DNA from: Sphaerotilus montanus
GTDB lineage: Bacteria > Pseudomonadota > Gammaproteobacteria > Burkholderiales > Burkholderiaceae_C
NCBI RefSeq assembly: GCF_013410775.1
Contig: NZ_JACCFH010000001.1
Coordinates: 1,798,001-1,862,000 of the forward strand
Length of the DNA stretch: 64,000 nucleotides
Reading direction: 5' to 3'
The notes beneath the pieces are model-generated. The model was not told the DNA's origin. It was given only the letters and a program-made list of their open reading frames with translations, and searched no databases. Each line of letters starts with the position of its first letter. Positions within the stretch are counted from its first letter, which is position 1. Of the stretch, positions 1 to 64,000 are shown in pieces. The translations under genes were made by a program, and so were the position numbers.

Positions 1-140
1 CATTTCTTCATGAAGCTGTTCTTGGCGGCACCTGCCAGCTTCTTTTCCCCGGCCTTGGCTTCGCAGGCGGCATTGGCGGCGTAGGCGGTGGAGGACAGGC
101 TGGCCAGCGCCAGGGCAATCACGGTGATGAGCTTGTTCAT
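1..140 (-). CDS. PsiF-repeat secreted small protein (partial, 3' end off window)
   Basis: Only the N-terminal 46 codons are inside the window. They begin with a clear Sec signal peptide (MNKLITVIALALASLSSTAYA) and continue with a cysteine followed by a basic stretch ending in FMKKC. That C-x(n)-FMK-C spacing matches the PsiF repeat, found in small periplasmic proteins first named for phosphate starvation in E. coli; their biochemical role is unknown. The start is the only ATG before the signal peptide. The family assignment rests on one partial repeat. Confidence 0.6.
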   Translation of the reverse strand, partial: MNKLITVIALALASLSSTAYAANAACEAKAGEKKLAGAAKNSFMKK

Positions 141-247
141 GGGGCAGTTCCGTCCAGAGCAAAGTGGAGTTGAGCGAAGGGCCATTGTCCAACGCCATGG
201 CCGGTCACGGCGTTGACGTTGACCCTGAAGCCGGGCTCGGAACTGGT

Positions 248-1588
248 TCAGAGGATGCGCCGCGGATGGGCCAGCGCCTCGTGCGCGGCGTGCAGGCGGC
301 GCACCAGCACGCGGATGAAGGCCTCGTCGAACAGGTGGCGGGTCTGCGGGCTCAGCCGGGCCAGCGTTTCCGGGGTGAAGGAAATCGCGGTGGCGGACTC
401 GGTGACGACGATGTCGGTGCTGTGGCGGCGCAGCTCCGGGTTGGGCGCGAGGTAGGCCATCTCGCCGACCGAGGTGCCGGCGCCGAGCTGCGCGACACGG
501 CGGGCGTCGCGGTAGACCTCGACCGCGCCGCTGGCGATGATGTGGAAGGTGCGCCCCTCCTCGCCGCGGTTGTAGAGCGCATGGCCGACCGGAAAGCGCT
601 GCCAGCGCGCCCGGTGCACGACCTCCCACAGCGCCACGTCGCCGAAGGCGGTGAAGAAGTCCAGCGTGCGCAGCAGCGTGAAGCGCTCCGAGTCGAGCAC
701 GCCCTGCGAGGTGCCGCGCGGCACGTGGTGCATGGTGATGAGCTGCGACAGCGCCTCGCCCACGGCGTCCCACGAGACATAGCGGTCGTCGGCGCGCTTG
801 GCCAGGCAGCGCTGGATCACCTGGTCCAGCGCCGGCGTGACCCCCGTGCGCAGGCCCACCAGGCTCGGCGCCTGGAGGTGGCAGATCTGGTGCATCAGGC
901 TGGCCTGGCTGGTCGCCTCGAACGGTGCACGCCCGGCGACCAGGTGGTAGAGCACGGCACCCAGCCCGTAGACATCGGCCCGTGCGTCCAGCTCGCTGCC
1001 ATCGAGCTGTTCGGGCGACATGTAGGCCAGCGAGCCGACGCGGTGCACCTGCGTGGCATCCGAGGTCAGGTTGAGCGCGCTGCCGAAGTCGGTCAGCTTG
1101 ATGTCGTGGATCTCGGTGCTGTGACCCTGCGTCAGGGTCAGGATGTTGGCGGGCTTGACGTCACGGTGGACGAGGCCCTGCCGGTAGCAGTAGCCCAGCG
1201 CCATCGCGCACTTGAAGCCGATTTCCACGATCTGCTCCAGCGGCAGCAGGTGGCCAGGCTGGCAGAAGGCGCGCAGCGTCGTGCCGGGCACGTACTCCAT
1301 CACCACGTAGGGGGCGACCGGGTCGGGCACGGCGTCGAAGATCTCGACCACGTTGGGGTGGTGCAGCCGGCCCGCCAGCGCCGCCTCCGAGGCGAAGAAG
1401 CGCGAGAACATGTGGCCGTCGTTGGTGTCGCTCAGCACGCTGGCGCGCACCTGCTTGACCGCGACGGGGCGGTCGTTGAACTCGTCATGGCACAGGAAGA
1501 CCTCGCTCGTCGTGCCTTCGCCGAGGCGACGGATGACGCGGTACTTGCCGATGCGCTGGGGCAGAACCGGTGCGGTGCAGTCGATCAT
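248..1588 (-). CDS. Serine/threonine protein kinase with C-terminal cyclic-nucleotide-binding domain
   Basis: A 446-residue soluble protein. Residues about 13-275 form a Hanks-type kinase: glycine loop GEGTTSEV, catalytic lysine in VAVKQV, catalytic loop HRDVKPANIL, DFG motif DFGSAL and activation-segment SPEQL, all intact, so it should be active. Residues about 310-430 form a cAMP/cGMP-binding-type beta roll (FHIIASGAVEVYR, then GEMAYL), as in CRP and PKA regulatory subunits. Ligand binding would probably switch the kinase, but that is inferred. I chose ATG 1588; a TTG 18 bases upstream is also in frame. It is divergent from argS. No membrane segment is visible and no partner phosphatase is adjacent. 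Confidence 0.9.
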   Translation of the reverse strand: MIDCTAPVLPQRIGKYRVIRRLGEGTTSEVFLCHDEFNDRPVAVKQVRASVLSDTNDGHMFSRFFASEAALAGRLHHPNVVEIFDAVPDPVAPYVVMEYVPGTTLRAFCQPGHLLPLEQIVEIGFKCAMALGYCYRQGLVHRDVKPANILTLTQGHSTEIHDIKLTDFGSALNLTSDATQVHRVGSLAYMSPEQLDGSELDARADVYGLGAVLYHLVAGRAPFEATSQASLMHQICHLQAPSLVGLRTGVTPALDQVIQRCLAKRADDRYVSWDAVGEALSQLITMHHVPRGTSQGVLDSERFTLLRTLDFFTAFGDVALWEVVHRARWQRFPVGHALYNRGEEGRTFHIIASGAVEVYRDARRVAQLGAGTSVGEMAYLAPNPELRRHSTDIVVTESATAISFTPETLARLSPQTRHLFDEAFIRVLVRRLHAAHEALAHPRRIL

Positions 1589-1680
1589 GGGGGGTTCAGA
1601 GGGCAATCGCCGATCTTTTCACTCCCGGGCTGCCGGGGCAAGTGCGGATTGCGCGCCGACCTGCCCCGTAGAATCCCCGC

Positions 1681-3372
1681 ATGATTCAAGCCAAAGAGCA
1701 ACTCCTCGCCGCGCTCGGCGACGCGCTGGCCGAGATCGCGCCCGGTGCGGCGGTCGAGCCTGCCTTCGAGAACCCCAAGCAGGCCGCCCACGGCGACCTC
1801 GCCTGCACGCTGGCGATGCAGCTCGCCCGTCCGCTGAAGCAGAACCCGCGCGCGCTCGCGCAGGCGCTGATCGCGGCCCTGCAGGCCCGCCCCGCGGCGC
1901 AGCAGTGGGTCGAGTCGATGGAGATCGCCGGTCCCGGCTTCATCAACATCCGCCTCAAGCCCGCCGCCCGCCAGCAGGTGGTCGCGCAGGTGCTGGCCGA
2001 GGCCGGGCATTTCGGCGTGCGCCCGGACAATGGCCGCAAGGTGATGGTGGAGTTCGTCTCGGCCAACCCGACCGGCCCGCTGCACGTCGGCCACGGCCGG
2101 CAAGGCGCACTCGGCGACGCGCTGTGCAACCTCTACGCCACCCAGGGCTGGCAGGTCCACCGCGAGTTCTACTACAACGATGCCGGCGTGCAGATCGGCA
2201 CCCTGGCCACCTCGACCCAGTGCCGCCTGAACGGCCTCAAGCCGGGCGACGCCGGCTGGCCCGAGTCGGCCTACAACGGCGAGTACATCGCCGACATCGC
2301 CGACGCCTTCCGCCAGCAGGCCACCGTCCGGGCCGACGACCGCGAATACACCGCCTCGGGCGATCCGGCCGACCTCGACAGCATCCGCCAGTTCGCCGTC
2401 GCCTACCTGCGCCACGAACAGGACCTGGACCTGCGGGCCTTCGGCGTGCGCTTCGACCACTACTACCTGGAGTCCGGCCTGTACAGCAGCGGCCGTGTCG
2501 CCGAGGCGGTGCAGAAGCTGGTCGACGCCGGCAAGACCTTCGAGGACGGCGGCGCGCTCTGGCTGCGCTCGACCGACTACGGCGACGACAAGGACCGCGT
2601 GATGCGCAAGTCCGACGGCACGTTCACCTACTTCGTGCCGGACGTGGCGTACCACATCCACAAGTGGCAGCGCGGCTTCGACAAGGTCGTCAACGTCCAG
2701 GGCAGCGACCACCACGGCACCATCGCCCGCGTGCGCGCCGGCCTGCAGGCGGCCGGTGTCGGCATCCCGGCGGGCTTCCCCGACTACGTGCTGCACAAGA
2801 TGGTCACCGTGATGAAGGGCGGCGAGGAGGTCAAGATCTCCAAGCGCGCCGGCAGCTACGTGACCCTGCGCGACCTGATCGACTGGACCAGCCGCGACGC
2901 GGTGCGCTTCTTCCTCATCAGCCGCAAGGCCGACACCGAGTTCATCTTCGACGTGGACCTCGCGCTGCAGGCCAACGACGAGAACCCGGTGTTCTACGTG
3001 CAGTACGCCCACGCGCGCATCTGCTCGGTGCTGGCGAAGTACGCCGAGGAGCACCGGGGCGACGTGTCCGCGGCGGCGCTGGCAGCGGCGGACTTATCCG
3101 GTCTGGTGGCGCCCACCGAAGTGGCGCTGATGAACAAGCTGGCCGAGTATCCGGAGATGCTCGGCCGGGCGGCGGCCGATCTGGCGCCGCACGACGTGGC
3201 GTTCTACCTGCGCGACGTGGCCTCGGCGTACCACAGCTACTACGCAGCGGTGCGCTTCCTCGACGGCGACGCCGCGGCGATGCCCGCCCGCATGGCGCTG
3301 CTGCAGGCCACCGCGCAGGTGCTGCGCAACGCGCTGGCCGTCCTCGGCGTGAGCGCGCCGAGCAAGATGTGA
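1681..3372 (+). CDS. argS: Arginyl-tRNA synthetase
   Basis: Class I aminoacyl-tRNA synthetase that charges tRNA-Arg in the cytoplasm. The 563 residues match the usual family length. The N-terminal Add-1 domain that recognises the tRNA D-loop is followed by the HIGH-type motif HVGHG near residue 139, the KMSKS-equivalent KISKR near residue 385, and a helical DALR anticodon-binding domain at the C-terminus. The ATG follows a TAGAAT box (1669-1674) by six bases, too close for a normal leader, so the mRNA may be leaderless. The SPOR-domain gene follows after 26 bases and is probably co-transcribed. Confidence 0.97.
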
Positions 3373-3398
3373 CCGGTCGCCGGATCAGGAGGTTCTCG

Positions 3399-4049
3399 AT
3401 GGCATCGAATGGCAAGACACAGCGCGGTGGCTTCGGCGTCGGCGTGGTCGTGGGGCTGCTGGTCGGCCTCGTGCTGGCGCTGGGTGTGGCGCTCTATGTG
3501 ACCAAGGCGCCGATTCCCTTCATGGACAAGGTGCCCCAGCGCACCGCCGAGCAGGACGCGGCCGAGATCGAGAAGAACAGGCACTGGGACCCGAACTCGC
3601 CGTTGCACGGCAAGAACCCGGCCAGGCCCGCCCCCGGTCCGGCGCGCACCGACAGCGGCAACGGCACTGCGGCCGCAGCCCAGGAGCGTGTGGCCAGTGC
3701 CGTCGCGAATGCGGCCGCTGCCGTGGTTCCGGCGCCCAGTGCAGCGGCTGCGCGCGCATCGGCGACAGCCGCCACGGCGGCGAGTGCGTCAGCCAGACCG
3801 GGGGCTGACGCGTTCGTGTATTTCGTGCAGGTCGGGGCGTACGTCAGCACCGACGACGCCGAGCAGCAGCGCGCCAAGCTGGCGATGGGGGGCCTGAAAG
3901 CCCGCATCACCGAACGCGAGCAGGCCGGGCGCCTGATGTACCGTGTGCGCCTGGGGCCATTCGAGACGCGTGAGGATGCAGAGCGGATGCGCGACCAGAC
4001 GACGGCGTCCGGTTATGGCGAAGCGGCGCTGGTGCGCGTGCCGCGTTGA
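3399..4049 (+). CDS. SPOR-domain inner-membrane protein
   Basis: A 216-residue bitopic membrane protein. It has a short cytoplasmic N-terminus, one transmembrane helix (about residues 11-31), an Ala/Pro-rich periplasmic linker (about 60-135), and a C-terminal SPOR domain (about 140-215; YFVQVGAY start, YRVRLGPFETREDAE). SPOR domains bind denuded peptidoglycan at the septum, and FtsN has the same architecture. The RBS AGGAGG sits just upstream of the chosen ATG. An argS-SPOR-dsbA order is common in Burkholderiales. A cell-division role is inferred from architecture only. Confidence 0.88.
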   Translation: MASNGKTQRGGFGVGVVVGLLVGLVLALGVALYVTKAPIPFMDKVPQRTAEQDAAEIEKNRHWDPNSPLHGKNPARPAPGPARTDSGNGTAAAAQERVASAVANAAAAVVPAPSAAAARASATAATAASASARPGADAFVYFVQVGAYVSTDDAEQQRAKLAMGGLKARITEREQAGRLMYRVRLGPFETREDAERMRDQTTASGYGEAALVRVPR

Positions 4050-4104
4050 ACCTTGCTGCACGGACCCACTCTGATCCGCCGTGATCATCGAAAGGAAACA
4101 TTGC

Positions 4105-4773
4105 ATGAAGCGTCGTGAGTTTGTCGTGGGCAGCACTGCCGCCCTCGCGCTGTCCGGGGCCAGCCCCCTCGTCTCGGCCCAGGGTGCGTTCCAGGAAGGC
4201 AAGCACTTCGTCCGCCTGTCCACCGCGGTTCCGGTCTCGGCGCCTGCGGGCAAGATCGAGGTGATCGAGTTCTTCTGGTATGGCTGCCCGCACTGCAACG
4301 CCTTCGAGCCGACGCTGGAAGCCTGGATCAGGAAGCTGCCTGCCGATGTGGCCTTCAAGCGCATGCACGTGGGGTTCCGGCCCAACTTCGAGCCGCAGCA
4401 GCGCTTCTACGCGACGCTGGAGGCGCTCGGGCTGGTCGAGCAGATCCACCGCAAGGTCTTCTACGCGATCCACCAGCAGGGCCAGAAACTCGACAAGCCC
4501 GAGGCGCTGATCGAGTTCGCGGTGCAGAACGGGGCCGACCGGGCCAAGTTCACCGAGATGTACAACTCCTTCGGCATGCAGAGCAAGGTCCGCCAGAGCA
4601 AGCTGCTCTCCGAGGCCTACAAGATCGATGGCGTGCCGGCGCTCGGCATCCATGGCCGTTATTACACCTCCCCTTCGCTCGCTGGCGGTGACAACACGCC
4701 CGAGCTCGAAGGACAGGTCCGCGCACTGGCGCTGACGGACCAGCTCATCGCCCGCTCGCGCAAAGGCGTCTGA
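4105..4773 (+). CDS. dsbA: Periplasmic thiol:disulfide oxidoreductase DsbA
   Basis: A 222-residue precursor that introduces disulfides into exported proteins. The N-terminus MKRREFVVGSTAALAL...VSA is a signal peptide with paired arginines, so Tat export is conceivable though Sec is usual for DsbA. The thioredoxin fold carries the active-site CPHC (in FFWYGCPHCNAFEP) and a cis-proline region VPALGI. I chose the ATG preceded by AAAGGAAA; a GTG 24 bases upstream is in frame but has no RBS. A strong hairpin follows the gene. Confidence 0.95.
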   Translation: MKRREFVVGSTAALALSGASPLVSAQGAFQEGKHFVRLSTAVPVSAPAGKIEVIEFFWYGCPHCNAFEPTLEAWIRKLPADVAFKRMHVGFRPNFEPQQRFYATLEALGLVEQIHRKVFYAIHQQGQKLDKPEALIEFAVQNGADRAKFTEMYNSFGMQSKVRQSKLLSEAYKIDGVPALGIHGRYYTSPSLAGGDNTPELEGQVRALALTDQLIARSRKGV

Positions 4774-4808
4774 TCGCGCCTGAAGAATTCCCCGCACCGC
4801 GCCATGCC

Positions 4809-4841
4809 CCGGGCCCGCGACAGAAGATGTCGCGGGCCCGG
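4809..4841. terminator. Perfect 14-bp hairpin between dsbA and lptA
   Basis: CCGGGCCCGCGACA (4809-4822) pairs perfectly with 4828-4841 around a five-base loop. There is no T-run after it, so it may be a Rho-assisted terminator or an mRNA-stabilising structure. It separates dsbA from the lpt-rpoN group. Confidence 0.55.
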
Positions 4842-4908
4842 TCGCTTCTGGCTAGAATCAATGCAATTTCCATGCCTTGACCCCAGGGCTTTCCGGGGAC
4901 CGTGTTCC

Positions 4909-5517
4909 ATGCTGCCTGCCGTTTCCGTGCTGTTGTCCCGACATTCCGCCCTGCTGCTGGCTGCCCTGCTGGCGGTGTCCGGCCTGCCGGTGCGTGCGGA
5001 GAAGGCCGACAGCGAGCAGGCGCTTGCGTTTGACGCGGGGCGCATGGTGCTGGACGGCAAGCGCAAGATCCGCACGCTCAGTGGCGGCGTCGAGATCACC
5101 CGCGGCACGCTGGTGCTCAAGGCTGCGCAGATCGAGCTGAGGGAAACCGCCCAGGGCCAGTTCGCCACGGCGACCGGTGCCGACGGCCAGCTCGCCACCT
5201 TCCGCCAGAAGCGCGAAGGGCTGGACGAGGTCGTCGAAGGCCAGGCCCGGCGCATCGAGTACGACACCGTCACCGAGACCGTGCGCTTCATCGACCAGGC
5301 GCAGGTGCGGGTGCTGCGCGGCGGGGCGCCGGCGGACCAGGTCACCGGCCAGACCATCGTCTACAACCATGCCCGCGACGTGTTCGAGGTGCAGGGCGGT
5401 GGTGCGGCTGGCGCGGCCGCGACGGCAGCGGGTGGCGGGCGCGTCAAGGGCGTGGTGACGCCGCGCAAGTCCGCCAGTCCGGCGCCCGAGGCCGCCAGCC
5501 CGGAGGTTCCGCGTTGA
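4909..5517 (+). CDS. lptA: LPS transport periplasmic bridge protein LptA
   Basis: A 202-residue OstA-family protein that carries lipopolysaccharide across the periplasm from LptBFGC to LptDE. A signal peptide (cleavage near VRAEKAD) is followed by a single OstA beta-jellyroll domain with the usual start: mature acidic patch, [26 protein letters not shown]. The Ala/Pro-rich tail after residue about 160 looks disordered. ATG 4909 gives a normal signal peptide; an upstream ATG at 4861 would add 16 residues without improving it. The stop overlaps the lptB start. lptC is not adjacent. Confidence 0.9.
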
Positions 5518-6266
5518 CCGACACCCGCAGTTGCCTGGAGGCCGAGGGCCTGCAGAAGCGCTACGGCGCCCGGCTGGTCGTCAAGGACGTCCACCTCTCG
5601 GTGCGCAGCGGCGAGGTGGTCGGTCTGCTCGGTCCGAACGGCGCGGGCAAGACCACCAGCTTCTACATGCTGGTCGGGCTGGTGCGGGCCGACGCGGGCA
5701 GCATCCGCATCGATGGCGCCGAGGTGCAGCGCCTGCCGATCCACCAGCGGGCGCGGCTCGGGCTGTCCTACCTGCCGCAGGAGGCCTCGATCTTCCGGCG
5801 TCTCACGGTCGAGGAGAACATCCGCGCCGTGCTGGAGCTGCAGCACGACGAGAACGGCCGCCCGCTCGGCACCGCACGCATCGAGTCGCTGCTGGACGGC
5901 CTGCTCCACGACCTGTCGATCGATCGGCTGCGCGCCAGCCCCGCCCCTGCCCTCTCGGGCGGCGAGCGCCGGCGGGTGGAGATCGCCCGGGCGCTGGCCA
6001 CGCAGCCGCGTTTCATCCTGCTGGACGAGCCCTTTGCCGGGGTTGATCCGATTGCGGTGATCGAGATCCAGCGCATCATCGGTTTCCTGAAGGCGCGCGG
6101 CATCGGCGTGCTGATCACCGACCACAACGTGCGCGAGACGCTGGGCATCTGCGACCGCGCCTACATCATCAGCGAGGGCCGTGTGCTGGCCGAAGGGACG
6201 CCGGCGGCCATCGTCGACAACCCGGACGTGCGCAAGGTCTACCTCGGCGAACATTTCCGCATGTGA
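5514..6266 (+). CDS. lptB: LPS export ABC transporter ATP-binding protein LptB
   Basis: A 250-residue cytoplasmic ATPase that powers LPS extraction with LptFG. Walker A is [10 protein letters not shown], the signature is LSGGERRR, Walker B is [13 protein letters not shown], and the H-loop is ITDHN. These and the length are typical of LptB. It appears to use a TTG start overlapping the lptA TGA, implying translational coupling. It is followed 16 bases later by rpoN, the usual lptB-rpoN order. Confidence 0.96.
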
Positions 6267-6282
6267 TTTTGGTCCCCATCCC

Positions 6283-7872
6283 ATGAAACCTTCCCTGCAG
6301 GTCCGCCTCTCGCAGCACCTGGCGCTGACGCCACAACTGCAGCAATCGATCCGGTTGCTGCAGCTCTCGACGCTGGAGCTGCACCAGGAAGTCGAGCAGA
6401 TGCTCGAAGCGAATCCGTTCCTGGAAGTCGACGAAGAGGGGGTCGCCCAGGACCGGCCCATGGCCGACACCACCCTGGCCCCGCCCGAGCGCAGCCCCGG
6501 GGCCACCGACGACTGGGATGGCGGCGACACCCCGGCCGCGGCGACCAGCCCGGCGTCCGAGGCCGAAACGCCCGGCGTGGACCAGCTGGACTTCAACAGC
6601 AGCGCCAGCGACAGCAACGACTGGGACTCCGGCAGCGAGCGCGAGGACTACGACAGCCTCTCCGACGTGTCCGGCGCGCGCAGCAACGCCGTCGAGGACG
6701 AGGACGGTGACTGGAGCGAGCGCTCCAGCCTCACCGAAAGCCTCAACGACCACCTGCGCGGCCAGCTGCTCGGCATGCGGCTGGCGGGCGAGGACATGCT
6801 GCTGGTCGAGGCCCTGATCGACTCGCTCAACGAGGACGGCTACCTGGCCGACCCGCTGGAGGACATCGCCGAGCGGCTGGCCATCGAGCTGTCGATCGGC
6901 GACACGCCTGGCGACGAGGAAGCCGCCACGCTGCGCGAGGAGCTGATCGACCAGCTGCGCTGCGCGCTGGGCTGGCTGCAGAACCTGGAGCCCTGCGGCG
7001 TCGGCGCCCGCGACCTGGGCGAATGCCTGGTGCTGCAGCTGCGCGAGTGCGACCGCACCGAGGCGCAGCGCGTGGCCATCCTGATCTGCCAGGGCCATCT
7101 GGAGCTGCTCGCCCGGCGCGACATGAAGAAGCTCATGGCCGCCACTGGCGCCGACGAGGACGACATCCGCGACGCGCAGACGCTCATCCTGACGCTGGAG
7201 CCCAAGCCCGGCCGTCGCTTTGCCCGCGCCGAGGCCAACATCGTCGTGCCGGACGTGATCGTGCAGAAGGCGGGCCGCGGCTGGCGTGTCGTGCTCAACC
7301 CGGACGTGATGCCCAAGCTGCGCATCAACGACCTCTACGCCCAGGTCCTGCGCCAGCACCGCAGCCAGCGCACCGGCGACGAGGGCGGCGCGACGCTGGC
7401 GGTGCGGTTGCAGGAGGCGCGCTGGTTCGTCAAGAACATCCTGCAGCGCTTCGACACCATCCAGCGGGTCTCGCAGGCCATTGTCGAGCGCCAGAAGGGC
7501 TTCTTCACCCACGGCGAGATCGCGATGAAGCCGCTGGTGCTGCGCGAGATCGCCGACGAGCTGGGTCTGCACGAGTCCACCATCTCGCGCGTGACCACCG
7601 CCAAGTACATGAACACGCCCTTTGGCACCTTCGAGCTGAAGTATTTCTTCGGGTCGTCGCTGAACACCGAGGCGGGCGGCAATGCGTCGAGCACGGCGGT
7701 GCGGGCGCTGATCAAGCAGTTCGTGGCCGCCGAGGACCAGAAGAAGCCGCTCTCCGACAGCCAGCTCAGCACGATGCTGGAGGAGCAAGGCATCCAGGTC
7801 GCGCGCCGCACGGTGGCCAAGTACCGCGAGGCGCTCAAGATCGCGCCGGCCAATCTGCGCAAGGCGATCTGA
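6283..7872 (+). CDS. rpoN: RNA polymerase sigma-54 factor RpoN
   Basis: A 529-residue alternative sigma factor that needs AAA+ activators. Region I is the Gln/Leu-rich start (MKPSLQVRLSQHLALTPQLQQSIRLLQLS). An unusually long acidic linker (about residues 45-170) accounts for the extra length over the 477-residue E. coli protein. The core-binding domain, the helix-turn-helix and the C-terminal RpoN box ARRTVAKYRE follow. hpf and ptsN, which often follow rpoN, are absent here. The AcoR-type activator at 29.5-31.5 kb is a potential client. Confidence 0.96.
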   Translation: MKPSLQVRLSQHLALTPQLQQSIRLLQLSTLELHQEVEQMLEANPFLEVDEEGVAQDRPMADTTLAPPERSPGATDDWDGGDTPAAATSPASEAETPGVDQLDFNSSASDSNDWDSGSEREDYDSLSDVSGARSNAVEDEDGDWSERSSLTESLNDHLRGQLLGMRLAGEDMLLVEALIDSLNEDGYLADPLEDIAERLAIELSIGDTPGDEEAATLREELIDQLRCALGWLQNLEPCGVGARDLGECLVLQLRECDRTEAQRVAILICQGHLELLARRDMKKLMAATGADEDDIRDAQTLILTLEPKPGRRFARAEANIVVPDVIVQKAGRGWRVVLNPDVMPKLRINDLYAQVLRQHRSQRTGDEGGATLAVRLQEARWFVKNILQRFDTIQRVSQAIVERQKGFFTHGEIAMKPLVLREIADELGLHESTISRVTTAKYMNTPFGTFELKYFFGSSLNTEAGGNASSTAVRALIKQFVAAEDQKKPLSDSQLSTMLEEQGIQVARRTVAKYREALKIAPANLRKAI

Positions 7873-8069
7873 ACAACCGGGTTGCCGCGGTCGCACCATT
7901 TCGGGGCAGCCTGCGGCGGTGCCGCGCATGGCTGCGGGCGCGGCCCGGTAGTTACCCCGACAGGCCTTGGTGCGCGGTCATGGCGGGGCGCTCCGATGGC
8001 GTGATCGAATTTGCAATCTGGCCGGCACGGCCCGTGCAATGGACTGGGGGTGAACCCAGGAGACCCGCC

Positions 8070-8321
8070 ATGCACGACCCAGTCCGCCACCAGATCGCCA
8101 GCCGTATCCACGATCTGCTCATGCACGAGATGGGCGAGGATGTGGACATCAACCTGATGCTCGGCCCGCCCGAATACGCCCGCGCGGTGCTCAGCCTGTG
8201 CCGGGCCTGCGGCAGCGCGGAACTGGGCCGGCTCGCCGAGCAGTTCCTGATGACCCAGACGCCGCTGCCACCGCTGCGGGCGGCGGCGGCCATCAGTCCA
8301 GCGCTGTCGACGCGCCGCTGA
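8070..8321 (+). CDS. Small hypothetical protein
   Basis: An 83-residue protein I do not recognise. It begins MHDPVRHQIASRIHDLLMHEMGEDVDINLML, a helical acidic N-terminus, and contains a central CRACGS. The start is preceded by CCCAGGAGA, a good RBS. The C-terminal 10 codons overlap the convergent DUF4126 gene. The 197 bases between rpoN and this gene hold no other feature I can identify. Strong GC3 bias supports that it is coding. Confidence 0.55.
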   Translation: MHDPVRHQIASRIHDLLMHEMGEDVDINLMLGPPEYARAVLSLCRACGSAELGRLAEQFLMTQTPLPPLRAAAAISPALSTRR

Positions 8322-8916
8322 AGCGCTGCACCAGCCCCCGCAGCAGCGCCCGCACGTGGCGCAGCAGCCAGAAGGTCAGCCCCAGCATCACCACCACGGC
8401 CACGCCGAGCCCGACCGCGGCCCACAGGGGCTGGACCCACGACAGCCACAGCATCGCCGGCACCGCAGCGTCCCCGGCGAGTGACAGTCCCCAGTTGCTG
8501 AACGGTTCGGGCGAGGTGTTGACCGCCGCCCGTGTCGTCGTCTTGGCCACATGGGCGGTGGCCGCCAGCGAGCCGCCGAGCACGGCCGCGGCCATCGACC
8601 AGCTGCCCTCGTCGCCACCGAAGACCGCCGCCGCCAGCGCTGCACCCGCCGGGATGCGCACGAAGGTGTGCAGCAGGTCCCAGAAGGAGTCGAAGCCGGG
8701 GATCTTGTCGGCGAAGAACTCGGCCGACAGCATCAGCCCGCTCGCGCCCAGCACCACCGGCTGCTGCAGCCAGAGCAGCCCGCCCGGCAGCGGTATCCAG
8801 CCCAGGTAACCGGCCAGCCCGGTGCAGAAGAGCACGGCGTACAGCCGCAGCCCGCTGGCCCAGCCCAGCGTGGCGGCGATCGACATCAGCTCCGGTGTGC
8901 CGAGCGGCAGGGCCAT
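8293..8916 (-). CDS. DUF4126 integral membrane protein
   Basis: A 207-residue protein with about five to six hydrophobic helices. The motifs GWASGLRLYAVLF near the start and AEFFADKIPGFDSFWDLLHTFVRIPAGAALAA in the middle are those of the DUF4126 family, inner-membrane proteins of unknown function. The start is preceded by an A/G-rich region (AGGAGCG). It overlaps the 3' end of the convergent small gene by 29 bases. Confidence 0.8.
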   Translation of the reverse strand: MALPLGTPELMSIAATLGWASGLRLYAVLFCTGLAGYLGWIPLPGGLLWLQQPVVLGASGLMLSAEFFADKIPGFDSFWDLLHTFVRIPAGAALAAAVFGGDEGSWSMAAAVLGGSLAATAHVAKTTTRAAVNTSPEPFSNWGLSLAGDAAVPAMLWLSWVQPLWAAVGLGVAVVVMLGLTFWLLRHVRALLRGLVQRFSGASTALD

Positions 8917-8995
8917 GACCGCGCTCCTGTGGTGTGGGACATCACCGCGATGGTAGCCGGGGGCCGCTGCGTGTGCGGCCCCCGGTGCCTCTTGC

Positions 8996-11254
8996 TCAGT
9001 CCGGCTTCAGGACCGCCGGATCGACCAGCGCAGCGAGTGCGCCCATGAACCGCGCCAGCCGAGGGCCTTCGAGGAAGACGTCGGCGTTCGGCCCCTCGAC
9101 CAGCCCGACGAAGCGGGCGTGTCCGGCGTCGTCCTGCTGGGCGTGCACCAGGCGCGACTCGATGCTGTCGTCCACCAGCACATGGTGGACGGCCACCAGC
9201 CGCACCCGGTCCGTGCGGTGCACGCGGCTCAGGCGCTGCACCAGCAGTGCCGGGTTCCATGGGCGGTCGAGGTGGACGATCGCCGTGGCGGCGTGGCGCA
9301 GGCCGAGCTGGCCACCGCGGTCGTCGTCGTTGCACAGCAGCACGCGCAGCTCCGGGGCCTGCTGGAACTCGCCGATCAGCGCACGCCGGGCGTCGCCGAC
9401 CAGCTCGGGGCCGAGGCGGCGGACGGTGGTGCCGCGCGCCTGCAGGGCCGTGTCCAGCGCGTCGAGCGCGCCCGGCCACTGGCTGAACACGACCACCTTG
9501 GTCTCGGGCGTGCACAGGGCCGTGTCGATGGCCTGCAGGGCGGCGTCGATCTTGCCGTCCTGGCCACACTGGCGCAGCGTGTGCAGCGTGTGCAGCAGCT
9601 GGCGCTGCTCGCTGCTGCCGAGGAACTGGCTGCGCTGCCAGCGCTGCACGCTGCGGCGCACCTGGCCCAGCAGCGTGTCGTGGGTGGTGCGCTGTTCCGG
9701 CGGCAGCGTGACCCGGGTGGTCTGCTCGACCGTCTCGGGCAGCTGCCGCAGCACGAAGGTGCGCGAGCGGCGCAGCATCCACGGCGCCAGCGCGTCGATG
9801 TGTCCTCCCTGCAGGGCGGCGACGGCGCCAAAACGGCTGCCATCGATCCAGTCGAGCATGGCCTGCCACGCGTCCGGGCGGCTTTCCAGCGGCGCGCGTG
9901 CGAGCACGAGGGCCCAGGGGGTGCCGGCGAGCCCTTGCAGCCGGGCCGCGCTGTCCGGGCTGGCCCACGGGGAGGCGCTCGCGTCGACGGACTCGTCGAT
10001 GACCACCACGTCGGCGTCGAATGCCCGCAGGCGGTCGAGGTCGCCCGCGAGGCTGCCCAGATCGGCGATCACGGCGGTGATCGGGGCGTCGGTATCGGTG
10101 TCGGTGTCGGTGGCGGACAGCGTGTCCAGCGTGACAGCGGCGGTGCCGGTCCACTGCTGCCACTGCTCGCGCCAGTGCGCCAGCCGCTCGGGCGGGCACA
10201 GCACCAGTGCCCGCGCTGCGCCGAAGCTCTGGCCGATCAGCCGCAGGGCCGCGATGGCCTGCACGGTCTTGCCGAGACCGGCGTCATCGGCCAGCAGGCT
10301 GCGGCCGGCGCAGGCCGCGTAGAGCGCGCCTTCGGCCTGGTAGGGGCGCAGCGTGCCGGTCACCAGCGCGGCCAGCGCGGGGCTGAGAGGGCCGGCCGGG
10401 TGACCACGCTCCAGGTGCGCCACGCGGGAACGCATGTCGCGGGCCTGGGCCAGCCAGTCCCACACGGCCTCGTCCACCTGCAGGGTGTGGCGCCGTTCGC
10501 GGGCCAGCCGCACCAGATCCACCAGCGCCAGGTCGTTGACCAGCGGGGCGGCGTCGGTGGGCATGCCCAGCGCCTGCGCGGCGGCATCGAGGTCCGGCGG
10601 ACACCCGCGGCCGGCCACCCAGTGCAACTGCTGGCGCACGCCCGGCAGCAGCGTCACGCTGCTGTGCGGCGGACGCAGGTCCGGCGGCGGCGGGGCGGGC
10701 GTTTCCACGGCGGGGAGGGGCTCGGCGGCGGGCACCGGCGCGGGTTCCGGCACGGGCGCGGGCGCTGCCACCGGGGCGGGCTCGATCTCGGGTGCCGGTT
10801 CAGCAAGCGGTTCCAGCGCGGACACCGGTGCTGCCACTGGTCCGGAGGCGGGGGCCGCGTCCTGCGCTGGCGCGGGTGCCGCCGCTTCGGCTTCGGTTTG
10901 CACGACCGGCGCAGCGGCCTTCTTGCGTGCGGGGGTGCGGCGTGCGGTCTTCCTGGCGGGGGCGGCTACGGCGGGTTCTGCCGGGGCTGGTGCAGGGGCC
11001 GCCACTTCGACTGGCTCGACTGGCGCAGCCACCACCACCACCGGGGGCACGTCGGTTTCCGGCGTCTGCGCTGCGGCGCGGACGGGGGTCTTGCGCGGTG
11101 CGCGCTTGCGGGCCGGTGCCGCTGCGGGGGGGGGCTCGGTGGCCGTGTCGGGCAGGGCCGTCACCGGTGCCTCGGCGAGGTCGGACGCGGTCGGTCGGGG
11201 GGCTGCGCGCTTGCGGGCAGAGGGGGTCTTGCGGGGGGAGGAAGTTGACGCCAT
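8996..11254 (-). CDS. Divergent SNF2-like helicase/translocase with long Ala/Pro/Lys-rich N-terminus
   Basis: About 752 residues. The first 190 or so are low-complexity and rich in Ala, Pro, Lys and Arg with RKTAR/RKTP blocks, resembling histone-H1-like DNA-binding tails. The rest is a two-lobed superfamily 2 core: Walker A DDAGLGKTVQAI, degenerate motif II VVIDES in place of DEAH, GTPW for motif III, and a C-terminal helicase lobe with QRLSRVHRTDRV for motif VI. Snf2/RapA-type translocases remodel protein-DNA complexes or recycle RNA polymerase; the role here is unknown. A DTDTDTDTD repeat and a nine-G tract (11126-11134) occur inside the gene. I chose ATG 11254 because upstream codons lack coding character. 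Confidence 0.8.
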   Translation of the reverse strand: MASTSSPRKTPSARKRAAPRPTASDLAEAPVTALPDTATEPPPAAAPARKRAPRKTPVRAAAQTPETDVPPVVVVAAPVEPVEVAAPAPAPAEPAVAAPARKTARRTPARKKAAAPVVQTEAEAAAPAPAQDAAPASGPVAAPVSALEPLAEPAPEIEPAPVAAPAPVPEPAPVPAAEPLPAVETPAPPPPDLRPPHSSVTLLPGVRQQLHWVAGRGCPPDLDAAAQALGMPTDAAPLVNDLALVDLVRLARERRHTLQVDEAVWDWLAQARDMRSRVAHLERGHPAGPLSPALAALVTGTLRPYQAEGALYAACAGRSLLADDAGLGKTVQAIAALRLIGQSFGAARALVLCPPERLAHWREQWQQWTGTAAVTLDTLSATDTDTDTDAPITAVIADLGSLAGDLDRLRAFDADVVVIDESVDASASPWASPDSAARLQGLAGTPWALVLARAPLESRPDAWQAMLDWIDGSRFGAVAALQGGHIDALAPWMLRRSRTFVLRQLPETVEQTTRVTLPPEQRTTHDTLLGQVRRSVQRWQRSQFLGSSEQRQLLHTLHTLRQCGQDGKIDAALQAIDTALCTPETKVVVFSQWPGALDALDTALQARGTTVRRLGPELVGDARRALIGEFQQAPELRVLLCNDDDRGGQLGLRHAATAIVHLDRPWNPALLVQRLSRVHRTDRVRLVAVHHVLVDDSIESRLVHAQQDDAGHARFVGLVEGPNADVFLEGPRLARFMGALAALVDPAVLKPD

Positions 11255-11453
11255 GGGGAGGGCAATGCCGGCCGTGATTCGAAGTCCTGGAATTTGCCCG
11301 GGACTGTAGCTGGTATGGCCGCCGCCTCTGCACTGGATGTCGGCATCGCCGGACCGTTTCGGTTCCATTCGTGTCCGAGTGCGGAGTCCGGGCGACCCGC
11401 CGGACTTGACCACCGTCATCCCGACCCGGCAGGGGGCCGGCTAGGATGACGGG

Positions 11454-12080
11454 ATGACCCTGGATCTCCTGCTCGCCCTGGCGGCACTCGTGGTGGCCCT
11501 GGCGCTGCGGCCCTGGCGCGCGGCGCGGGCCGAGGGGCCGCCGTGGGCGTGGCTGGCCTGGTGGTCGGCGATGCCGCTGTTCTGGGGCACCGACCGCTAT
11601 GTGGCGATGGCCGTCGTGCAGCCGCTGTCCGGCGCGGTGCTGCTGATGCTGCTCACGGGCTGGCCGATGGCGGTGCTGGCGATGGTGCCGGTCGCCGGGA
11701 TCACCGCGCTGATGGCCGGTCTGGACACGGCCGAGGCGCTGCACCGGCTGGTCTGGCTCGGTGTCATGCCTGCGACGCTGGCGCTGGGTCTGGGCGCGGC
11801 GGTGCGGCGCTGGCTCCCGCACCACCTGTTCGTCTACATCCTTGGCCGGGGCTTCCTCGTCACGGCCTGCAGCATGGTGCTGAGCGGCGCATTGTCGATG
11901 TGGCTGCACGGCGGCACCCCGGGGCTCGACCCCGGCGAGCAGATGATCGGCCGCTGGCTGGCGGCGTGGGGCGACGCGTTCCTGACGGGCATGGTCGCCG
12001 CGATCTTCGTGGCGTTCCGGCCCGAATGGCTGGCCACCTATTCCGACCGCATCTACCTGCCGGACGACCGCCTGCCCTGA
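11454..12080 (+). CDS. CbiM-like (COG3235) integral membrane protein
   Basis: A 208-residue protein with about six transmembrane helices, ending FRPEWLATYSDRIYLP. That ending and the overall pattern match a proteobacterial group of uncharacterised membrane proteins related to energy-coupling-factor (cobalt/nickel) permeases. No ATPase or substrate-binding partner is adjacent, so transport function is only a family-level inference. A TAGGAT box lies 8 bases upstream of the ATG. Confidence 0.65.
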   Translation: MTLDLLLALAALVVALALRPWRAARAEGPPWAWLAWWSAMPLFWGTDRYVAMAVVQPLSGAVLLMLLTGWPMAVLAMVPVAGITALMAGLDTAEALHRLVWLGVMPATLALGLGAAVRRWLPHHLFVYILGRGFLVTACSMVLSGALSMWLHGGTPGLDPGEQMIGRWLAAWGDAFLTGMVAAIFVAFRPEWLATYSDRIYLPDDRLP

Positions 12081-12129
12081 ACCCGCAGAGTCGGCAGACC
12101 CGCCGGGCGCGTCTAAGATGCGCCGCATC

Positions 12130-13386
12130 ATGAAAACTGTCCTCAAGCTGCTGCTGCTCACCGTGGCGGCACTCGTGCTGTCGGCCGTGCTGATCGTCTG
12201 GCTGGCGCTGCACGACCGTGCGCTGGTCGTGCGCGACTCGGCGATGACCCCCGCCGACATCGTCCGCGTGCGCGACCTGCTCAGCGCGGCGGACCCGCGC
12301 AAGCACCCGCAGGAGGGCGAAGCCGTGCGCACCTTCCACGCCGGTGGCCGCGATCTGGACCTGGTGCTGCACGACGCCGCCCGGCGGCTGCTGCACGGGG
12401 CTGGCCGCGTCGTGCTGGAGGACCAGGCGGCACGGGTGCAGTTCAGCCTCCAGGTGCCACACAGCCCCTTCGGCCAGTGGCTGAACGTCGAGGCGCGTGT
12501 GCGCCAGACCGTGGGCTGGCCCGTGCTGGAGCAGCTGCAGATCGGCCGCCTGCCGGTGCCGACCGGGCTGGCGCGCTGGCTGCTGGTGCAGGGCCTGGCG
12601 CATTACCAGCTCACCGAGCCGGTGCAGACGGTGATGGGCATGGTGCAGCAGGTCACGCTGCAGCCGGCCGAGATCGTGCTGGACTACGTCTGGCGGCCGG
12701 AGGGCCTGCGCACCGTGATGCTGCCGCCGGCGGACCAGCAGCGGCTGCGGGCCTACGTCGACCGGCTGGTGCCGCTGGTGCGCCTGTCGCGCGAGGCCGT
12801 GCCGCTGGCCGGTCTGCTGCCGCCGATGTTCGAGCTGGCGCGGGTGCGCGCGGCCGCGGCGGGTGGCGACGATGCGGCTGCGGCCTTGGAAAACCGCACT
12901 GCGCTGATTGCGCTGGCGCTCTATGCCACCGGCCAGAGCCCGTCGCGCTTCGTGCAGGAAGCGCGTGGCTGGGCCCAGCCCGTGCCGCGTCCGGTGCTGT
13001 TGCGCGGGCGCGAGGATTTCTCGATGCACTTCCTGGTCTCGGCCGTGCTCGCGGCCGAAGGGGGCGGCCGGCTGGCGGACGCCATCGGGCTGTACAAGGA
13101 AATCTCCGACTCGCGCGGCGGCAGCGGCTTCAGCTTCAACGACATCGCGGCCGACCGCGCCGGCACCCGTTTCGGCCAGATCGCCGCGAACGATCCGAAG
13201 CGGCTGCAGGCCGAACTCTCGAAGGGCGTGACCGACGAGGACTTCATGCCCGGCGTGGCCGACCTGCCTGAATTCCTGAGCGAGGCCGAGTTCAAGGCGA
13301 CCTACGGCGGTGTCGGCGCACCCGCCTACGAGCGCATGAAGGCCGACATCGAGCGCCGCGTGGCCTCCCGTCCGCTGCTGCGCTGA
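12130..13386 (+). CDS. Conserved hypothetical protein with N-terminal membrane anchor
   Basis: A 418-residue protein with one N-terminal transmembrane helix (about residues 5-26) and a large, probably periplasmic, domain. The C-terminal third (EGGGRLADAIGLYKEISDSRGGSGFSFNDIAADRAGTRFG) looks strongly conserved and resembles uncharacterised proteins common in Proteobacteria. I cannot assign a function. I chose ATG 12130; the codon 12 bases upstream is a second possible start. The LRR-kinase gene begins 11 bases after its stop, so they are probably co-transcribed. Confidence 0.7.
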   Translation: MKTVLKLLLLTVAALVLSAVLIVWLALHDRALVVRDSAMTPADIVRVRDLLSAADPRKHPQEGEAVRTFHAGGRDLDLVLHDAARRLLHGAGRVVLEDQAARVQFSLQVPHSPFGQWLNVEARVRQTVGWPVLEQLQIGRLPVPTGLARWLLVQGLAHYQLTEPVQTVMGMVQQVTLQPAEIVLDYVWRPEGLRTVMLPPADQQRLRAYVDRLVPLVRLSREAVPLAGLLPPMFELARVRAAAAGGDDAAAALENRTALIALALYATGQSPSRFVQEARGWAQPVPRPVLLRGREDFSMHFLVSAVLAAEGGGRLADAIGLYKEISDSRGGSGFSFNDIAADRAGTRFGQIAANDPKRLQAELSKGVTDEDFMPGVADLPEFLSEAEFKATYGGVGAPAYERMKADIERRVASRPLLR

Positions 13387-13397
13387 GAGACCGGAAC

Positions 13398-14717
13398 ATG
13401 AGCCTGGAGAACCTCCGTGCGTTGCGCCGTGGTGCGCTGGCGGGCGCGCGCCGCCTGGACCTGTGCTGCGACCTGACCGCACTGCCGCCCGAGGTGTTCG
13501 ATCTCGCCGACACGCTCGAGATCCTGAACCTCACGGGCAACCGCCTGTCCACCCTGCCGGACGACCTGCCACGGCTGCACCGCCTGCGCGTGGTCTTCTG
13601 TTCGGACAATGCCTTCACCACGCTGCCTCCGGTGTTAGGAAGCTGTGGACAACTGGAGATGGTGGGCTTCAAGGCGAACCGGATCACCCGTGTGCCGCCC
13701 GAGTCGCTGCCCCCTCGGCTGCGCTGGCTGATCCTCACCGACAACGCGGTCGAGACCCTGCCCGACACCCTTGGTGCGTGCCTGCGGCTGGAGAAACTGA
13801 TGCTGGCTGGCAACCGGCTCACCACCCTGCCCGACCTGTCCGGCTGTGGAGAACTCGCGCTGCTGCGGCTGGCGGCCAACCGGCTGGAAGCGCTGCCCCC
13901 CTGGCTGCTGTCGATGCCGCGACTGGCCTGGCTGGCGCTGGCCGGCAACCAGGTTTTCCACAAGCCATCCCATGCGCGCCACAGCATGGATCTTCCACGG
14001 ATTCCCTGGGAACACCTGGTGTTCCAGCACGTGCTCGGCGAAGGAGCCTCCGGAGTTATCCACAAGGCCACATGGAAAGAAAGCGAGCGGTTATCCACAG
14101 CGGTGGCGGTGAAGCTGTTCAAGGGTTCGGTGACCAGCGATGGTCTGCCGGACAGCGAGATGGCCGCCACCATCGCTGCCGCCGGACACCCCGGTCTGGT
14201 CGGTGTGGAGGGACTTGTCCACAACCCGGCCGACCCCGTGCCGGGCCTGGTGTTGCCGTTGCTCGACTCCTCCTTCCAGGCACTGGCCGGGCCGCCGAGC
14301 TTCGCTTCGTGCAGCCGGGATGTCTATCCGGACGGATTCAGCCTGTCTGTGGACAAGTTGTTGATAATCATCCGGTCCGTGGCCGGGGCGGTGGCCCATC
14401 TGCATGCCCGTGGTCTGCTGCACGGCGATCTGTATGGCCACAACCTCCTGTGGAACGGCACGGACCGGGTCTTGCTGAGCGACTTCGGCGCCGCCTCGTT
14501 CTTCGACCCGGACGACCGCGCCACGGCCGAGGGACTGCAGCGTCTGGAGGTGCGCGCCTTCGGCTGTTTGCTGGAAGAGCTGCTGGAGGCTGTGGATAAC
14601 CCCGTGGATGCCTGCTGCGGGCCGCTCGCTGTGCTGCGGGATGCCTGTCTGCAACCGCAGGTGACGCGGCGACCGCTGTTCTCAGACCTCGTCGGGGCGC
14701 TCGCCGATCTCGGCTGA
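13398..14717 (+). CDS. Leucine-rich-repeat protein fused to a protein-kinase-like domain
   Basis: A 439-residue cytoplasmic protein. Residues about 20-190 hold seven leucine-rich repeats with the LxxLPxxL pattern. Residues about 205-439 form a kinase fold: glycine loop GEGASGVIHKATW, lysine in AVKLF, catalytic loop HGDLYGHNLL (HGD instead of HRD) and DFGAAS. Repeat-plus-kinase proteins like this are known in Burkholderiales without clear function; the retained Asp and Asn suggest catalysis is possible. The gene contains three perfect DnaA boxes (14056, 14091, 14591) and several one-mismatch boxes, some using rare TTA codons. Its 3' end overlaps convergent tapT by 36 bases. Confidence 0.85.
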   Translation: MSLENLRALRRGALAGARRLDLCCDLTALPPEVFDLADTLEILNLTGNRLSTLPDDLPRLHRLRVVFCSDNAFTTLPPVLGSCGQLEMVGFKANRITRVPPESLPPRLRWLILTDNAVETLPDTLGACLRLEKLMLAGNRLTTLPDLSGCGELALLRLAANRLEALPPWLLSMPRLAWLALAGNQVFHKPSHARHSMDLPRIPWEHLVFQHVLGEGASGVIHKATWKESERLSTAVAVKLFKGSVTSDGLPDSEMAATIAAAGHPGLVGVEGLVHNPADPVPGLVLPLLDSSFQALAGPPSFASCSRDVYPDGFSLSVDKLLIIIRSVAGAVAHLHARGLLHGDLYGHNLLWNGTDRVLLSDFGAASFFDPDDRATAEGLQRLEVRAFGCLLEELLEAVDNPVDACCGPLAVLRDACLQPQVTRRPLFSDLVGALADLG

Positions 14718-16143
14718 AGCGGCTCCGGCCTCGGCCGTGGCGGCCAGGTGGCCGACGAATCCGCCGAACGCGGACAGCAGCGGTGCGTAGCGCTCCGGAG
14801 CCTGTTCGAGTTGCGCCAGCGCGAGGCAGGTGGCTTCCAGTGTGGACAACTGGTCCGGCCGGTGCGCCTTGCGGACCGTCCCGTACTGCGAGGGCGGTGG
14901 CTCGGCCAGCGCGAGCCGCGGCAGGTGCTGCAACGCCGGGTTCAGGTGCAGCAGCTTGCGGCTCTTGCGCCAGGTGCCATCCAGCACGACCAGCTGCAGA
15001 CGTTCCGCTTCGTCCGGAATCGCTGGGTTATCCACAGTTCTGGCGGTGCCCGGATCTTCCGGATACAGCAGCACGCTGGTCCGGTTCCCTGTGTGCAACA
15101 AGGTCTCCAGATCCGCGGTGTCGAACTGCTCGCCTGTGGATAACCAGCTGTTTGCCAGACTGCGCTGCAGCAGCACGGCGCTGCCCTTGGCCTCTCCGAC
15201 TTCGCGCGGGTGCTGCAGGATCAGCACCCGGACCAGGTTATCCACAGGTCTGACCCAGCGACACAGGCAGGTGCGCAGCGGGCGGGCGCACTGTGGACAA
15301 GTCGGGCGGCGGGGATGTTCCATGGCGGACAGCGGGACGGAGCGGATTGCGCGAAGATGCCGCCATGATCGCCGTTTCCGTCCTCGACCTCGCCCCCATC
15401 GCCGAAGGCAGTGATGCCGCCACCGCGCTGCGCCACGCCCTCGACCTGGCGCAGCACGCCGAACGCTGGGGCTACCGCCGCTACTGGCTCGCGGAACACC
15501 ACAACATGGCGGGGCTGGCCTGCTCCGCCACCGCGGTGCTGGTCGGGCACATCGCGGGCGGCACCTCGACGATCCGCGTCGGCTCCGGCGGCGTGATGTT
15601 GCCAAACCATGCGCCGCTGGTCGTGGCGGAACAGTTCGGCACGCTGGCCACGCTCTACCCCGGCCGCATCGACCTCGGCCTCGGCCGCGCGCCTGGCACC
15701 GACCAGGCCACCGCACGTGCGCTGCGCCGCCACCAGCACAGCAGCGACGAGGACAGTTTTCCACAGGACGTGATGGAACTGCAGCGCTACCTCGGCGAAC
15801 CGGACGCGAGCCAGAGCGTGCGCGCGATTCCTGGGGCGGGGACGCACGTGCCGATCTGGCTGCTCGGATCGTCGCTCTACGGGGCGCAACTGGCCGCTTA
15901 TATGGGCCGTCCGTTCGCCTTCGCCTCGCATTTTGCGCCGGACATGCTGCTGCAGGCACTCGACATCTACCGCAGCACCTTCCGCCCATCGGCCAGTTAT
16001 CCACAGCCCTACGCGATGGTCGGCACCAACGTGATCGCCGCCGACACCGACGCCGAGGCACAGAAGTTATTCACATCCATCCAGCAGCGCTTCCTCGGCA
16101 TGGTGCGCAACCAGCGCGGCCCGCTGCCGCCGCCTGTGGATAA
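14056..16143. promoter_or_regulatory. Cluster of intragenic DnaA boxes (TTATCCACA)
   Basis: Eight perfect TTATCCACA nonamers lie at 14056, 14091, 15028, 15238 and 15997 (+ strand) and 14591, 15135 and 16135 (- strand). Eight one-mismatch copies are at 13644, 13954, 14215, 14348, 14841, 15292, 15757 and 16067. Only one other perfect copy was found in the window (25095). They fall in three genes and in several reading frames, so shared protein sequence does not explain them. dnaA and dnaN are not nearby, so a DnaA-titration or regulatory role is more plausible than oriC; this is inference. Confidence 0.6.
14682..15323 (-). CDS. tapT: DTW-domain tRNA-uridine aminocarboxypropyltransferase
   Basis: A 213-residue protein of the DTW family (E. 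coli TapT/YfiP), which transfers the aminocarboxypropyl group of SAM to uridine 47 of tRNA to make acp3U. The N-terminal zinc-like cluster is [13 protein letters not shown]. The signature D-x-T-W is seen as [12 protein letters not shown] near residue 110, followed by the conserved [14 protein letters not shown] chose ATG 15323 because [12 protein letters not shown] directly precedes the cysteine cluster. It converges with the LRR-kinase gene and is divergent from the LLM oxidoreductase. Confidence 0.88.
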
Positions 16144-16375
16144 CATGGATGCCCTGTGGAGCCCGGCCGAGCGCCGGCAGGTCGAGCGGATGCTGGCGGT
16201 GGCGGTGGTCGGCTCGCCCGCGACGGTGCGCGACGGGCTGCAGGCGCTGGTCGAGCGTACGGGGGCGGACGAACTCATCATCGCCGGCGCCACGCACGAC
16301 CACGCGGCGCGGTTGCGCTCCTACGAGCTGATCGCGCAGTGCGCCGCCGACGTGGTGCCCGCGGTCCGCCCTTGA
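15365..16375 (+). CDS. LLM-class (luciferase-like) flavin-dependent oxidoreductase
   Basis: A 336-residue cytoplasmic enzyme with the F-type TIM barrel of the bacterial luciferase superfamily. The hallmark segments are present: [32 protein letters not shown] and the C-terminal flavin/phosphate region GSPATV. These enzymes use FMNH2 to oxygenate small substrates; the substrate is unknown. The gene contains two perfect DnaA boxes. Its TGA abuts the stop of the convergent DUF4406-like gene. Confidence 0.88.
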
Positions 16376-16777
16376 TCAGACCTTGACCGGCACGTCCTCG
16401 ATCCGCTCGTAGACCGGCAGGCCGCGCGCCCGGGCCCGCGCCACGTCCTGATCGGCGCCGCGCGACTCGCCGGGAATGCGCAGCACCGCATCGCAGCGCG
16501 ACAGCAGCCGCTGCGCCACCGGGTACTGGTACTGGTGGAACACCGCGTCGCCGTGTTCGCGCCCGCCGGCCGCGTGGATGATCGGCAGCGCCACCCACTC
16601 CCCGATCATCGCCAGGTGCCCGCGCTCGTAGAGCGGCAGCGCGGTGGCTTCCATGCGCGCCATGTTGGCGGCGATGCGCTGCGGGTCGCCGTCGGTGCCG
16701 GAGAGGTAGGGGCCGGCGATCAGGATCAGCAGCGTGCGGTCGGTGGTGTTGGTGGTATCTATGGTGGTGGTTGTCAT
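16376..16777 (-). CDS. DUF4406 / nucleoside deoxyribosyltransferase-like protein
   Basis: A 133-residue protein. After a Thr-rich leader of 14 residues it shows LLILIAGPYLSG, the phosphate-binding motif of the nucleoside 2-deoxyribosyltransferase-like fold, followed by ARMEATALPLYERGHLAMIGEWVALPI and a terminal DVARARARGLPVYERIEDVP. Related proteins hydrolyse or transfer N-glycosidic bonds, or belong to uncharacterised DUF4406. It is divergent from a DeoR-type regulator, which fits nucleoside or sugar metabolism under that regulator. Confidence 0.65.
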   Translation of the reverse strand: MTTTTIDTTNTTDRTLLILIAGPYLSGTDGDPQRIAANMARMEATALPLYERGHLAMIGEWVALPIIHAAGGREHGDAVFHQYQYPVAQRLLSRCDAVLRIPGESRGADQDVARARARGLPVYERIEDVPVKV

Positions 16778-16814
16778 CGTGCAAACTCGTGCATAAATGT
16801 TGATATTCGTGCAA
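16777..16814. promoter_or_regulatory. Three helically phased TCGTGCA direct repeats in the DeoR/DUF4406 divergent promoter
   Basis: TCGTGCAA (16777), TCGTGCAT (16787) and TCGTGCAA (16807) lie on the + strand exactly 10 and 20 bases apart, so all face the same side of the helix. They fill the 57-base gap between the divergent starts of the DUF4406-like gene and the DeoR-family gene. DeoR/GlpR regulators commonly bind direct repeats, so this is probably their shared operator. Confidence 0.65.
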
Positions 16815-16834
16815 TCTACTATCATCGCTGCACC

Positions 16835-17611
16835 ATGTCCACCACCCTCCTCACCCGCCAGCGCCAGCAACTCATCCTCCAGCGCCTCGCCCGCGACGGC
16901 CAGGTCGTCGCCAAGGCGCTGAGCGAGGAGCTGCAGATTTCCGAGGACACCATCCGCCGCGACCTGCGCGAACTCGCGCGCGAGGGGCGGCTGCAGCGTG
17001 TGCATGGCGGCGCGCTGCCGGCGTCGGCGGCGATCGGCGACATGGCGGTGCGCCGGCAGGTGGCGCCGGACGCGAAGCAGGCGCTGGCGCGGCGGGCGGC
17101 GGCGCTGATCCAGCCGGGACAGGTGGTGCTGCTCGACGGCGGCACGACCACGACGGCGCTGGCCCGCGCCCTGCCGCCCGAGCTGCGCGCCACCGTCGTC
17201 ACCCACAGCCCGACCATCGCGGTCGAACTCGGCGAGCGCGGCGACCACCCGCACATCGAGGTGATCCTGCTCGGCGGCCGGCTGTTCAGGCACTCGATGG
17301 TCACGGTCGGCGCCACCACGATCGAGGCCGTGCGCCACCTCCGCGCCGACCTCTACTTCATGGGCGTCACCGGCATCCACGCCGAGGCGGGGCTGAGCAC
17401 GGGGGATTTCGAGGAAGCGGCCATCAAGCGCGCCTTGCACGAACGTGCAGCCGAGACAGTGGTGATGGCGTCGCCGGAGAAGCTCGGGGCGGCGTCGGCG
17501 TATGTGATCGCGCCGGCGGGGGAGGTGGCGACGTTGGTGGTGGCGGCGGACACGTCGGAGGCCACCGTGGCGCCGTTGCAGGCCTTGGGGATTGACGTGC
17601 TGCGGGCGTGA
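16835..17611 (+). CDS. DeoR/GlpR-family transcriptional regulator
   Basis: A 258-residue repressor. Residues 5-58 form the DeoR winged helix-turn-helix (RQQLILQRLARDGQVVAKALSEEL...SEDTIRRDLRELAREGRLQRVHGGAL). The remainder is the DeoRC sugar-phosphate sensor with DGGTTTTALARAL and a terminal GITGI-like VTGIHAEAGLSTGDFEEAAIKRA. The effector is likely a phosphorylated sugar. It probably controls itself and the divergent DUF4406-like gene through the three phased repeats between them. Confidence 0.92.
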   Translation: MSTTLLTRQRQQLILQRLARDGQVVAKALSEELQISEDTIRRDLRELAREGRLQRVHGGALPASAAIGDMAVRRQVAPDAKQALARRAAALIQPGQVVLLDGGTTTTALARALPPELRATVVTHSPTIAVELGERGDHPHIEVILLGGRLFRHSMVTVGATTIEAVRHLRADLYFMGVTGIHAEAGLSTGDFEEAAIKRALHERAAETVVMASPEKLGAASAYVIAPAGEVATLVVAADTSEATVAPLQALGIDVLRA

Positions 17612-17621
17612 TGTCCGGGTT

Positions 17622-19925
17622 TCAAGGGTTCAATGCGGCCAGGTCACGGACCCACGCTTCACGCACCGCCCGATCACGTTCCTGCAGATCACCCGGCTTG
17701 CGCAGCACCAGCTTGTGGGGAGAACCTTGCCGGAGTGTGGTCACGGTGAGCGGTGCGCCCGCGGCCTCGAACTGTGCCTGGACATGCCGGCGGCGCTGCT
17801 CGGCCATCGCCAGCACGAGCGGCTCGGCGCTGGCGGACTCGGCCCAGGGGATCATGCCCAGGCAGTCCTTGCAGTGGCAGACCCACTCCACGCCGTGCAG
17901 GCGGTGGTCCGACAGGTCGCGCAGCGGTTCTGCCAGGGCGTTGCGCAGCGCCTCGGTCACGCGGTCGTGCAGGGGCTGGTCCTGCGGCCACTGGCGAGAC
18001 AAGGCGCCGACGGATTGCACGAAGGGCGCCAGCTGCGTGGAGGGATACAGGCCCGGGTGTGCGAGCACATGGTCGATCAGCACCTGCAGATCCTCCACGC
18101 CGTCGTCCGCCCGCAGCACGAGGGACTGCGCCAGTTCGTTCACCGCCTGCAGCAGGCCGGGCTGCAGCTGCATCCGGGTGGCCGGTCTGGCCTTCGCTCT
18201 CGCCTGATCGTTGCGGGTCAGCGCAGCCAGGCAGGCGTCGAACCAGTCGTCCAGCGGCATCAGGCCCCAGCCCGCGTCCAGGGCGGCCTGCGTGAACGCT
18301 GACAGTGGTGTCGGCCACGGTGCCGGCGTGGACAGGTACGCCCCCCACTGCGCACACCACCCGGTCGTCGAGGCGAACCGCCGCGATTGCGGATCGCGCC
18401 AGCGCCGTACCACGCCGCGCAGCCAGAGGGCGCCGCGCTGTCGCTGCAGCCGGGCCAGCACGGCAGCGTCCTCTGGCCGGAAGCTGCACGGGTCGAAGCT
18501 GGCCAGCAAGGCGGTGGCGGCGTCCGGGTCGGGCAACACGGCGGCGATCTCGGCACAGGCGTCGAGCAGCTCGCGGCCCCTGAGCGATACCCGATCGGCC
18601 AGCGTGCTGGCAGCGGCCTGCACACGGCTGGCGAGGGTGGCGAGCGCGGGGGCGTCGGAGGAGGATCTGGCCAGCCGCAGCAGGTCCGCCAGCGCGCCGT
18701 CGAAGTCGAGCACGAAGCGGTCCCGCTCGGCCGCCTGCGGTAACTGGATCACCAGCGCAGCGCGGCGGTACCAGTAGTCCAGTGTCTCGCCGTAGTTGCC
18801 CATGTAGCCTTCGTACTGCTCCTCGACGAGGTGGGCACGGCCGGTTTCGGTGAAGCTGGTGGTGTCGCCGCGGCGGATCACCAGGCTGCCGCGCGGGCCG
18901 ACATGGTCCTGTTGATCGATCCGGAAATCCAGCGACAGCGACTCGTCGATCAGCTCGCCCGGTTCGGGGGTGTCGTCGTCGTGGCGACTCCAGCGCGATC
19001 GGGGTGCGGGCTCTGCGCTCCAGGTCTGGTGCAACTCGGCGAGCGCCAGGTGCAGGCGCAGCCCGAGCGCCTCGGCCGCCTCGCGCAGCGTCGCCACCCG
19101 CCAGCGGTCATCGCCCTTGAGCAGCGGCCAGCGCAGGCCGTGTTCGGTGTACTCGTGGTCGAGCAGCAGCACCCACGGGGCCATGTTCAGCGCATCGCTG
19201 TCCAGCCCGAACTGCTGCCGCAGCGCACCTTCCACGGCTGTCTGCAACGCCGCGTCCACCACCGGGCGTGCCGCCTTGGCGGGCAGCACGAGGTCGAACG
19301 TCAGGGCGACACGCCAGCCCTCCTGCACCGGCAGCACCTCGTGCCGGCAGTCGGCATAGAACGCGAACCAGCGGAGGTCCTGCGCCTGCAGGTGCTGCGA
19401 CGACAGGACGGTTTCCTGCTGTCCCAGTTGCACCCGCAGCGTGCCGCCGATGTGCGGTGATGGCCAGACCAGCACCAGCGTGGCGACCATGCCGGGGTGT
19501 TTCTCGGTGTCCTGGTGGGGCTTGAAGAACTGGCCGGGGCCGTAGATCAGCATGTTGTGCAGCCAGGCGTCGAGTTGCTCCACGCCGAGTGCCTGCGCGA
19601 CCGCCTGCTTCAGCGCGGCGAAGGCGCCGGGCTGCCAGTCGAGGCTGAGCCGGTCGGCGCTGACCTCGCCGGTGTGGCGCACGGTGGGGTCCAGCAGGGT
19701 CTGGTCGCGCAGGCCGAATTGGGCGGGTTCGCTGAGGTCGTGCAGCGCCTGGGCCTGGGGGGGCGGCAGGGGCTGGGGCAGCGGGCCGAGTCCTTCCACC
19801 TCGATCGACAGGTGCCCGGCGGGCAAGCGGCCTTCTGCCCAGAAGCGGTCGGGGGCGGGGGTGCCGTCTGGCGAGGCGGGGCGCGGGGTAGACGGCTGGC
19901 GCAGGAGGTCGAGCAGGGGGTTCAT
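17622..19925 (-). CDS. Large 2-oxoglutarate/Fe(II)-dependent oxygenase-domain protein
   Basis: A 767-residue protein. Residues about 100-215 look like a prolyl-hydroxylase-type 2OG-Fe(II) oxygenase: HQDTEKHPGMVATLVLVWPS supplies the HxD iron ligands, and RHEVLPVQEGWRVALTFDL supplies the distal His and the Arg that binds 2-oxoglutarate. The remaining 550 residues have no motif I know; they include a near-C-terminal Cys/His patch (WVCHCKDCLGMI). A protein or nucleic-acid hydroxylation role is possible but unproved. It overlaps no neighbour and converges with the DeoR gene. Confidence 0.75.
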   Translation of the reverse strand: MNPLLDLLRQPSTPRPASPDGTPAPDRFWAEGRLPAGHLSIEVEGLGPLPQPLPPPQAQALHDLSEPAQFGLRDQTLLDPTVRHTGEVSADRLSLDWQPGAFAALKQAVAQALGVEQLDAWLHNMLIYGPGQFFKPHQDTEKHPGMVATLVLVWPSPHIGGTLRVQLGQQETVLSSQHLQAQDLRWFAFYADCRHEVLPVQEGWRVALTFDLVLPAKAARPVVDAALQTAVEGALRQQFGLDSDALNMAPWVLLLDHEYTEHGLRWPLLKGDDRWRVATLREAAEALGLRLHLALAELHQTWSAEPAPRSRWSRHDDDTPEPGELIDESLSLDFRIDQQDHVGPRGSLVIRRGDTTSFTETGRAHLVEEQYEGYMGNYGETLDYWYRRAALVIQLPQAAERDRFVLDFDGALADLLRLARSSSDAPALATLASRVQAAASTLADRVSLRGRELLDACAEIAAVLPDPDAATALLASFDPCSFRPEDAAVLARLQRQRGALWLRGVVRRWRDPQSRRFASTTGWCAQWGAYLSTPAPWPTPLSAFTQAALDAGWGLMPLDDWFDACLAALTRNDQARAKARPATRMQLQPGLLQAVNELAQSLVLRADDGVEDLQVLIDHVLAHPGLYPSTQLAPFVQSVGALSRQWPQDQPLHDRVTEALRNALAEPLRDLSDHRLHGVEWVCHCKDCLGMIPWAESASAEPLVLAMAEQRRRHVQAQFEAAGAPLTVTTLRQGSPHKLVLRKPGDLQERDRAVREAWVRDLAALNP

Positions 19926-20053
19926 GGCCTGGCATTGTGGCGATTGCCGCAGGGCCGTTGCTGGTGCAGGCCGAAAGTGCTTGGAGGCACTTGCTCACCA
20001 AGACGAAAATCACTGACTAAAGAAAAAACGGGAGCGGCTCAGGCTGGATCACA

Positions 20054-20968
20054 TTGGATGCGACACAACGCTACTGCTACGGCCTGAACTTCAAGAACGT
20101 GTTCTTGACCGAAAAAGGCAAGGCGTTCGAGAGCTTCTTCGCCCGCGTGATGACATATGGCTTCACTGGAGACTTCCAGCCTGTGCGGCCCTATGGGGCC
20201 CTGGGAGATCTGAAGTGCGATGGCTTCCGCGCAAGCGATGGAACGGTTTTTCAGTGCTACGCGCCGGACGCGATGAAGCTGGCCGATCTTCTGAAGAAGA
20301 TCGACGAAGACTTCCACGGCGCCGTTGCGCACTGGGGAGCACGGATGCAGCGCTGGGAGTTCGTTCACAACGATGTGCGCGGGCTTCCTGCGGAGGCCGT
20401 TCAGAAGCTGCAGGACTTGCGAACAGCCTATCCCGGCATCAGAACCAGCGTCTTTGGTGAGGCAGAGATGCGCAACGTGGTCATGTCGCTCGCCTTGCAC
20501 CAGCTTGAAGATCTGTTCGGTGCCGTTCCGTCGCAGAAGACTCTGGAACGGCTGGGCTTCGCTCAACTGGTCCCCATCTTGAAATTGATCAGCCGGCGGG
20601 AGCCGCCCGCCGACCCTCCGACAACGGCCCCCTCTGCTTCCAAGCTCGAAAACAATGCGCTGTCACGCGACGTGGCAGGAGCGCTGTGCCAGGGACGTCT
20701 GAGGGAAAGACTGGTTGAAGACTGCCTTGCTCAGTGGCCTGATCCCGGCTTGGGCGAGGAAGTCGCCGAGGGGTTCAGGAACCGCTATCGTGGACTCAAG
20801 GCCATCGGGTACACACCCGATGAAATCTTCGAAGACTTGCAAGAATTTGCGGGAGGCATGCGTGGCGAGCCTGCGCGCCAGGGTGCCGTCCTCGCCGTGC
20901 TGTCCTATTTCTTCGAGCGTTGCGACATCTTCGAGGATGCCAAACCAGATCCGACCCCATCACCATGA
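20054..20968 (+). CDS. ABC-3C system effector-type protein (C-terminal ABC-3C domain, nuclease-like N-terminus)
   Basis: First gene of a three-gene ABC-three-component locus; 304 residues. The N-terminal half has a pattern like PD-(D/E)xK nucleases: FESFFARVM, then GDFQPVRPYGALGDLKCDGF and TVFQCYAP, with Asp and Gln at positions usually acidic, so catalysis is uncertain. The C-terminal region (about 200-290) resembles the shared helical domain that couples ABC-3C effectors to the middle component. The start appears to be TTG 20054; the nearby ATG is out of frame. The stop overlaps the next gene as ATGA. Base use is less GC-biased than flanking genes, suggesting transfer. Confidence 0.7.
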   Translation: MDATQRYCYGLNFKNVFLTEKGKAFESFFARVMTYGFTGDFQPVRPYGALGDLKCDGFRASDGTVFQCYAPDAMKLADLLKKIDEDFHGAVAHWGARMQRWEFVHNDVRGLPAEAVQKLQDLRTAYPGIRTSVFGEAEMRNVVMSLALHQLEDLFGAVPSQKTLERLGFAQLVPILKLISRREPPADPPTTAPSASKLENNALSRDVAGALCQGRLRERLVEDCLAQWPDPGLGEEVAEGFRNRYRGLKAIGYTPDEIFEDLQEFAGGMRGEPARQGAVLAVLSYFFERCDIFEDAKPDPTPSP

Positions 20969-21213
20969 TCCTTCCCACCAAGCACATCCGGCCTGATCGA
21001 GCCTTGCTGACCGTCGGCGGGGAGATCCTCGGCTACCTGCACGAACCTGCGACCGTCTCGCGACTGTGGGATCTGGTGCGCAACGCCCGCAAAGAGACAC
21101 ATCAAGCGGCACCGATCAACTACGACTGGTTCATCCTGGCTCTGGATCTGCTTTTCATGGTGGGCGCGGTTGACCTCGACCGGGGACTTGTCCGCAAGGC
21201 CGCCGCACCATGA
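20965..21213 (+). CDS. ABC-three-component system middle component (MC6-type)
   Basis: An 82-residue protein beginning MILPTKHIRPDRALLTVGGEIL and containing SRLWDLVR and FILALDLLFMVGAVDL. This string is characteristic of the ABC-3C middle component 6 family, small winged-helix-like linkers between effector and ATPase. It overlaps both neighbours by four bases (ATGA at each end), so all three proteins should be made together. No catalytic residues are visible. Confidence 0.85.
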   Translation: MILPTKHIRPDRALLTVGGEILGYLHEPATVSRLWDLVRNARKETHQAAPINYDWFILALDLLFMVGAVDLDRGLVRKAAAP

Positions 21214-22973
21214 TCTACACCATCACCAGTGACCTTCCCAGCTTCAAGTCCCTCACGTTCAAGCCGGGGCTGAACATCCTGCTGGCGGACAAGAGTGAAG
21301 GTGCCACGGATCGCCAGTCCCGCAATGGGGCAGGCAAGACCAGTCTGGTGGAGCTGATCCACTTCTTGATGGGGGGCACCGCGGACAAGGACAGCATTTT
21401 CCGATCTGCTGCGCTGGCGCCGTGGACGTTTGAGATGTGTGCAGACATTGGGGATGCCCCTGTGAACATCGGACGTTCCGGCAGCAAGCCGTCCCGTGTT
21501 CATCTCGACGGCCCTGTGGTGAATTGGCCGGTACAACCTGAGCGAGATGCCAAGACAGGGGAATTTCAGTTCAGCAATGACCAGTGGCGACTTTTCCTGG
21601 GGCGCGTGCTCTTTGGTTTGTCCACCTCAAGCGATGAGTCCAACCATCGTTTCGGCCCCACGTTCCGATCGCTCTTTTCCTATTTCGCCAGACGCCAAAA
21701 CAGCGTAGGCATGCTGCAACCCACCCAGCACGCGGCAAAACAGCAGGCGTGGGATCAGCAGGTCGCCGTGTCCTACCTGCTGGGCCTTGATGCGCACATA
21801 CCGCAGGAATTCCAGAAACTGCGCACCGAGGAAAAAGCCATCGCCGAACTGCGCAAGGCCGCCAAGGACGGGGTGCTGGGGCGCTATTTCAGTTCGGCGG
21901 CTGATCTGCGCACGCGCGTGGTCATCACGGAAGCCCGTGTACGCCGCATGAAAGAACAGTTGGCGACTTTCCGTGTGGTGCCGGCCTACGCAGAACTGGA
22001 GAAGGAGGCTTCGACCATCACGCGGCAGATTTCATCGCTCAGTGACGAGAACACCTCGGACCGCGAACTGATCCTGCAATTACAGGATTCCCTGACGACG
22101 GAAAGCCCGCCCGCTGTCACGAGCCTGGAGCGGGTTTACCGGGAAGCCCAAGTTGTTCTACCGGACACGGTCAGCAAGCGTTTTGCAGAGATCGAGCTGT
22201 TTCATCAGGCGATCGTGCAGAACCGCAAAGCCCATCTCGGCGCGGAGATCAGTTCGGCAGAACTGCGGATCACCGAGCGAGAGCGCACGCGCGAGCAACT
22301 GGATATTCGACGCCAGCAGATCATGGGCATTCTCCAGTCAGGCGGCGCCTTGGAGCACTACGCCCTTCTGCAGGAGGAGGCCAGCCGAGCCGAGGCAGAA
22401 GCCGAGGGCTTGAAGCAGCGACTGGTCATCGCTGAGCGCATCGAGAGTACCAAGGCCGAACTGGAAATCGAGCGGGCGAGGCTGCACAAGGCCCTTCAAG
22501 AGGATCAGCATGAGCGCAGAGAGTTGATTGACGAAGCCGTTCTGATTTTTGAAGACCTGTCCAATGCGCTGTACGAGAAGGCCGGCATCCTGACCATCAG
22601 TGCCACGCACAATGGCCCCTTGGTCGAAGTGCGGATCGACTCGCAACGCAGCAAAGGCATCACCAACATGCAGATCTTCTGCTTCGATCTGATGCTGGCC
22701 GACCTGGCGACTCGTCGAGGCATGGGTCCAGGATTCCTGGTTCACGACAGCCATCTTTTTGACGGTGTCGATGAGCGTCAGATTGCCAAGGCGCTTCAAT
22801 TGGGTGCGGACCACGCCAAGGCGGTGGGGTATCAGTACATCGTGACCATGAACTCCGATGCCTTGCCCAAGGATGGATTTCGCCCTGGATTCGACATCGG
22901 AGAGTTCATTTGTCCGGTCAGGCTGACAGATGCCACCAACAGCGGCGGCCTCTTTGGTCTACGGTTCGATTAG
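21210..22973 (+). CDS. ABC-3C system SMC-like ATPase (DUF2326 type)
   Basis: A 587-residue SMC/RecF-like ATPase. The N-terminal lobe has Walker [18 protein letters not shown] near residue 45. Residues about 205-430 are predicted coiled coil. The C-terminal lobe carries the signature region and Walker-B-like segment [12 protein letters not shown]...[19 protein letters not shown], the hallmark of DUF2326. In ABC-3C systems the ATPase is thought to sense invading nucleic acid or virion components and license the effector; that role is known from comparative genomics, not shown here. It overlaps the convergent alaC gene by four bases. Confidence 0.88.
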
Positions 22974-24172
22974 TCAGCCTTGAACATCGCCTTGATGCCG
23001 CGCACCGCCTGCCGTATCCGCCCCTCGTTCTCGATCAGCGCGAACCGCACATGGTCATCGCCGTGGTCGCCGAAGCCGATGCCGGGCGAGACGCAGACCT
23101 TGGCCTTCTCCATCAGCAGCTTGGCGAATTCCAGCGAGCCCATCGCCGCATAGCGCTCGGGGATCTTCGCCCAGATGTACATCGACGCCTTCGGGCATTC
23201 GACATCCCAGCCGACCTCGCGCAGCCCCTTGACCAGCACGTCGCGGCGCTTCTGGTAGGTCGCGGCGATGTCCTTGACGCACTGCTGGTCGCCTTCCAGC
23301 GCGGCGATGGCAGCGACCTGCAGCGGCGTGAAGGTGCCGTAGTCGTGGTAGCTCTTGATGCGCGCGAGGGCGGCCACGAGGTCCGGGTTGCCGACCATGA
23401 AGCCGATGCGCCAGCCGGCCATGTTGTAGCTCTTGCTCAGCGTGAAGAACTCGACCGCGATGTCCTTGGCGCCCTTGACCTGCATGATCGACGGCGCCTT
23501 CCAGCCGTCGAAGCAGATGTCGGCGTAGGCCAGGTCGTGGACGACGAAGATGTCGTGTTTCTTCGCCAGCGCGATCACCCGCTCGAAGAAATCGAGTTCC
23601 ACGCACTGCGCGGTCGGGTTGCTCGGGAAGCCCAGCACCATCATCTTCGGCTTCGGGTAGCTGCCGCGGATGGTCTTCTCCAGCTCGGCGAAGAAGTCCA
23701 CGCCGGGCACCAGCGGCACCGAGCGGATGTCGGCGCCCGCGATCACCGCGCCGTAGATGTGGATCGGGTAGCTCGGGTCGGGCACCAGCACGGTGTCACC
23801 GCGGTCGAGCGTGGCGAGCATCAGGTGCGCCAGGCCCTCCTTGGAGCCGATGGTGACGATGGCCTCGCTGTCGGGGTTGATGTCCACGTCATAGCGGTCC
23901 TTGTACCAATGCGAGATCGCACGGCGCAGGCGCGGGATGCCCTTGCTGGCCGAGTAGCCGTGGGTGTCGGGCCTTTGCGCGACCTCGGTGAGCTTGGCGA
24001 CGATGTGCGCGGGGGTGGCGCCGTCGGGGTTGCCCATGCTGAGGTCGATGATGTCCTCGCCACGGCGGCGCGCGGCGAGCTTCAGCTCGGCCGTGATGTT
24101 GAAGACGTAGGGGGGAAGGCGATCGATGCGCGCAAAGCGGCGCTTGCCCGAAGTGGAGGCAGAGGAAGACAT
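22970..24172 (-). CDS. alaC: AlaC-type PLP-dependent aminotransferase
   Basis: A 400-residue fold-type I aminotransferase that makes alanine from pyruvate and glutamate in related bacteria. Motifs: [12 protein letters not shown] at the start, [19 protein letters not shown] and the PLP lysine in [16 protein letters not shown]. Length and order match E. coli AlaC. The start is set by an ATG directly before a Ser-rich leader. It is convergent with the ABC-3C ATPase, and a 100-base spacer separates it from the lysE pseudogene upstream. Confidence 0.88.
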
Positions 24173-24283
24173 TGGCAGTGGCTTTCACGTGAGCGCCCGG
24201 AACCGTCCGAGCGACGTTGGCTGCTGGGCAGCCGGGGGCCATGTTAGCAGCGCGGCCAGCGTGGAAGCCACCCCATTTGCGGC

Positions 24284-24916
24284 TCACTGTATCGCCACCA
24301 CCACCTGCCACAGCGCCAGCCCCGCCAGCATCACCGCCGCCCCCCCCGGTTGATCCGGCGCCGCCAGGTTTCATCGAACCGGGCCCGCCAGCGCCCCCCC
24401 CGCGCACAGCACCAGCCACCACAGCGCCGACCCGCAGAACACCCCGGCGATCATCGGCCCTGGTGCGGCCGGCACGGCGCTGCCTGTGGCGAGCGCGCCG
24501 AAGATCGCCATGAACGAGAAGATGGTGGACGGGTTGGACAGCGTCAGCACGAAGGTGCCGGCGAAGAGCTTGCCGAGCTGCGTCTCGCCCGGCAGTGGCG
24601 CAGCGTTGGGAGCCGGTGAAGCCCGCCACAGCGACCATGCCATCCACAGCAGCACCGCGCAGCCCAGCCCCAGCAGCACCGGCCGCGCCTGCGCCAGCGC
24701 GTCGATCACCAGCCGCGAGCCGAACGCGCCGAGCGCGCCGTAGCAGGCGTCCGCCGCCGCCGCGCCCAGTCCGGTGGCCAGGCCCGCGCGGGTGCCCTGC
24801 TCCAGCGTGCGCTGGATGGTCAGCAGCCCGATCGGACCGACCGGCGCGGCAATCGACAGGCCGATCCAGAGCGACTGCAGGAACAGCGGTGACGAGGGGA
24901 GCGCAGGCAGATCCAT
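24284..24916 (-). pseudogene. LysE/RhtB-family exporter, frameshifted at two poly-G tracts
   Basis: The first 174 or so codons encode a normal LysE-type amino-acid exporter: an N-terminal helix with GLSIAAPVGPIGLLTIQRTL, GLGAAAADACYG, and FVLTLSNPSTIFSFMAIF. The frame then breaks at eight Gs (24394-24401 on the coding strand) and stops at 24371. Reading seven Gs there and nine Gs at a second G8 tract (24340-24347) would give a complete 210-residue protein ending QVVVAIQ. The net length is a multiple of three. This is either two compensating sequencing errors or a real slippage-controlled gene. As written the protein lacks its last helix. Confidence 0.75.
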
Positions 24917-24961
24917 GCACCGATGGTAGAGCGCTGGCGCGGCCTGCGGTCGGTCCCTCCG

Positions 24962-26782
24962 TCAGCGCCGGTGGTGGCTCGGCGCCGGCTTGTACACCGG
25001 CGTCGGAATGCCCTCCATGCGCGCCTTCAACTGCAGCGACAGGAACTGCGAGTAGTGGCGCGACTGGTGCAGGTTGCCGCCATGGATCCACAGGTTATCC
25101 ACAGGCGTGGGCTTCCACATGTTGCGCAGCTCGCCCTCCCACGGCCCTGGATCCTTGGTCGTCGCCGAGCCCAGACCCCAGCACTTGCCCACCCGGTCCG
25201 CCACCTCCGGCGAGACCAGATCGGCCAGCCAGTTGTTCATCGAGCCGTAGCCGGTGGCGTAGACCAGCAGGTCGCAGGGCAGCTCGCTGCCGTCCGTCAG
25301 CGTCACCGAGGTCGGGTTGACGCGGGCGATGTCCACGCGGCTGCGCAGGTGGACGCTGCCGTTGGCGATCAGCTCGCTCGCGCCCACGTCGATGTAGTAG
25401 CCCGAGCCGCGGCGTAGGTACTTCATGAACAGCCCCGAGCCGTCCTCGCCGAAGTCGAGCATGAAGCCGGCCTCCTCCAGGCGGCGGTAGAGGTCGGCGT
25501 CGCGGCGCTTCATCTCCTCGTACACGGGGATGTGGAAGGTGTGCATGATCTTGTACGGCACCGAGGCGAAGACCAGGTCCGCCTTGTGGTGGTCGATGCC
25601 GCTGGCCACCGCCTGCTCCGAGTACAGCCCGCCGAGCGCCAGCTCCATCAGCGAGTCCGACGGCGCGATGTGCGTGGACGAGCGCTGCACCATGGTCACG
25701 TCGGCGCCGTTCTCCCACAGGTCGGCGCAGATGTCGTGCGCCGAGTTGTTCGAGCCGAGCACGACCGCCTTCTTGCCGCGCCAGGCGTCACCGCCGGGGT
25801 GCTTGCTGGAGTGGTGCTGCTGGCCGAGGAAGGTCTCGGCGCCGGGGATCTTCGGCACGTTCGCATAGCCCGACACGCCCAGCGCGAACACGAGCTGCTT
25901 CGGCCGCAGCGTCACCGGCTGGCCGTCGCGCACGACACGCACTTCCCAGCGCTGCGCGTCCTCGTCCCAGCGGGCCTTCTCGGCGACGGTGCTGCTCCAG
26001 TAGTTCAGCTCCATCAGCTTGGTGTAGCTCTCCAGCCAGTCGCCGACCTTGTCCTTGGGGCAGAACACCGGCCAGTCGTCCGGGAACGGCAGGTAGGGCA
26101 TGTGGTCGTACCAGACCGGGTCGTGCAGGCACAGGCTCTTGTAGCGGTTGCGCCAGGAGTCGCCGGCGCGGGCGTTCTTCTCGATGATGATCGTCGGCAC
26201 GCCCAGCCGCCGCAGCCGCGCGCCCAGCCCGATACCGCCCTGCCCGCCGCCGATGATGACGACCTCGGGTTGTTCTGTGTAGCCCAGCGTGGCGGCCTCG
26301 TGCTGGCGTGCTTCCAGCCAGGTCTGCCGGCCGGGGTGGACACCGTGTTCGGCGCCCTTGATGCGGCGCGTGCCCTTCTTCTCCTCGTGGCCCTTCAGCT
26401 CGACCATCGTGGTCAGGAAGGTCCACGCCAGCCCGTTCATGAGCCGCAGGTGCCCCAGGCCGCGCGCCACGGCGGTCTCGAAGGTGAACCACGCCTCGGT
26501 GATGCCGCCGGCCTCGGTGGCGTCGCCTTGCAGCTGGAAGTTCGACGGCTGCACATCGGCCAGCCGCGCGGCCAGCATCTCGTGGATGGCGCCGCGGCCT
26601 TCCTCGGTGCGGAGGTTCCAGGTGAAGCTGACGAGGTCGCGCCAGTAGCTGTCCTCGCCGAACAGCGCGGCGGCGGTGTCGGCTTGTCCGGCGGCGAGCG
26701 CGGCGGCGAAGCGGGCGAGCCAGTCGGCGGCCTGCTCCGTGGGCGTGGGGGTAGTCGTGGTGACGGTGTCCGTCGATGTCAT
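24962..26782 (-). CDS. Flavin-containing monooxygenase with N-terminal NTF2-like domain
   Basis: A 606-residue protein. Residues about 15-140 look like a SnoaL/NTF2-like cup domain. From residue about 172 a Rossmann FAD site VVIIGGGQGGIGLGARL, a flavin-monooxygenase linker (ETFLGQQHHSSKHPGG), and an NADPH site VVLGSNNSAHDI follow, with a terminal ATGY segment (VYATGYGSMNN). Such enzymes oxygenate amines, sulfides or ketones; the substrate is unknown. The start is preceded by GGAGAC. The gene contains a perfect DnaA box at 25095-25103. The sulfur-handling cassette immediately upstream may hint at a sulfur substrate. Confidence 0.85.
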   Translation of the reverse strand: MTSTDTVTTTTPTPTEQAADWLARFAAALAAGQADTAAALFGEDSYWRDLVSFTWNLRTEEGRGAIHEMLAARLADVQPSNFQLQGDATEAGGITEAWFTFETAVARGLGHLRLMNGLAWTFLTTMVELKGHEEKKGTRRIKGAEHGVHPGRQTWLEARQHEAATLGYTEQPEVVIIGGGQGGIGLGARLRRLGVPTIIIEKNARAGDSWRNRYKSLCLHDPVWYDHMPYLPFPDDWPVFCPKDKVGDWLESYTKLMELNYWSSTVAEKARWDEDAQRWEVRVVRDGQPVTLRPKQLVFALGVSGYANVPKIPGAETFLGQQHHSSKHPGGDAWRGKKAVVLGSNNSAHDICADLWENGADVTMVQRSSTHIAPSDSLMELALGGLYSEQAVASGIDHHKADLVFASVPYKIMHTFHIPVYEEMKRRDADLYRRLEEAGFMLDFGEDGSGLFMKYLRRGSGYYIDVGASELIANGSVHLRSRVDIARVNPTSVTLTDGSELPCDLLVYATGYGSMNNWLADLVSPEVADRVGKCWGLGSATTKDPGPWEGELRNMWKPTPVDNLWIHGGNLHQSRHYSQFLSLQLKARMEGIPTPVYKPAPSHHRR

Positions 26783-26997
26783 GGGCTTGTCTCCGTTCTG
26801 GTGGGTCGGAGACAGGCTTTGCGCAAGGGCTGTGCCCGTCTGGGGTGCTGCGCCGCAGCATTGCGCAAGTGCTTGATGGGGCTGGGTTTTCCGCGTGTGG
26901 AGGCGGTCGGTCGTCCGTCCATTCGGGCGGTGACACCTGTCACAGCGAGACAGGTGTACGGCGTGCACATGAACCCTCACCTGAACCTGCCGTGGAT

Positions 26998-27021
26998 ACA
27001 TTCCAATGAATACTAGAATGT
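26998..27021. promoter_or_regulatory. Inverted repeat at the ArsR-rhodanese promoter
   Basis: ACATTC (26998-27003) and GAATGT (27016-27021) form an inverted repeat with a 12-base spacer containing another GAAT. It ends five bases before the ArsR ATG and overlaps a TAGAAT -10-like box (27014-27019). This is the expected position of an ArsR-family autoregulatory operator; ATTC...GAAT half-sites resemble those of sulfide-responsive ArsR repressors. Confidence 0.55.
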
Positions 27022-27025
27022 TCGG

Positions 27026-27688
27026 ATGACCGCACACCGAGAGATCAAGAACCACCTCTACGAGCAGGTCGCCCGCATCGGCAAGGCCATGGCCAGCCCG
27101 AAGCGGCTGGAACTGGTCGAATTGCTGTGCCAGGGGGAGAAGACCGTCGAGACCTTGGCAGCGCAGGCCGACATCAGCGTCAAGCTCACCAGCGCACACC
27201 TCAGGGAGCTGCGGCTGGCCCGCCTCGTCGAGACGCGCAAGGACGGCAAGTACGTGCTGTACCGCCTGAGCAGCACCAGCGTGGCCGACCTGTGGGTCAG
27301 CCTGCGCGCCGAAGCCGAGGAACGGCTCGTGGAACTGCAGGTGGCGCTCGGGGACGTGGTCGCACACGGGCACGCACTCGAAGGGCTGGACCGGCAAGCC
27401 TTGCTGCACAAGGCGTCCCTGGGCGAGGTCGTGGTGCTGGATGTGCGCCCCGCGGCCGAGTACAGCGCCGCCCATCTGCCGCACGCCCGATCGATGCCGA
27501 TGAACGAGTTGAGGCAGCGTCTGGCCGAGCTGCCGCCAGGGCTGCCCGTGGTGGCCTACTGCCGTGGGCCGTTCTGCCTCATGGCCAAGGAAGCGGTCGA
27601 ACTGCTGCGCCAGCACGGCCACCCCGCCATCCACTTGACCGATGGCGTGGCCGAGTGGCGCGCCCGCGGTCTGCCGCTTGCCGCCTGA
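27026..27688 (+). CDS. ArsR-family regulator fused to a rhodanese domain
   Basis: A 220-residue protein. Residues about 10-95 are an ArsR winged helix-turn-helix (MASPKRLELVELLCQGEKTVETLAAQADISVKLTSAHLRELR). Residues about 125-218 are a rhodanese domain with LDVRPAAEY and active-site loop CRGPFC, so it can probably bind persulfide. This fusion suggests sulfur or redox sensing. It leads a cassette with an MFS transporter (15 bases later) and a secreted rhodanese. The ATG is seven bases after a TAGAAT box, so its mRNA may be leaderless. Confidence 0.9.
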   Translation: MTAHREIKNHLYEQVARIGKAMASPKRLELVELLCQGEKTVETLAAQADISVKLTSAHLRELRLARLVETRKDGKYVLYRLSSTSVADLWVSLRAEAEERLVELQVALGDVVAHGHALEGLDRQALLHKASLGEVVVLDVRPAAEYSAAHLPHARSMPMNELRQRLAELPPGLPVVAYCRGPFCLMAKEAVELLRQHGHPAIHLTDGVAEWRARGLPLAA

Positions 27689-27702
27689 AGGCACGGACCT
27701 CC

Positions 27703-28998
27703 ATGCGCTTCGGTCTGCGTGCCAACCGCGCTCAGGTGTCCCACCACCTGCTGCAGGTGCTGCTGGTCGGCATGACGATCGGCATGATGCGCAACGTCGT
27801 GCCGGCGCTGGCCGAGTCCGAGTTCGGCGTGCCACGCGGCTCGTTCATGCTGCTGGTGGCGTTCGTCGTCGCCTTCGGCTTCGTCAAGGGCGCGATGAAC
27901 TTCGTCGCGGGCCGGCTGGCCGAGCGCATCGGGCGACGCCGGGTGCTGCTGATCGGCTGGGCGGTGGCGCTGCCGATTCCGCTTCTGGTGGCCTGGGCGC
28001 CGTCCTGGGGCTGGATCGTCGCGGCCACGGTGCTGCTGGGGGTGAACCAGGGGCTGACGTGGTCCATGACGCAGACTGCCAAGCTCGACCTCACGCGGGC
28101 GGACCAGCGCGGTCTGGTCATCGGGCTGAACGAGTTTTCGGGCTATGCAGGTGTCGCCATCGCCGGGGTGCTGACGGGCTACGCCGCGGTGTGGCTCGGG
28201 CCGCGGCAAGGCTTGCTGTGGTTCGGCATGGCGGTGATCGGGCTGGCGAGCGTGCTGGCGTGGTGGGCCGTGGTCGAAACCTTGCCGTGGGCGCATGCGG
28301 AGGTGAAGGGCCACGCGGCGGCCGCCGCAGTCGCCGGCCTGCGCCCGCGTCATCCGTCCGGGGTGAGCGCGCATCCGAGCACCCGCGAACTCTTCGCGCT
28401 GGTGAGCTGGAAGGACCGGCGGCTGGCCGCGCTGTGCCAGGCCGGGCTGGTCGAGAAGTTCGTCGATGCGCTGGTCTGGGTCTTCTGGCCGGTCTACCTG
28501 CACCAGCAGGGCGTGGATCTGCCCGGGATTGGCTGGATCGTGGGCGTCTACGGCTTCACCTGGGGTGGCGCGCAGTTCTTCACCGGGCGGCTCTCCGACC
28601 GCATCGGTCGGCACGGCCTCAACGTCGCGGGCATGTGGCTGTGTGGCGCGGGCGTGGCCCTGCTGCCGATGGGCCACAGCGCGTGGTGGTGGAGCACGTC
28701 GGCCGCGGTCGCCGGGTTGGGCATGGCCATGCTCTACCCGAATCTGAGCGCCGCGGTGGCCGACATCGCCCACCCGACATGGCGCGCCTCGGCCATCGGC
28801 CTCTACCGCTTCTGGCGCGACCTGGGCTACGGGCTCGGTGCACTCGGGCTGGGCGCCGCGGCGGCACTGGGTGGACGCATCGAGACCGCGTTCTCGTTCG
28901 TGGCCGTGGCGATGTTCCTGTCGGGGGGCGTGCTGTGGCGCTGGGGGGAAGAAACCCACCTGCGACTCAACCCGGCCCCGGTGGTGCTGGAAGACTGA
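27703..28998 (+). CDS. MFS transporter in the sulfur/rhodanese cassette
   Basis: A 431-residue protein with 12 predicted transmembrane helices. The helix 2-3 loop motif GRLAERIGRRRV and its repeat GRLSDRIGRHGLN mark the two halves. The transported compound is unknown; position between an ArsR-rhodanese regulator and a periplasmic rhodanese suggests a sulfur compound or a toxic oxyanion. It begins 14 bases after the regulator stop. A GC-rich loop of about 35 residues (HAAAAAVAGLRPRHPSGVS) separates the halves. Confidence 0.88.
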   Translation: MRFGLRANRAQVSHHLLQVLLVGMTIGMMRNVVPALAESEFGVPRGSFMLLVAFVVAFGFVKGAMNFVAGRLAERIGRRRVLLIGWAVALPIPLLVAWAPSWGWIVAATVLLGVNQGLTWSMTQTAKLDLTRADQRGLVIGLNEFSGYAGVAIAGVLTGYAAVWLGPRQGLLWFGMAVIGLASVLAWWAVVETLPWAHAEVKGHAAAAAVAGLRPRHPSGVSAHPSTRELFALVSWKDRRLAALCQAGLVEKFVDALVWVFWPVYLHQQGVDLPGIGWIVGVYGFTWGGAQFFTGRLSDRIGRHGLNVAGMWLCGAGVALLPMGHSAWWWSTSAAVAGLGMAMLYPNLSAAVADIAHPTWRASAIGLYRFWRDLGYGLGALGLGAAAALGGRIETAFSFVAVAMFLSGGVLWRWGEETHLRLNPAPVVLED

Positions 28999-29015
28999 CC
29001 TTGCTGGAGACCCTG

Positions 29016-29486
29016 ATGAACCTGATGAACCTGATGACCGCGGCTCACCGAGCCAAGACCCTGGCCCTGGCTGCCACCTGTGCCGCCGTGCTGGGCGGAC
29101 TGCCGCTCCTGGCCCACGCCCAGCTCGACAAGGCCAGCACGGAGGCGCTGGAGACCTACTTCGAGTTCAGCGACTACAACAGCGGCACCATCATGGCCGA
29201 GCAGATCCCGGCGGGAGACTGGAAGACGTTCTACCTCCTCGACGTCCGCGATGCAGGCCAGTTCGCCAAGGAGCACATCCCCGGTGCCGTGAACATCGAG
29301 TGGCGCAAGGTCTTCGCCGAGCGGGCGTCGCTGCCCAAGGACCAGCTGATCCTGGCCTACTGCAACACGGGCTCGTTTGCGGCCCAGTCGGCGATGGCGC
29401 TGCGCCTGGCCGGGTTCGAGAACGTGCGCCTTCTGCACGGCGGGTTCATCGCCTGGAAAGCGGCCACCGCAGCGGCTGCGAAGTAG
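29016..29486 (+). CDS. Secreted rhodanese-like protein
   Basis: A 156-residue precursor with a signal peptide (cleavage near LAHAQ) and a single rhodanese domain: FYLLDVRDAGQFAKEHIPGAVNIEW, then the active-site YCNTGSFAAQSA with its catalytic Cys. It would transfer sulfane sulfur in the periplasm. Three in-frame ATGs (29016, 29025, 29034) come from a tandem CTGATGAAC repeat; the third best fits the signal peptide. It follows the MFS gene by 17 bases, so the three genes form an operon. Confidence 0.85.
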   Translation: MNLMNLMTAAHRAKTLALAATCAAVLGGLPLLAHAQLDKASTEALETYFEFSDYNSGTIMAEQIPAGDWKTFYLLDVRDAGQFAKEHIPGAVNIEWRKVFAERASLPKDQLILAYCNTGSFAAQSAMALRLAGFENVRLLHGGFIAWKAATAAAAK

Positions 29487-29504
29487 CACGCGCCAGGCTG
29501 CGGC

Positions 29505-31529
29505 TCAGTGCGCCAGCGGCCCCGCGTCGTCGAGCGGCGACGCGATCCCGAACCGCTTCATCCGCCGGTACAGCGTCATGCGCGAGCAGCCCAGCGTGCG
29601 CGCCACGGCGGACACGTTCCAGCGCGCCGCCCGCAGCGCCTGCAACAACCGATCGGCCTCCTCGCCCGGCGTCGCTTCGGTGCTCACCGGCGCTGCGGTT
29701 TCACGACGCCTCGCCGTCAGCGCGTCCGGCAGATCGTCCAGCCGCACCACGCCGTCGTTGCAGACCGTGCGCGCGTAGTCGATCGCGTTGTGCAGCTCGC
29801 GCAGGTTGCCGGGCCAGCCGTGGCGGTGCAGCGCGGCGCGGGCGTCGGTGGTCAGGCGGGGTGGCGCGGCCGGGCGGGTGGCGTCGGCCAGCAGGCGGTC
29901 GATCAGCCAGTCGAGGTCTTGCCGTTCGCGCAGCGGCGGCAGCGTGAACAGCGCGCCGTTGAGCCGGTAGTACAGGTCCTCGCGGAAACGCCCCTCGCGC
30001 ACCATCGCCTCCAGCGCGCAGTGCGTCGCGGCGATCACGCGCAGGTTCACCGGCACCGGCCGCGTCGCGCCGATCGGCAGCACCTCGCGTTCGGCCAGCA
30101 CCCGCAGCAGCCGCGCCTGCAGTCCGCGCGGCATGTCGCCGATCTCGTCGAGGAAGAGCGTGCCGCCATCGGCTTCCTGGATCAGCCCGCGCTTGCCCCG
30201 CGGCCCGGCGCCGGAGAAGCTGCCCGCGAGGTGGCCGAACAGTTCACTCTCGATCAGCGTCTCGGGGATGGCGGCGCAGTTCACCGCGACGAACGGGCCG
30301 GCGCGGCGCTGGCTGCTCTGGTGCAGCGCCTTGGCAAAGTATTCCTTGCCGCTGCCGGTCTCGCCGGTGAGGAGCAGGCTGACGGGGCTGTTGACGAGCC
30401 GGGCGGCGCGGGTGATCTGGCGGTCCAGCGCGGGGTCGCCGCCCGAGAGCGCCTGCAGCGGTGGCGGTACGGGCTGCTCGACCTGCGGTGCCCGGCGCGG
30501 CGCGGCGTCCGGTGCCGCGGCGGAGGACCAGGGCGCGCGGGTCGGCGGTGGCGTCACGCCCAGGAACAGCCGGTGTCGGCCGCCCGCACGCAGCACCGCG
30601 CGCTGGTCGACCGCCCGGCCCTGCACGAAGCGCCCCAGCTCGTTCAACGACACGTCCAGCAGCCGGCCCAGCGGTTGTCCGATCAGCGTGGACACGGCGC
30701 CCGGCGGACGACCCGCCGCGCCCGTCGCCGGCTCGAACAGCCGCTGCGCCCGCCGGTTGTGGCCGATCACGCGCCCGCTGCTGTCGAGCGCCAGCAGGTA
30801 GTCGGGGTTCACGTCGAGGAACTGCGGCGCCTCGCTCAGCCGCAGCACCCAGTCGCGGCGGTGGCGGTGCAGAAAGGCGGCGTTCTCCACCTGCTGCGCA
30901 CACGCCTTGACCAGTTGCAGCGCCAGGTGCTGGCTCTCCTTGGGCTGGTGGCTGCTGAGCTGCGAGATGTCGAGCACGGCGTTGAGCTGGCCGCGGGCGT
31001 CGTAGACCGGCGCGCTGGTGCAGGTCAGCGGGATGTGCGTGGCGTCGAAGTGGTCGTCGAGGTGGACGGTGAGCGCCTCGCCGGTGCTCAGGCAGGTGCC
31101 GACGCCACAGGTGCCCGCGTGTGCCTCGCTCCAGTCGGCGCCGAGGTAGAGCCCCGCCTTGCGCAGGCTCGGCTCCAGCACCAGGTCGCCGAGGAAATCC
31201 ACCGTCACCCCGCGCGCGTCCGTCAGCAGCACGACATAGCCCAGCCCGGCGACCTGCTGGTACAGCGCCTCCAGCCCGTGGCGGGCGATGTGGAGGAAGG
31301 CGTCCATCTGCTCCTGGTGCTCGCGCAGCCGGGCCTGCGGCAGGATGATCGCCTCCTGCATTCGCGTCGGGTCGAGCCGGTGTTCGTGGACGCAGCGCTG
31401 CCAGCTCGCGCGGATGATGGTGTCGTGGCGGGCGGCAGCGGGTGCGGTCATGCCAGCGTCAGCCACCTGCATCACCGTGGCGATGTGGGCGCGCTGGGAA
31501 GGCGCGGCGACCAGGGCGTGGGGCGGCAT
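29505..31529 (-). CDS. AcoR-type sigma-54-dependent transcriptional activator
   Basis: A 674-residue activator. An N-terminal GAF-type sensor (about residues 45-240) is followed by a PAS-like region, then an AAA+ domain (about 345-580) with Walker A GETGSGKE, Walker B GGTLFLDEIGD and an arginine finger region. The sigma-54-contact loop reads GSFSGA rather than the canonical GAFTGA, a substitution worth testing. A Fis-type helix-turn-helix (VSAVARTLGCSRMTLYRRMKRF) ends it. It is divergent from the GGDEF-EAL gene. AcoR-type proteins often control acetoin or alcohol catabolism, but no such genes are adjacent. Confidence 0.88.
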   Translation of the reverse strand: MPPHALVAAPSQRAHIATVMQVADAGMTAPAAARHDTIIRASWQRCVHEHRLDPTRMQEAIILPQARLREHQEQMDAFLHIARHGLEALYQQVAGLGYVVLLTDARGVTVDFLGDLVLEPSLRKAGLYLGADWSEAHAGTCGVGTCLSTGEALTVHLDDHFDATHIPLTCTSAPVYDARGQLNAVLDISQLSSHQPKESQHLALQLVKACAQQVENAAFLHRHRRDWVLRLSEAPQFLDVNPDYLLALDSSGRVIGHNRRAQRLFEPATGAAGRPPGAVSTLIGQPLGRLLDVSLNELGRFVQGRAVDQRAVLRAGGRHRLFLGVTPPPTRAPWSSAAAPDAAPRRAPQVEQPVPPPLQALSGGDPALDRQITRAARLVNSPVSLLLTGETGSGKEYFAKALHQSSQRRAGPFVAVNCAAIPETLIESELFGHLAGSFSGAGPRGKRGLIQEADGGTLFLDEIGDMPRGLQARLLRVLAEREVLPIGATRPVPVNLRVIAATHCALEAMVREGRFREDLYYRLNGALFTLPPLRERQDLDWLIDRLLADATRPAAPPRLTTDARAALHRHGWPGNLRELHNAIDYARTVCNDGVVRLDDLPDALTARRRETAAPVSTEATPGEEADRLLQALRAARWNVSAVARTLGCSRMTLYRRMKRFGIASPLDDAGPLAH

Positions 31530-31700
31530 GGCGGTCTCCGTGGCGGGGATGCTGCAGGGAGCGACCACTGTGCCGCAGCCGACACCCGCTGACGAGCCGT
31601 GAATACCCCCTTCTTTGGCAATGCCCCGTTATTTGTGCGTCGTCAAGATACGCAAAGAGTTGAAGATATTCGACTTTCTACGTGCCACGCTTTCAACCGC

Positions 31701-33992
31701 ATGACTGCCGCCCGCATCGTCGCTCTCTTCCTGCTGTTCGGAACGGTCTGGATCCTGGTTTCGGACCGCGCCATCGGGCTGTTCACGCAGGACATCGCGC
31801 TGCTGTCGACGATCCAGTCCTTCAAGGGGCTGCTCTTTGTCGGGCTCAGTGCGCTGCTTCTCTACGTGCTGGTGCGCCGGTCCGAGCGGACCCGTGCCGC
31901 GCTGGAAGCCCAGGCCATGCAGCAGCGTGACCACCTCGCCGACATCCTGAACGTCAACCCGGCCGTCCTCTATTCGCTGCGTCCGGCCGCACCGTCGGGG
32001 GCGCTCGCGATCGACTTCGTGGGGCAGAACGTCGAGACCGTCACCGGCTACCCGGTGGCGCAGTGGCTGTCGACGCCGAATCTGTGGACGTACCGCCTCC
32101 ATCCCGATGACCTGGATCGAATCCACCAGGCGCAGCGCACGCTGATGGCCACCGGCTCGGTGCGGCATGAATACCGTTTCCGGCATGCGGACGGCCACTA
32201 CCGCTGGATCAATGACAGCGTGGTGGTGGTGCGCGATGCGGCGGGCGCGATCACCAACCTGACCGGTGCCTGGCTGGACGTGACCGACCGCCGGCAGGCC
32301 GAAGAACGTGCACGCCTGATCGCGCAGGTGTTCGAGTCGAGCCAGGAAGGCATCTTCATCACCGACGAGCGGGCGCGCATCCTCTCGATCAACCGCGCCT
32401 TCTCCCGGATCACGGGCTACGCGCTGGGCGAGGTGCTGGGCAAGACCCCTGCGCTGCTCAAGTCGGGGCGGCAGGACGGGGCCTTCTATGCAGCGATGTG
32501 GGCGCAGATCAATGCCGAGGGCCACTGGGGCGGCGAGATCTGGAACCGCCGCAAGTCCGGTGAGGTGTACCCCGAGTGGCTCACCATCAACGCGATCCGG
32601 GACGATCAGGGCCAGGTCCGCCAGTACCTGGGCATCTTCACCGAAACCTCCAGCCGCAAGGCGGCCGAAGAACGCATCCTCCACCTGGCCAACTACGACG
32701 CGCTGACCGACCTGCCCAACCGGGCCCTGCTGGCCGACCGTGCGCGGGTGGCGCTGTCGACCGCTGGCCGGCAGCGCACGCCGCTGACCGTGATGCACCT
32801 GAACGTGGACCACTTCGGCCGTATCAACGAGTCCCTCGGCCACGAGGTCGGCGACCAGGTGCTGTGCGAGGTCGCCCTGCGGCTCACGGGCGTGCTGCGG
32901 ACCGATGACACCGTGTGCCGGCTCGGTGGCGACGACTTCATCCTGCTGCTGCCCAACACCTCGGCCCGGGACAGTGCCCAGCTCAGCCTGCGCCTGATGG
33001 CCGCCGTGGCCGAACCGTTGAACGTGATGAGCAACCAGGTGCTGCACCTGACCGCCAGTGTGGGCGTGGCCGAGTACCCCGACAACGGATCCGACCTGGC
33101 CCGCCTGACGCAGGCGGCGGAATCGGCCGTGCACCAGGCCAAGCGCGAGGGCCGCAACACGGTGCGCTTCTTCTCGCTGAACCTGCAGGAGCAGATACAG
33201 GACGCGCTGGCGCTGACGCGCGACCTGCGCTGGGCGCAGGAGCGGGGGCAGCTCGTGCTGCACTACCAGCCCAAGGTGAACGCCGTCACGCAGCGCATCG
33301 TCGGCGTCGAGGCCCTCATCCGCTGGCAGCACCCGACGCGGGGCCTGGTGCCGCCGTCGCGGTTCATCCCCATCGCCGAGGAGTCGGGGCTGATCCAGGA
33401 GATCGGCACCTGGGTGATCCGGCGGGCGCTGGCGCAGACCGCCGAATGGCAGGCGGCGGGGCTGCCGGTCGTGCCGGTGGCGGTGAACCTGTCGGTGGTG
33501 CAGTTCCGCCACCCGGGGCTGCGCGACAGCCTGGCCGAGGCGCTGCGCGACAGCGGCTTGCCGGCGGCGATGCTGGAGCTGGAGCTGACCGAGAGCGTGG
33601 CGATGGAGGACTCGACCTTCACCATCGCCACCATCGCCGGCCTGAAGCAGCTTGGCGTGACGCTGTCGATCGACGACTTCGGCACCGGGTACTCCTCGCT
33701 CAGCTACCTCAAGCGCTTCGCGGTGGACAAGCTCAAGATCGACCAGTCCTTCGTGCGCGGCCTGCACCACGACCCGCAGGACGAGGCCATCGTCACCACC
33801 GTGATCAACCTGGCGCGCAGCCTCGGCCTGACCACCGTCGGCGAAGGTGTCGAGACCACCGAGCAGCGCGACTTCCTGCGCCGCAACGGCTGCGACGAGC
33901 TGCAGGGCTACCTGTTCAGCCGGCCGCTGCCGGCCGAGGCGTTCGAGACGCTGCTGCGCAGCTCGGTCGGCGTGGCGCCCTGCATCGCCTGA
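31701..33992 (+). CDS. Membrane PAS-PAS-GGDEF-EAL cyclic-di-GMP signalling protein
   Basis: A 763-residue protein. Two N-terminal transmembrane helices are followed by two PAS domains (the second with PAC, ending GIFTETSSRKAAEER), a GGDEF domain with RLGGDDF, and a C-terminal EAL domain with EALIRWQHP, LELTESVAM and IDDFGTGYSSL. Both enzymatic motifs look intact, so it may both make and degrade cyclic-di-GMP. A GTG at 31599 is in frame, but the intervening codons include rare TTA, AGA and CGA, so ATG 31701 is preferred. It may influence the pel genes at the end of the window. Confidence 0.9.
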   Translation: MTAARIVALFLLFGTVWILVSDRAIGLFTQDIALLSTIQSFKGLLFVGLSALLLYVLVRRSERTRAALEAQAMQQRDHLADILNVNPAVLYSLRPAAPSGALAIDFVGQNVETVTGYPVAQWLSTPNLWTYRLHPDDLDRIHQAQRTLMATGSVRHEYRFRHADGHYRWINDSVVVVRDAAGAITNLTGAWLDVTDRRQAEERARLIAQVFESSQEGIFITDERARILSINRAFSRITGYALGEVLGKTPALLKSGRQDGAFYAAMWAQINAEGHWGGEIWNRRKSGEVYPEWLTINAIRDDQGQVRQYLGIFTETSSRKAAEERILHLANYDALTDLPNRALLADRARVALSTAGRQRTPLTVMHLNVDHFGRINESLGHEVGDQVLCEVALRLTGVLRTDDTVCRLGGDDFILLLPNTSARDSAQLSLRLMAAVAEPLNVMSNQVLHLTASVGVAEYPDNGSDLARLTQAAESAVHQAKREGRNTVRFFSLNLQEQIQDALALTRDLRWAQERGQLVLHYQPKVNAVTQRIVGVEALIRWQHPTRGLVPPSRFIPIAEESGLIQEIGTWVIRRALAQTAEWQAAGLPVVPVAVNLSVVQFRHPGLRDSLAEALRDSGLPAAMLELELTESVAMEDSTFTIATIAGLKQLGVTLSIDDFGTGYSSLSYLKRFAVDKLKIDQSFVRGLHHDPQDEAIVTTVINLARSLGLTTVGEGVETTEQRDFLRRNGCDELQGYLFSRPLPAEAFETLLRSSVGVAPCIA

Positions 33993-34020
33993 AGGCGGCC
34001 AGCCACCTGCCGCCCGCGGT

Positions 34021-34461
34021 TCAGCCCAGTAGCCGTCGGTACTGCACGAAGCCGCTCTTGTCGGCGATCCGGTCGTAGAGCTGCATCGCGTCGAGGTTGG
34101 TCTCGTGGGTCAGCCAGTGGACACGCGAGGTGCCGGCCTGCGTTGCCGCGGCGTAGACATGCTCGATCAGTGCCCGGCCGATGCCCTGGCCACGGTGGTC
34201 GGGCGCGGCGTACAGGTCCTGCAGGTAGCAGTAGTCGCCGGTGGTCCAGCAGCTGCGGTGGAAGAGGTAGTGGACGATCCCCACCAGCTGGCCCTCGACC
34301 TCGGCGACGGCACAGTGCATCGGCTCCTCCGGCGTGTGGAAGCGCTGCCAGGTCGTGGCGGTGACCGCGTCCGGAATGCTGGCGCGGTAGAAGGTCTGGT
34401 AGCCCTTCCAGAGCGGGAGCCACTGGGCGTGGTCCTCGGGGCGGGCGGGTCGGATCAGCAT
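34021..34461 (-). CDS. GNAT-family N-acetyltransferase
   Basis: A 146-residue single-domain acetyltransferase. The acetyl-CoA pyrophosphate loop is seen as DHRGQGIGRALIEHV (motif A, Q/RxxGxG/A), preceded by YLQDLYAAP. It begins MLIRPARPEDHAQWLPLW, a typical GNAT start. The acceptor substrate is unknown. It converges with the GGDEF-EAL gene; an 72-base gap separates it from the DUF6544 gene. Confidence 0.88.
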   Translation of the reverse strand: MLIRPARPEDHAQWLPLWKGYQTFYRASIPDAVTATTWQRFHTPEEPMHCAVAEVEGQLVGIVHYLFHRSCWTTGDYCYLQDLYAAPDHRGQGIGRALIEHVYAAATQAGTSRVHWLTHETNLDAMQLYDRIADKSGFVQYRRLLG

Positions 34462-34533
34462 GGGCGGCTTCCTTCGGTGGGATCAGACCCCGTACGGTAG
34501 CGAACTTCGGCCCCGGCTTCCGTCACGGTCATG

Positions 34534-35418
34534 TCAGTCAACGAAGGTGTAGGTCAGCCGCGTGACCCGCCCGCGCCAGTAGGGCTTCAGTCCTTCGGGC
34601 AGACGCCACGCCACCTCGCCCGCCAGCGGCACGCGCATGCCGTCGCGCACCGCGTAGTCCGACCAGCGGCCCTCCCACACGGTCGGCACGCTGTGTCCGT
34701 CCACCATGCGTCCCCGCGCCTCGGCCCGCATCGAGTCGACCATCGCGTCGTCGCCGAAGCGGAAGGTCATCGTCACCACGGTGGCCCCGTCGCGCAGCGT
34801 GACCCGCGCCGCGCGGTCGTCCACCGGCTCCCAGCGCAGATTCGGGCCGGGCAGCAGCAGGGTCGGGTACCAGGGCGCCTCGGCCAGGAAGCGCAGCAAC
34901 TCGCCCTGCGCCAGTTCGCCGCCGGTGTCGCGCTGGTCGGTGAGCGTGAACAGCCCGAACACGGCCGGATGCAGCCGGCCCTCGCCCGCCACATAGGCGT
35001 CGTGCACCCGCACCGGCACGCCCGGGAACACCGCGATGGCTGCGTCCCAGACGAAGCCCGGCCGGTCGATGGCGAACCGCTCGGTGGCGCGGAAGGGTTT
35101 CCAGCGGGGCGTGCGTTCGCCGAGGTCCATGGTGCCGACCTGCGCCATGTCCACGCTGCGGACCCGCCGCTGGCCCTCGGTCAGCGCGGCGCGCAGGTAG
35201 CGCTGCACGGGTGGGGGCAGGCCGTCGAGGTCGCGGGCCGCGTTGAACTGGCGGCCGGCGGCGGGTGCCGCCTGGGCGGCATCGAGCTGCTGGTGCAGCG
35301 CCGCCGTGGCCTCCGCCCAGCGCGTGGCGCCGATCCGCGACAGTCCGGCTACCGCCGCCACGCCCACCGCCACCAGCACGGCGAGCACGCCCAATCCTCC
35401 GACCAGCCACCTGTCCAT
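34534..35418 (-). CDS. DUF6544-family membrane-anchored protein
   Basis: A 294-residue protein with one N-terminal transmembrane helix (about residues 5-25). The body contains LPPPVQRYLRAAL, GVWDAAIAV-like FVWDAAIAVFPGVPVRVHDAYVAGEGRL, and a C-terminal VWEGRWSDYAVRDGMRVPLAGEVAWRLPEG, a pattern of the uncharacterised DUF6544 (formerly DUF6920) family. Function unknown. It is divergent from hipA. Confidence 0.72.
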   Translation of the reverse strand: MDRWLVGGLGVLAVLVAVGVAAVAGLSRIGATRWAEATAALHQQLDAAQAAPAAGRQFNAARDLDGLPPPVQRYLRAALTEGQRRVRSVDMAQVGTMDLGERTPRWKPFRATERFAIDRPGFVWDAAIAVFPGVPVRVHDAYVAGEGRLHPAVFGLFTLTDQRDTGGELAQGELLRFLAEAPWYPTLLLPGPNLRWEPVDDRAARVTLRDGATVVTMTFRFGDDAMVDSMRAEARGRMVDGHSVPTVWEGRWSDYAVRDGMRVPLAGEVAWRLPEGLKPYWRGRVTRLTYTFVD

Positions 35419-35534
35419 GCGAGATCTCCCTTTGCGCGGTCCATTCTGGGGGCCGGTGCGTACCGGCGGGTGATCTGACGCAACGGGTGTGGAGTTCGAG
35501 TGCTCGGGGAGCAGCGTTTCGATGCATTGACACA

Positions 35535-35550
35535 GAAATCTAGTGATTTC
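35535..35550. promoter_or_regulatory. Perfect inverted repeat upstream of hipA (candidate HipB operator)
   Basis: GAAATC-TAGT-GATTTC (35535-35550) is a perfect 6-bp palindrome three bases after TTGACA (35527-35532), a good -35 box. It lies in the 173-base gap between divergent DUF6544 and hipA. HipB-type antitoxins bind palindromes at such positions, so it is a reasonable candidate operator for the hipA-hipB pair. Confidence 0.55.
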
Positions 35551-35591
35551 ATGGATGCAGTGGCAACTTGAATGACTAGAATTCTGTGCAA

Positions 35592-36881
35592 ATGAATTCC
35601 CAATGCACCATCCAACTGTTCACTGCTGGCGCTTGGTGTGATGTCGGCAGTGTCAGCCTGTTCGCGTCGGCGCAGCTGGGCTGGCGAGCCCATAGCTACA
35701 CCGGCTATGAGGTGGCCTGGGCCGTCGAGCATGAGGGTGCGCGCGACGCCCATGCGTTCACCTGCCGCTTCCCGGTCGGGCTCGCGCCGCTGGACTTGCC
35801 GCACTGGCCGGTGTTCCTGATCGACCTGCTGCCGCAGGGCTTCGGTCGGGAGGAGATGCTGCGGCGGCTGAACCTGCCGGAGACGGCTGCCGAACCGGCG
35901 GATTGGCCGCTGCTGCTGGCGGGGGCTGCGAATCCGATCGGGCATCTGCGCATCCGCGAGGCCGCCGAATGGCTGGCCGACCGGGCAGGCGAGTGCCGCG
36001 GCTTCACGGACGAAGAGGTGGCCGAGCGTGGCGGCGATTTCACCGATCACCTGGCGGCGCATGGCCTGTTCGTGGCGGGCTCTTCCGGTGTGCAGGGCGA
36101 GTGGCCCAAATTGCTGCTGACGCGGGCCGCGGATGGGTTGCTGTACCTGGACCACACACTGCCCGATGCGCAGGCCCGTGCGCACTACATCGTCAAGTTC
36201 GGCCGTGGGCGCAGCGAGCCGCTGGCCGAGATCCTGCGCCACGAGGCGGTCTACATGGGGTTGGCGCAGCGACTTGGGCTGCGGGTGCACGCGCCGCTGG
36301 TGCTGCGCGGGCGGGCCTTGTTCATTCCGCGGTTTGACCGCCGGATCGACGCGGACGGGGTCGAGCGGCTGGCCCAGGAAAGCATCGCGTCGCTGACCGG
36401 CACCGCCGGCTTCGGCACTGTGCCCAGCCATGACGCGGTCTGCCACCAGCTGGTGCGGCGCTGTGCCGATCCGCAGACCGAGGTGCTCGAATACCTGCGG
36501 CGCGACATCGCCAATCTGGCGCTGGGCAACAAGGACAACCACGCCCGCAACACGGCGCTGCAGCGTGACTTCAGCGGGCATGTCGCGCTGTCGCCGTTGT
36601 TCGATTTCGCGCCGATGTTCCTGCATCCCGATGGCATCGGGCGGCGAATGCGCTGGGCCGAGGGCGACGCAGGCAGTCCGGACTGGTCGCGGGTGCTTGA
36701 TGCCGTCGGCCGGGACCCCGTGCTGGACCGTGCGGCCTTGTGCGACGGGCTGCGGCAGATGGCACCGGCGCTGGCCAGCATCGCGCGCGAGGGTGTGGCG
36801 CTGGGCTTGTCTTCGGCGGTCCACGCCCTGCTGCGCCCCGGCATCGAGTCGCTGGCCCGCCAGCTGGACGGACTGCGCTGA
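35592..36881 (+). CDS. hipA: HipA-family serine/threonine kinase toxin
   Basis: A 429-residue kinase of the HipA family, whose E. coli founder phosphorylates GltX and causes persistence. The two typical parts are present: an N-terminal region ending FLIDLLPQGFGREEML and a C-terminal core with the HipA catalytic motif NKDNHARN near residue 315 and DFAPMF near 345. The start ATG is preceded by a TAGAAT box at 35577. The toxin precedes its antitoxin here, reversing the usual hipBA order. The substrate is not known. Confidence 0.85.
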   Translation: MNSQCTIQLFTAGAWCDVGSVSLFASAQLGWRAHSYTGYEVAWAVEHEGARDAHAFTCRFPVGLAPLDLPHWPVFLIDLLPQGFGREEMLRRLNLPETAAEPADWPLLLAGAANPIGHLRIREAAEWLADRAGECRGFTDEEVAERGGDFTDHLAAHGLFVAGSSGVQGEWPKLLLTRAADGLLYLDHTLPDAQARAHYIVKFGRGRSEPLAEILRHEAVYMGLAQRLGLRVHAPLVLRGRALFIPRFDRRIDADGVERLAQESIASLTGTAGFGTVPSHDAVCHQLVRRCADPQTEVLEYLRRDIANLALGNKDNHARNTALQRDFSGHVALSPLFDFAPMFLHPDGIGRRMRWAEGDAGSPDWSRVLDAVGRDPVLDRAALCDGLRQMAPALASIAREGVALGLSSAVHALLRPGIESLARQLDGLR

Positions 36882-36894
36882 ACCGGCGTCGGCC

Positions 36895-37188
36895 ATGGAC
36901 AAGCGCTACCTCCCTCTGCCGGTCAGTGAACAGGTGCTGCTGCGCCGTCAGGCGATCGAGGAGGTGCTCGCTCACCCCGAGTGGACGCTGGCTGACGCGA
37001 TCCGCCACCTGAAGAAGTCCATGCGCCTGACCAGCGCCGAGCTGGCGCGGCTGGCGGGTGTGTCACACCGAACCGTGCAGGACATCGAGCAGGGGCGCAG
37101 CGAGGGCACGGTGCAGACGATGAACCGGCTGCTGGGCATCGTCGGGCTGAAACTTGGCGTGGTGCGGCGGATGTCGGAGGATCCGTGA
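36895..37188 (+). CDS. hipB: HipB-like XRE-family antitoxin
   Basis: A 97-residue DNA-binding protein with an XRE helix-turn-helix (LTSAELARLAGVSHRTVQDIEQGRS) in the C-terminal two-thirds. It follows hipA by 13 bases, and such pairs usually form a toxin-antitoxin complex that represses its own promoter. No other partner is adjacent. The assignment as antitoxin is from context. Confidence 0.8.
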   Translation: MDKRYLPLPVSEQVLLRRQAIEEVLAHPEWTLADAIRHLKKSMRLTSAELARLAGVSHRTVQDIEQGRSEGTVQTMNRLLGIVGLKLGVVRRMSEDP

Positions 37189-37579
37189 ACCGGGGATCGC
37201 TTCCACCGCCTCTGATCAATACCCGATAGAAAAATTCCCGAACTGAGGACTTGTCGCCCGCGCTCCCCGAGGGACCGGAGAGAGGGAAGGAGGGAGCGAA
37301 GGGGCAAGCCTCGACCCAGCACGCCGCGGCGGTGAAGCCTTGCCGGCGTGTGGGGCTGGCCCCTGGGCGTGGACGGCGTGACGCGGACCATCGGTCGGTC
37401 AGTCGGTCGCTACGGGGGTCGCTGGCGGGTTCGACGCGCGCGACAGGCTGCCTTCAGGGCTCGAACGCCCCACCACACCCGTGGCAGCTTGCGCCTCTGG
37501 GTCGCCGGTGTCGTGGTTCCCGCTCTACCGGCGTGGGTAGCCCGCGCGCCGAGCCGGGACGCGCACAGGGGGCGACAAG
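37189..37579. other. Non-coding spacer holding half of a 13-bp inverted repeat
   Basis: I see no convincing gene in this 391-base stretch between hipB and the IS3 element. GGACTTGTCGCCC (37247-37259) is the exact reverse complement of GGGCGACAAG (37570-37579) plus TCC at 38833-38835 on the far side of the IS. The IS therefore split a 13-bp inverted repeat that originally enclosed about 300 bases. The interior contains GA-rich and GGTCGGTC repeats but no clear structure. Confidence 0.5.
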
Positions 37580-37613
37580 TGTCCTGGTCTAATGATTTCG
37601 CACACACCGATAG

Positions 37614-38821
<1,208 letters not shown>

Positions 38822-38937
38822 CCAGGACAAAGTCCGTGGAAGAGAACCCCTGTGGCGTGACGTGCAGACGCGCGGGCGCCGACGGGCGCCCCGTGTTGGT
38901 GGGGGCGCTCGGAGTCGGTCGGTCCGTCGTGGGCGGG

Positions 38938-39075
38938 TCAGCGCGGGCGGGGAGGTCGGGGGATCCAGCGGTCGAGGGCGATGACGCAGAACGTGCGTTC
39001 ACGCAGCGTCAGGCGGCGCAGCCAGCGGGGGAGCAGGCGGGCGAAGGCGAACAGGGGGTGGTGGTGGCGGTGCAT
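38938..39075 (-). CDS. Small basic hypothetical protein
   Basis: A 45-residue protein, MHRHHHPLFAFARLLPRWLRRLTL..., with an amphipathic basic profile and strong GC3 bias. It starts 14 bases after the stop of the frameshifted small gene and is probably in the same transcript. I do not recognise it. It could be a membrane-active or regulatory peptide, but nothing proves it is made. Confidence 0.4.
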   Translation of the reverse strand: MHRHHHPLFAFARLLPRWLRRLTLRERTFCVIALDRWIPRPPRPR

Positions 39076-39089
39076 CGTCGCGCTCCCGG

Positions 39090-39363
39090 TCACAAGCCCA
39101 GACGGCTGGCGGTGTGGGGATGGACGAAGCGCTCTTCGGCGGTGGGCTGGGACGCGGGGCCGCCGGCCAGCCGGGTGCCGAGGTCGCAGCGCCAGGCGAG
39201 GACGGCCAGCAGATCGCCGAGCACGCCATGCAGCGGGCTGCGCGGCGACGAGTTCGCGCAGGCTGTCGAGGTCGGCGGCGATGTCGGAGAACAGGTCGGC
39301 GAGGCCGGGGAGGTGGGAGTCGTCGGGCGAGGGGGCGCCGAGGGAAATGGTGGTGTCAGCCAT
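39090..39363 (-). pseudogene. Small gene under the C4-like RNA, with one frameshift
   Basis: A small gene starting MADTTISLGAPSPDDSHL with RBS AGAAGGAG six bases before the ATG. Coding bias is strong through residue about 41 (RELVAA), then shifts by one base near 39240. In the new frame it continues SPLHGVLGDLLAVLAWRCDLG to TGA at 39090, again with high GC3. One extra base there, an error or a real mutation, would explain it. The intact product would be about 90 residues. I do not recognise it. It is the apparent target of the antisense RNA upstream. Confidence 0.6.
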
Positions 39364-39423
39364 GAATGGCTCCTTCTGACAGGGATCGAACCTGCCTACC
39401 CCCACGCCAATGAGGGCGGCAGA
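39364..39423 (-). promoter_or_regulatory. mRNA leader with RBS and sites complementary to the C4-like RNA
   Basis: On the minus strand this leader holds TTGGCGT (39404-39410), a hairpin with a tRNA-T-arm-like loop (39379-39395, GTTCGAT), and the RBS AGAAGGAG (39370-39377). TTGGCGT and AGAAGG are complementary to two segments of the upstream structured RNA. Pairing would hide the RBS of the small gene. Confidence 0.55.
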
Positions 39424-39481
39424 CCGTGCGAGGTTGGCGTACCGGAGAAGGGCCGGCGAGTCTTGCGACTCCCCCGCACGG
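39424..39481 (-). ncRNA. C4-like structured antisense RNA
   Basis: On the minus strand a perfect 7-bp stem (CCGTGCG/CGCACGG, 39475-39481 with 39424-39430) closes a junction with two hairpins: GAGTC-GCAA-GACTC (39458-39471) and CCGG-loop-CCGG (39442-39456). The second loop contains CCTTCT, complementary to the RBS of the downstream gene, and ACGCCAA (39434-39440) is complementary to TTGGCGT in its leader. This arrangement is that of phage P1/P7 C4 antisense RNA, which silences ant. It could also form a pseudoknot in the same transcript. Confidence 0.5.
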
Positions 39482-39528
39482 CCCGCCATAGACGGAGCCA
39501 TGCACGCAGCCCACATCGTACTGACGTG

Positions 39529-39551
39529 AAAAAGCCGCGTTGGGCGCGGCT
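39529..39551 (-). terminator. Rho-independent terminator (minus strand)
   Basis: AGCCGCG-loop-CGCGGCT (39533-39539 with 39545-39551) is a perfect 7-bp hairpin followed on the minus strand by five Ts (39529-39533). It ends a transcript coming from the right. Confidence 0.75.
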
Positions 39552-39660
39552 GCTGCGCCTTCTGTCGGGACGCCAATCCCGTGCCCGCAGTGTGTGCGAG
39601 CGGGGTGGATGCTACACCGACGCCCGTTGAGGCAGTGGCACGGTTCGCATGTTGTTACGT
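39529..39660 (-). ncRNA. Candidate short RNA unit ending in a Rho-independent terminator
   Basis: On the minus strand a CCGTGCC/GGCACGG stem (39637-39643 with 39579-39585) encloses a CACC/GGTG hairpin. It is followed by TTGGCGT (39570-39576) and AGAAGG (39558-39563), the same two target-like words as in the C4-like leader. A terminator with U-run follows. It may be a second target or decoy for the C4-like RNA. No protein is encoded. Confidence 0.4.
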
Positions 39661-40038
39661 GTGAGGGGTTGGCGGATAGGGTGGCAGCAGTGGACGAGCG
39701 GATCAGGGCGCGGGTATGCTGGTGCTGAGCTTGGCTGCGTAACGGGTTACGCCAGCGGTGCAAGCTTTGGGGTCGTTTTTACGGGGGGCAAACCATGCAA
39801 GACAGAGAAAAACTCCAATCCCGGCGCGCACTTGTGTTCCGCTGCTCGCAAGCTGGTACGCAGCAGCAAGGTTGTTACGCCAGCAAGGTGTGACGTCGAT
39901 ATTAAGTTAGAAAAAAGCAAGGTATAATCCACGTGCAATATACTCCTACCCACTGTGGTTTCGAGATGAGAAACTGCACTAAATCCTAAAAATAATCCGC
40001 AAATTACCACAATCACACCATTTAATAATATATTCCAA
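39661..40038. other. AT-rich boundary without a gene
   Basis: Composition shifts sharply to AT-rich from about 39,880. I find no supported gene, tRNA or direct repeat; TTGTTACG/CAGCAAGGTTGTTACGCC-like words recur (around 39652 and 39871) but without clear meaning. The 150 bases before the Fic gene contain several TA-rich -10-like boxes. This is the left edge of the acquired segment. Confidence 0.4.
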
Positions 40039-40581
40039 ATGTTAAGCTTACAAAAAACAATCTATTCACTAGAAGAATCCGCGCAATCTCAAGTAATCGA
40101 AAGGTTAATAAAAATAGAAGAACGCGTTGGCACACTACGAAGTACAGGAATCATGACTGATGCCACGCTTCGCGACTATTATGGGGAGAAAAGATTTGAA
40201 CAAGTTGCTGAATCCAATGCTATCGAAGGTAGCACCCTTTCTGTCGGGGAAACAGAACTTGCAGTTTTAAAAGGTGTAACAATTTCTGGGCACGACCCCG
40301 CGTACGCGCGCGATGCAATTGCACTTGATGCGGCACTAACCAAGATTGCCGAAATTGCACGCATTAAAGATCGCCCTACTGATATTAGTCAACTCCGCGA
40401 AATTCACGCCCTTATTCTTGGCGATCGCAAAGGCGCAGGTGTATTTAGAAATGAGGAAATAATAATAACAGGATCGTCGCATCAACCTCCAAGAAACTGG
40501 TCTGAGATCATGGATCACATGGAACGATGGGAGCAATGGTCTTTAAAAAATGCAGAGCTTCCTGCACCGATTAGATCGTTA

Positions 40582-40589
40582 ATATTGCA
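40582..40589 (+). repeat. 8-bp target-site duplication, left copy (ATATTGCA)
   Basis: ATATTGCA occurs immediately left of the IS1595 element here and immediately right of it at 41635-41642. An 8-bp duplication is typical of the IS1595 family. Confidence 0.9.
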
Positions 40590-41634
40590 CCTGATTAGCA
40601 ATGATCTTCAGCAAGGCCCTAGCCGACGATCAGGCGTAGCGTAGAAGGCAGACAAAGCGCAGGAGCGAGCACATGCCGATGAACCGAATCCAGTTCCAGC
40701 AAGGGATGTCGCTGCCGGAGTTCATGAGCAGCTTCGGCACGGAAGAGCAATGCGCCGAGGCGGTCAAGCAGGCACGCTGGCCCCAGGGCTTCGAGTGCCC
40801 GCGCTGCGGCACTGCGGCGCACTACGTGGTGGGCCAGGGCGCACGCAAGCTGTATCAATGCAACGGCTGCCGCCACCAGACTTCGCTGACCGCGGGCAGC
40901 CTGTTCGCGAGCACCAAGCTGCCGCTGAGAACGTGGTTCCTGGCGATCTACCTGCTCAGCCAGGCCAAGACGGGGCTGTCGGCGCTGGCGCTCAAGCGGC
41001 AGGTGGGCGTGAGCTACCCGACGGCGTGGCTGATGCACCAGAAGATCATGCACGCGATGGCCGAGCGGGAGAGCCAGCACCGGCTCGACGGCACGGTGCA
41101 GCTCGACGATGCCTACCTCGGCGGGGAGCGCAGCGGCGGCAAGGCGGGTCGGGGTTCGGAGAACAAGGTGCCGTTCGTGGCGGCGGTCTCGGTCAATGAC
41201 CAGGGGCATCCGCAGTACGTCAAGCTCGCGCCGGTGAGCGGCTTCACGCTGGAGGCGGTGGGCCAGTGGGCGCAGGCGGCGCTGATGCCGGGAGCGCGGG
41301 TGGTCAGCGACGGGCTGGGGTGCTTCGCCGCGGTCACCAGCGCGGGCTGTCTGCACACGCCGATCGTGGTGGGGCAGCGCAAGCCGCGCGAGCTGCCCGA
41401 GTTCACCTGGGTCAACACGGTGCTGGGCAACCTGAAGACGACGTTGTCGGGTGCGTTCCATGCGTTCAAGTACCCCAAGTACGCCAGCAGCTACCTGGCA
41501 GCGTTCGCCTACCGCTTCAACCGTCGGTTCGACCTGCGCGAGTTGGTGGCTCGGCTCATCATCGATGTCTCGCGGTGCAAGCCTCGGGCTCAGCGGGTCG
41601 TTCGGGGGAATGCTGAGGATCGTTGCTAATCAGG
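40590..41634 (+). mobile_element. IS1595-family insertion sequence, complete
   Basis: A 1,045-bp element. Its ends are 24-bp inverted repeats beginning CCTGATTAGCAA with two mismatches. ATATTGCA is duplicated at 40582-40589 and 41635-41642. It encodes one intact transposase and sits in the middle of a Fic gene. The clean joint suggests a recent insertion. Confidence 0.93.
40673..41629 (+). CDS. IS1595-family transposase
   Basis: A 318-residue transposase. An N-terminal zinc ribbon (CPRCG near residue 43, CNGCRHQ near 64) precedes a DDE-type core with LDGTVQLDDAYLGGE near residue 145 and VVSDGLGCF near 205, then a NLKTTLSGAFHAFK segment. Length and order match the IS1595 family. High GC contrasts with the AT-rich Fic gene around it. 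Confidence 0.92.
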   Translation: MPMNRIQFQQGMSLPEFMSSFGTEEQCAEAVKQARWPQGFECPRCGTAAHYVVGQGARKLYQCNGCRHQTSLTAGSLFASTKLPLRTWFLAIYLLSQAKTGLSALALKRQVGVSYPTAWLMHQKIMHAMAERESQHRLDGTVQLDDAYLGGERSGGKAGRGSENKVPFVAAVSVNDQGHPQYVKLAPVSGFTLEAVGQWAQAALMPGARVVSDGLGCFAAVTSAGCLHTPIVVGQRKPRELPEFTWVNTVLGNLKTTLSGAFHAFKYPKYASSYLAAFAYRFNRRFDLRELVARLIIDVSRCKPRAQRVVRGNAEDRC

Positions 41635-41642
41635 ATATTGCA
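41635..41642 (+). repeat. 8-bp target-site duplication, right copy (ATATTGCA)
   Basis: Second copy of the IS1595 target duplication; the Fic reading frame resumes directly after it. Confidence 0.9.
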
Positions 41643-42467
41643 TGCATGGCTCACTCATATTCATCCGTATATTGATGGAAATGGGCGAGTGGCTCGTGCA
41701 ATTGGCAATCTTGAATTAATCAGAGGCGGCTATCCTCCGATAATAATCAAGAAAAAAGAACGCGATCGTTACATCGACGCATTGGGTGAGTCGGATTATG
41801 CTGGAGATATTCGATCATTTGCCGAATTGGTTTTTGAACGAATTGAAGGTGCCTTAATAGGTTTAGAATCTTCTGCGCGGAGAAAGCAGGATTATAATCC
41901 AATAATAGAACGGCTTCGCGCGCAACAAGAGCAGCAACTAAAAATCTGGTCTACCAGTGTTATGCAACTAGCAGACATCATCAAATACAAGATATCTTCA
42001 AAAATTGAAGAACTTGGCGGCAAATGCACAATCAAAAATTTCGATGCTCTTGATTTGGTTGACTACATTTCTTTGTCCAACAACAGTAGCGTTGCAAGAA
42101 GCTGGGCATTTATTGTGACGGTAACCATACCTGGATTTGAGAAATTTGAAAAACTGGCTTACATAATTAATCGTAGCCAATTAATGAGAAAATCATTCAA
42201 AGATCAAGGAGGTCCATCAATTCAGTGGTCAAGCCCTAACCCAACGGGGTTTCCAAAATGGATTGCAGACGGGGAAAAATTCCCCTCTTGCATAGAAGCG
42301 TCAACATCGCCAGTTGATGGTAATGAATGGTTTGTTAGAAATTCACAAGATAAGATAACAAAAATTGGAACGATGAATTTGGCAGAAAATTTAGCAAATT
42401 CACTTCTTAATGCTATTTTGGAAAAATCAGAATAAATTTCTAACTTGCCGTTGCATCTGATGCCCCA

Positions 42468-42499
42468 AAATGCCCACTACCTGGCGGTAGTGGGCATTT
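42468..42499. terminator. Perfect 14-bp hairpin after the Fic gene
   Basis: AAATGCCCACTACC (42468-42481) pairs perfectly with 42486-42499 around TGGC. A-run on one side and T-run on the other make it usable as a terminator in both directions. It separates Fic from the next gene. Confidence 0.8.
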
Positions 42500-42527
42500 C
42501 GTGTCGCAGGTGAACTTTAGCCATCAC

Positions 42528-43295
42528 ATGAATCACCCTCCTGTCTTCTTATTCACCCGTCTCGTTCGGACCGCATCAAGCGAATCTCACATAATAAGGC
42601 GACCGTCAAACCGTCCGGATTCCACCGTCAATATCGGCTCACTGGATCTACATTTCGAGAATAGGCTGATTCACGGAACGCTAGTCATTGAGCAGCCGCT
42701 TGGCGAAGATGAGTTGGATCGGCTGATAACACAGATGACGGATCAGTTGATTCCAACAGAACGGGATGACTTCATCTTCACAGCATTCGCCGGCACGGAA
42801 ATCGGCTTCTATTCGGACGCTGTCTCCGAAAGTGAGCGGCAGCAACACTCAGCAACCAAAGCAGATGTTCTGGATATACGAAACTCGCTCGCCAAGGTAC
42901 TTGGCAGTCATCAGAATGCGCGGGGCAAGGTAGCAGAACACGCAGTCGTGGCCTATTTCACATCGCTTGGCTACGAAAGCAGCAGAGCAGGCTCCGAGCT
43001 TGATGCGCTAAAGATAGACGTAGTTGCTTCCAACGCGGCCGAGACTATCTACGTCCAGTCCAAATTGGGCAATATAGCGGCGTCAGAGATGCGAAAAGTA
43101 ATTCAAGCAGTCGCGGCACTGCCTCGCACGGGCAGCAAGAAAGTCATTGCTGCAATTGTGGCCCGCACCTTTCCAAAGGACAGCGAGCACACCCGCCTGA
43201 AATTGGAGTCCGAGTTTGGTTTGCCAGTCCTCTGCATCCAGTCATACCAGATTGCGGCGGCGACGCCAGAGTTTCGGCACGCACTCGGCGAGTGA
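42528..43295 (+). CDS. Restriction-endonuclease-like (PD-(D/E)xK superfamily) hypothetical protein
   Basis: A 255-residue protein. The C-terminal half has GKVAEHAVVAYFTSLGYESSRAGS, ALKIDVVA and TIYVQSKLG, the spacing of an Mrr-like PD-(D/E)xK fold with Glu, Asp and QxK replacing ExK; activity is therefore uncertain. The N-terminal half has no motif I know. A GTG 27 bases upstream is also in frame. Base use is intermediate, consistent with the accessory island. A defence role is possible but unproved. Confidence 0.6.
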   Translation: MNHPPVFLFTRLVRTASSESHIIRRPSNRPDSTVNIGSLDLHFENRLIHGTLVIEQPLGEDELDRLITQMTDQLIPTERDDFIFTAFAGTEIGFYSDAVSESERQQHSATKADVLDIRNSLAKVLGSHQNARGKVAEHAVVAYFTSLGYESSRAGSELDALKIDVVASNAAETIYVQSKLGNIAASEMRKVIQAVAALPRTGSKKVIAAIVARTFPKDSEHTRLKLESEFGLPVLCIQSYQIAAATPEFRHALGE

Positions 43296-43490
43296 TGGCT
43301 AGTCGGGTAGCTAGGGGTATCTAGCCCCCAGCCCTCACATCACCCACCGTGCGGGTCCGCAGTGGGCGGTTCAGCAAGCCGGCTCGCACGACGAAGTCTG
43401 ATTTCGATGTCAAGCCGAATACCCTCGGGCCTTGCACCTCAGCCTTGACTCCGCCGCCCCCTACAAGATCGACCCGCTGCGAGGTGCGCA

Positions 43491-43736
43491 ATGCACTGGG
43501 ATGTGAAGCCCGTCAAGCCGCTGCCGGAGTACCGCCTGTATGTGGAAATCGAGGATGGCCGGCGCGGCATCTTCGACATGAAGCCGTATCTGGAACGCGG
43601 CGTGTTCCGTGAACTCAAGGATGAGCGCTATTTCAGGCGCGTCGGCATCCTCTATGGCGCCGTGACCTGGCCCCATGAGCAGGACATCGCGCCCGAAACA
43701 CTGCTGGCCGAGATGACGCCACTGGCCGGGTGCTGA
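43491..43736 (+). CDS. DUF2442-domain small protein
   Basis: An 81-residue protein matching DUF2442: DVKPVKPLPEYRLYVEIEDGRRGIFDMKPYLERGVFRELKD, then VGILYGAVTWPHEQDIAPETL. These small proteins are often encoded beside DUF4160 proteins in toxin-antitoxin-like pairs, but no DUF4160 gene is present here, so it is an orphan. The preceding 195 bases hold no gene. Confidence 0.85.
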   Translation: MHWDVKPVKPLPEYRLYVEIEDGRRGIFDMKPYLERGVFRELKDERYFRRVGILYGAVTWPHEQDIAPETLLAEMTPLAGC

Positions 43737-43762
43737 TGCGCACAGGCGTGTGTGCTTGAGTC

Positions 43763-45298
43763 TCACGCTACGACATACGCCTGCTGCGGATGATTCGGCT
43801 GCCCCGGATGCCGCAACGCCAGCACCCCACTCGCGACCATCGGAATCAGATGCTTGTTGCGCAGGTAATGCCGATCGCGCCCCAACAGCTCAGCGAGTTC
43901 TCCACCACTCAGCGGACGCCACGCGCACAGACGCACGATGCCCGCCCGCAAGTGATCCCGCGTCATTCGCCCCTGCAAAGTCGCCACCAAGGTTGCAAGC
44001 TCGGGCGGCAAGGTTGCAACCTCGCTTGCAACCTTCTGATCCGCCGCCTCCGCCTCGATCACCGGCAACCGCAGCACCGTCACGAACGTCCCCGCCTCCC
44101 GCCGCGACTCGAACTCGGGCGCCGGACAGCCATGTGCCTCGCAGACACGGCGGATCGTGCGAATGCCGCTGCCCTTCGCCTCGGCGATTTCCACATCTCG
44201 GAACACCGCCGCCAGCACCGGGTTGCGCTGTGCCGGCCCGGTGCGCCCCAGTTCGGCCACCGGCTTGAGCGAACAGCCGGTGTTGATGAACTCGATGCGG
44301 TCGCTGTAGCGCACCACCATCGTCGGCTGGTTGAAACGGTAGCTGCGGTGAATGATCGCGTTCGCCAGCGCCTCGCGGAACGCCTGACGCGGCACCAGCG
44401 GCTCCTGCAGGCTCTGCATCGCGCCGGGCGGCAGGTAGAAGCCGCGCGGCAGGTCGTCCTCGATGGCTGCTGCGATCTGCCGAAACGCCAGCAGCGCGCC
44501 CTTGCGCACGTCCAGCGTCGCGGCAAAGCGGCGCTCCGGATCGGCCACCCACTCGGTGCCGACCACCCGCACATACGACACCTCCGCTGTCGGAAACAGC
44601 CGCCGCAACGTCAGCGGCCGACCGAACAGCAGCACCCCCGCCACTGTCGGCTTGAGTACCCCGCCCACGCGCCGCGCCGCCAGCAGTGCTTCGAGCAAGT
44701 CGTCGTCGCTGTAGCCCAGCTCCTCCGCCTGCGGATTCACCAGCCGCCGCAGTCGCCGGTATTCGGCCACCGCGTCGGGATCGAGTTCGTCGAGTGAGCA
44801 GTCCTCGACCACCTTCGCGTCAAAACCGGGCTGCGGCTCGTCGATGCGGCGCAGCGCCCACAGGTCGTCGTCGGTACAGCGCTGATCGGTCGAGCCGATG
44901 CGCCGGAACGCGCCGCGAGGCAGCCCGGTGGCGCGCAGGTAGACCGGCTTGTCGGTGAGTGGCACCTCGGCCACGAACACCACCAGCACTGCCTGCCCGT
45001 CGATCGATTCGACCCGCATGCGTGGGCGCAAGGGCTGGTTGAGCTGGCTGGCGCACTGGCTCGCCAGATCGGATTGCAGCTTGTCCGGATCCGTCACCCC
45101 GACCGCGTGATACGCCTGCCCCGGCCCGATCCGCTCGACACCCAGCAGCAGATAACCACCGCCCAGCGCCGGCTCGTTGGCAAAGGCGATGATCGTTTCC
45201 AGCACCGATTTCCCCGCACCGGAGGCGCGCTTGGCCTCGATGCCAGGCGATTCATCGACGCTGTTGAGTTCCCGCAGCAATTCCGCAGCCGAGCGCAT
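43763..45298 (-). CDS. Schlafen/AlbA_2-domain ATP-binding transcriptional-regulator-like protein
   Basis: A 511-residue protein. Residues about 12-130 match the AlbA_2 (Schlafen) nucleic-acid-binding domain (ESPGIEAKRASGAGKSVLETIIAFANEPGGG-like). Residues about 285-400 show HATPase_c_4 features (REALANAIIHRSYRF, AEAKGSGIRTIRRV). The C-terminal region may be winged-helix. Such proteins occur in defence islands and as regulators. It overlaps no neighbour. Confidence 0.85.
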   Translation of the reverse strand: MRSAAELLRELNSVDESPGIEAKRASGAGKSVLETIIAFANEPALGGGYLLLGVERIGPGQAYHAVGVTDPDKLQSDLASQCASQLNQPLRPRMRVESIDGQAVLVVFVAEVPLTDKPVYLRATGLPRGAFRRIGSTDQRCTDDDLWALRRIDEPQPGFDAKVVEDCSLDELDPDAVAEYRRLRRLVNPQAEELGYSDDDLLEALLAARRVGGVLKPTVAGVLLFGRPLTLRRLFPTAEVSYVRVVGTEWVADPERRFAATLDVRKGALLAFRQIAAAIEDDLPRGFYLPPGAMQSLQEPLVPRQAFREALANAIIHRSYRFNQPTMVVRYSDRIEFINTGCSLKPVAELGRTGPAQRNPVLAAVFRDVEIAEAKGSGIRTIRRVCEAHGCPAPEFESRREAGTFVTVLRLPVIEAEAADQKVASEVATLPPELATLVATLQGRMTRDHLRAGIVRLCAWRPLSGGELAELLGRDRHYLRNKHLIPMVASGVLALRHPGQPNHPQQAYVVA

Positions 45299-45397
45299 CA
45301 GGCGAACCTCGGGCGGTGGCGTTGGACAGGAGACGACGTGTTGTTCATGGTGGATTCGGCAGACATGAGGGTCGATTGTGAATCGACCACTGATGCC

Positions 45398-45886
45398 TCA
45401 ACCCCCCACCCCACCCGCCGGCACCTCGATCGGCAACCGCCCCTGCGCCTTCACCTCCCGCAGCACCATGCTCGACCGCACATGCGTCACCCCCGGCAGC
45501 TTGAACACGGTGTCGTGCAGGAAGCGGTCATACGCCTTGATGTCGCGCACCAGCACGCGCATCACGTAGTCGCTCTGCCCCGTCGTGCTGTAGCAGCTCA
45601 CGATCGGCGGGCAGGCGGCGACCTCGCGCTCGAAGCGCTGCACCGTGTCCTCGGTGTGCGGCGACAGGTTCACCTCGGCGATCACGCACAGGCCGAGCCC
45701 CACCTGCTCGCGGTCCACCAGCGCGGTGTAGGCGGTGATGACGCCGCGCGCCTCCAGCTCGCGCAGCCGCTTCCAGCACGGCGTCGTGGACAGGCCCGTG
45801 CGCTCGGCGATCTGGGCGATGGACTGGCGCGAGTCGCGCTGCAGTTCGGTCAGGATCAGGGCGTCCCGGCGGTCAAGTTCATTCAT
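45398..45886 (-). CDS. Lrp/AsnC-family transcriptional regulator
   Basis: A 162-residue regulator. An N-terminal helix-turn-helix (SIAQIAERTGLSTTPCWKRLRELEARGVI) precedes the RAM ligand domain. The ATG 45886 fits the conserved MNELDRRD start. It is divergent from the indolepyruvate oxidoreductase gene, and Lrp-type regulators commonly control adjacent amino-acid catabolic genes, here probably aromatic amino acids. Confidence 0.93.
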   Translation of the reverse strand: MNELDRRDALILTELQRDSRQSIAQIAERTGLSTTPCWKRLRELEARGVITAYTALVDREQVGLGLCVIAEVNLSPHTEDTVQRFEREVAACPPIVSCYSTTGQSDYVMRVLVRDIKAYDRFLHDTVFKLPGVTHVRSSMVLREVKAQGRLPIEVPAGGVGG

Positions 45887-46020
45887 TCGCGTGTCTCCGC
45901 AGCAATTGGTTGGTTCATTCCAATCTACAGCGAAAAGCAAGGAAGAAAAGAACCGACTGATCTGCTGCGAACTCTAAAGTCTTCCGACAAAAACGATCCT
46001 GCCGATCGACGGAGACTTGC

Positions 46021-49000
46021 ATGCAAACCGCCCCAGCCCTGCGCACCGACTACCGCCTGTCCGACAACCTGTGGGCCACCGCGGGCACGGTCTTCCTCAC
46101 CGGCACGCAGGCGCTGATCCGCCTGATGGCGATGCAGCAAGCGCTCGACACGCAGCGCGGCCTGCACACCGCCGGCTTCATCAGCGGCTACCGCGGCTCG
46201 CCGCTCGGCATGGTCGATCAGCAGGTGTGGAAGGCGCAGCCACGGCTCGACGAACTCGGCATCCGCTTCCTGCCCGCGATCAACGAGGAGCTGGCCGCCA
46301 CCGCCGTGCTCGGCACCCAGCGCGTCGAATCCGACCCGCAGCGCACGGTCGAAGGCGTGTTCGCACTCTGGTATGGCAAGGGGCCGGGCGTGGACCGCGC
46401 GGGCGACGCGCTCAAGCACGGCAACGCCTACGGCTCGTCCCCGCACGGCGGCGTGCTCGTCGTCGCGGGCGATGACCACGGCTGCGTGTCGTCCTCGACG
46501 CCGCACCAGAGCGACCAGGCGTTCCAGGCGTGGAGCGTGCCGACCGTGTCGCCCGCGACGGTGGCGGAGATGCTGGAGTTCGGGCTCTACGGCTGGGCGC
46601 TGTCGCGGTTCTCGGGCGCGTGGGTCGGGTTCACGGCGCTGTCGGAGGTGGTCGAAAGTGGCACCACCGTCGACCTCGACCCGCTCGCGCAGCGCGTGTC
46701 CGCCTGGCAGGACGCCGACACCGTGCGCGCCCGCACCGGCTACACGCCCCCCGCCGACGGGCTGCACTACCGCTGGCCCGACCTGCCCTCGCTGACCATC
46801 GAGGCGCGGCTGCACGCCAAGCTCGACGCGGTGCGTGCCTTCGCCCGCGTCAACCCGATCGACCGCACGGTGATCGCGTCCGAGCGCGCCACGTTCGGCA
46901 TCGTCACCGCGGGCAAGGCGCACGTCGACCTGATGGAGGTCTTCCGCCGGCTCGACCTGTCGCCGGACGACCTCGCCGCGGCCGGTCTGCGGCTCTACAA
47001 GGTGGGGCTGACGTTCCCCGTGGAGCCGACGCGGCTGACCGACTTCGCGGCTGGGCTGCGCGAGATCCTCGTCATCGAGGAAAAGGGGCCGGTGGTGGAG
47101 ACGCAGTTGCGCGAGCTGTTCTACAACGCCCCCGCCGACCAGCGCCCCACCCTGCTCGGCAAGCGCGATGCAGCCGGCCAGCCGCTGGTGTCGGCGCTGG
47201 GCGAACTGCGGCCGTCGCGGCTGATCGCGCTGGTGGCCGCTTGGGTGGCGGCGCGGTTTCCGGCGCTGGACCGGCGGCACCTGGTCGTCGATTTCACGCT
47301 GCCAGCGCTGCTGCACAACGACGCGGACGGCGTGCGGCGGGCGCCGTATTTCTGCGCCGGCTGTCCGCACAACACGTCCACCAAGGTGCCCGACGGCTCG
47401 CGCGCCCAGGCGGGTATCGGCTGCCACTTCATGGCGACGTGGATGAACCGCGAGACCGAGGGCCTGATCCAGATGGGCGGCGAGGGCGTGGACTGGGTCT
47501 CGCACGCGATGTTCACCCGCGAGCCGCACGTCTTCCAGAACCTCGGCGACGGCACCTACTACCACTCCGGCTACCTCGCGATCCGGCAGGCGGTGGCGGC
47601 CAAAGCAACGCTGACCTACAAGATCCTGTTCAACGACGCGGTGGCGATGACCGGCGGCCAGCCGGTGGACGGCGTCACCAGCGTGGACCGCATCGCGCGG
47701 CAGGTCGAGGCCGAGGGCGTGCGGCAAGTCGTGGTGCTCAGCGACGACATCACCAAGTACGACGGCCAGCACGCCCAGTTCCCGCCCGGCACCACCTTCC
47801 ACGACCGCAGCGAACTCGACGCCGTGCAGCGCCGCCTGCGCGAAGTGCCCGGCGTCACGGTGCTGATCTACGAGCAGACCTGCGCGGCGGAAAAGCGGCG
47901 GCGGCGCAAGAAGAAGGAACTGGTCGATCCGCCGAAGCGCTTGTTCATCCACCAGGCGGTGTGCGAGGGCTGCGGCGACTGCACGGTGCAATCGAACTGC
48001 GTGGCCGTGCTGCCCGAGGAGACGCCGTTCGGCCGCAAGCGGCGCATCGACCAGTCGAGCTGCAACAAGGACTATGCGTGCGCCAAGGGCTTCTGCCCGA
48101 GCTTTGTCGGCGTGGTCGGCGGGCGGCTGAAAAAACACGTCGGCGCGCTGGTCGGCGCCGCGGGTGCGGACAGCCCGTTCCGCCGCCGCATCGACGCGCT
48201 GCCGCTGCCCGCCGCGCATGTCTGGGCGGCGCCCTACGACCTGCTCGTCACCGGCGTCGGCGGCACGGGCGTGGTCACGGTCGGCGCGCTGATCGCGATG
48301 GCCGCGCACCTCGAAGGCAAGGCCGCCAGCGTGCTCGACTTCATGGGCTTCGCGCAGAAGGGCGGCGCGGTGCTGAGCTTCGTGCGGCTCGCCGACCGGC
48401 CCGAGCGGCTGCACCAGGTGCGCATCGATGCGCAGCAGGCAGACGCGCTGCTGGCCTGTGACCTCGTGGTGGGCGCATCCGCCGACGCGCTGCAGACCGT
48501 GCGCCACGGCCGCACCCGCGTGCTGGCGAATACGCACGAGACGCCGGTGGCCGAGTCGCTGCGCAACCCGGACGCGAGCCTGCAGGCGCCGCTGCTGCTG
48601 CAGAAGATCGAGCACGCCGCCGGCGCCGGGCAGGTGCGCACGCTCGATGCGCAGCGGCTGGCGGAGGACTTCCTCGGCGACGCGATCGTGTCGAACATCG
48701 TGGCGCTCGGCTTCGCGTGGCAGGCGGGGCTGGTGCCGGTCAGCCTGGCGGCGATGCAGCGGGCGATCGAGTTGAACGGGGTGGCGGTGGAGAACAACCA
48801 GAACGCCTTCGCGCTCGGGCGGCTGGCGGCGGCGGACCCGGCGGCGTGCCGGGCGCTGCTGGGCGGTTTGGGTGGGCTGGCCGGGGATGCCTCCGCGGAA
48901 CAGACGCCCGCAGTCGAGCCGCTGGACGCGCTGATCGCCCGCGGCGTGGCGCACCTGACGGGTTATCAAAACGCCGTGTGGGCGCAGCGGTGGCGGGCGC

Positions 49001-49764
49001 TGGTGGACGAGGTGCGTACCGCCGAATCCGCCGCGTTCACCCCCCCCTCCCGTCATTCCCGCGAAAGCGGGAACCCACGCACAGCTTCGACGGTGTCTGA
49101 CAGCGTGGGTGCTCGCCTTCGCGAGCATGACGGTGCGGATGCGAGTGCGAGTGCGAGTGCGAGTGCGAGTGCTGCGCTACCGCTGACCCGCGCCGTCGCC
49201 ACGCAGTTCCTGCGGCTGATGGCCTACAAGGACGAGTACGAAGTCGCCCGGCTCTACACCGACCCCGCCTTCCGCCGCAGCCTCGACGCCCAGTTCGAAG
49301 GCGACTTCCAGCTCGAATTCCACATGGCCCCGCCGCTGCTTGCCCGCCCGAAGGACGGCCAGCCGCCGCGCAAGCTGCGGCTCGGCGCGTGGCTGCTGCC
49401 GGCGATGCGCTGGCTCGCCAAGGGCAAGGCGCTGCGCGGCACCGTGTTCGACCCGTTCGGCCGCACCGACGAACGCCGCACCGAGCGCGAACTGATCGGC
49501 CGCTACGAGGCCCGCGTGCGCGAGCTGCTCGCCGCGCTGGCGGTGGACGCCTCCCCCCGGCGGCGCGCGCTGGCTGTGCAGATTGCCAGCGTGCCGCACA
49601 CGGTGCGCGGCTTCGGCCACGTGAAGCTCGCCAACCTCGCGCTGGCGCAGGTCCGGGAAGCGGAGCTGCTGCACCGCTTCGATCCGGCGGCTTATCCACC
49701 GCCGGCGGGGGCAGGCGTGCCGGTGGCCGGACAGTTCAAGGGGATCCGGGTCGAGACGCTCTGA
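46021..49764 (+). CDS. Fused indolepyruvate:ferredoxin oxidoreductase family protein
   Basis: A 1,247-residue enzyme of the thiamine-pyrophosphate-dependent 2-oxoacid oxidoreductases, which decarboxylate aryl- or branched-chain 2-oxoacids (from amino acids) to acyl-CoA. The N-terminal part has the pyrimidine-binding domain (HTAGFISGYRGSPLG). The TPP-binding segment lies near residue 450 and the gamma domain (TGVGGTGVVTVGAL) near 745, with a Cys cluster CEGCGDCTVQSNC (near 653) for [4Fe-4S]. The C-terminal linker near residues 1011-1057 contains a 28-codon palindromic repeat and five Ala-Ser hexamers. Lrp-divergent. Confidence 0.93.
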   Translation: MQTAPALRTDYRLSDNLWATAGTVFLTGTQALIRLMAMQQALDTQRGLHTAGFISGYRGSPLGMVDQQVWKAQPRLDELGIRFLPAINEELAATAVLGTQRVESDPQRTVEGVFALWYGKGPGVDRAGDALKHGNAYGSSPHGGVLVVAGDDHGCVSSSTPHQSDQAFQAWSVPTVSPATVAEMLEFGLYGWALSRFSGAWVGFTALSEVVESGTTVDLDPLAQRVSAWQDADTVRARTGYTPPADGLHYRWPDLPSLTIEARLHAKLDAVRAFARVNPIDRTVIASERATFGIVTAGKAHVDLMEVFRRLDLSPDDLAAAGLRLYKVGLTFPVEPTRLTDFAAGLREILVIEEKGPVVETQLRELFYNAPADQRPTLLGKRDAAGQPLVSALGELRPSRLIALVAAWVAARFPALDRRHLVVDFTLPALLHNDADGVRRAPYFCAGCPHNTSTKVPDGSRAQAGIGCHFMATWMNRETEGLIQMGGEGVDWVSHAMFTREPHVFQNLGDGTYYHSGYLAIRQAVAAKATLTYKILFNDAVAMTGGQPVDGVTSVDRIARQVEAEGVRQVVVLSDDITKYDGQHAQFPPGTTFHDRSELDAVQRRLREVPGVTVLIYEQTCAAEKRRRRKKKELVDPPKRLFIHQAVCEGCGDCTVQSNCVAVLPEETPFGRKRRIDQSSCNKDYACAKGFCPSFVGVVGGRLKKHVGALVGAAGADSPFRRRIDALPLPAAHVWAAPYDLLVTGVGGTGVVTVGALIAMAAHLEGKAASVLDFMGFAQKGGAVLSFVRLADRPERLHQVRIDAQQADALLACDLVVGASADALQTVRHGRTRVLANTHETPVAESLRNPDASLQAPLLLQKIEHAAGAGQVRTLDAQRLAEDFLGDAIVSNIVALGFAWQAGLVPVSLAAMQRAIELNGVAVENNQNAFALGRLAAADPAACRALLGGLGGLAGDASAEQTPAVEPLDALIARGVAHLTGYQNAVWAQRWRALVDEVRTAESAAFTPPSRHSRESGNPRTASTVSDSVGARLREHDGADASASASASASAALPLTRAVATQFLRLMAYKDEYEVARLYTDPAFRRSLDAQFEGDFQLEFHMAPPLLARPKDGQPPRKLRLGAWLLPAMRWLAKGKALRGTVFDPFGRTDERRTERELIGRYEARVRELLAALAVDASPRRRALAVQIASVPHTVRGFGHVKLANLALAQVREAELLHRFDPAAYPPPAGAGVPVAGQFKGIRVETL
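49050..49133 (+). repeat. REP-like palindromic element inserted in frame in the oxidoreductase gene
   Basis: Bounded by CCGTCAT and ATGACGG. It contains two hairpins: TTCCCGC-GAAA-GCGGGAA and GCTCGC-CTTC-GCGAGC. It is 84 bp, a multiple of three, and adds RHSRESGNP...REHDG to the protein, the peptide produced by such repeats in many bacteria. A relative lies at 53952-54036. Confidence 0.85.
49141..49170 (+). repeat. Five tandem GCGAGT hexamers
   Basis: Five copies of a 6-bp unit encode (Ala-Ser)x5 in the oxidoreductase. Changes in copy number would not shift the frame. Confidence 0.95.
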
Positions 49765-49782
49765 GTGCGCGCGTCGGCTGCA

Positions 49783-49992
49783 CTACGGCTTCGCCCGCCG
49801 CAGCCCCTCTGCCTGCCGCTCGTAGTCTTCGCGCGACCGGGTCATGTCGGCCAGACAGCGCGAGCGGTCCATCTGGTCCTGCAGCTTCATGCAGTGGTCG
49901 CGTTGCCAGGCCTGGCCGATGTTCCAGAACTGGTCGGTGCTGCAGGCGGTCAGCAGGGGCAGGGCGCAGAGGGCGAATGTGGCGAGGCGCAT
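49783..49992 (-). CDS. Small lipoprotein
   Basis: A 69-residue precursor with a signal peptide and lipobox LLTAC (Cys 17). The mature part is short, charged and contains CMKLQDQMDRSRCLADM with two Cys. I do not recognise the family. It converges with the oxidoreductase gene and lies just downstream of the M20 amidohydrolase. Confidence 0.7.
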   Translation of the reverse strand: MRLATFALCALPLLTACSTDQFWNIGQAWQRDHCMKLQDQMDRSRCLADMTRSREDYERQAEGLRRAKP

Positions 49993-50019
49993 GGTGGGGT
50001 GAGGGTGTTGGTGGGTGGC

Positions 50020-51234
50020 TCAAAGGCCGGGGGCGGCGTCGACCAGAAACCGCTCTGCCAGCAGTGCCCAGTACGCCGCGCCGACCCCGATGTTGTCGTC
50101 ATGGAAATCGTAGCCGGGGTGGTGGACCATGCAGCCGCCCGCCCCGTCGCCATTGCCGATCAGCAGGTAGCTGCCGGGGCAGTGTTCCAGCATCACGGCG
50201 AAGTCCTCGCTGCCGTTGAGCGCGGGGCCGTTCAGCGTGACGTGGTCCGGGCCGAGCAGCTCCAGCGCCACGCGGCGGGCGAAGTCGGTTTCGGCCAGGG
50301 TGTTGACCAGCACCGGGTAGTCGCGCTTGTAGTCCACCTCGGCGCGCACGCCGAAGCTTTCCGCCTGCGCCACTGCCAGCGCGCGGATGCGCCGCTCCAG
50401 CAGGTCGCGCACGCCGGGGTCGAGCGAGCGCACGCTCAGCTCCAGCGTCGCCCGGTCCGGGATCACGTTGCTGGCGCGGCCGGCGTGCAGCGCACCGACG
50501 GTGACCACCGCCATCTGCTGCGGATCGACGTTGCGCGAGACGACGGTCTGCAGCGCCATCACCAGACTGGCCGCGGCGACGACCGGGTCGGTGGCGAGCT
50601 GCGGCGCCGCGCCGTGGCCGCCCGTGGCGTGCAGCGTGATCGTCACGTCGTCGCTGGAGGCCAGCGCCGCGCCGTCGCGCAGCACGAGCCGGCCCTGCGG
50701 GATGCCGGGCATGTTGTGCATCGCGAAGACGGCGTCGCAGGGGAAACGCGCGAACAGGCCCTGCTCGATCATCAGCTTTGCGCCGCCGGGGTATTCCTCG
50801 GCGGGCTGGAAGACCAGGTTCAGCGTGCCGGAGAAGTCGACGTGGTGCGCGAGGTGGTGCGCCGCGGCGAGCAGCATCGCCGTGTGGCCATCGTGGCCGC
50901 AGGCGTGCATGACGCCGTCGTGCGCGCTGGCCCACGGCTTGCCGCTGGTTTCCTGGATCGGCAGCGCGTCCATGTCGGCACGCAGGCCGAGCCGGCGCGG
51001 GCCGCTGCCGCGCGTCAGCTGGCCGACGACGCCGGTGGTCGCCAGCCCGCGGTGCACGGTGTAGCCCCAGGCTTCCAGCCGCTCGGCGACGATCTGCGCG
51101 GTGCGGTGTTCGGACAGGCCGAGTTCGGGGTGGCGGTGCAGGTCGCGGCGCAGCGCGATGAACGCGTCGGCCTGCGCCTGCAGTGCGGTGAGCATGGGGT
51201 GCGCGGTCATCGGCATGGGCGAAGGCATGGGCAT
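50020..51234 (-). CDS. M20-family amidohydrolase (hippurate/N-acyl-amino-acid hydrolase type)
   Basis: A cytoplasmic metallopeptidase of about 397-404 residues. Metal-binding and catalytic segments: LRADMDALPI, HACGHDGHTAMLL, VFQPAEE and NGSEDF; a dimerisation domain lies between. Members hydrolyse N-acyl amino acids or hippurate. The exact start is uncertain among several close ATGs (51234, 51228, 51210). No operon partner apart from the small lipoprotein downstream. Confidence 0.92.
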   Translation of the reverse strand: MPMPSPMPMTAHPMLTALQAQADAFIALRRDLHRHPELGLSEHRTAQIVAERLEAWGYTVHRGLATTGVVGQLTRGSGPRRLGLRADMDALPIQETSGKPWASAHDGVMHACGHDGHTAMLLAAAHHLAHHVDFSGTLNLVFQPAEEYPGGAKLMIEQGLFARFPCDAVFAMHNMPGIPQGRLVLRDGAALASSDDVTITLHATGGHGAAPQLATDPVVAAASLVMALQTVVSRNVDPQQMAVVTVGALHAGRASNVIPDRATLELSVRSLDPGVRDLLERRIRALAVAQAESFGVRAEVDYKRDYPVLVNTLAETDFARRVALELLGPDHVTLNGPALNGSEDFAVMLEHCPGSYLLIGNGDGAGGCMVHHPGYDFHDDNIGVGAAYWALLAERFLVDAAPGL

Positions 51235-51605
51235 GGTCCTGTGGGGTGGTGCAGCAATGTGGCAGCGGAGGCTGTCATTTCGGCAGGGTTGGCAGCGAAA
51301 CGCGGCAGTTCATGCGCTTCCGCCTGACGCCGACCTTCGGGAGACTCTACCCAAGCCCAGCACTCCCGGAGACGTCCATGGACACCCGCACCGGCCTGCC
51401 CACCGTGACGGCCGACAAGACCAACGCCACCATCCTGACGCCCGACCTGATCGCGCCGGGCATGCACCTGAACGCCGGTCGTCAATCCACCGCACGGGGG
51501 ATGCGGCGAGGGCGGGAGAACCCTAGTCTGCAGGCACGGAACCTGTGGAACGGCGCAGCGCGGGGCTGCCACCGACCGGGTCCGGCCTCCTGATCGGAGC
51601 CTCTC
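51235..51605. other. Gene-poor spacer with a possible short coding remnant
   Basis: Only one weak candidate exists in these 371 bases. From ATG 51378, a frame MDTRTGLPTVTADKTNATILTPDLIAPGMHLNA has good codon bias for about 34 codons, then degenerates before stopping at 51593. It might be the 5' remnant of a deleted gene. Otherwise I see only the promoter region for the outer-membrane protein. Confidence 0.35.
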
Positions 51606-52280
51606 ATGCACTGCACTCCCAAGCTCAAGCCCATGCACCTGGCCGGCATCGCGCTGGCCCTGCTGAGCACCTTCGGCACCGCGCCGGCCCACGCGGGCGA
51701 GGTCTATGCCAATCTCGGCCTGCCGGGCATCGGCCTGGGCTATGCCCACCCGATCGACAGCCACTTCACCGTGCGGGGCGATTTCATGACCATGGGCAGC
51801 CGCCAGAAGGACACCACCGAGGACGGCATCGCCTACACCGGCCGCTACAAGCTGCAGCGGGTGGCGCTGTTCGGCGACTGGTTCCCCTTCGAGGGCAGCT
51901 TCCGCCTGACCGGCGGACTGAGTTCGAACAACTACCGGATCTCGCTGGATGCGTCCGGCGCTGGCGGCTCGCTGACCATCGGCGACCGCACCTACAACAC
52001 CTCTCCCGGGGACGGCCTGAACGTCGAGATCAAGTTCCCCGCGGTCACGCCTTACCTGGGCATCGGCTGGGGCCACCAGACCAGCAGCGGCTGGCGCATG
52101 GCGGCCGACATCGGCGCCCTGATCGGCAAGGCCAAGGTCACCGCCACGGCGCGTGGCGCGCTGGCGAACGAGGCCGACATCCAGGCCAACATCGACAAGG
52201 AACTGGCCGAGCTGCGCGACGGCGTCGGCAAGATCCGCGCGATCCCGCAGCTCTCTGTCAGCGTCGGCTACAGCTTCTGA
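51606..52280 (+). CDS. Outer-membrane beta-barrel protein
   Basis: A 224-residue precursor with a signal peptide (cleavage near AHAGEVY). The mature protein shows alternating hydrophobic beta strands and ends in Phe (SVSVGYSF), the signal for BAM-mediated insertion. The size suggests an eight-stranded barrel; the closest general type is OmpW/OmpA-like, not certain. Function unknown. Confidence 0.75.
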   Translation: MHCTPKLKPMHLAGIALALLSTFGTAPAHAGEVYANLGLPGIGLGYAHPIDSHFTVRGDFMTMGSRQKDTTEDGIAYTGRYKLQRVALFGDWFPFEGSFRLTGGLSSNNYRISLDASGAGGSLTIGDRTYNTSPGDGLNVEIKFPAVTPYLGIGWGHQTSSGWRMAADIGALIGKAKVTATARGALANEADIQANIDKELAELRDGVGKIRAIPQLSVSVGYSF

Positions 52281-52393
52281 TCCGCGGTCGCACGCCAGTG
52301 CGGTGACGGGCGGGCGGTTGCGCCGGGTCAAGCCTGCCGGGCCGTCCGGGTGCCACGATGGTCCGGTCCCCCTGAACCCGTCCGGAGAAGACC

Positions 52394-52774
52394 ATGACCA
52401 CCACCCAGAAGCTCGACCTGCCGCGCCGCGCCGCGCTGCGCACCGCCCTGCTGCAGCGCCAGGAGACCCTGCTGGCGTCGATGCACCTGCACACCCAGGG
52501 TGCCTCGCGTGTCCAGCATGCCCGTGACGTGCTGGACCAGTCCAGCGACGACGCCCCGGCCCGCGCCGCCGACCGCGAGATCGACCTCGCCTTCACCGAC
52601 CACGAGCGCCAGGAGCTGGCCGACATCGGGCTGGCGCTGCAGCGCCTGGACCACGATGCCTACGGCGTCTGCATCGACTGCGGCGCCGACATTCCGCTCG
52701 CGCGGCTGGAGGTCCGGCCGCAGGCGCTGCGCTGTCTGGCGTGCGAGCAGGTCGCGGAAGGTGCGAACGGGTGA
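52394..52774 (+). CDS. DksA/TraR-family zinc-finger protein
   Basis: A 126-residue protein with an N-terminal coiled-coil helical part and a C-terminal zinc finger CIDCGADIPLARLEVRPQALRCLAC. Such proteins bind the RNA polymerase secondary channel and modulate stringent-type control, or act as a DksA paralogue. It precedes aroG by 27 bases, and could be co-transcribed. Confidence 0.88.
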   Translation: MTTTQKLDLPRRAALRTALLQRQETLLASMHLHTQGASRVQHARDVLDQSSDDAPARAADREIDLAFTDHERQELADIGLALQRLDHDAYGVCIDCGADIPLARLEVRPQALRCLACEQVAEGANG

Positions 52775-52801
52775 GGCCATGAGCGGCGCGACAATCGCGC
52801 C

Positions 52802-53926
<1,125 letters not shown>

Positions 53927-53951
53927 TCCCTACCCCCACCACCACCCCACC

Positions 53952-54036
53952 CCGTCATCCTCGCGAACGCGAGGATCCACCCCAGCCAACGACCTGTCTC
54001 TCGGCGCGTAGGTGCCCGCCTTCGCGGGCATGACGG
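53952..54036 (+). repeat. REP-like palindromic element (second copy)
   Basis: Begins CCGTCAT and ends ATGACGG. It has hairpins built on TCCTCGCG/CGCGAGGA and GCCCGC-CTTC-GCGGGC. It shares ends and outline with the element inside the oxidoreductase (49050-49133), but here lies between aroG and the orphan XRE gene. Confidence 0.85.
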
Positions 54037-54043
54037 GGTGGGG

Positions 54044-54409
54044 TCATGTCGGGTCATCCGCCTTGCCCGCCACGGCGGACCGGATCCGCGAGCGCGACCG
54101 TCGCCGCTGCATCGCAGCCTGGATGTCGCGCTCCAAGGCCCCGCGGTCGTGCTGCGGCGCAGCCAGCTCGCCCAGCGCCTCGGCCCGGCCCATCAGCCAC
54201 AGCGCCGTGGCGACGATGCCCAGGCCGACGCCCGGATCGCCCTGCTCCAGCCGGATCAACGTCGGCACCGACACGCCCAGCCGCTGTGCCCAGGCCCGCT
54301 GCGACTCCCCGCGCCGCACGCGCGCCAGCGCCAGATCTTCGCCGAGCTGGCGCAAGGAACGCTCGACGACCGGCGGCAGCATGGACAGGGCTTCGGGGGA
54401 TTTTGGCAT
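54044..54409 (-). CDS. Orphan XRE-family regulator (HipB-like)
   Basis: A 121-residue protein with an XRE helix-turn-helix (ESQRAWAQRLGVSVPTLIRLEQGDP), preceded by a helical segment and a basic C-terminal tail. The sequence type is common for the regulator partner of HipA-like genes, yet the neighbour is a transporter and not a kinase. An AT-rich divergent promoter region (54410-54555) lies upstream. It might control itself or the transporter. Confidence 0.75.
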   Translation of the reverse strand: MPKSPEALSMLPPVVERSLRQLGEDLALARVRRGESQRAWAQRLGVSVPTLIRLEQGDPGVGLGIVATALWLMGRAEALGELAAPQHDRGALERDIQAAMQRRRSRSRIRSAVAGKADDPT

Positions 54410-54555
54410 CGCATAATTTTGATCTTTTATGGGTAAATGATCAAATCTATGTGATCTAAATGTATTGGCAGGATGCAATACGGTAAAACGCGGGCAAGCC
54501 GACCCGGGTACCATCACAGGCCTGCCCGCTCGCGCCCTCCCCGGTCGCACCCCCC

Positions 54556-55761
54556 ATGCAGTCCTCCCTCTTCCGCCACGCCCTCGTGCTCGGCCTGGTC
54601 TCCGCGATCGGCCCGTTCGCGATCGACATGTACCTGCCGGCGCTGCCCGAGATCGGCCACAGCCTGAGCGCCGACATCGCCCAGGTGCAGCTCAGCCTGA
54701 CGGTGTTCTTCCTGGCGCTCGGCCTGTGCCAGTTGCTCTACGGCCCGCTGTCGGACCACTTCGGGCGCAAGCCGCCGCTGTACTTCGGGTTGGCGCTGTT
54801 CGTCGCCGGCAGCATCGGCTGCGCACTCGCACCAGACATCGAGACGCTGATCGTGCTGCGCTTCATCGCCGGCGTTGGCGCCTGCGCGGGCACGGTGATC
54901 CCGCGCGCCGTCGTGCGCGACCTGCACACCGGCGTGGAGGCGACGAAGCTCACCTCGATGCTGATGCTCGTGTTCAGCGTCTCGCCGATCCTGGCGCCGC
55001 TGGCGGGCAGTCTGGTGATCTCGGTGGCGAGCTGGCGCTGGATCTTCTGGACCGTGTCGGCGCTGGGCGTGCTCGGCATCGCGCTGCTGGCGTCGCAACT
55101 GGAGGAAAGCCGCCCCGCCGCCTCGCGCACCGCCTCGACGCTCGGCGGCGTGCTGGCGACGTACTGGACGCTGCTGCGCGACCGGCACTTCATGGCGCTG
55201 ACGCTGATCGGCGCGTTTGGCATGTCGGCCTTCTTCGCCTACCTCGGCAACTCGTCGTTCCTGCTGATCGACCACTACGGCGTGACGCCGATGCAGTACG
55301 GCTTCTTCTTCTCGATCAACGCCGCCGCCTTCATCGGTATCGCGCAGTTCAACGGCCGGCTCTGCGCCCGCTACGGGCTGGTGCGCGTGGTGGAGGCGGG
55401 TGTCGCCGGCTTCGCATCAATCGCGCTGCTGCTGTGGGCGCTGTTCGCGTTCGGGGTGGACCGGCTGGACGTGCTCAGCGTGCTGGTGTTCTGCAGCTTC
55501 GGCTTTCTGGGGCTGGTGGTGCCGACCACGGCCGTGCTGGCGCTGGACACCCACGGCGAGATCGCCGGCACCGCGTCCGCCTTGCTCGGCACCACGCAGA
55601 TGGTCACCGGCGCCGTCGTGATGGGCGTGATCTCGCAGTTCGTCGATGGCAGCCCGATGCCCATGGTCAGCGGCATCGGCGGCTGTGCGCTGATCGCCGG
55701 CGTGCTGACCTGGTTCACCTTGGCGAAGGCGGCGCATGCGTCGTCGGCGCCGGCCCATTGA
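54556..55761 (+). CDS. Bcr/CflA-family drug:proton antiporter (MFS)
   Basis: A 401-residue MFS exporter with 12 predicted helices, beginning FAIDMYLPALPEIG, with the loop GPLSDHFGRKPP and helix 5 VRDLHTGVEATKLTSMLMLVFSVSPILAPLAGS, typical of Bcr/CflA transporters that export bicyclomycin, chloramphenicol or dipeptides. The substrate is unknown. It is divergent from the orphan XRE regulator. Confidence 0.92.
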   Translation: MQSSLFRHALVLGLVSAIGPFAIDMYLPALPEIGHSLSADIAQVQLSLTVFFLALGLCQLLYGPLSDHFGRKPPLYFGLALFVAGSIGCALAPDIETLIVLRFIAGVGACAGTVIPRAVVRDLHTGVEATKLTSMLMLVFSVSPILAPLAGSLVISVASWRWIFWTVSALGVLGIALLASQLEESRPAASRTASTLGGVLATYWTLLRDRHFMALTLIGAFGMSAFFAYLGNSSFLLIDHYGVTPMQYGFFFSINAAAFIGIAQFNGRLCARYGLVRVVEAGVAGFASIALLLWALFAFGVDRLDVLSVLVFCSFGFLGLVVPTTAVLALDTHGEIAGTASALLGTTQMVTGAVVMGVISQFVDGSPMPMVSGIGGCALIAGVLTWFTLAKAAHASSAPAH

Positions 55762-55777
55762 CCTTGCACGTCCCGCC

Positions 55778-56080
55778 ATGTCCGACGACCACGAGAACCA
55801 GATCCTCATCCCCGAATCGTTCCTCGACCTGCACCGCGACCGCACCCGCAGTCGCCTGCGCACGCCGATCGCCGAGGTCCGCGCCCGCTACGAGGCCTGC
55901 GAAGACCTCGCGCAGCAGCTCGTCGCACAGGCGCAGCACATCCACTTCGACCTCGGCGTGTCCGAGGACGAGGTGCTGATGCGCATGGAGGCGGGGCTGC
56001 AGACGCCCGACTCCGGCTTCACGCCGGACGAGGCGGTGTGGGTGGCGCGGCGGCTGGCCGAGCTGCTGCAGTGGGACTGA
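55778..56080 (+). CDS. Conserved small hypothetical protein
   Basis: A 100-residue acidic, helical protein. It begins MSDDHENQILIPESFLDLHRDR and continues AEVRARYEACEDLAQQL...GVSEDEVLMRMEAGL. It begins 16 bases after the transporter stop and may be co-transcribed. I do not recognise it. GC3 bias supports coding. Confidence 0.65.
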   Translation: MSDDHENQILIPESFLDLHRDRTRSRLRTPIAEVRARYEACEDLAQQLVAQAQHIHFDLGVSEDEVLMRMEAGLQTPDSGFTPDEAVWVARRLAELLQWD

Positions 56081-56111
56081 GCGACCCGGCCTGCGCGGCG
56101 GGTCTGTAGCC

Positions 56112-56933
56112 TCAAGGCTCGATCGCCATGCCCCACAGCGCCTGCCCGTTGCCGACGGTGCCGAGCAGCGTGGCACGGCCGGTGGCGAGGTCCAGCACGT
56201 GCAGCCGGGTGCGGCCTTGCTGGCGCAGCGCGGCCAGGGCGGTGTTGTCGGTGTCGGTGATGTCGAAGGCGACATCGTCGACCGGCCCGGTGCCCATCGG
56301 GCCGACCGTGAACAGCCGGCCGGTGTTGGGCGACACGGCGGGCTGGACCGACTCGGGCGAGCCCTGCGTGACCAGGCTGCCGGTGGCGAGGTCGACCGCG
56401 TAGTTGGTCGTGAGCTTGTCGTTCTTCGTGTTGTAGGTGTAGCCCGCCCCGGCGATGCGCGGGGTGCCGGCTGGCCACTGCAGCGGCGGATCGGTGGCCG
56501 CCAGCGCGCCCGTGTCCGGGTGCAGGCGCAGGTTCTGGCCCGACTCGGTGACGACCCGCACGCGGTCGGCGACCGGGTTGAAGTCGAAGCCGGTGCGGCC
56601 GGCCTGTTTCAGCGCAGGCACGGCCGCGCCGACCGGCCGCAGTTGCCCGGTGACGGTGTCGAGCGTGCAGAGCTGCCCGCCCGAGGTCAGCGCGTACAGC
56701 ACGCCCTTCGCCACGCGGTAGTCGATGCCGACCAGCTGCTCGCCCGGCGCCAGGCCCTGGAGCGGCAGGCGTTGCAGCACCTTCTGCGGCTGGCCTGCGT
56801 TGAAGCGGAGCAGTTCGGCCGTGTCGGTCACGGCCCAGAGGGTTTCGCGGCGCGTCTGTGCCGGCGGTTCGGCCGGGGGCAGGGCGCAACCGGCGACGGC
56901 CGTCAGGCAGGCCATGGCCAGCAGGTGGCGCAT
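56112..56933 (-). CDS. DUF4394-family lipoprotein
   Basis: A 273-residue precursor with a signal peptide and lipobox TAVAGC (start ATG 56933 chosen to fit it). The body shows beta-propeller-like repeats with ALTSGGQLCTLDTVTGQLRPVG, TGFDFNPVADRVRVV and GAGYTYN; DUF4394 proteins are uncharacterised. It may be exported and anchored to the outer membrane. Confidence 0.85.
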   Translation of the reverse strand: MRHLLAMACLTAVAGCALPPAEPPAQTRRETLWAVTDTAELLRFNAGQPQKVLQRLPLQGLAPGEQLVGIDYRVAKGVLYALTSGGQLCTLDTVTGQLRPVGAAVPALKQAGRTGFDFNPVADRVRVVTESGQNLRLHPDTGALAATDPPLQWPAGTPRIAGAGYTYNTKNDKLTTNYAVDLATGSLVTQGSPESVQPAVSPNTGRLFTVGPMGTGPVDDVAFDITDTDNTALAALRQQGRTRLHVLDLATGRATLLGTVGNGQALWGMAIEP

Positions 56934-57100
56934 GGGGGAGGGGGGTGGGGTGGAGGTGGGTCTGGACATGCCCGCCTATCGGCACCTCCACGCCTGATCT
57001 GAGCGGTTCGGCGTATTTTTTTTCACTGGGCTGCATCCAGTGCACGGGCCGCTGCGTAAGAGACATCACCAACCTCAACCGCAACCTGCTGGAGATGTCC

Positions 57101-57661
57101 ATGAACACCAAGCTCATCCTGTCCGCCGCCGCCGTGGCCCTGCTGTCGGCCTGTGCCAGCTCCGGCCCCATGGCCCCGATGACCATGGCCGCACCGTACA
57201 GCCAGATGGCCCTGCCGGACGCCGTCAAGGTGCCGGACGGCCACAAGGTCGCCATGGAAACCGTGGGCGCGGGCGAGATCACCTACGAGTGCCGCGTCAA
57301 GGCAGGCACGGCGGACCAGATGGAGTGGCTCTTCGCCGGGCCGGCCGCAGGGCTGAAGGACCGCAGCGGCAAGCTGGTCGGCAGCTATTACGGCCCGCCC
57401 GCCACCTGGCAGTCGGCCGATGGCTCGAAGCTGACCGGCACGCAGGTGGCGGTGGCACCGGCCGGCGCGGGCAACATCCCGCACCAGCTCGTCAAGGCCA
57501 ACCCGGCGATGGGGGCGGGCGCGATGACCGGCGTGAGCTACATCCAGCGCACGGCGACCAAGGGTGGCGTGGCGCCGTCCCAGATCTGCGCGCCGAGCAA
57601 TGCCGGCCAGCGCATCGTCGTGCAGTACCAGGCCGACTACATCTTCTGGAAGCCGGCCTGA
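57101..57661 (+). CDS. DUF3455-family lipoprotein
   Basis: A 186-residue precursor with a signal peptide and lipobox LLSAC. The mature domain carries LPDAVKVPDGHKV, YECRVK, WLFAGPAAGLKDRSG and YGPPATWQSADGSKLTG, which define DUF3455, secreted proteins of unknown function. The second ATG fits the GGAG RBS (57091-57094) best. A T-run hairpin follows. Confidence 0.85.
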   Translation: MNTKLILSAAAVALLSACASSGPMAPMTMAAPYSQMALPDAVKVPDGHKVAMETVGAGEITYECRVKAGTADQMEWLFAGPAAGLKDRSGKLVGSYYGPPATWQSADGSKLTGTQVAVAPAGAGNIPHQLVKANPAMGAGAMTGVSYIQRTATKGGVAPSQICAPSNAGQRIVVQYQADYIFWKPA

Positions 57662-57677
57662 TCGTCGACGCTGCGCG

Positions 57678-57697
57678 GGCTCAGGAGCCGGCTTTTT
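57678..57697 (+). terminator. Candidate terminator after the DUF3455 gene
   Basis: GGCTCAGGAGCC forms a short hairpin followed by five Ts (57693-57697). It overlaps the 3' end of the convergent OmpA-family gene. Confidence 0.45.
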
Positions 57698-58343
57698 CCG
57701 GCTCGCGCAGGAAGATCTCGACGCGGCGGTTCTTCGCACGGCCTTCGGCGGTGCTGTTGTCCGCCACCGGCTGGTGCTCGCCCTTGCCTTCGATCGAGAT
57801 GCGCGTGGCCGAGACGCCCTGCGACACCAGGTAGTCGCGCACCGAGGCTGCCCGTTCGACCGACAGCGGGTTGTTGACCGCATCGCTGCCCTGGCTGTCG
57901 GTGTGGCCGGTGATCTGCACGCGCATCGTGGCGTCCAGACCCTGCGCGAACCTGGTCAGGATCGGCGCCAGCTCGGGGCGGATGTTCGCGCGGCCCGTGT
58001 CGAAGGACAGGTCGCTCGGCACGTTCACCTTGAGCTGGTTGTCGCTGGTGCGGCTCACGTCGATGCCGGTGCCCTGGGTGGCCTGCTCCATCGCGCGCTG
58101 CTTGTCTTCCATCTTCTTGGACCACAGGTTGCCCGCGACCGCACCGACCGCGCCGCCGATGACCGCGCCCGAACCGGCCTTGCCGCCGGTGACCTTGCTC
58201 AGCACCGCACCGACCGCAGCACCTGCCGCAGCCCCGGTCGCCGTGCCTTTCTGGCGGGCACTCATGTCGGCGCAGCCGCCGAGGAGCAGCGCCGCAGACG
58301 CCAGGGCCAGCACCAGGGGACGGGTAGGGGTGAATTGCATCAT
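57681..58343 (-). CDS. OmpA-family lipoprotein with glycine-zipper domain
   Basis: A 220-residue precursor with lipobox LLGGC. Residues about 35-85 are a glycine-zipper (TGAAAGAAVGAVLSKVTGG...GGAVGAVAGNLW) thought to lie in or near the membrane. Residues about 105-215 are an OmpA_C peptidoglycan-binding domain (TDSQGSDAVNNPLSVERAASVRDYLVSQG, NRRVEIFL). It tethers the outer membrane to the wall. Ends convergent with the DUF3455 gene. Confidence 0.9.
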   Translation of the reverse strand: MMQFTPTRPLVLALASAALLLGGCADMSARQKGTATGAAAGAAVGAVLSKVTGGKAGSGAVIGGAVGAVAGNLWSKKMEDKQRAMEQATQGTGIDVSRTSDNQLKVNVPSDLSFDTGRANIRPELAPILTRFAQGLDATMRVQITGHTDSQGSDAVNNPLSVERAASVRDYLVSQGVSATRISIEGKGEHQPVADNSTAEGRAKNRRVEIFLREPEKAGS

Positions 58344-58571
58344 GGTGGGAAATCTCCGTTGTCGAGGTACACCCAGCGTAGTCTGCCCAGTGCACCGGAA
58401 TGCACACCATCCATTAAGACAGTGTCCGGATGTATTGAACGTTTGAAAGCGGTGTGTCGATGACGCCGCCCAGGTGACGAGCGGTACCTGTGCGTGTGTG
58501 GCTGTATCGGCAGGGCATCCGGGGCGACAATCGCGGCTGCCCCCTGATCACGAAGACGACGGACCACTGCC

Positions 58572-59831
58572 TTGAACCCGACCCCCCTGTTCCTGCCCTG
58601 CGCCGCTGGCGTCGAGCCCCTGCTGGCCGACGAAGTGCGCGCCATCCTGACTGCAGCCGGTGCGCCGCGCGCGGCCGAGTCGGTGCAGCTCGGCCGCGGC
58701 GGCATCTCGCTGATCGGCAGTGTCCACACCGCGATGCGCCTCAACCTGGAGAGCCGGCTGGCGCCGCGGGTGCTGTGGCAGGTCGCCGAAGGCCGCTACC
58801 GCGACGAGGAGGACCTCTACGACATCGCCCGCACGGTGCCGTGGACCGACTGGATCACGCCGCGCCAGACGCTGCGCGTGGACACCTCGGCCGTGCGCTC
58901 GCCGCTGCAGAGCCTGCACTTCGCCTCGCTGCGCATCAAGGACGCGATCTGCGACGTGATGCGCGAGCAGACCGGCGAGCGCCCGGACGTCGACCCGCGC
59001 TTTGCTGACCTGTCGGTGCAGCTGCACGTGGGCGAGGACTACGCGCAGATCTACGTCGACCTGAGCGGCGAGGCGCTGTTCAAGCGCGGCTGGCGCGAGG
59101 TGCAGGGCGAGGCGCCGCTGAAGGAAACGCTGGCTGCCGCGATGCTGGCCGCCGCTGGCTGGCACGGCCGCGCCGAGGACGGCGACCTGCTCGACCCCTG
59201 CTGCGGCGCGGGCACCATCGCCATCGAGGCCGCGCAGATCGCCTGCGGCATGGCGCCGGGCCTGCAGCGCAGCTTTGCCTTCGAGAAGCTGGCCCCGTTC
59301 CGCGCCGAGGTGGTGGCGTGGCAGTCGATGAAGGCCGAGGCACGGTCGCGCATCCATGCGCCGGCGGTTCGGGTCTACGCAGGCGACGTCTCCTTCCGCA
59401 TGACCGACTTCGCCACCCGCAACGCCGAGCGTGCGGGTGTCGCGCACGCCATCGACTTCAAGACCGTCGATGCCCTGCAGCGCAACGCCCCGACCGCGCG
59501 CGGCGTGCTGATGCTCAACCCGCCCTACGGCGAGCGCATCGACGCCAAGGGCACCGGTTCCGCCCCCGGCGGCTACCGCGATTCGCGCGAGACCTTCGAA
59601 GGCGGCGGCACCTCGCAGGCCTTCTTCGCGGCGCTCGCCACGCACTGGAAACGCCAGTACGCCGGCTGGACCGCCTGGGTGCTCAGCCCGGACGCCAAGC
59701 TGCCGCAGGCGATGCGGCTGAAGGAGTCGCGCCGCGTGCCGATGTGGAACGGGCCGATCGAATGCCGGCTGTTCCGCTTCGATCTGGTGGCGGGGTCGAA
59801 CCGCAGCGAGCCGCGCGAAGAGCGGGGTTGA
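58572..59831 (+). CDS. THUMP-domain class I RNA methyltransferase (RlmL-type N-terminal half)
   Basis: A 419-residue protein: an N-terminal ferredoxin-like/THUMP RNA-binding part (CAAGVEPLLADEVRAIL...LHVGEDYAQIYVDLSGEALFKRGWR), then a methylase with DPCCGAGTIAIEAA (SAM) and the NPPYGER guanine-N2 motif. E. coli RlmKL methylates 23S G2445 with the equivalent half; the fused RlmK half is absent here. A TTG start is used; no ATG fits. Confidence 0.88.
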   Translation: MNPTPLFLPCAAGVEPLLADEVRAILTAAGAPRAAESVQLGRGGISLIGSVHTAMRLNLESRLAPRVLWQVAEGRYRDEEDLYDIARTVPWTDWITPRQTLRVDTSAVRSPLQSLHFASLRIKDAICDVMREQTGERPDVDPRFADLSVQLHVGEDYAQIYVDLSGEALFKRGWREVQGEAPLKETLAAAMLAAAGWHGRAEDGDLLDPCCGAGTIAIEAAQIACGMAPGLQRSFAFEKLAPFRAEVVAWQSMKAEARSRIHAPAVRVYAGDVSFRMTDFATRNAERAGVAHAIDFKTVDALQRNAPTARGVLMLNPPYGERIDAKGTGSAPGGYRDSRETFEGGGTSQAFFAALATHWKRQYAGWTAWVLSPDAKLPQAMRLKESRRVPMWNGPIECRLFRFDLVAGSNRSEPREERG

Positions 59832-59856
59832 TGCCATGACACGGGAGCACTACGCC

Positions 59857-60906
59857 ATGGCCTTTGCCCACGAGGTGCTGGTGGGGCTCTTCGTGTGGCT
59901 TGTGGGTGGACACCTGTCGGCAGCGGTGGCGGAGCCACGTCTGGGGTTCACGCAGGTCGCACAGGCCGACGGAGGACGGACGACGGTCTTCTATCCGACG
60001 GCGGCGGTCGAACAGCCTGTCCGGATCGGACCCTTCCAGCTCTCCTGGGCCGCTGAGGCCGCGCCGACGCAGGGCAACGGACACCTGATCGTCGTCTCGC
60101 ACGGCTCTGGCGGCTCGCCCTGGGTCCACGCCGATCTGGCCCGGACGCTGGTCAGTCGGGGATTTGTCGTGGCAATGCCCCAGCACCGGGGCGACAACAA
60201 TCTGGACGACGCCCACCCCGGTCCTGACAGTTGGGCCCTGCGACCGCGCGAGGTCAGTGAAGCGATCGACGCACTGGCCGCGCAGCCCCAGTTCGCTCCT
60301 GGGCTGACGCTGGACGCGGTCGGAGTTTTTGGCGGCTCGGCGGGTGGGCACACGGCGCTGTCGCTGGCCGGTGGGCTCTGGTCACCGAGCCGATTCCGCG
60401 ACCACTGCGAGCGCAATATCGAGGTAGATTTTTCCTCATGCGTCGGCTTCATCACCCTGCTGCGGGGCAACTGGCTCGACCCGATCAAGGTCTGGGTGGC
60501 CCGGCAGGTGATCGGCTGGCGCTTCCGCGACGAACGCCTGGAGGGTCACACCGATTCCCGGGTCCGAGCGGTCGTGGCCATGGTGCCGTTTGCCGCTGAC
60601 TTTCAACCCGAGTCCCTCGCGAATCCGCGGACTGCGCTGGGGCTCGTCATCGCGGCGCGGGATGTCAACCAAGTCCCGGCCTTCCACGCCGAGGCAGTGC
60701 GGGCAGCGTGCGCGCCGCGCTGTGACGTGCTCATGCACCTGCCCGAGGCGGGGCACGGGGCCATGCTGTCGCCGCTGCCCCCGTTTCCACCGGGCAGCGT
60801 GGCGGACCGGTTGCTAGGGGATCCGCCGTTCTTTGACCGCGGTGCGACCTTGCCGCGGCTGCACGAGCGGATTGCCGACTATTTTGTGGAAAAGTTGGGG
60901 CGCTGA
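59857..60906 (+). CDS. Secreted alpha/beta hydrolase
   Basis: A 349-residue precursor with a signal peptide (cleavage near AAVAEP). The nucleophile elbow reads GVFGGSAGGHT, preceded by VSHGSGGSPW (oxyanion region) and followed by a C-terminal His in PEAGHGAML. Related to dienelactone-hydrolase or platelet-activating-factor-hydrolase-like esterases. I favoured ATG 59857 because GGGAG precedes it; the ATG at 59836 is 21 bases upstream. Confidence 0.82.
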   Translation: MAFAHEVLVGLFVWLVGGHLSAAVAEPRLGFTQVAQADGGRTTVFYPTAAVEQPVRIGPFQLSWAAEAAPTQGNGHLIVVSHGSGGSPWVHADLARTLVSRGFVVAMPQHRGDNNLDDAHPGPDSWALRPREVSEAIDALAAQPQFAPGLTLDAVGVFGGSAGGHTALSLAGGLWSPSRFRDHCERNIEVDFSSCVGFITLLRGNWLDPIKVWVARQVIGWRFRDERLEGHTDSRVRAVVAMVPFAADFQPESLANPRTALGLVIAARDVNQVPAFHAEAVRAACAPRCDVLMHLPEAGHGAMLSPLPPFPPGSVADRLLGDPPFFDRGATLPRLHERIADYFVEKLGR

Positions 60907-60949
60907 TCCCCCTCGCTGTTCACCCGTATCCCACCCGCTGGAGCACCTG

Positions 60950-61945
60950 ATGATGACCCTGCTTTCCTCTCGTCGTTCGATCCTGGCGTGTGTCGCTGCC
61001 TGGGCCGTGGCCGCCACCGGGCTGACCGCTCTGCCGGCGTTTGCTGACAACGGCAAGCCCATCAAGCTGCTCGTCGGCTTCCCGCCCGGCGGCGGCACCG
61101 ACGCCATCGCCCGCACGCTGGCCGAGCGACTCAAGGACGAACTCGGCACCACCGTGATTGTCGAGAACAAGCCCGGCGCTGGCGGCCAGCTCGCCGCGCA
61201 GGCGCTCAAGACCGCCGCACCGGACGGCACCACCTTCTTCCTCTCGCACGACCACACCATCACCATCCTGCCGCTGGTGGTGAAGACCCCCGGCTTCGAC
61301 CCGGCCAAGGACTTCGTGCCGGTCGCCGGCTTCGCCACCTTCGTCAATGCGCTGGCCGTCTCGGGCGGCACACCGGCCAAGTCGGTGAACGAGTACGTGA
61401 ACTGGGTGAAGACGGCCGGTGGCGGCAAGGGCGCGGTGGGCGTGCCGGCGCCGGCCTCGGTGCCGGAGTTCCTCGTCAAGGTGATCGGCGAGAAGTACAA
61501 GCTCGACCTGATCTCCGCGCCCTACCGCGGCAGCGCGCCGATGATGACCGACATGCTGGGCAACCAGATCGCCGCGGGTGTCGGCTCGGTTCCGGACTTC
61601 ATCGAGAACCACAAGGCCGGCAAGATCCGCGTGGTCGCGGTGCTCGGTGGCGCGCGGCAGGCGGCGCTGCCGGACGTGCCGACGTTTGCCGAGCTGGGTC
61701 TGGCCGGCTTCGAGGACGTGCCCTACTACGGCGTCTTTGCGCCCGCCGGCACGCCGAAGGAGACGATCGACCGTTTCGGCGCCGCGCTGTCGAAGGTGAT
61801 CGCCCAGCCCGACGTGCGCGAACGGCTCACCGGCATGGGGTTGGCGGTGGGCTACATGCCGGCCGAGCAGCTGGGCCAGCGCGAGCACGCCTACAAGCAG
61901 GTCTGGACGCGCATCATCAAGGCCAGCGGCTTCCAGCCGCAGTAA
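60950..61945 (+). CDS. Bug-family tripartite tricarboxylate transporter binding protein
   Basis: A 331-residue periplasmic solute-binding protein with a signal peptide (cleavage near PAFADN). It has the Bug signatures LLVGFPPGGGTDAIAR, VENKPGAGGQLAAQALKTAAPDGTT and a C-terminal YYGVFAPAGTP. Such proteins, very numerous in Burkholderiales, bind organic acids; the TctAB membrane partners are not adjacent. Confidence 0.93.
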   Translation: MMTLLSSRRSILACVAAWAVAATGLTALPAFADNGKPIKLLVGFPPGGGTDAIARTLAERLKDELGTTVIVENKPGAGGQLAAQALKTAAPDGTTFFLSHDHTITILPLVVKTPGFDPAKDFVPVAGFATFVNALAVSGGTPAKSVNEYVNWVKTAGGGKGAVGVPAPASVPEFLVKVIGEKYKLDLISAPYRGSAPMMTDMLGNQIAAGVGSVPDFIENHKAGKIRVVAVLGGARQAALPDVPTFAELGLAGFEDVPYYGVFAPAGTPKETIDRFGAALSKVIAQPDVRERLTGMGLAVGYMPAEQLGQREHAYKQVWTRIIKASGFQPQ

Positions 61946-61982
61946 GCCGCTCCACCACACCGTGGCCGGCCCCGGCGGCCGG

Positions 61983-63356
61983 TCACTGCAGCATGAAGGT
62001 CTCGTACTCCAGCCGGTGCAGCTTGCTCTCCAGCGCAAGCATGGCCACGAACACCGTGATCATCATCGCCAGCGCCACGCCGTAGCCGTAGAACGACGCA
62101 CCGAGCTGCAGCGTCACCAGCGACAGCCCGACGTTGAGCACCAGCAGCAGCGCCGTCAGCCCGAACACGACGCGCCGCCGGTCGAGGTAGAAGAAGATGT
62201 TGAGCAGCCCCAGCAGCACCACCTGCAGGCTGGCGGCCACCACGTCGAGGTAGAGCAGTGGCAGGTACAGGTGCGAGATGCCGAGCCAGTCCAGCACGCG
62301 CGGTGCGGCCAGGATCACCAGCAGCACCGTGATGCCCTGGATCTTCAGGATCTCGTACAGCCCCTGCCGGATGGTGAACACCATCTCGTCGCGCAGGCGC
62401 TGGATGTTGCCCAGCGAGCCGCCCTCGCGCACGGCGTCGTAGAAGCGCTCGTAGTACTCGACGAAGTCGGTCTCGATGCGCACCAGGAACACCGCCATGC
62501 CCGGGATGATCGCCAGGTAGGCGAGGAAGGCCGGGATGTCGTAGATGACCGAGGCGCGCAGCGGGCCGATGATGGGCTGGCTGACTTCCGGCGCGGCCCA
62601 GAACACCAGCTTGTCGGCCCAGACGCCCAGGTTGTAGAACAGCCCGACCCAGACCAGCGAGGTGAACATCGCGCCGCGCTTCAGGAAGTCGAAGGCGATC
62701 AGCCGCTCGGCCGGCAGTGTGCGCAGCACCATCACCAGCATGCCCGCCAGCAGCACGAACTGCCCGACCACGAAGCCCAGCAGCAGGCCTTCCATGCCCA
62801 TCCGGCTCAGCAGCAGGGCGCCCGTCACGCTGACGCCGTAGCCCAGGCCGAACAGCGCGACGATGGTCTTGTACTGTTTCATGCCCGACAGGAAGATCGT
62901 CGCCAGCCAGATGCCGCTCATCACCACCAGCCCGCTGGCGAAGCTGACACGGTAGAGGTTGGTCTGTCCCGGGAACAGCGTGGCCACCGCCAGCAGCCCG
63001 AGCAGGCCCGCGCCGACGATGACGATCAGCAGCGCGCCGAGGAAGTTGGGCGCGATCATCGCCGCGCGTTTCTCGAACAGCCGATCGGCCACCCAGCGCG
63101 TGAAGGAGAGCTGGATCGGCCCGGTGAGCACCAGCGACAGCATGATCAGGTAGGTCACCGAGACCTGGAACCGGGTGATCTGGGCGTCCGGAACGGTCAG
63201 GAGCTTCTTCGAGAACAGACCGATCACCAGGATGCCCAGGATGGACAGCACCCATGGCCCGGAGCTGATGATGCCCGCGTAGGCGTAGGCCTTGAACAAT
63301 CCGGCGAAGCTGTCGCGCCGCAGGAGCTTTCTCAGCTCGAAACCGATGCCTGCCAC
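61983..63356 (-). CDS. pelG: Pel exopolysaccharide inner-membrane transporter PelG
   Basis: A 457-residue protein with about 12 predicted helices, belonging to the PelG/MOP-like export family. It begins MAGIGFELRKLLRRDSFAGLFKAYAYAGIISSGPWVLS, characteristic of PelG, the Wzx-like component that moves Pel polysaccharide with the PelF-DEG complex. It overlaps pelF by 25 bases, indicating operon structure. Length equals that of Pseudomonas PelG. Confidence 0.95.
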   Translation of the reverse strand: MAGIGFELRKLLRRDSFAGLFKAYAYAGIISSGPWVLSILGILVIGLFSKKLLTVPDAQITRFQVSVTYLIMLSLVLTGPIQLSFTRWVADRLFEKRAAMIAPNFLGALLIVIVGAGLLGLLAVATLFPGQTNLYRVSFASGLVVMSGIWLATIFLSGMKQYKTIVALFGLGYGVSVTGALLLSRMGMEGLLLGFVVGQFVLLAGMLVMVLRTLPAERLIAFDFLKRGAMFTSLVWVGLFYNLGVWADKLVFWAAPEVSQPIIGPLRASVIYDIPAFLAYLAIIPGMAVFLVRIETDFVEYYERFYDAVREGGSLGNIQRLRDEMVFTIRQGLYEILKIQGITVLLVILAAPRVLDWLGISHLYLPLLYLDVVAASLQVVLLGLLNIFFYLDRRRVVFGLTALLLVLNVGLSLVTLQLGASFYGYGVALAMMITVFVAMLALESKLHRLEYETFMLQ

Positions 63357-64000
63357 GTCAGGGCCCTTTCATAGACGTCCCGGTAACGACCGAGCATGCG
63401 TTCGAGCGAGTAGTAGCGCCGGACCCGCTCCACGCCCGCGTCGCTGGCGCGCTGCCAGGCCGCAGGATCGGACAGCAGTTCGACCGCCGCGCTGGCGAGC
63501 GCCTTCGGATCGGCCAGCCCGACCACGCGGCCGGACGGGCCGAGCGCCCGGTCCTCGTCGTCCAGTCCCTCGATGAGCTGGCGGCAGGAGCCGACGTCGG
63601 TGCTCACCGCCGGCACGCCCGCGGCGAAGCCTTCGAGCAGCACCAGCGGCAGCGCCTCGCTGATCGACGACAGGACCACCAGCCCCACCTTCGGCAGCAG
63701 CTCGGTGAGCTGCTGGAAGCCGAGGAAGCGCACCCGGTCCTGCAGGCCGAGGCTGGCGATCAGCAGCTTGCATTCCTCGGCGTAGGCGGGGTCCTCGTTC
63801 TCGGGACCGGCGATCCAGCCTTCGGCCTCGGGCAGCTGGTTGATGACGCTGCGCAGCGCGCGGATGAAGTTCTTGACGTCCTTGATCGGCACCACGCGCC
63901 CGATCAGGCAGAGCACGGGCGGCACCTGGGCGGGCCGCAGCGCGCGCAGCGGTGCGAAGCGGGCGATGTCGATGCCGTTGGGGATGGTGCTGGTGCGCTC
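63332..64000 (-). CDS. pelF: Pel polysaccharide glycosyltransferase PelF (partial, 5' end off window)
   Basis: The C-terminal 222 codons of a GT4-family glycosyltransferase. Its visible part has PNGID, PVLCLIGRVVPIKDVKNFIRAL, a nucleotide-sugar-binding EALPLVLLEGFAAGVP (E-x7-E pair of GT-B enzymes) and a YYSLERMLGRYRDVYERAL tail, as in PelF. PelF polymerises the cationic Pel polymer, activated by cyclic-di-GMP through PelD, probably encoded beyond the window. It overlaps pelG. Confidence 0.92.
   Translation of the reverse strand, partial: ERTSTIPNGIDIARFAPLRALRPAQVPPVLCLIGRVVPIKDVKNFIRALRSVINQLPEAEGWIAGPENEDPAYAEECKLLIASLGLQDRVRFLGFQQLTELLPKVGLVVLSSISEALPLVLLEGFAAGVPAVSTDVGSCRQLIEGLDDEDRALGPSGRVVGLADPKALASAAVELLSDPAAWQRASDAGVERVRRYYSLERMLGRYRDVYERALTWQASVSS

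What the first reader, a model, noticed from the sequence alone, without database searches (positions are those of the whole stretch)
14056..16143. Dense cluster of perfect DnaA boxes inside three genes, with no dnaA nearby
Eight exact TTATCCACA sites (five on +, three on -) occur in 2.1 kb, plus eight one-mismatch sites from 13644 to 16075. Only one other perfect copy was found in the rest of the window. Base composition alone would predict about 0.1 per 64 kb, by rough calculation. Sites lie in different reading frames of the LRR kinase, tapT and the LLM gene, and some force rare codons (TTA in RLSTAV at 14091, TTA in the near-match at 16067), so codon choice seems bent to keep the box. A datA-like DnaA-titration locus or another replication-control site would fit.
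Basis: partly seen in the sequence, partly recalled or inferred. Interest (0 to 1): 0.8.

Follow-up and report, generated by a model that had tools for sequence, protein, structure and literature searches.

The report
DnaA-box cluster flanking displaced replication origin
Three ordinary protein-coding genes about 26 kb from this bacterium's predicted chromosome origin carry a dense set of binding sites for the replication initiator DnaA, apparently kept by selection on the DNA itself, and they probably act as a sponge that helps limit replication to once per cycle.

Summary
In detail: eight exact TTATCCACA sites in 2.1 kb (37 in the whole 5.07 Mb genome; reversed-word control 2), plus five TTGTCCACA, all inside three genes. 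Synonymous-codon shuffling never reproduces them (0 of 1000; mean 0.17). Six congeners carry the cluster, five sites being filled in all seven species; the other six congeners have no box in the 20 kb around tapT, and 0 of 80 kinase homologues elsewhere have one. GC skew turns at about 1.78 Mb, on an intergenic region (C1:1785425-1785992) with an AT-rich stretch, TAGTAG repeats and a DnaA box. This core is seen in 11 of 13 genomes of the genus, 460 kb from dnaA here. The cluster lies 26-28 kb right of it; two further intragenic clusters lie 15 and 26 kb left. Best reading: origin-flanking DnaA-binding (titration) clusters written into coding sequence, closer to B. subtilis oriC-proximal DnaA-box clusters and E. 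coli's origin-proximal enrichment than to datA. DnaA binding and any effect on initiation are inferred, not shown.

The parts
13398..14717 (+). LRR-kinase gene (leucine-rich repeats plus protein kinase domain), host of part of the box cluster
   Evidence: Pfam LRR_8, PK_Tyr_Ser-Thr, Pkinase
14682..15323 (-). tapT-like DTW-domain gene, host of five TTRTCCACA boxes
   Evidence: Pfam DTW 2.8e-48 (on a slightly longer reading); matched in 13 of 13 genomes of the genus; boxes
15365..16375 (+). LLM (luciferase-like) flavin oxidoreductase gene, host of two exact boxes and two near-boxes
   Evidence: Pfam Bac_luciferase 1.6e-40 (on a longer reading); start re-read
14056..14064 (+). exact DnaA box TTATCCACA; codons V-I-H-K; exact in all 7 box-bearing species
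14091..14099 (+). exact DnaA box TTATCCACA using a TTA codon (L-S-T); TTGTCCACA in G005, TTACCCACA in G004
14591..14599 (-). exact DnaA box (A-V-D-N); shared with G004 only
15028..15036 (+). exact DnaA box in tapT (codes TVDN in a linker); exact in G004, G005, G007, TTTTCCACA in G001, G006, G010; the 6 box-less species lack these residues
15135..15143 (-). exact DnaA box in tapT using a TTA codon (L-S-T); exact in G004, TTATGCACA in G005
15238..15246 (+). exact DnaA box in tapT (codes PVDN); TTRTCCACA in 7 of 7 box-bearing species, PT.. residues in the 6 others
15997..16005 (+). exact DnaA box in LLM gene (SYPQ), kept in G004 and G005
16135..16143 (-). exact DnaA box in LLM gene (PVDN), kept in G004 and G005
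13644..13652 (-). TTGTCCACA box, identical in all 7 box-bearing species
14215..14223 (+). TTGTCCACA box (TTATCCACA in G004, TTGTCCACA in G005)
14348..14356 (-). TTGTCCACA box, identical in all 7 box-bearing species
14841..14849 (-). TTGTCCACA box in tapT, kept in G004 and G005
15292..15300 (-). TTGTCCACA box in tapT, kept in G004 and G005
13954..13962 (+). TTTTCCACA near-box; a TTNTCCACA form at this column in 6 of 7 species (TTATCCACA in G006)
13845..13853 (-). TTCTCCACA near-box (TTGTCCACA in G004, TTCTCCACA in G005)
14359..14367 (-). TTATCAACA near-box; TTRTCCACA at this column in G001, G006, G007, G010
14354..14366 (-). single strict IHF-consensus match (WATCAANNNNTTR), overlapping a box and a near-box
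15757..15765 (+). TTTTCCACA near-box in LLM gene, kept in G004 and G005
16067..16075 (+). TTATTCACA near-box with a TTA codon, the same in G004 and G005
25095..25103 (+). isolated exact DnaA box, 37 kb from the predicted oriC

Best explanation
The cluster is an array of DnaA-binding sites embedded in three protein-coding genes, one of three such intragenic clusters within 30 kb of the predicted chromosome origin. Shown by sequence: the boxes exist beyond chance, are kept at DNA level in a seven-species group within the genus, and flank a predicted oriC that is far from dnaA. Inferred: DnaA binds them, and because they are copied soon after initiation they double the number of strong DnaA sites at once, lowering free DnaA at oriC and damping re-initiation (initiator titration). 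[quoted passage not shown]
For: Word enrichment: 37 exact copies genome-wide against 2 reversed; 28 of 69 chromosomal TTRTCCACA sites lie within 30 kb of the oriC core. Synonymous shuffles: 8 seen against mean 0.17, 0 of 1000 in G000; for TTRTCCACA 0 of 1000 shuffles reach the count in each of the 7 box-bearing species. Five box columns filled in 7 of 7 species and one in 6 of 7, the varying base being mostly position 3. Codon identity inside boxes 0.92-0.95 against 0.68-0.73 outside among G000, G004, G005. PVDN in tapT only in box-bearing species. 0 of 80 outside kinase homologues with a box. Exact boxes genome-wide: 14-39 in the seven box-bearing genomes, 4-7 in the six others. oriC: skew turn, core of TAGTAG and box seen in 11 of 13 genomes. 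DnaA domain IV keeps GGRDHTTV as in 1J1V (E. coli origin of 1J1V recalled). Precedents: B. subtilis DnaA-box clusters, E. coli origin-proximal boxes.
Against: No binding or initiation data. Six congeners lack the cluster around tapT and evidently live without it. Hda, another brake on initiation, is matched in 13 of 13 genomes (7 over the curated cut-off, 6 under it at 178.7-192.5 of 194.8 bits), so titration is not obviously needed. Between the two box-bearing groups, codons inside boxes are no more alike than outside (G000-G001 p=0.8, G000-G007 p=0.32); within the second group two of three pairs are only suggestive (p 0.057, 0.095). GC skew is clear in G000 and, with noise, G001, but irregular in G009 and G012 and offset by about 30 kb in G003.
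Confidence: 0.67

Rival explanations
1. datA-like locus: the cluster binds DnaA-ATP and, with IHF, speeds its hydrolysis to DnaA-ADP after passage of the fork.
For: Many boxes near oriC; one strict IHF-consensus match between a box and a near-box at 14354-14366.
Against: The IHF match overlaps both and the place is a DnaA box in four of seven species; the cluster is coding, spread over 2.5 kb, with sites that differ between clades; datA needs fixed box2-IHF-box3 spacing (passages).
Confidence: 0.12
2. DnaA reservoir or remote recruitment: the clusters hold DnaA near oriC and help load it, by looping or local supply, so they promote initiation (DARS-like in sign).
For: The oriC intergenic region of G000 holds two TTNTNCACA matches in 750 bp while the flanks are rich; in G001 the block has another place relative to its left neighbour but still lies 50-52 kb from oriC.
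Against: Box-less congeners G011 and G012 have as few boxes at oriC (one TTNTNCACA each in 750 bp); no contact data.
Confidence: 0.1
3. The boxes regulate transcription of the kinase, tapT and LLM genes.
For: DnaA is a known transcription factor (recalled; also PMC4447404 abstract), and the dnaA upstream regions of this genus carry two boxes.
Against: Sites are spread through coding bodies on both strands; similar clusters sit in unrelated genes (UPF0176/rhodanese, pseudouridine synthase, transaldolase, alcohol dehydrogenase) whose common property is nearness to oriC.
Confidence: 0.05
4. A word bound by some other protein, for example for folding or segregating the origin region, that resembles the DnaA box.
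For: Of the ten one-mismatch sites, eight differ at position 3 and only one at position 5, unlike the E. coli rule TTWTNCACA; all eight exact sites follow a G and seven of eight precede a G, a longer word than the box.
Against: The same word stands upstream of dnaA and in the oriC core of several congeners, and DnaA domain IV keeps the contact-region sequence of 1J1V.
Confidence: 0.06

Closest known systems
Bacillus subtilis oriC-proximal DnaA-box clusters (DBCs; Okumura et al. 2012, seen only through passages of PMC5295017 and PMC13220808)
   Same: Several DnaA-box clusters outside oriC; removal of all six gives early initiation, read as sensitivity to free DnaA.
   Different: In the B. subtilis table seen in PMC4447404 (passages) the six strongest regions outside oriC (peaks 3-8) are intergenic; here the clusters lie in coding bodies. 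That those peaks are the six DBCs was not checked. Function not tested here.
Origin-proximal DnaA-box enrichment in E. coli (PMC12371093: abstract, section 6 and passages seen)
   Same: Boxes concentrated around oriC, read as favouring titration soon after initiation.
   Different: There a broad rise counted in windows of 10 centisomes with about 900 boxes per genome by their motifs; here a few compact intragenic clusters in a box-poor genome, 28 of 69 TTRTCCACA within 30 kb of oriC.
E. coli datA (passages of PMC4585315, PMC5295017, PMC12371093)
   Same: Multi-box DnaA-binding locus away from oriC.
   Different: datA is non-coding and IHF-dependent with set spacing; neither is met here.
Bacterial basal origin unwinding system (DnaA boxes plus DnaA-trios; passages of PMC8287927)
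   Same: The predicted oriC next door has a box, a short spacer and TAG repeats beside an AT-rich stretch.
   Different: Concerns the origin 26 kb away, not the cluster; the cluster has no TAGTAG and at most 46% AT over 80 bp.

Membership tests
oriC-proximal DnaA-box cluster (DBC type) | several DnaA boxes close together outside oriC | tested here: met
   8 TTATCCACA and 5 TTGTCCACA in 13644-16143
oriC-proximal DnaA-box cluster (DBC type) | lies near oriC | tested here: met
   25.9-28.4 kb from the predicted oriC core (core)
oriC-proximal DnaA-box cluster (DBC type) | DnaA binds it | not testable with these tools
   needs ChIP or a binding assay; DnaA domain IV resembles 1J1V
oriC-proximal DnaA-box cluster (DBC type) | its loss advances initiation | not testable with these tools
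   needs mutants
datA | IHF site between boxes 2 and 3 at set spacing | tested here: not met
   one strict IHF-consensus match overlapping a box; that place is a DnaA box in 4 of 7 species
datA | non-coding locus | tested here: not met
   boxes inside three Pfam-supported genes
datA | stimulates DnaA-ATP hydrolysis | not testable with these tools
   biochemistry needed
oriC (the cluster itself as origin) | AT-rich unwinding element with DnaA-trios beside a box | tested here: not met
   best 80-bp AT content 46%, no TAGTAG or CTACTA; these features are at C1:1785687-1785766 instead
oriC (intergenic C1:1785425-1785992) | GC-skew minimum | tested here: met
   G000 and G001; not clear in G009 and G012, offset in G003
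oriC (intergenic C1:1785425-1785992) | AT-rich element, TAG repeats and DnaA box, conserved | tested here: met
   TAGTAG followed by a box or near-box read by eye in 11 of 13 genomes; AT content over 80 bp 0.62-0.68 in most, only 0.53-0.55 in G011 and G012
oriC (intergenic C1:1785425-1785992) | replication starts there | not testable with these tools
   needs marker-frequency data

The most novel reading that the evidence does not exclude
A genus whose oriC lies apart from dnaA has, in one branch, placed much of its DnaA-binding capacity in the reading frames of unrelated genes on both sides of the origin, so that protein sequences (PVDN, LST, YPQ residues) are shaped by a replication-timing code. 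The clusters would work together with a box-poor oriC as a split, long-range initiation control centre.
Probability: 0.15. Interest if true: 0.85.

Novelty: new variant of a known kind. Interest (0 to 1): 0.66.

Why it matters
Whether DnaA is titrated on the chromosome, and how much that matters beside ATP/ADP switching, is a long-debated question. Here a natural contrast exists: seven species of one genus with an intragenic, origin-flanking DnaA cluster and six without it in the same gene neighbourhood, all with an Hda match. Because the sites are in coding DNA, they can be removed by synonymous recoding without deleting promoters or genes, which makes titration directly testable. It is also a clear case of DNA-level selection reshaping proteins.

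Tried and rejected
Considered and rejected: chance or base composition; a property of the LRR-kinase family (0 of 80 outside homologues with a box; the 80 are those kept of 580 matched, and gene ends were approximated for most of them); the cluster as oriC; the dnaA locus as oriC (no TAG repeats and at most 57% AT over 60 bp upstream of dnaA in the 8 genomes read, of which G009 had only 72 bp; G001 and G010 gave no start there, and G004, G005, G007 were not fetched); strand bias of exact boxes with replication (19 of 37 co-directional).

Led nowhere: dif search with a consensus recalled from memory (0 hits), so the terminus rests on skew alone; the trio pattern across the genus matched only G000 and G001, so the other nine cores were read by eye; G002 and G008 show no oriC core beside the SET gene. 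The tree of tapT and SET was poorly resolved and did not group the box-bearing species (deep supports 35-45); adding part of DnaA gave support 87 (13 species, DnaA missing for four) and 85 (nine species) for box-bearing against box-less. The genus is not named by any tool; a 505-base plasmid match to Sphaerotilus is only a hint. Papers with Sphaerotilus and oriC: none held. Listings for DnaA boxes in coding sequence showed nothing to the point in the held library; Okumura 2012 itself is not held.

Errors corrected: the LLM protein was translated in a wrong frame (also used); positions were redone for the seven box-bearing species only, so LLM neighbours of tapT in the six others were not properly searched. 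One search picked reading frames near clusters A and B that searches replaced. It also gave cluster A a counterpart in G004, which the calls do not show. The confidence was lowered by 0.01 and one rival raised by 0.01 for these.
Full report
OBSERVATION. The nonamer TTATCCACA occurs nine times in the window, eight times between 14056 and 16143. In the whole genome (5,068,925 bases, 3 contigs; window = C1:1798001-1862000) the word occurs 37 times and its reversed form twice. If 37 sites are scattered at random, no 2.1-kb stretch holds more than 3 in 2000 trials.

GENES. The sites lie in an LRR-kinase gene, a DTW-domain (tapT-like) gene and a luciferase-like flavin oxidoreductase gene. They use several frames: V-I-H-K, L-S-T, A/P/T-V-D-N, S-Y-P-Q. 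Three of the four TTA codons of the three genes are in boxes or near-boxes. With codons shuffled among synonymous positions, the three genes give on average 0.17 exact boxes (maximum 2 in 1000), against 8 seen; for TTRTCCACA 0.44 (maximum 4) against 13. In the six relatives that carry the cluster, 0 of 1000 shuffles reach the TTRTCCACA count in each, and for the exact word 1 of 1000 in G001 and 0 of 1000 in the five others.

RELATIVES. tapT is found in 13 of 13 genomes of the genus. In seven (G000, G001, G004, G005, G006, G007, G010) the three genes are adjacent and the block holds 10 to 16 sites of the form TTNTCCACA (the G007 contig is cut off). In G001, G006, G007 and G010 the LLM gene itself has none (G007 partial). 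In the six others no such site stands in the 20 kb around tapT; the kinase gene was seen there only in G009, 7 kb from tapT and without a box. Exact boxes in the whole genome number 37, 39, 27, 14, 16, 14 and 20 in G000, G004, G005, G001, G006, G007 and G010, and 4 to 7 in the six others (G007 is 68% and G005 83% complete). In the codon alignment five box columns are filled in 7 of 7 box-bearing species and one in 6 of 7; others belong to one clade. What varies is mostly the base at position 3. tapT reads PVDN at one such site in all seven and PT.. in the six others, and a second VDN/VEN stands in a linker that the others lack. Within the G000-G004-G005 group, unchanged amino acids keep the same codon inside boxes in 92-95% of cases and outside in 68-73% (33 to 39 same of 35 to 41 codons inside; Fisher p 0.0003-0.004). 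In the second group the three pairs give p 0.009, 0.057 and 0.095. With boxes defined in a third species, five of six comparisons give p<0.02 and one 0.07. Between the two groups there is no excess (p 0.8 and 0.32). This is expected if A/G swaps at position 3 are free, but it is a result against simple constancy. Kinase homologues outside the genus: 0 of 80 contain TTATCCACA or TTGTCCACA in 104,755 bases. A tree of tapT, SET and part of DnaA separates box-bearing from box-less species with support 85-87; tapT and SET alone did not.

WHERE IS THE ORIGIN? dnaA sits at C1 about 1.325-1.327 Mb, in what reads by eye as the usual mnmE-yidC-rnpA-rpmH-dnaA-dnaN order, some 485 kb from the cluster. GC skew in 43 stretches is negative up to about 1.77 Mb and positive from about 1.79 to 4.2 Mb, with exceptions at 1.36, 1.85 and 1.90 Mb, then negative again. 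Origin and terminus are thus about half a chromosome apart, with dnaA well inside one arm. Fine skew is lowest between 1.780 and 1.786 Mb. In relative G001 the skew, noisier, is lowest at about 159 kb of contig C1, in sequence colinear with that place. Both minima fall on or beside one intergenic region, between a periplasmic-binding-protein gene and a SET-domain gene: C1:1785425-1785992. It contains an AT-rich stretch (68% over 80 bp; stretches sampled in this genome are mostly 65-72% GC), ATAGATAGTAGATAGTAGTAG, a GC stretch and TTTTTTGTGCATAAC, a DnaA box on the minus strand, with a strict IHF-consensus match 18 bp on (tested in G000 only). This is the order box, short spacer, DnaA-trios described for bacterial origins (passages of PMC8287927). 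TAGTAG followed by a box or near-box stands upstream of the SET gene in 11 of 13 genomes, read by eye; the AT-rich stretch is weak in G011 and G012; G002 and G008 have no such core there. Upstream of dnaA there is only a pair of boxes and no such core in the genomes that could be read. parS-like sites (recalled consensus) lie by genes that read as mnmG, rsmG and parA at 1.948-1.951 Mb, 165 kb from this origin and 620 kb from dnaA. Against: skew in G009 and G012 is irregular and in G003 the turn lies some 30 kb off.

THE CLUSTER IN ITS SETTING. Of 69 TTRTCCACA sites on the chromosome, 28 lie within 30 kb of the oriC core, 1.2% of its length (one further TTGTCCACA on contig C2 left out). They form the present cluster (C, +25.9 to +28.4 kb), cluster A (1759290-1760184, -26 kb; UPF0176/rhodanese and pseudouridine-synthase genes) and cluster B (1769387-1770853, -15 to -16 kb; the main run in an alcohol-dehydrogenase gene, beside a transaldolase gene), plus single sites. 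B has a counterpart with the same spacings in G004 and G005, A in G005. In G001 the three-gene block has another place relative to its left neighbour, 50-52 kb left of oriC, still with its boxes, and more TTGTCCACA sites stand at about 145 and 152-158 kb.

MECHANISM. Shown: a set of DnaA-box words far above chance, kept at DNA level, clustered on both sides of a predicted oriC. Inferred: DnaA binds them (domain IV keeps the GGRDHTTV of 1J1V). Inferred: their early duplication lowers free DnaA just after initiation. In B. subtilis removal of six clusters outside oriC advances initiation (review passages; Okumura 2012 not read), and E. coli concentrates boxes near oriC, read as titration (PMC12371093 abstract and section 6). 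Hda is matched in 13 of 13 genomes, so any titration acts beside RIDA.

FILING. It works like the B. subtilis type of cluster in position and make-up; the functional tests of membership could not be made. It is not filed as datA: two defining features were tested and not met. The variant part is the coding location: in B. subtilis the six strongest regions outside oriC are intergenic (table in passages of PMC4447404). Nothing of this kind in this genus appeared in the listings, in an open-licence library only.

Noticed in passing
C1:1785425-1785992 of the window's genome (L034:15425-15992), 12 kb left of the window: Predicted oriC apart from dnaA (460 kb here; about 156-294 kb in G003, G009, G010, G012 from the coordinates, G009 taken as circular), seen beside a SET-domain gene in 11 of 13 genomes of the genus; G002 and G008 lack it there.
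   Followed up: yes
L033:9290-10184 and L034:455-853 (C1:1759290-1760184 and 1770455-1770853): Two further intragenic DnaA-box clusters left of oriC; the second has counterparts in G004 and G005, the first in G005.
   Followed up: partly
C1:1892405/1892419 and C1:1971515/1971527; G010:C35:149688/149700: Tandem pairs of exact boxes 12-14 bp apart, roughly one helical turn; possible DnaA-regulated promoters.
   Followed up: no
C1:1774387-1775594 and 1783240-1784127: Two inverted copies of what reads by eye as an IS transposase gene flank an 8-kb stretch next to oriC; an inversion there could blur the fine GC skew.
   Followed up: no
window 20001-23000 and 40001-43000: GC drops to 0.58-0.60 and 0.45-0.58 against about 0.70 around, suggesting acquired DNA.
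   Followed up: no
G001:C1:105445-108438 against G000 C1:1811409-1814336: The kinase-tapT-LLM block has a different place relative to its left neighbour yet lies within about 52 kb of oriC.
   Followed up: partly
dnaA upstream regions of G000, G002, G003, G006, G008, G011, G012: Two boxes 60-61 bp apart in opposite orientation just upstream of dnaA in all seven read in full, fitting DnaA autoregulation.
   Followed up: partly
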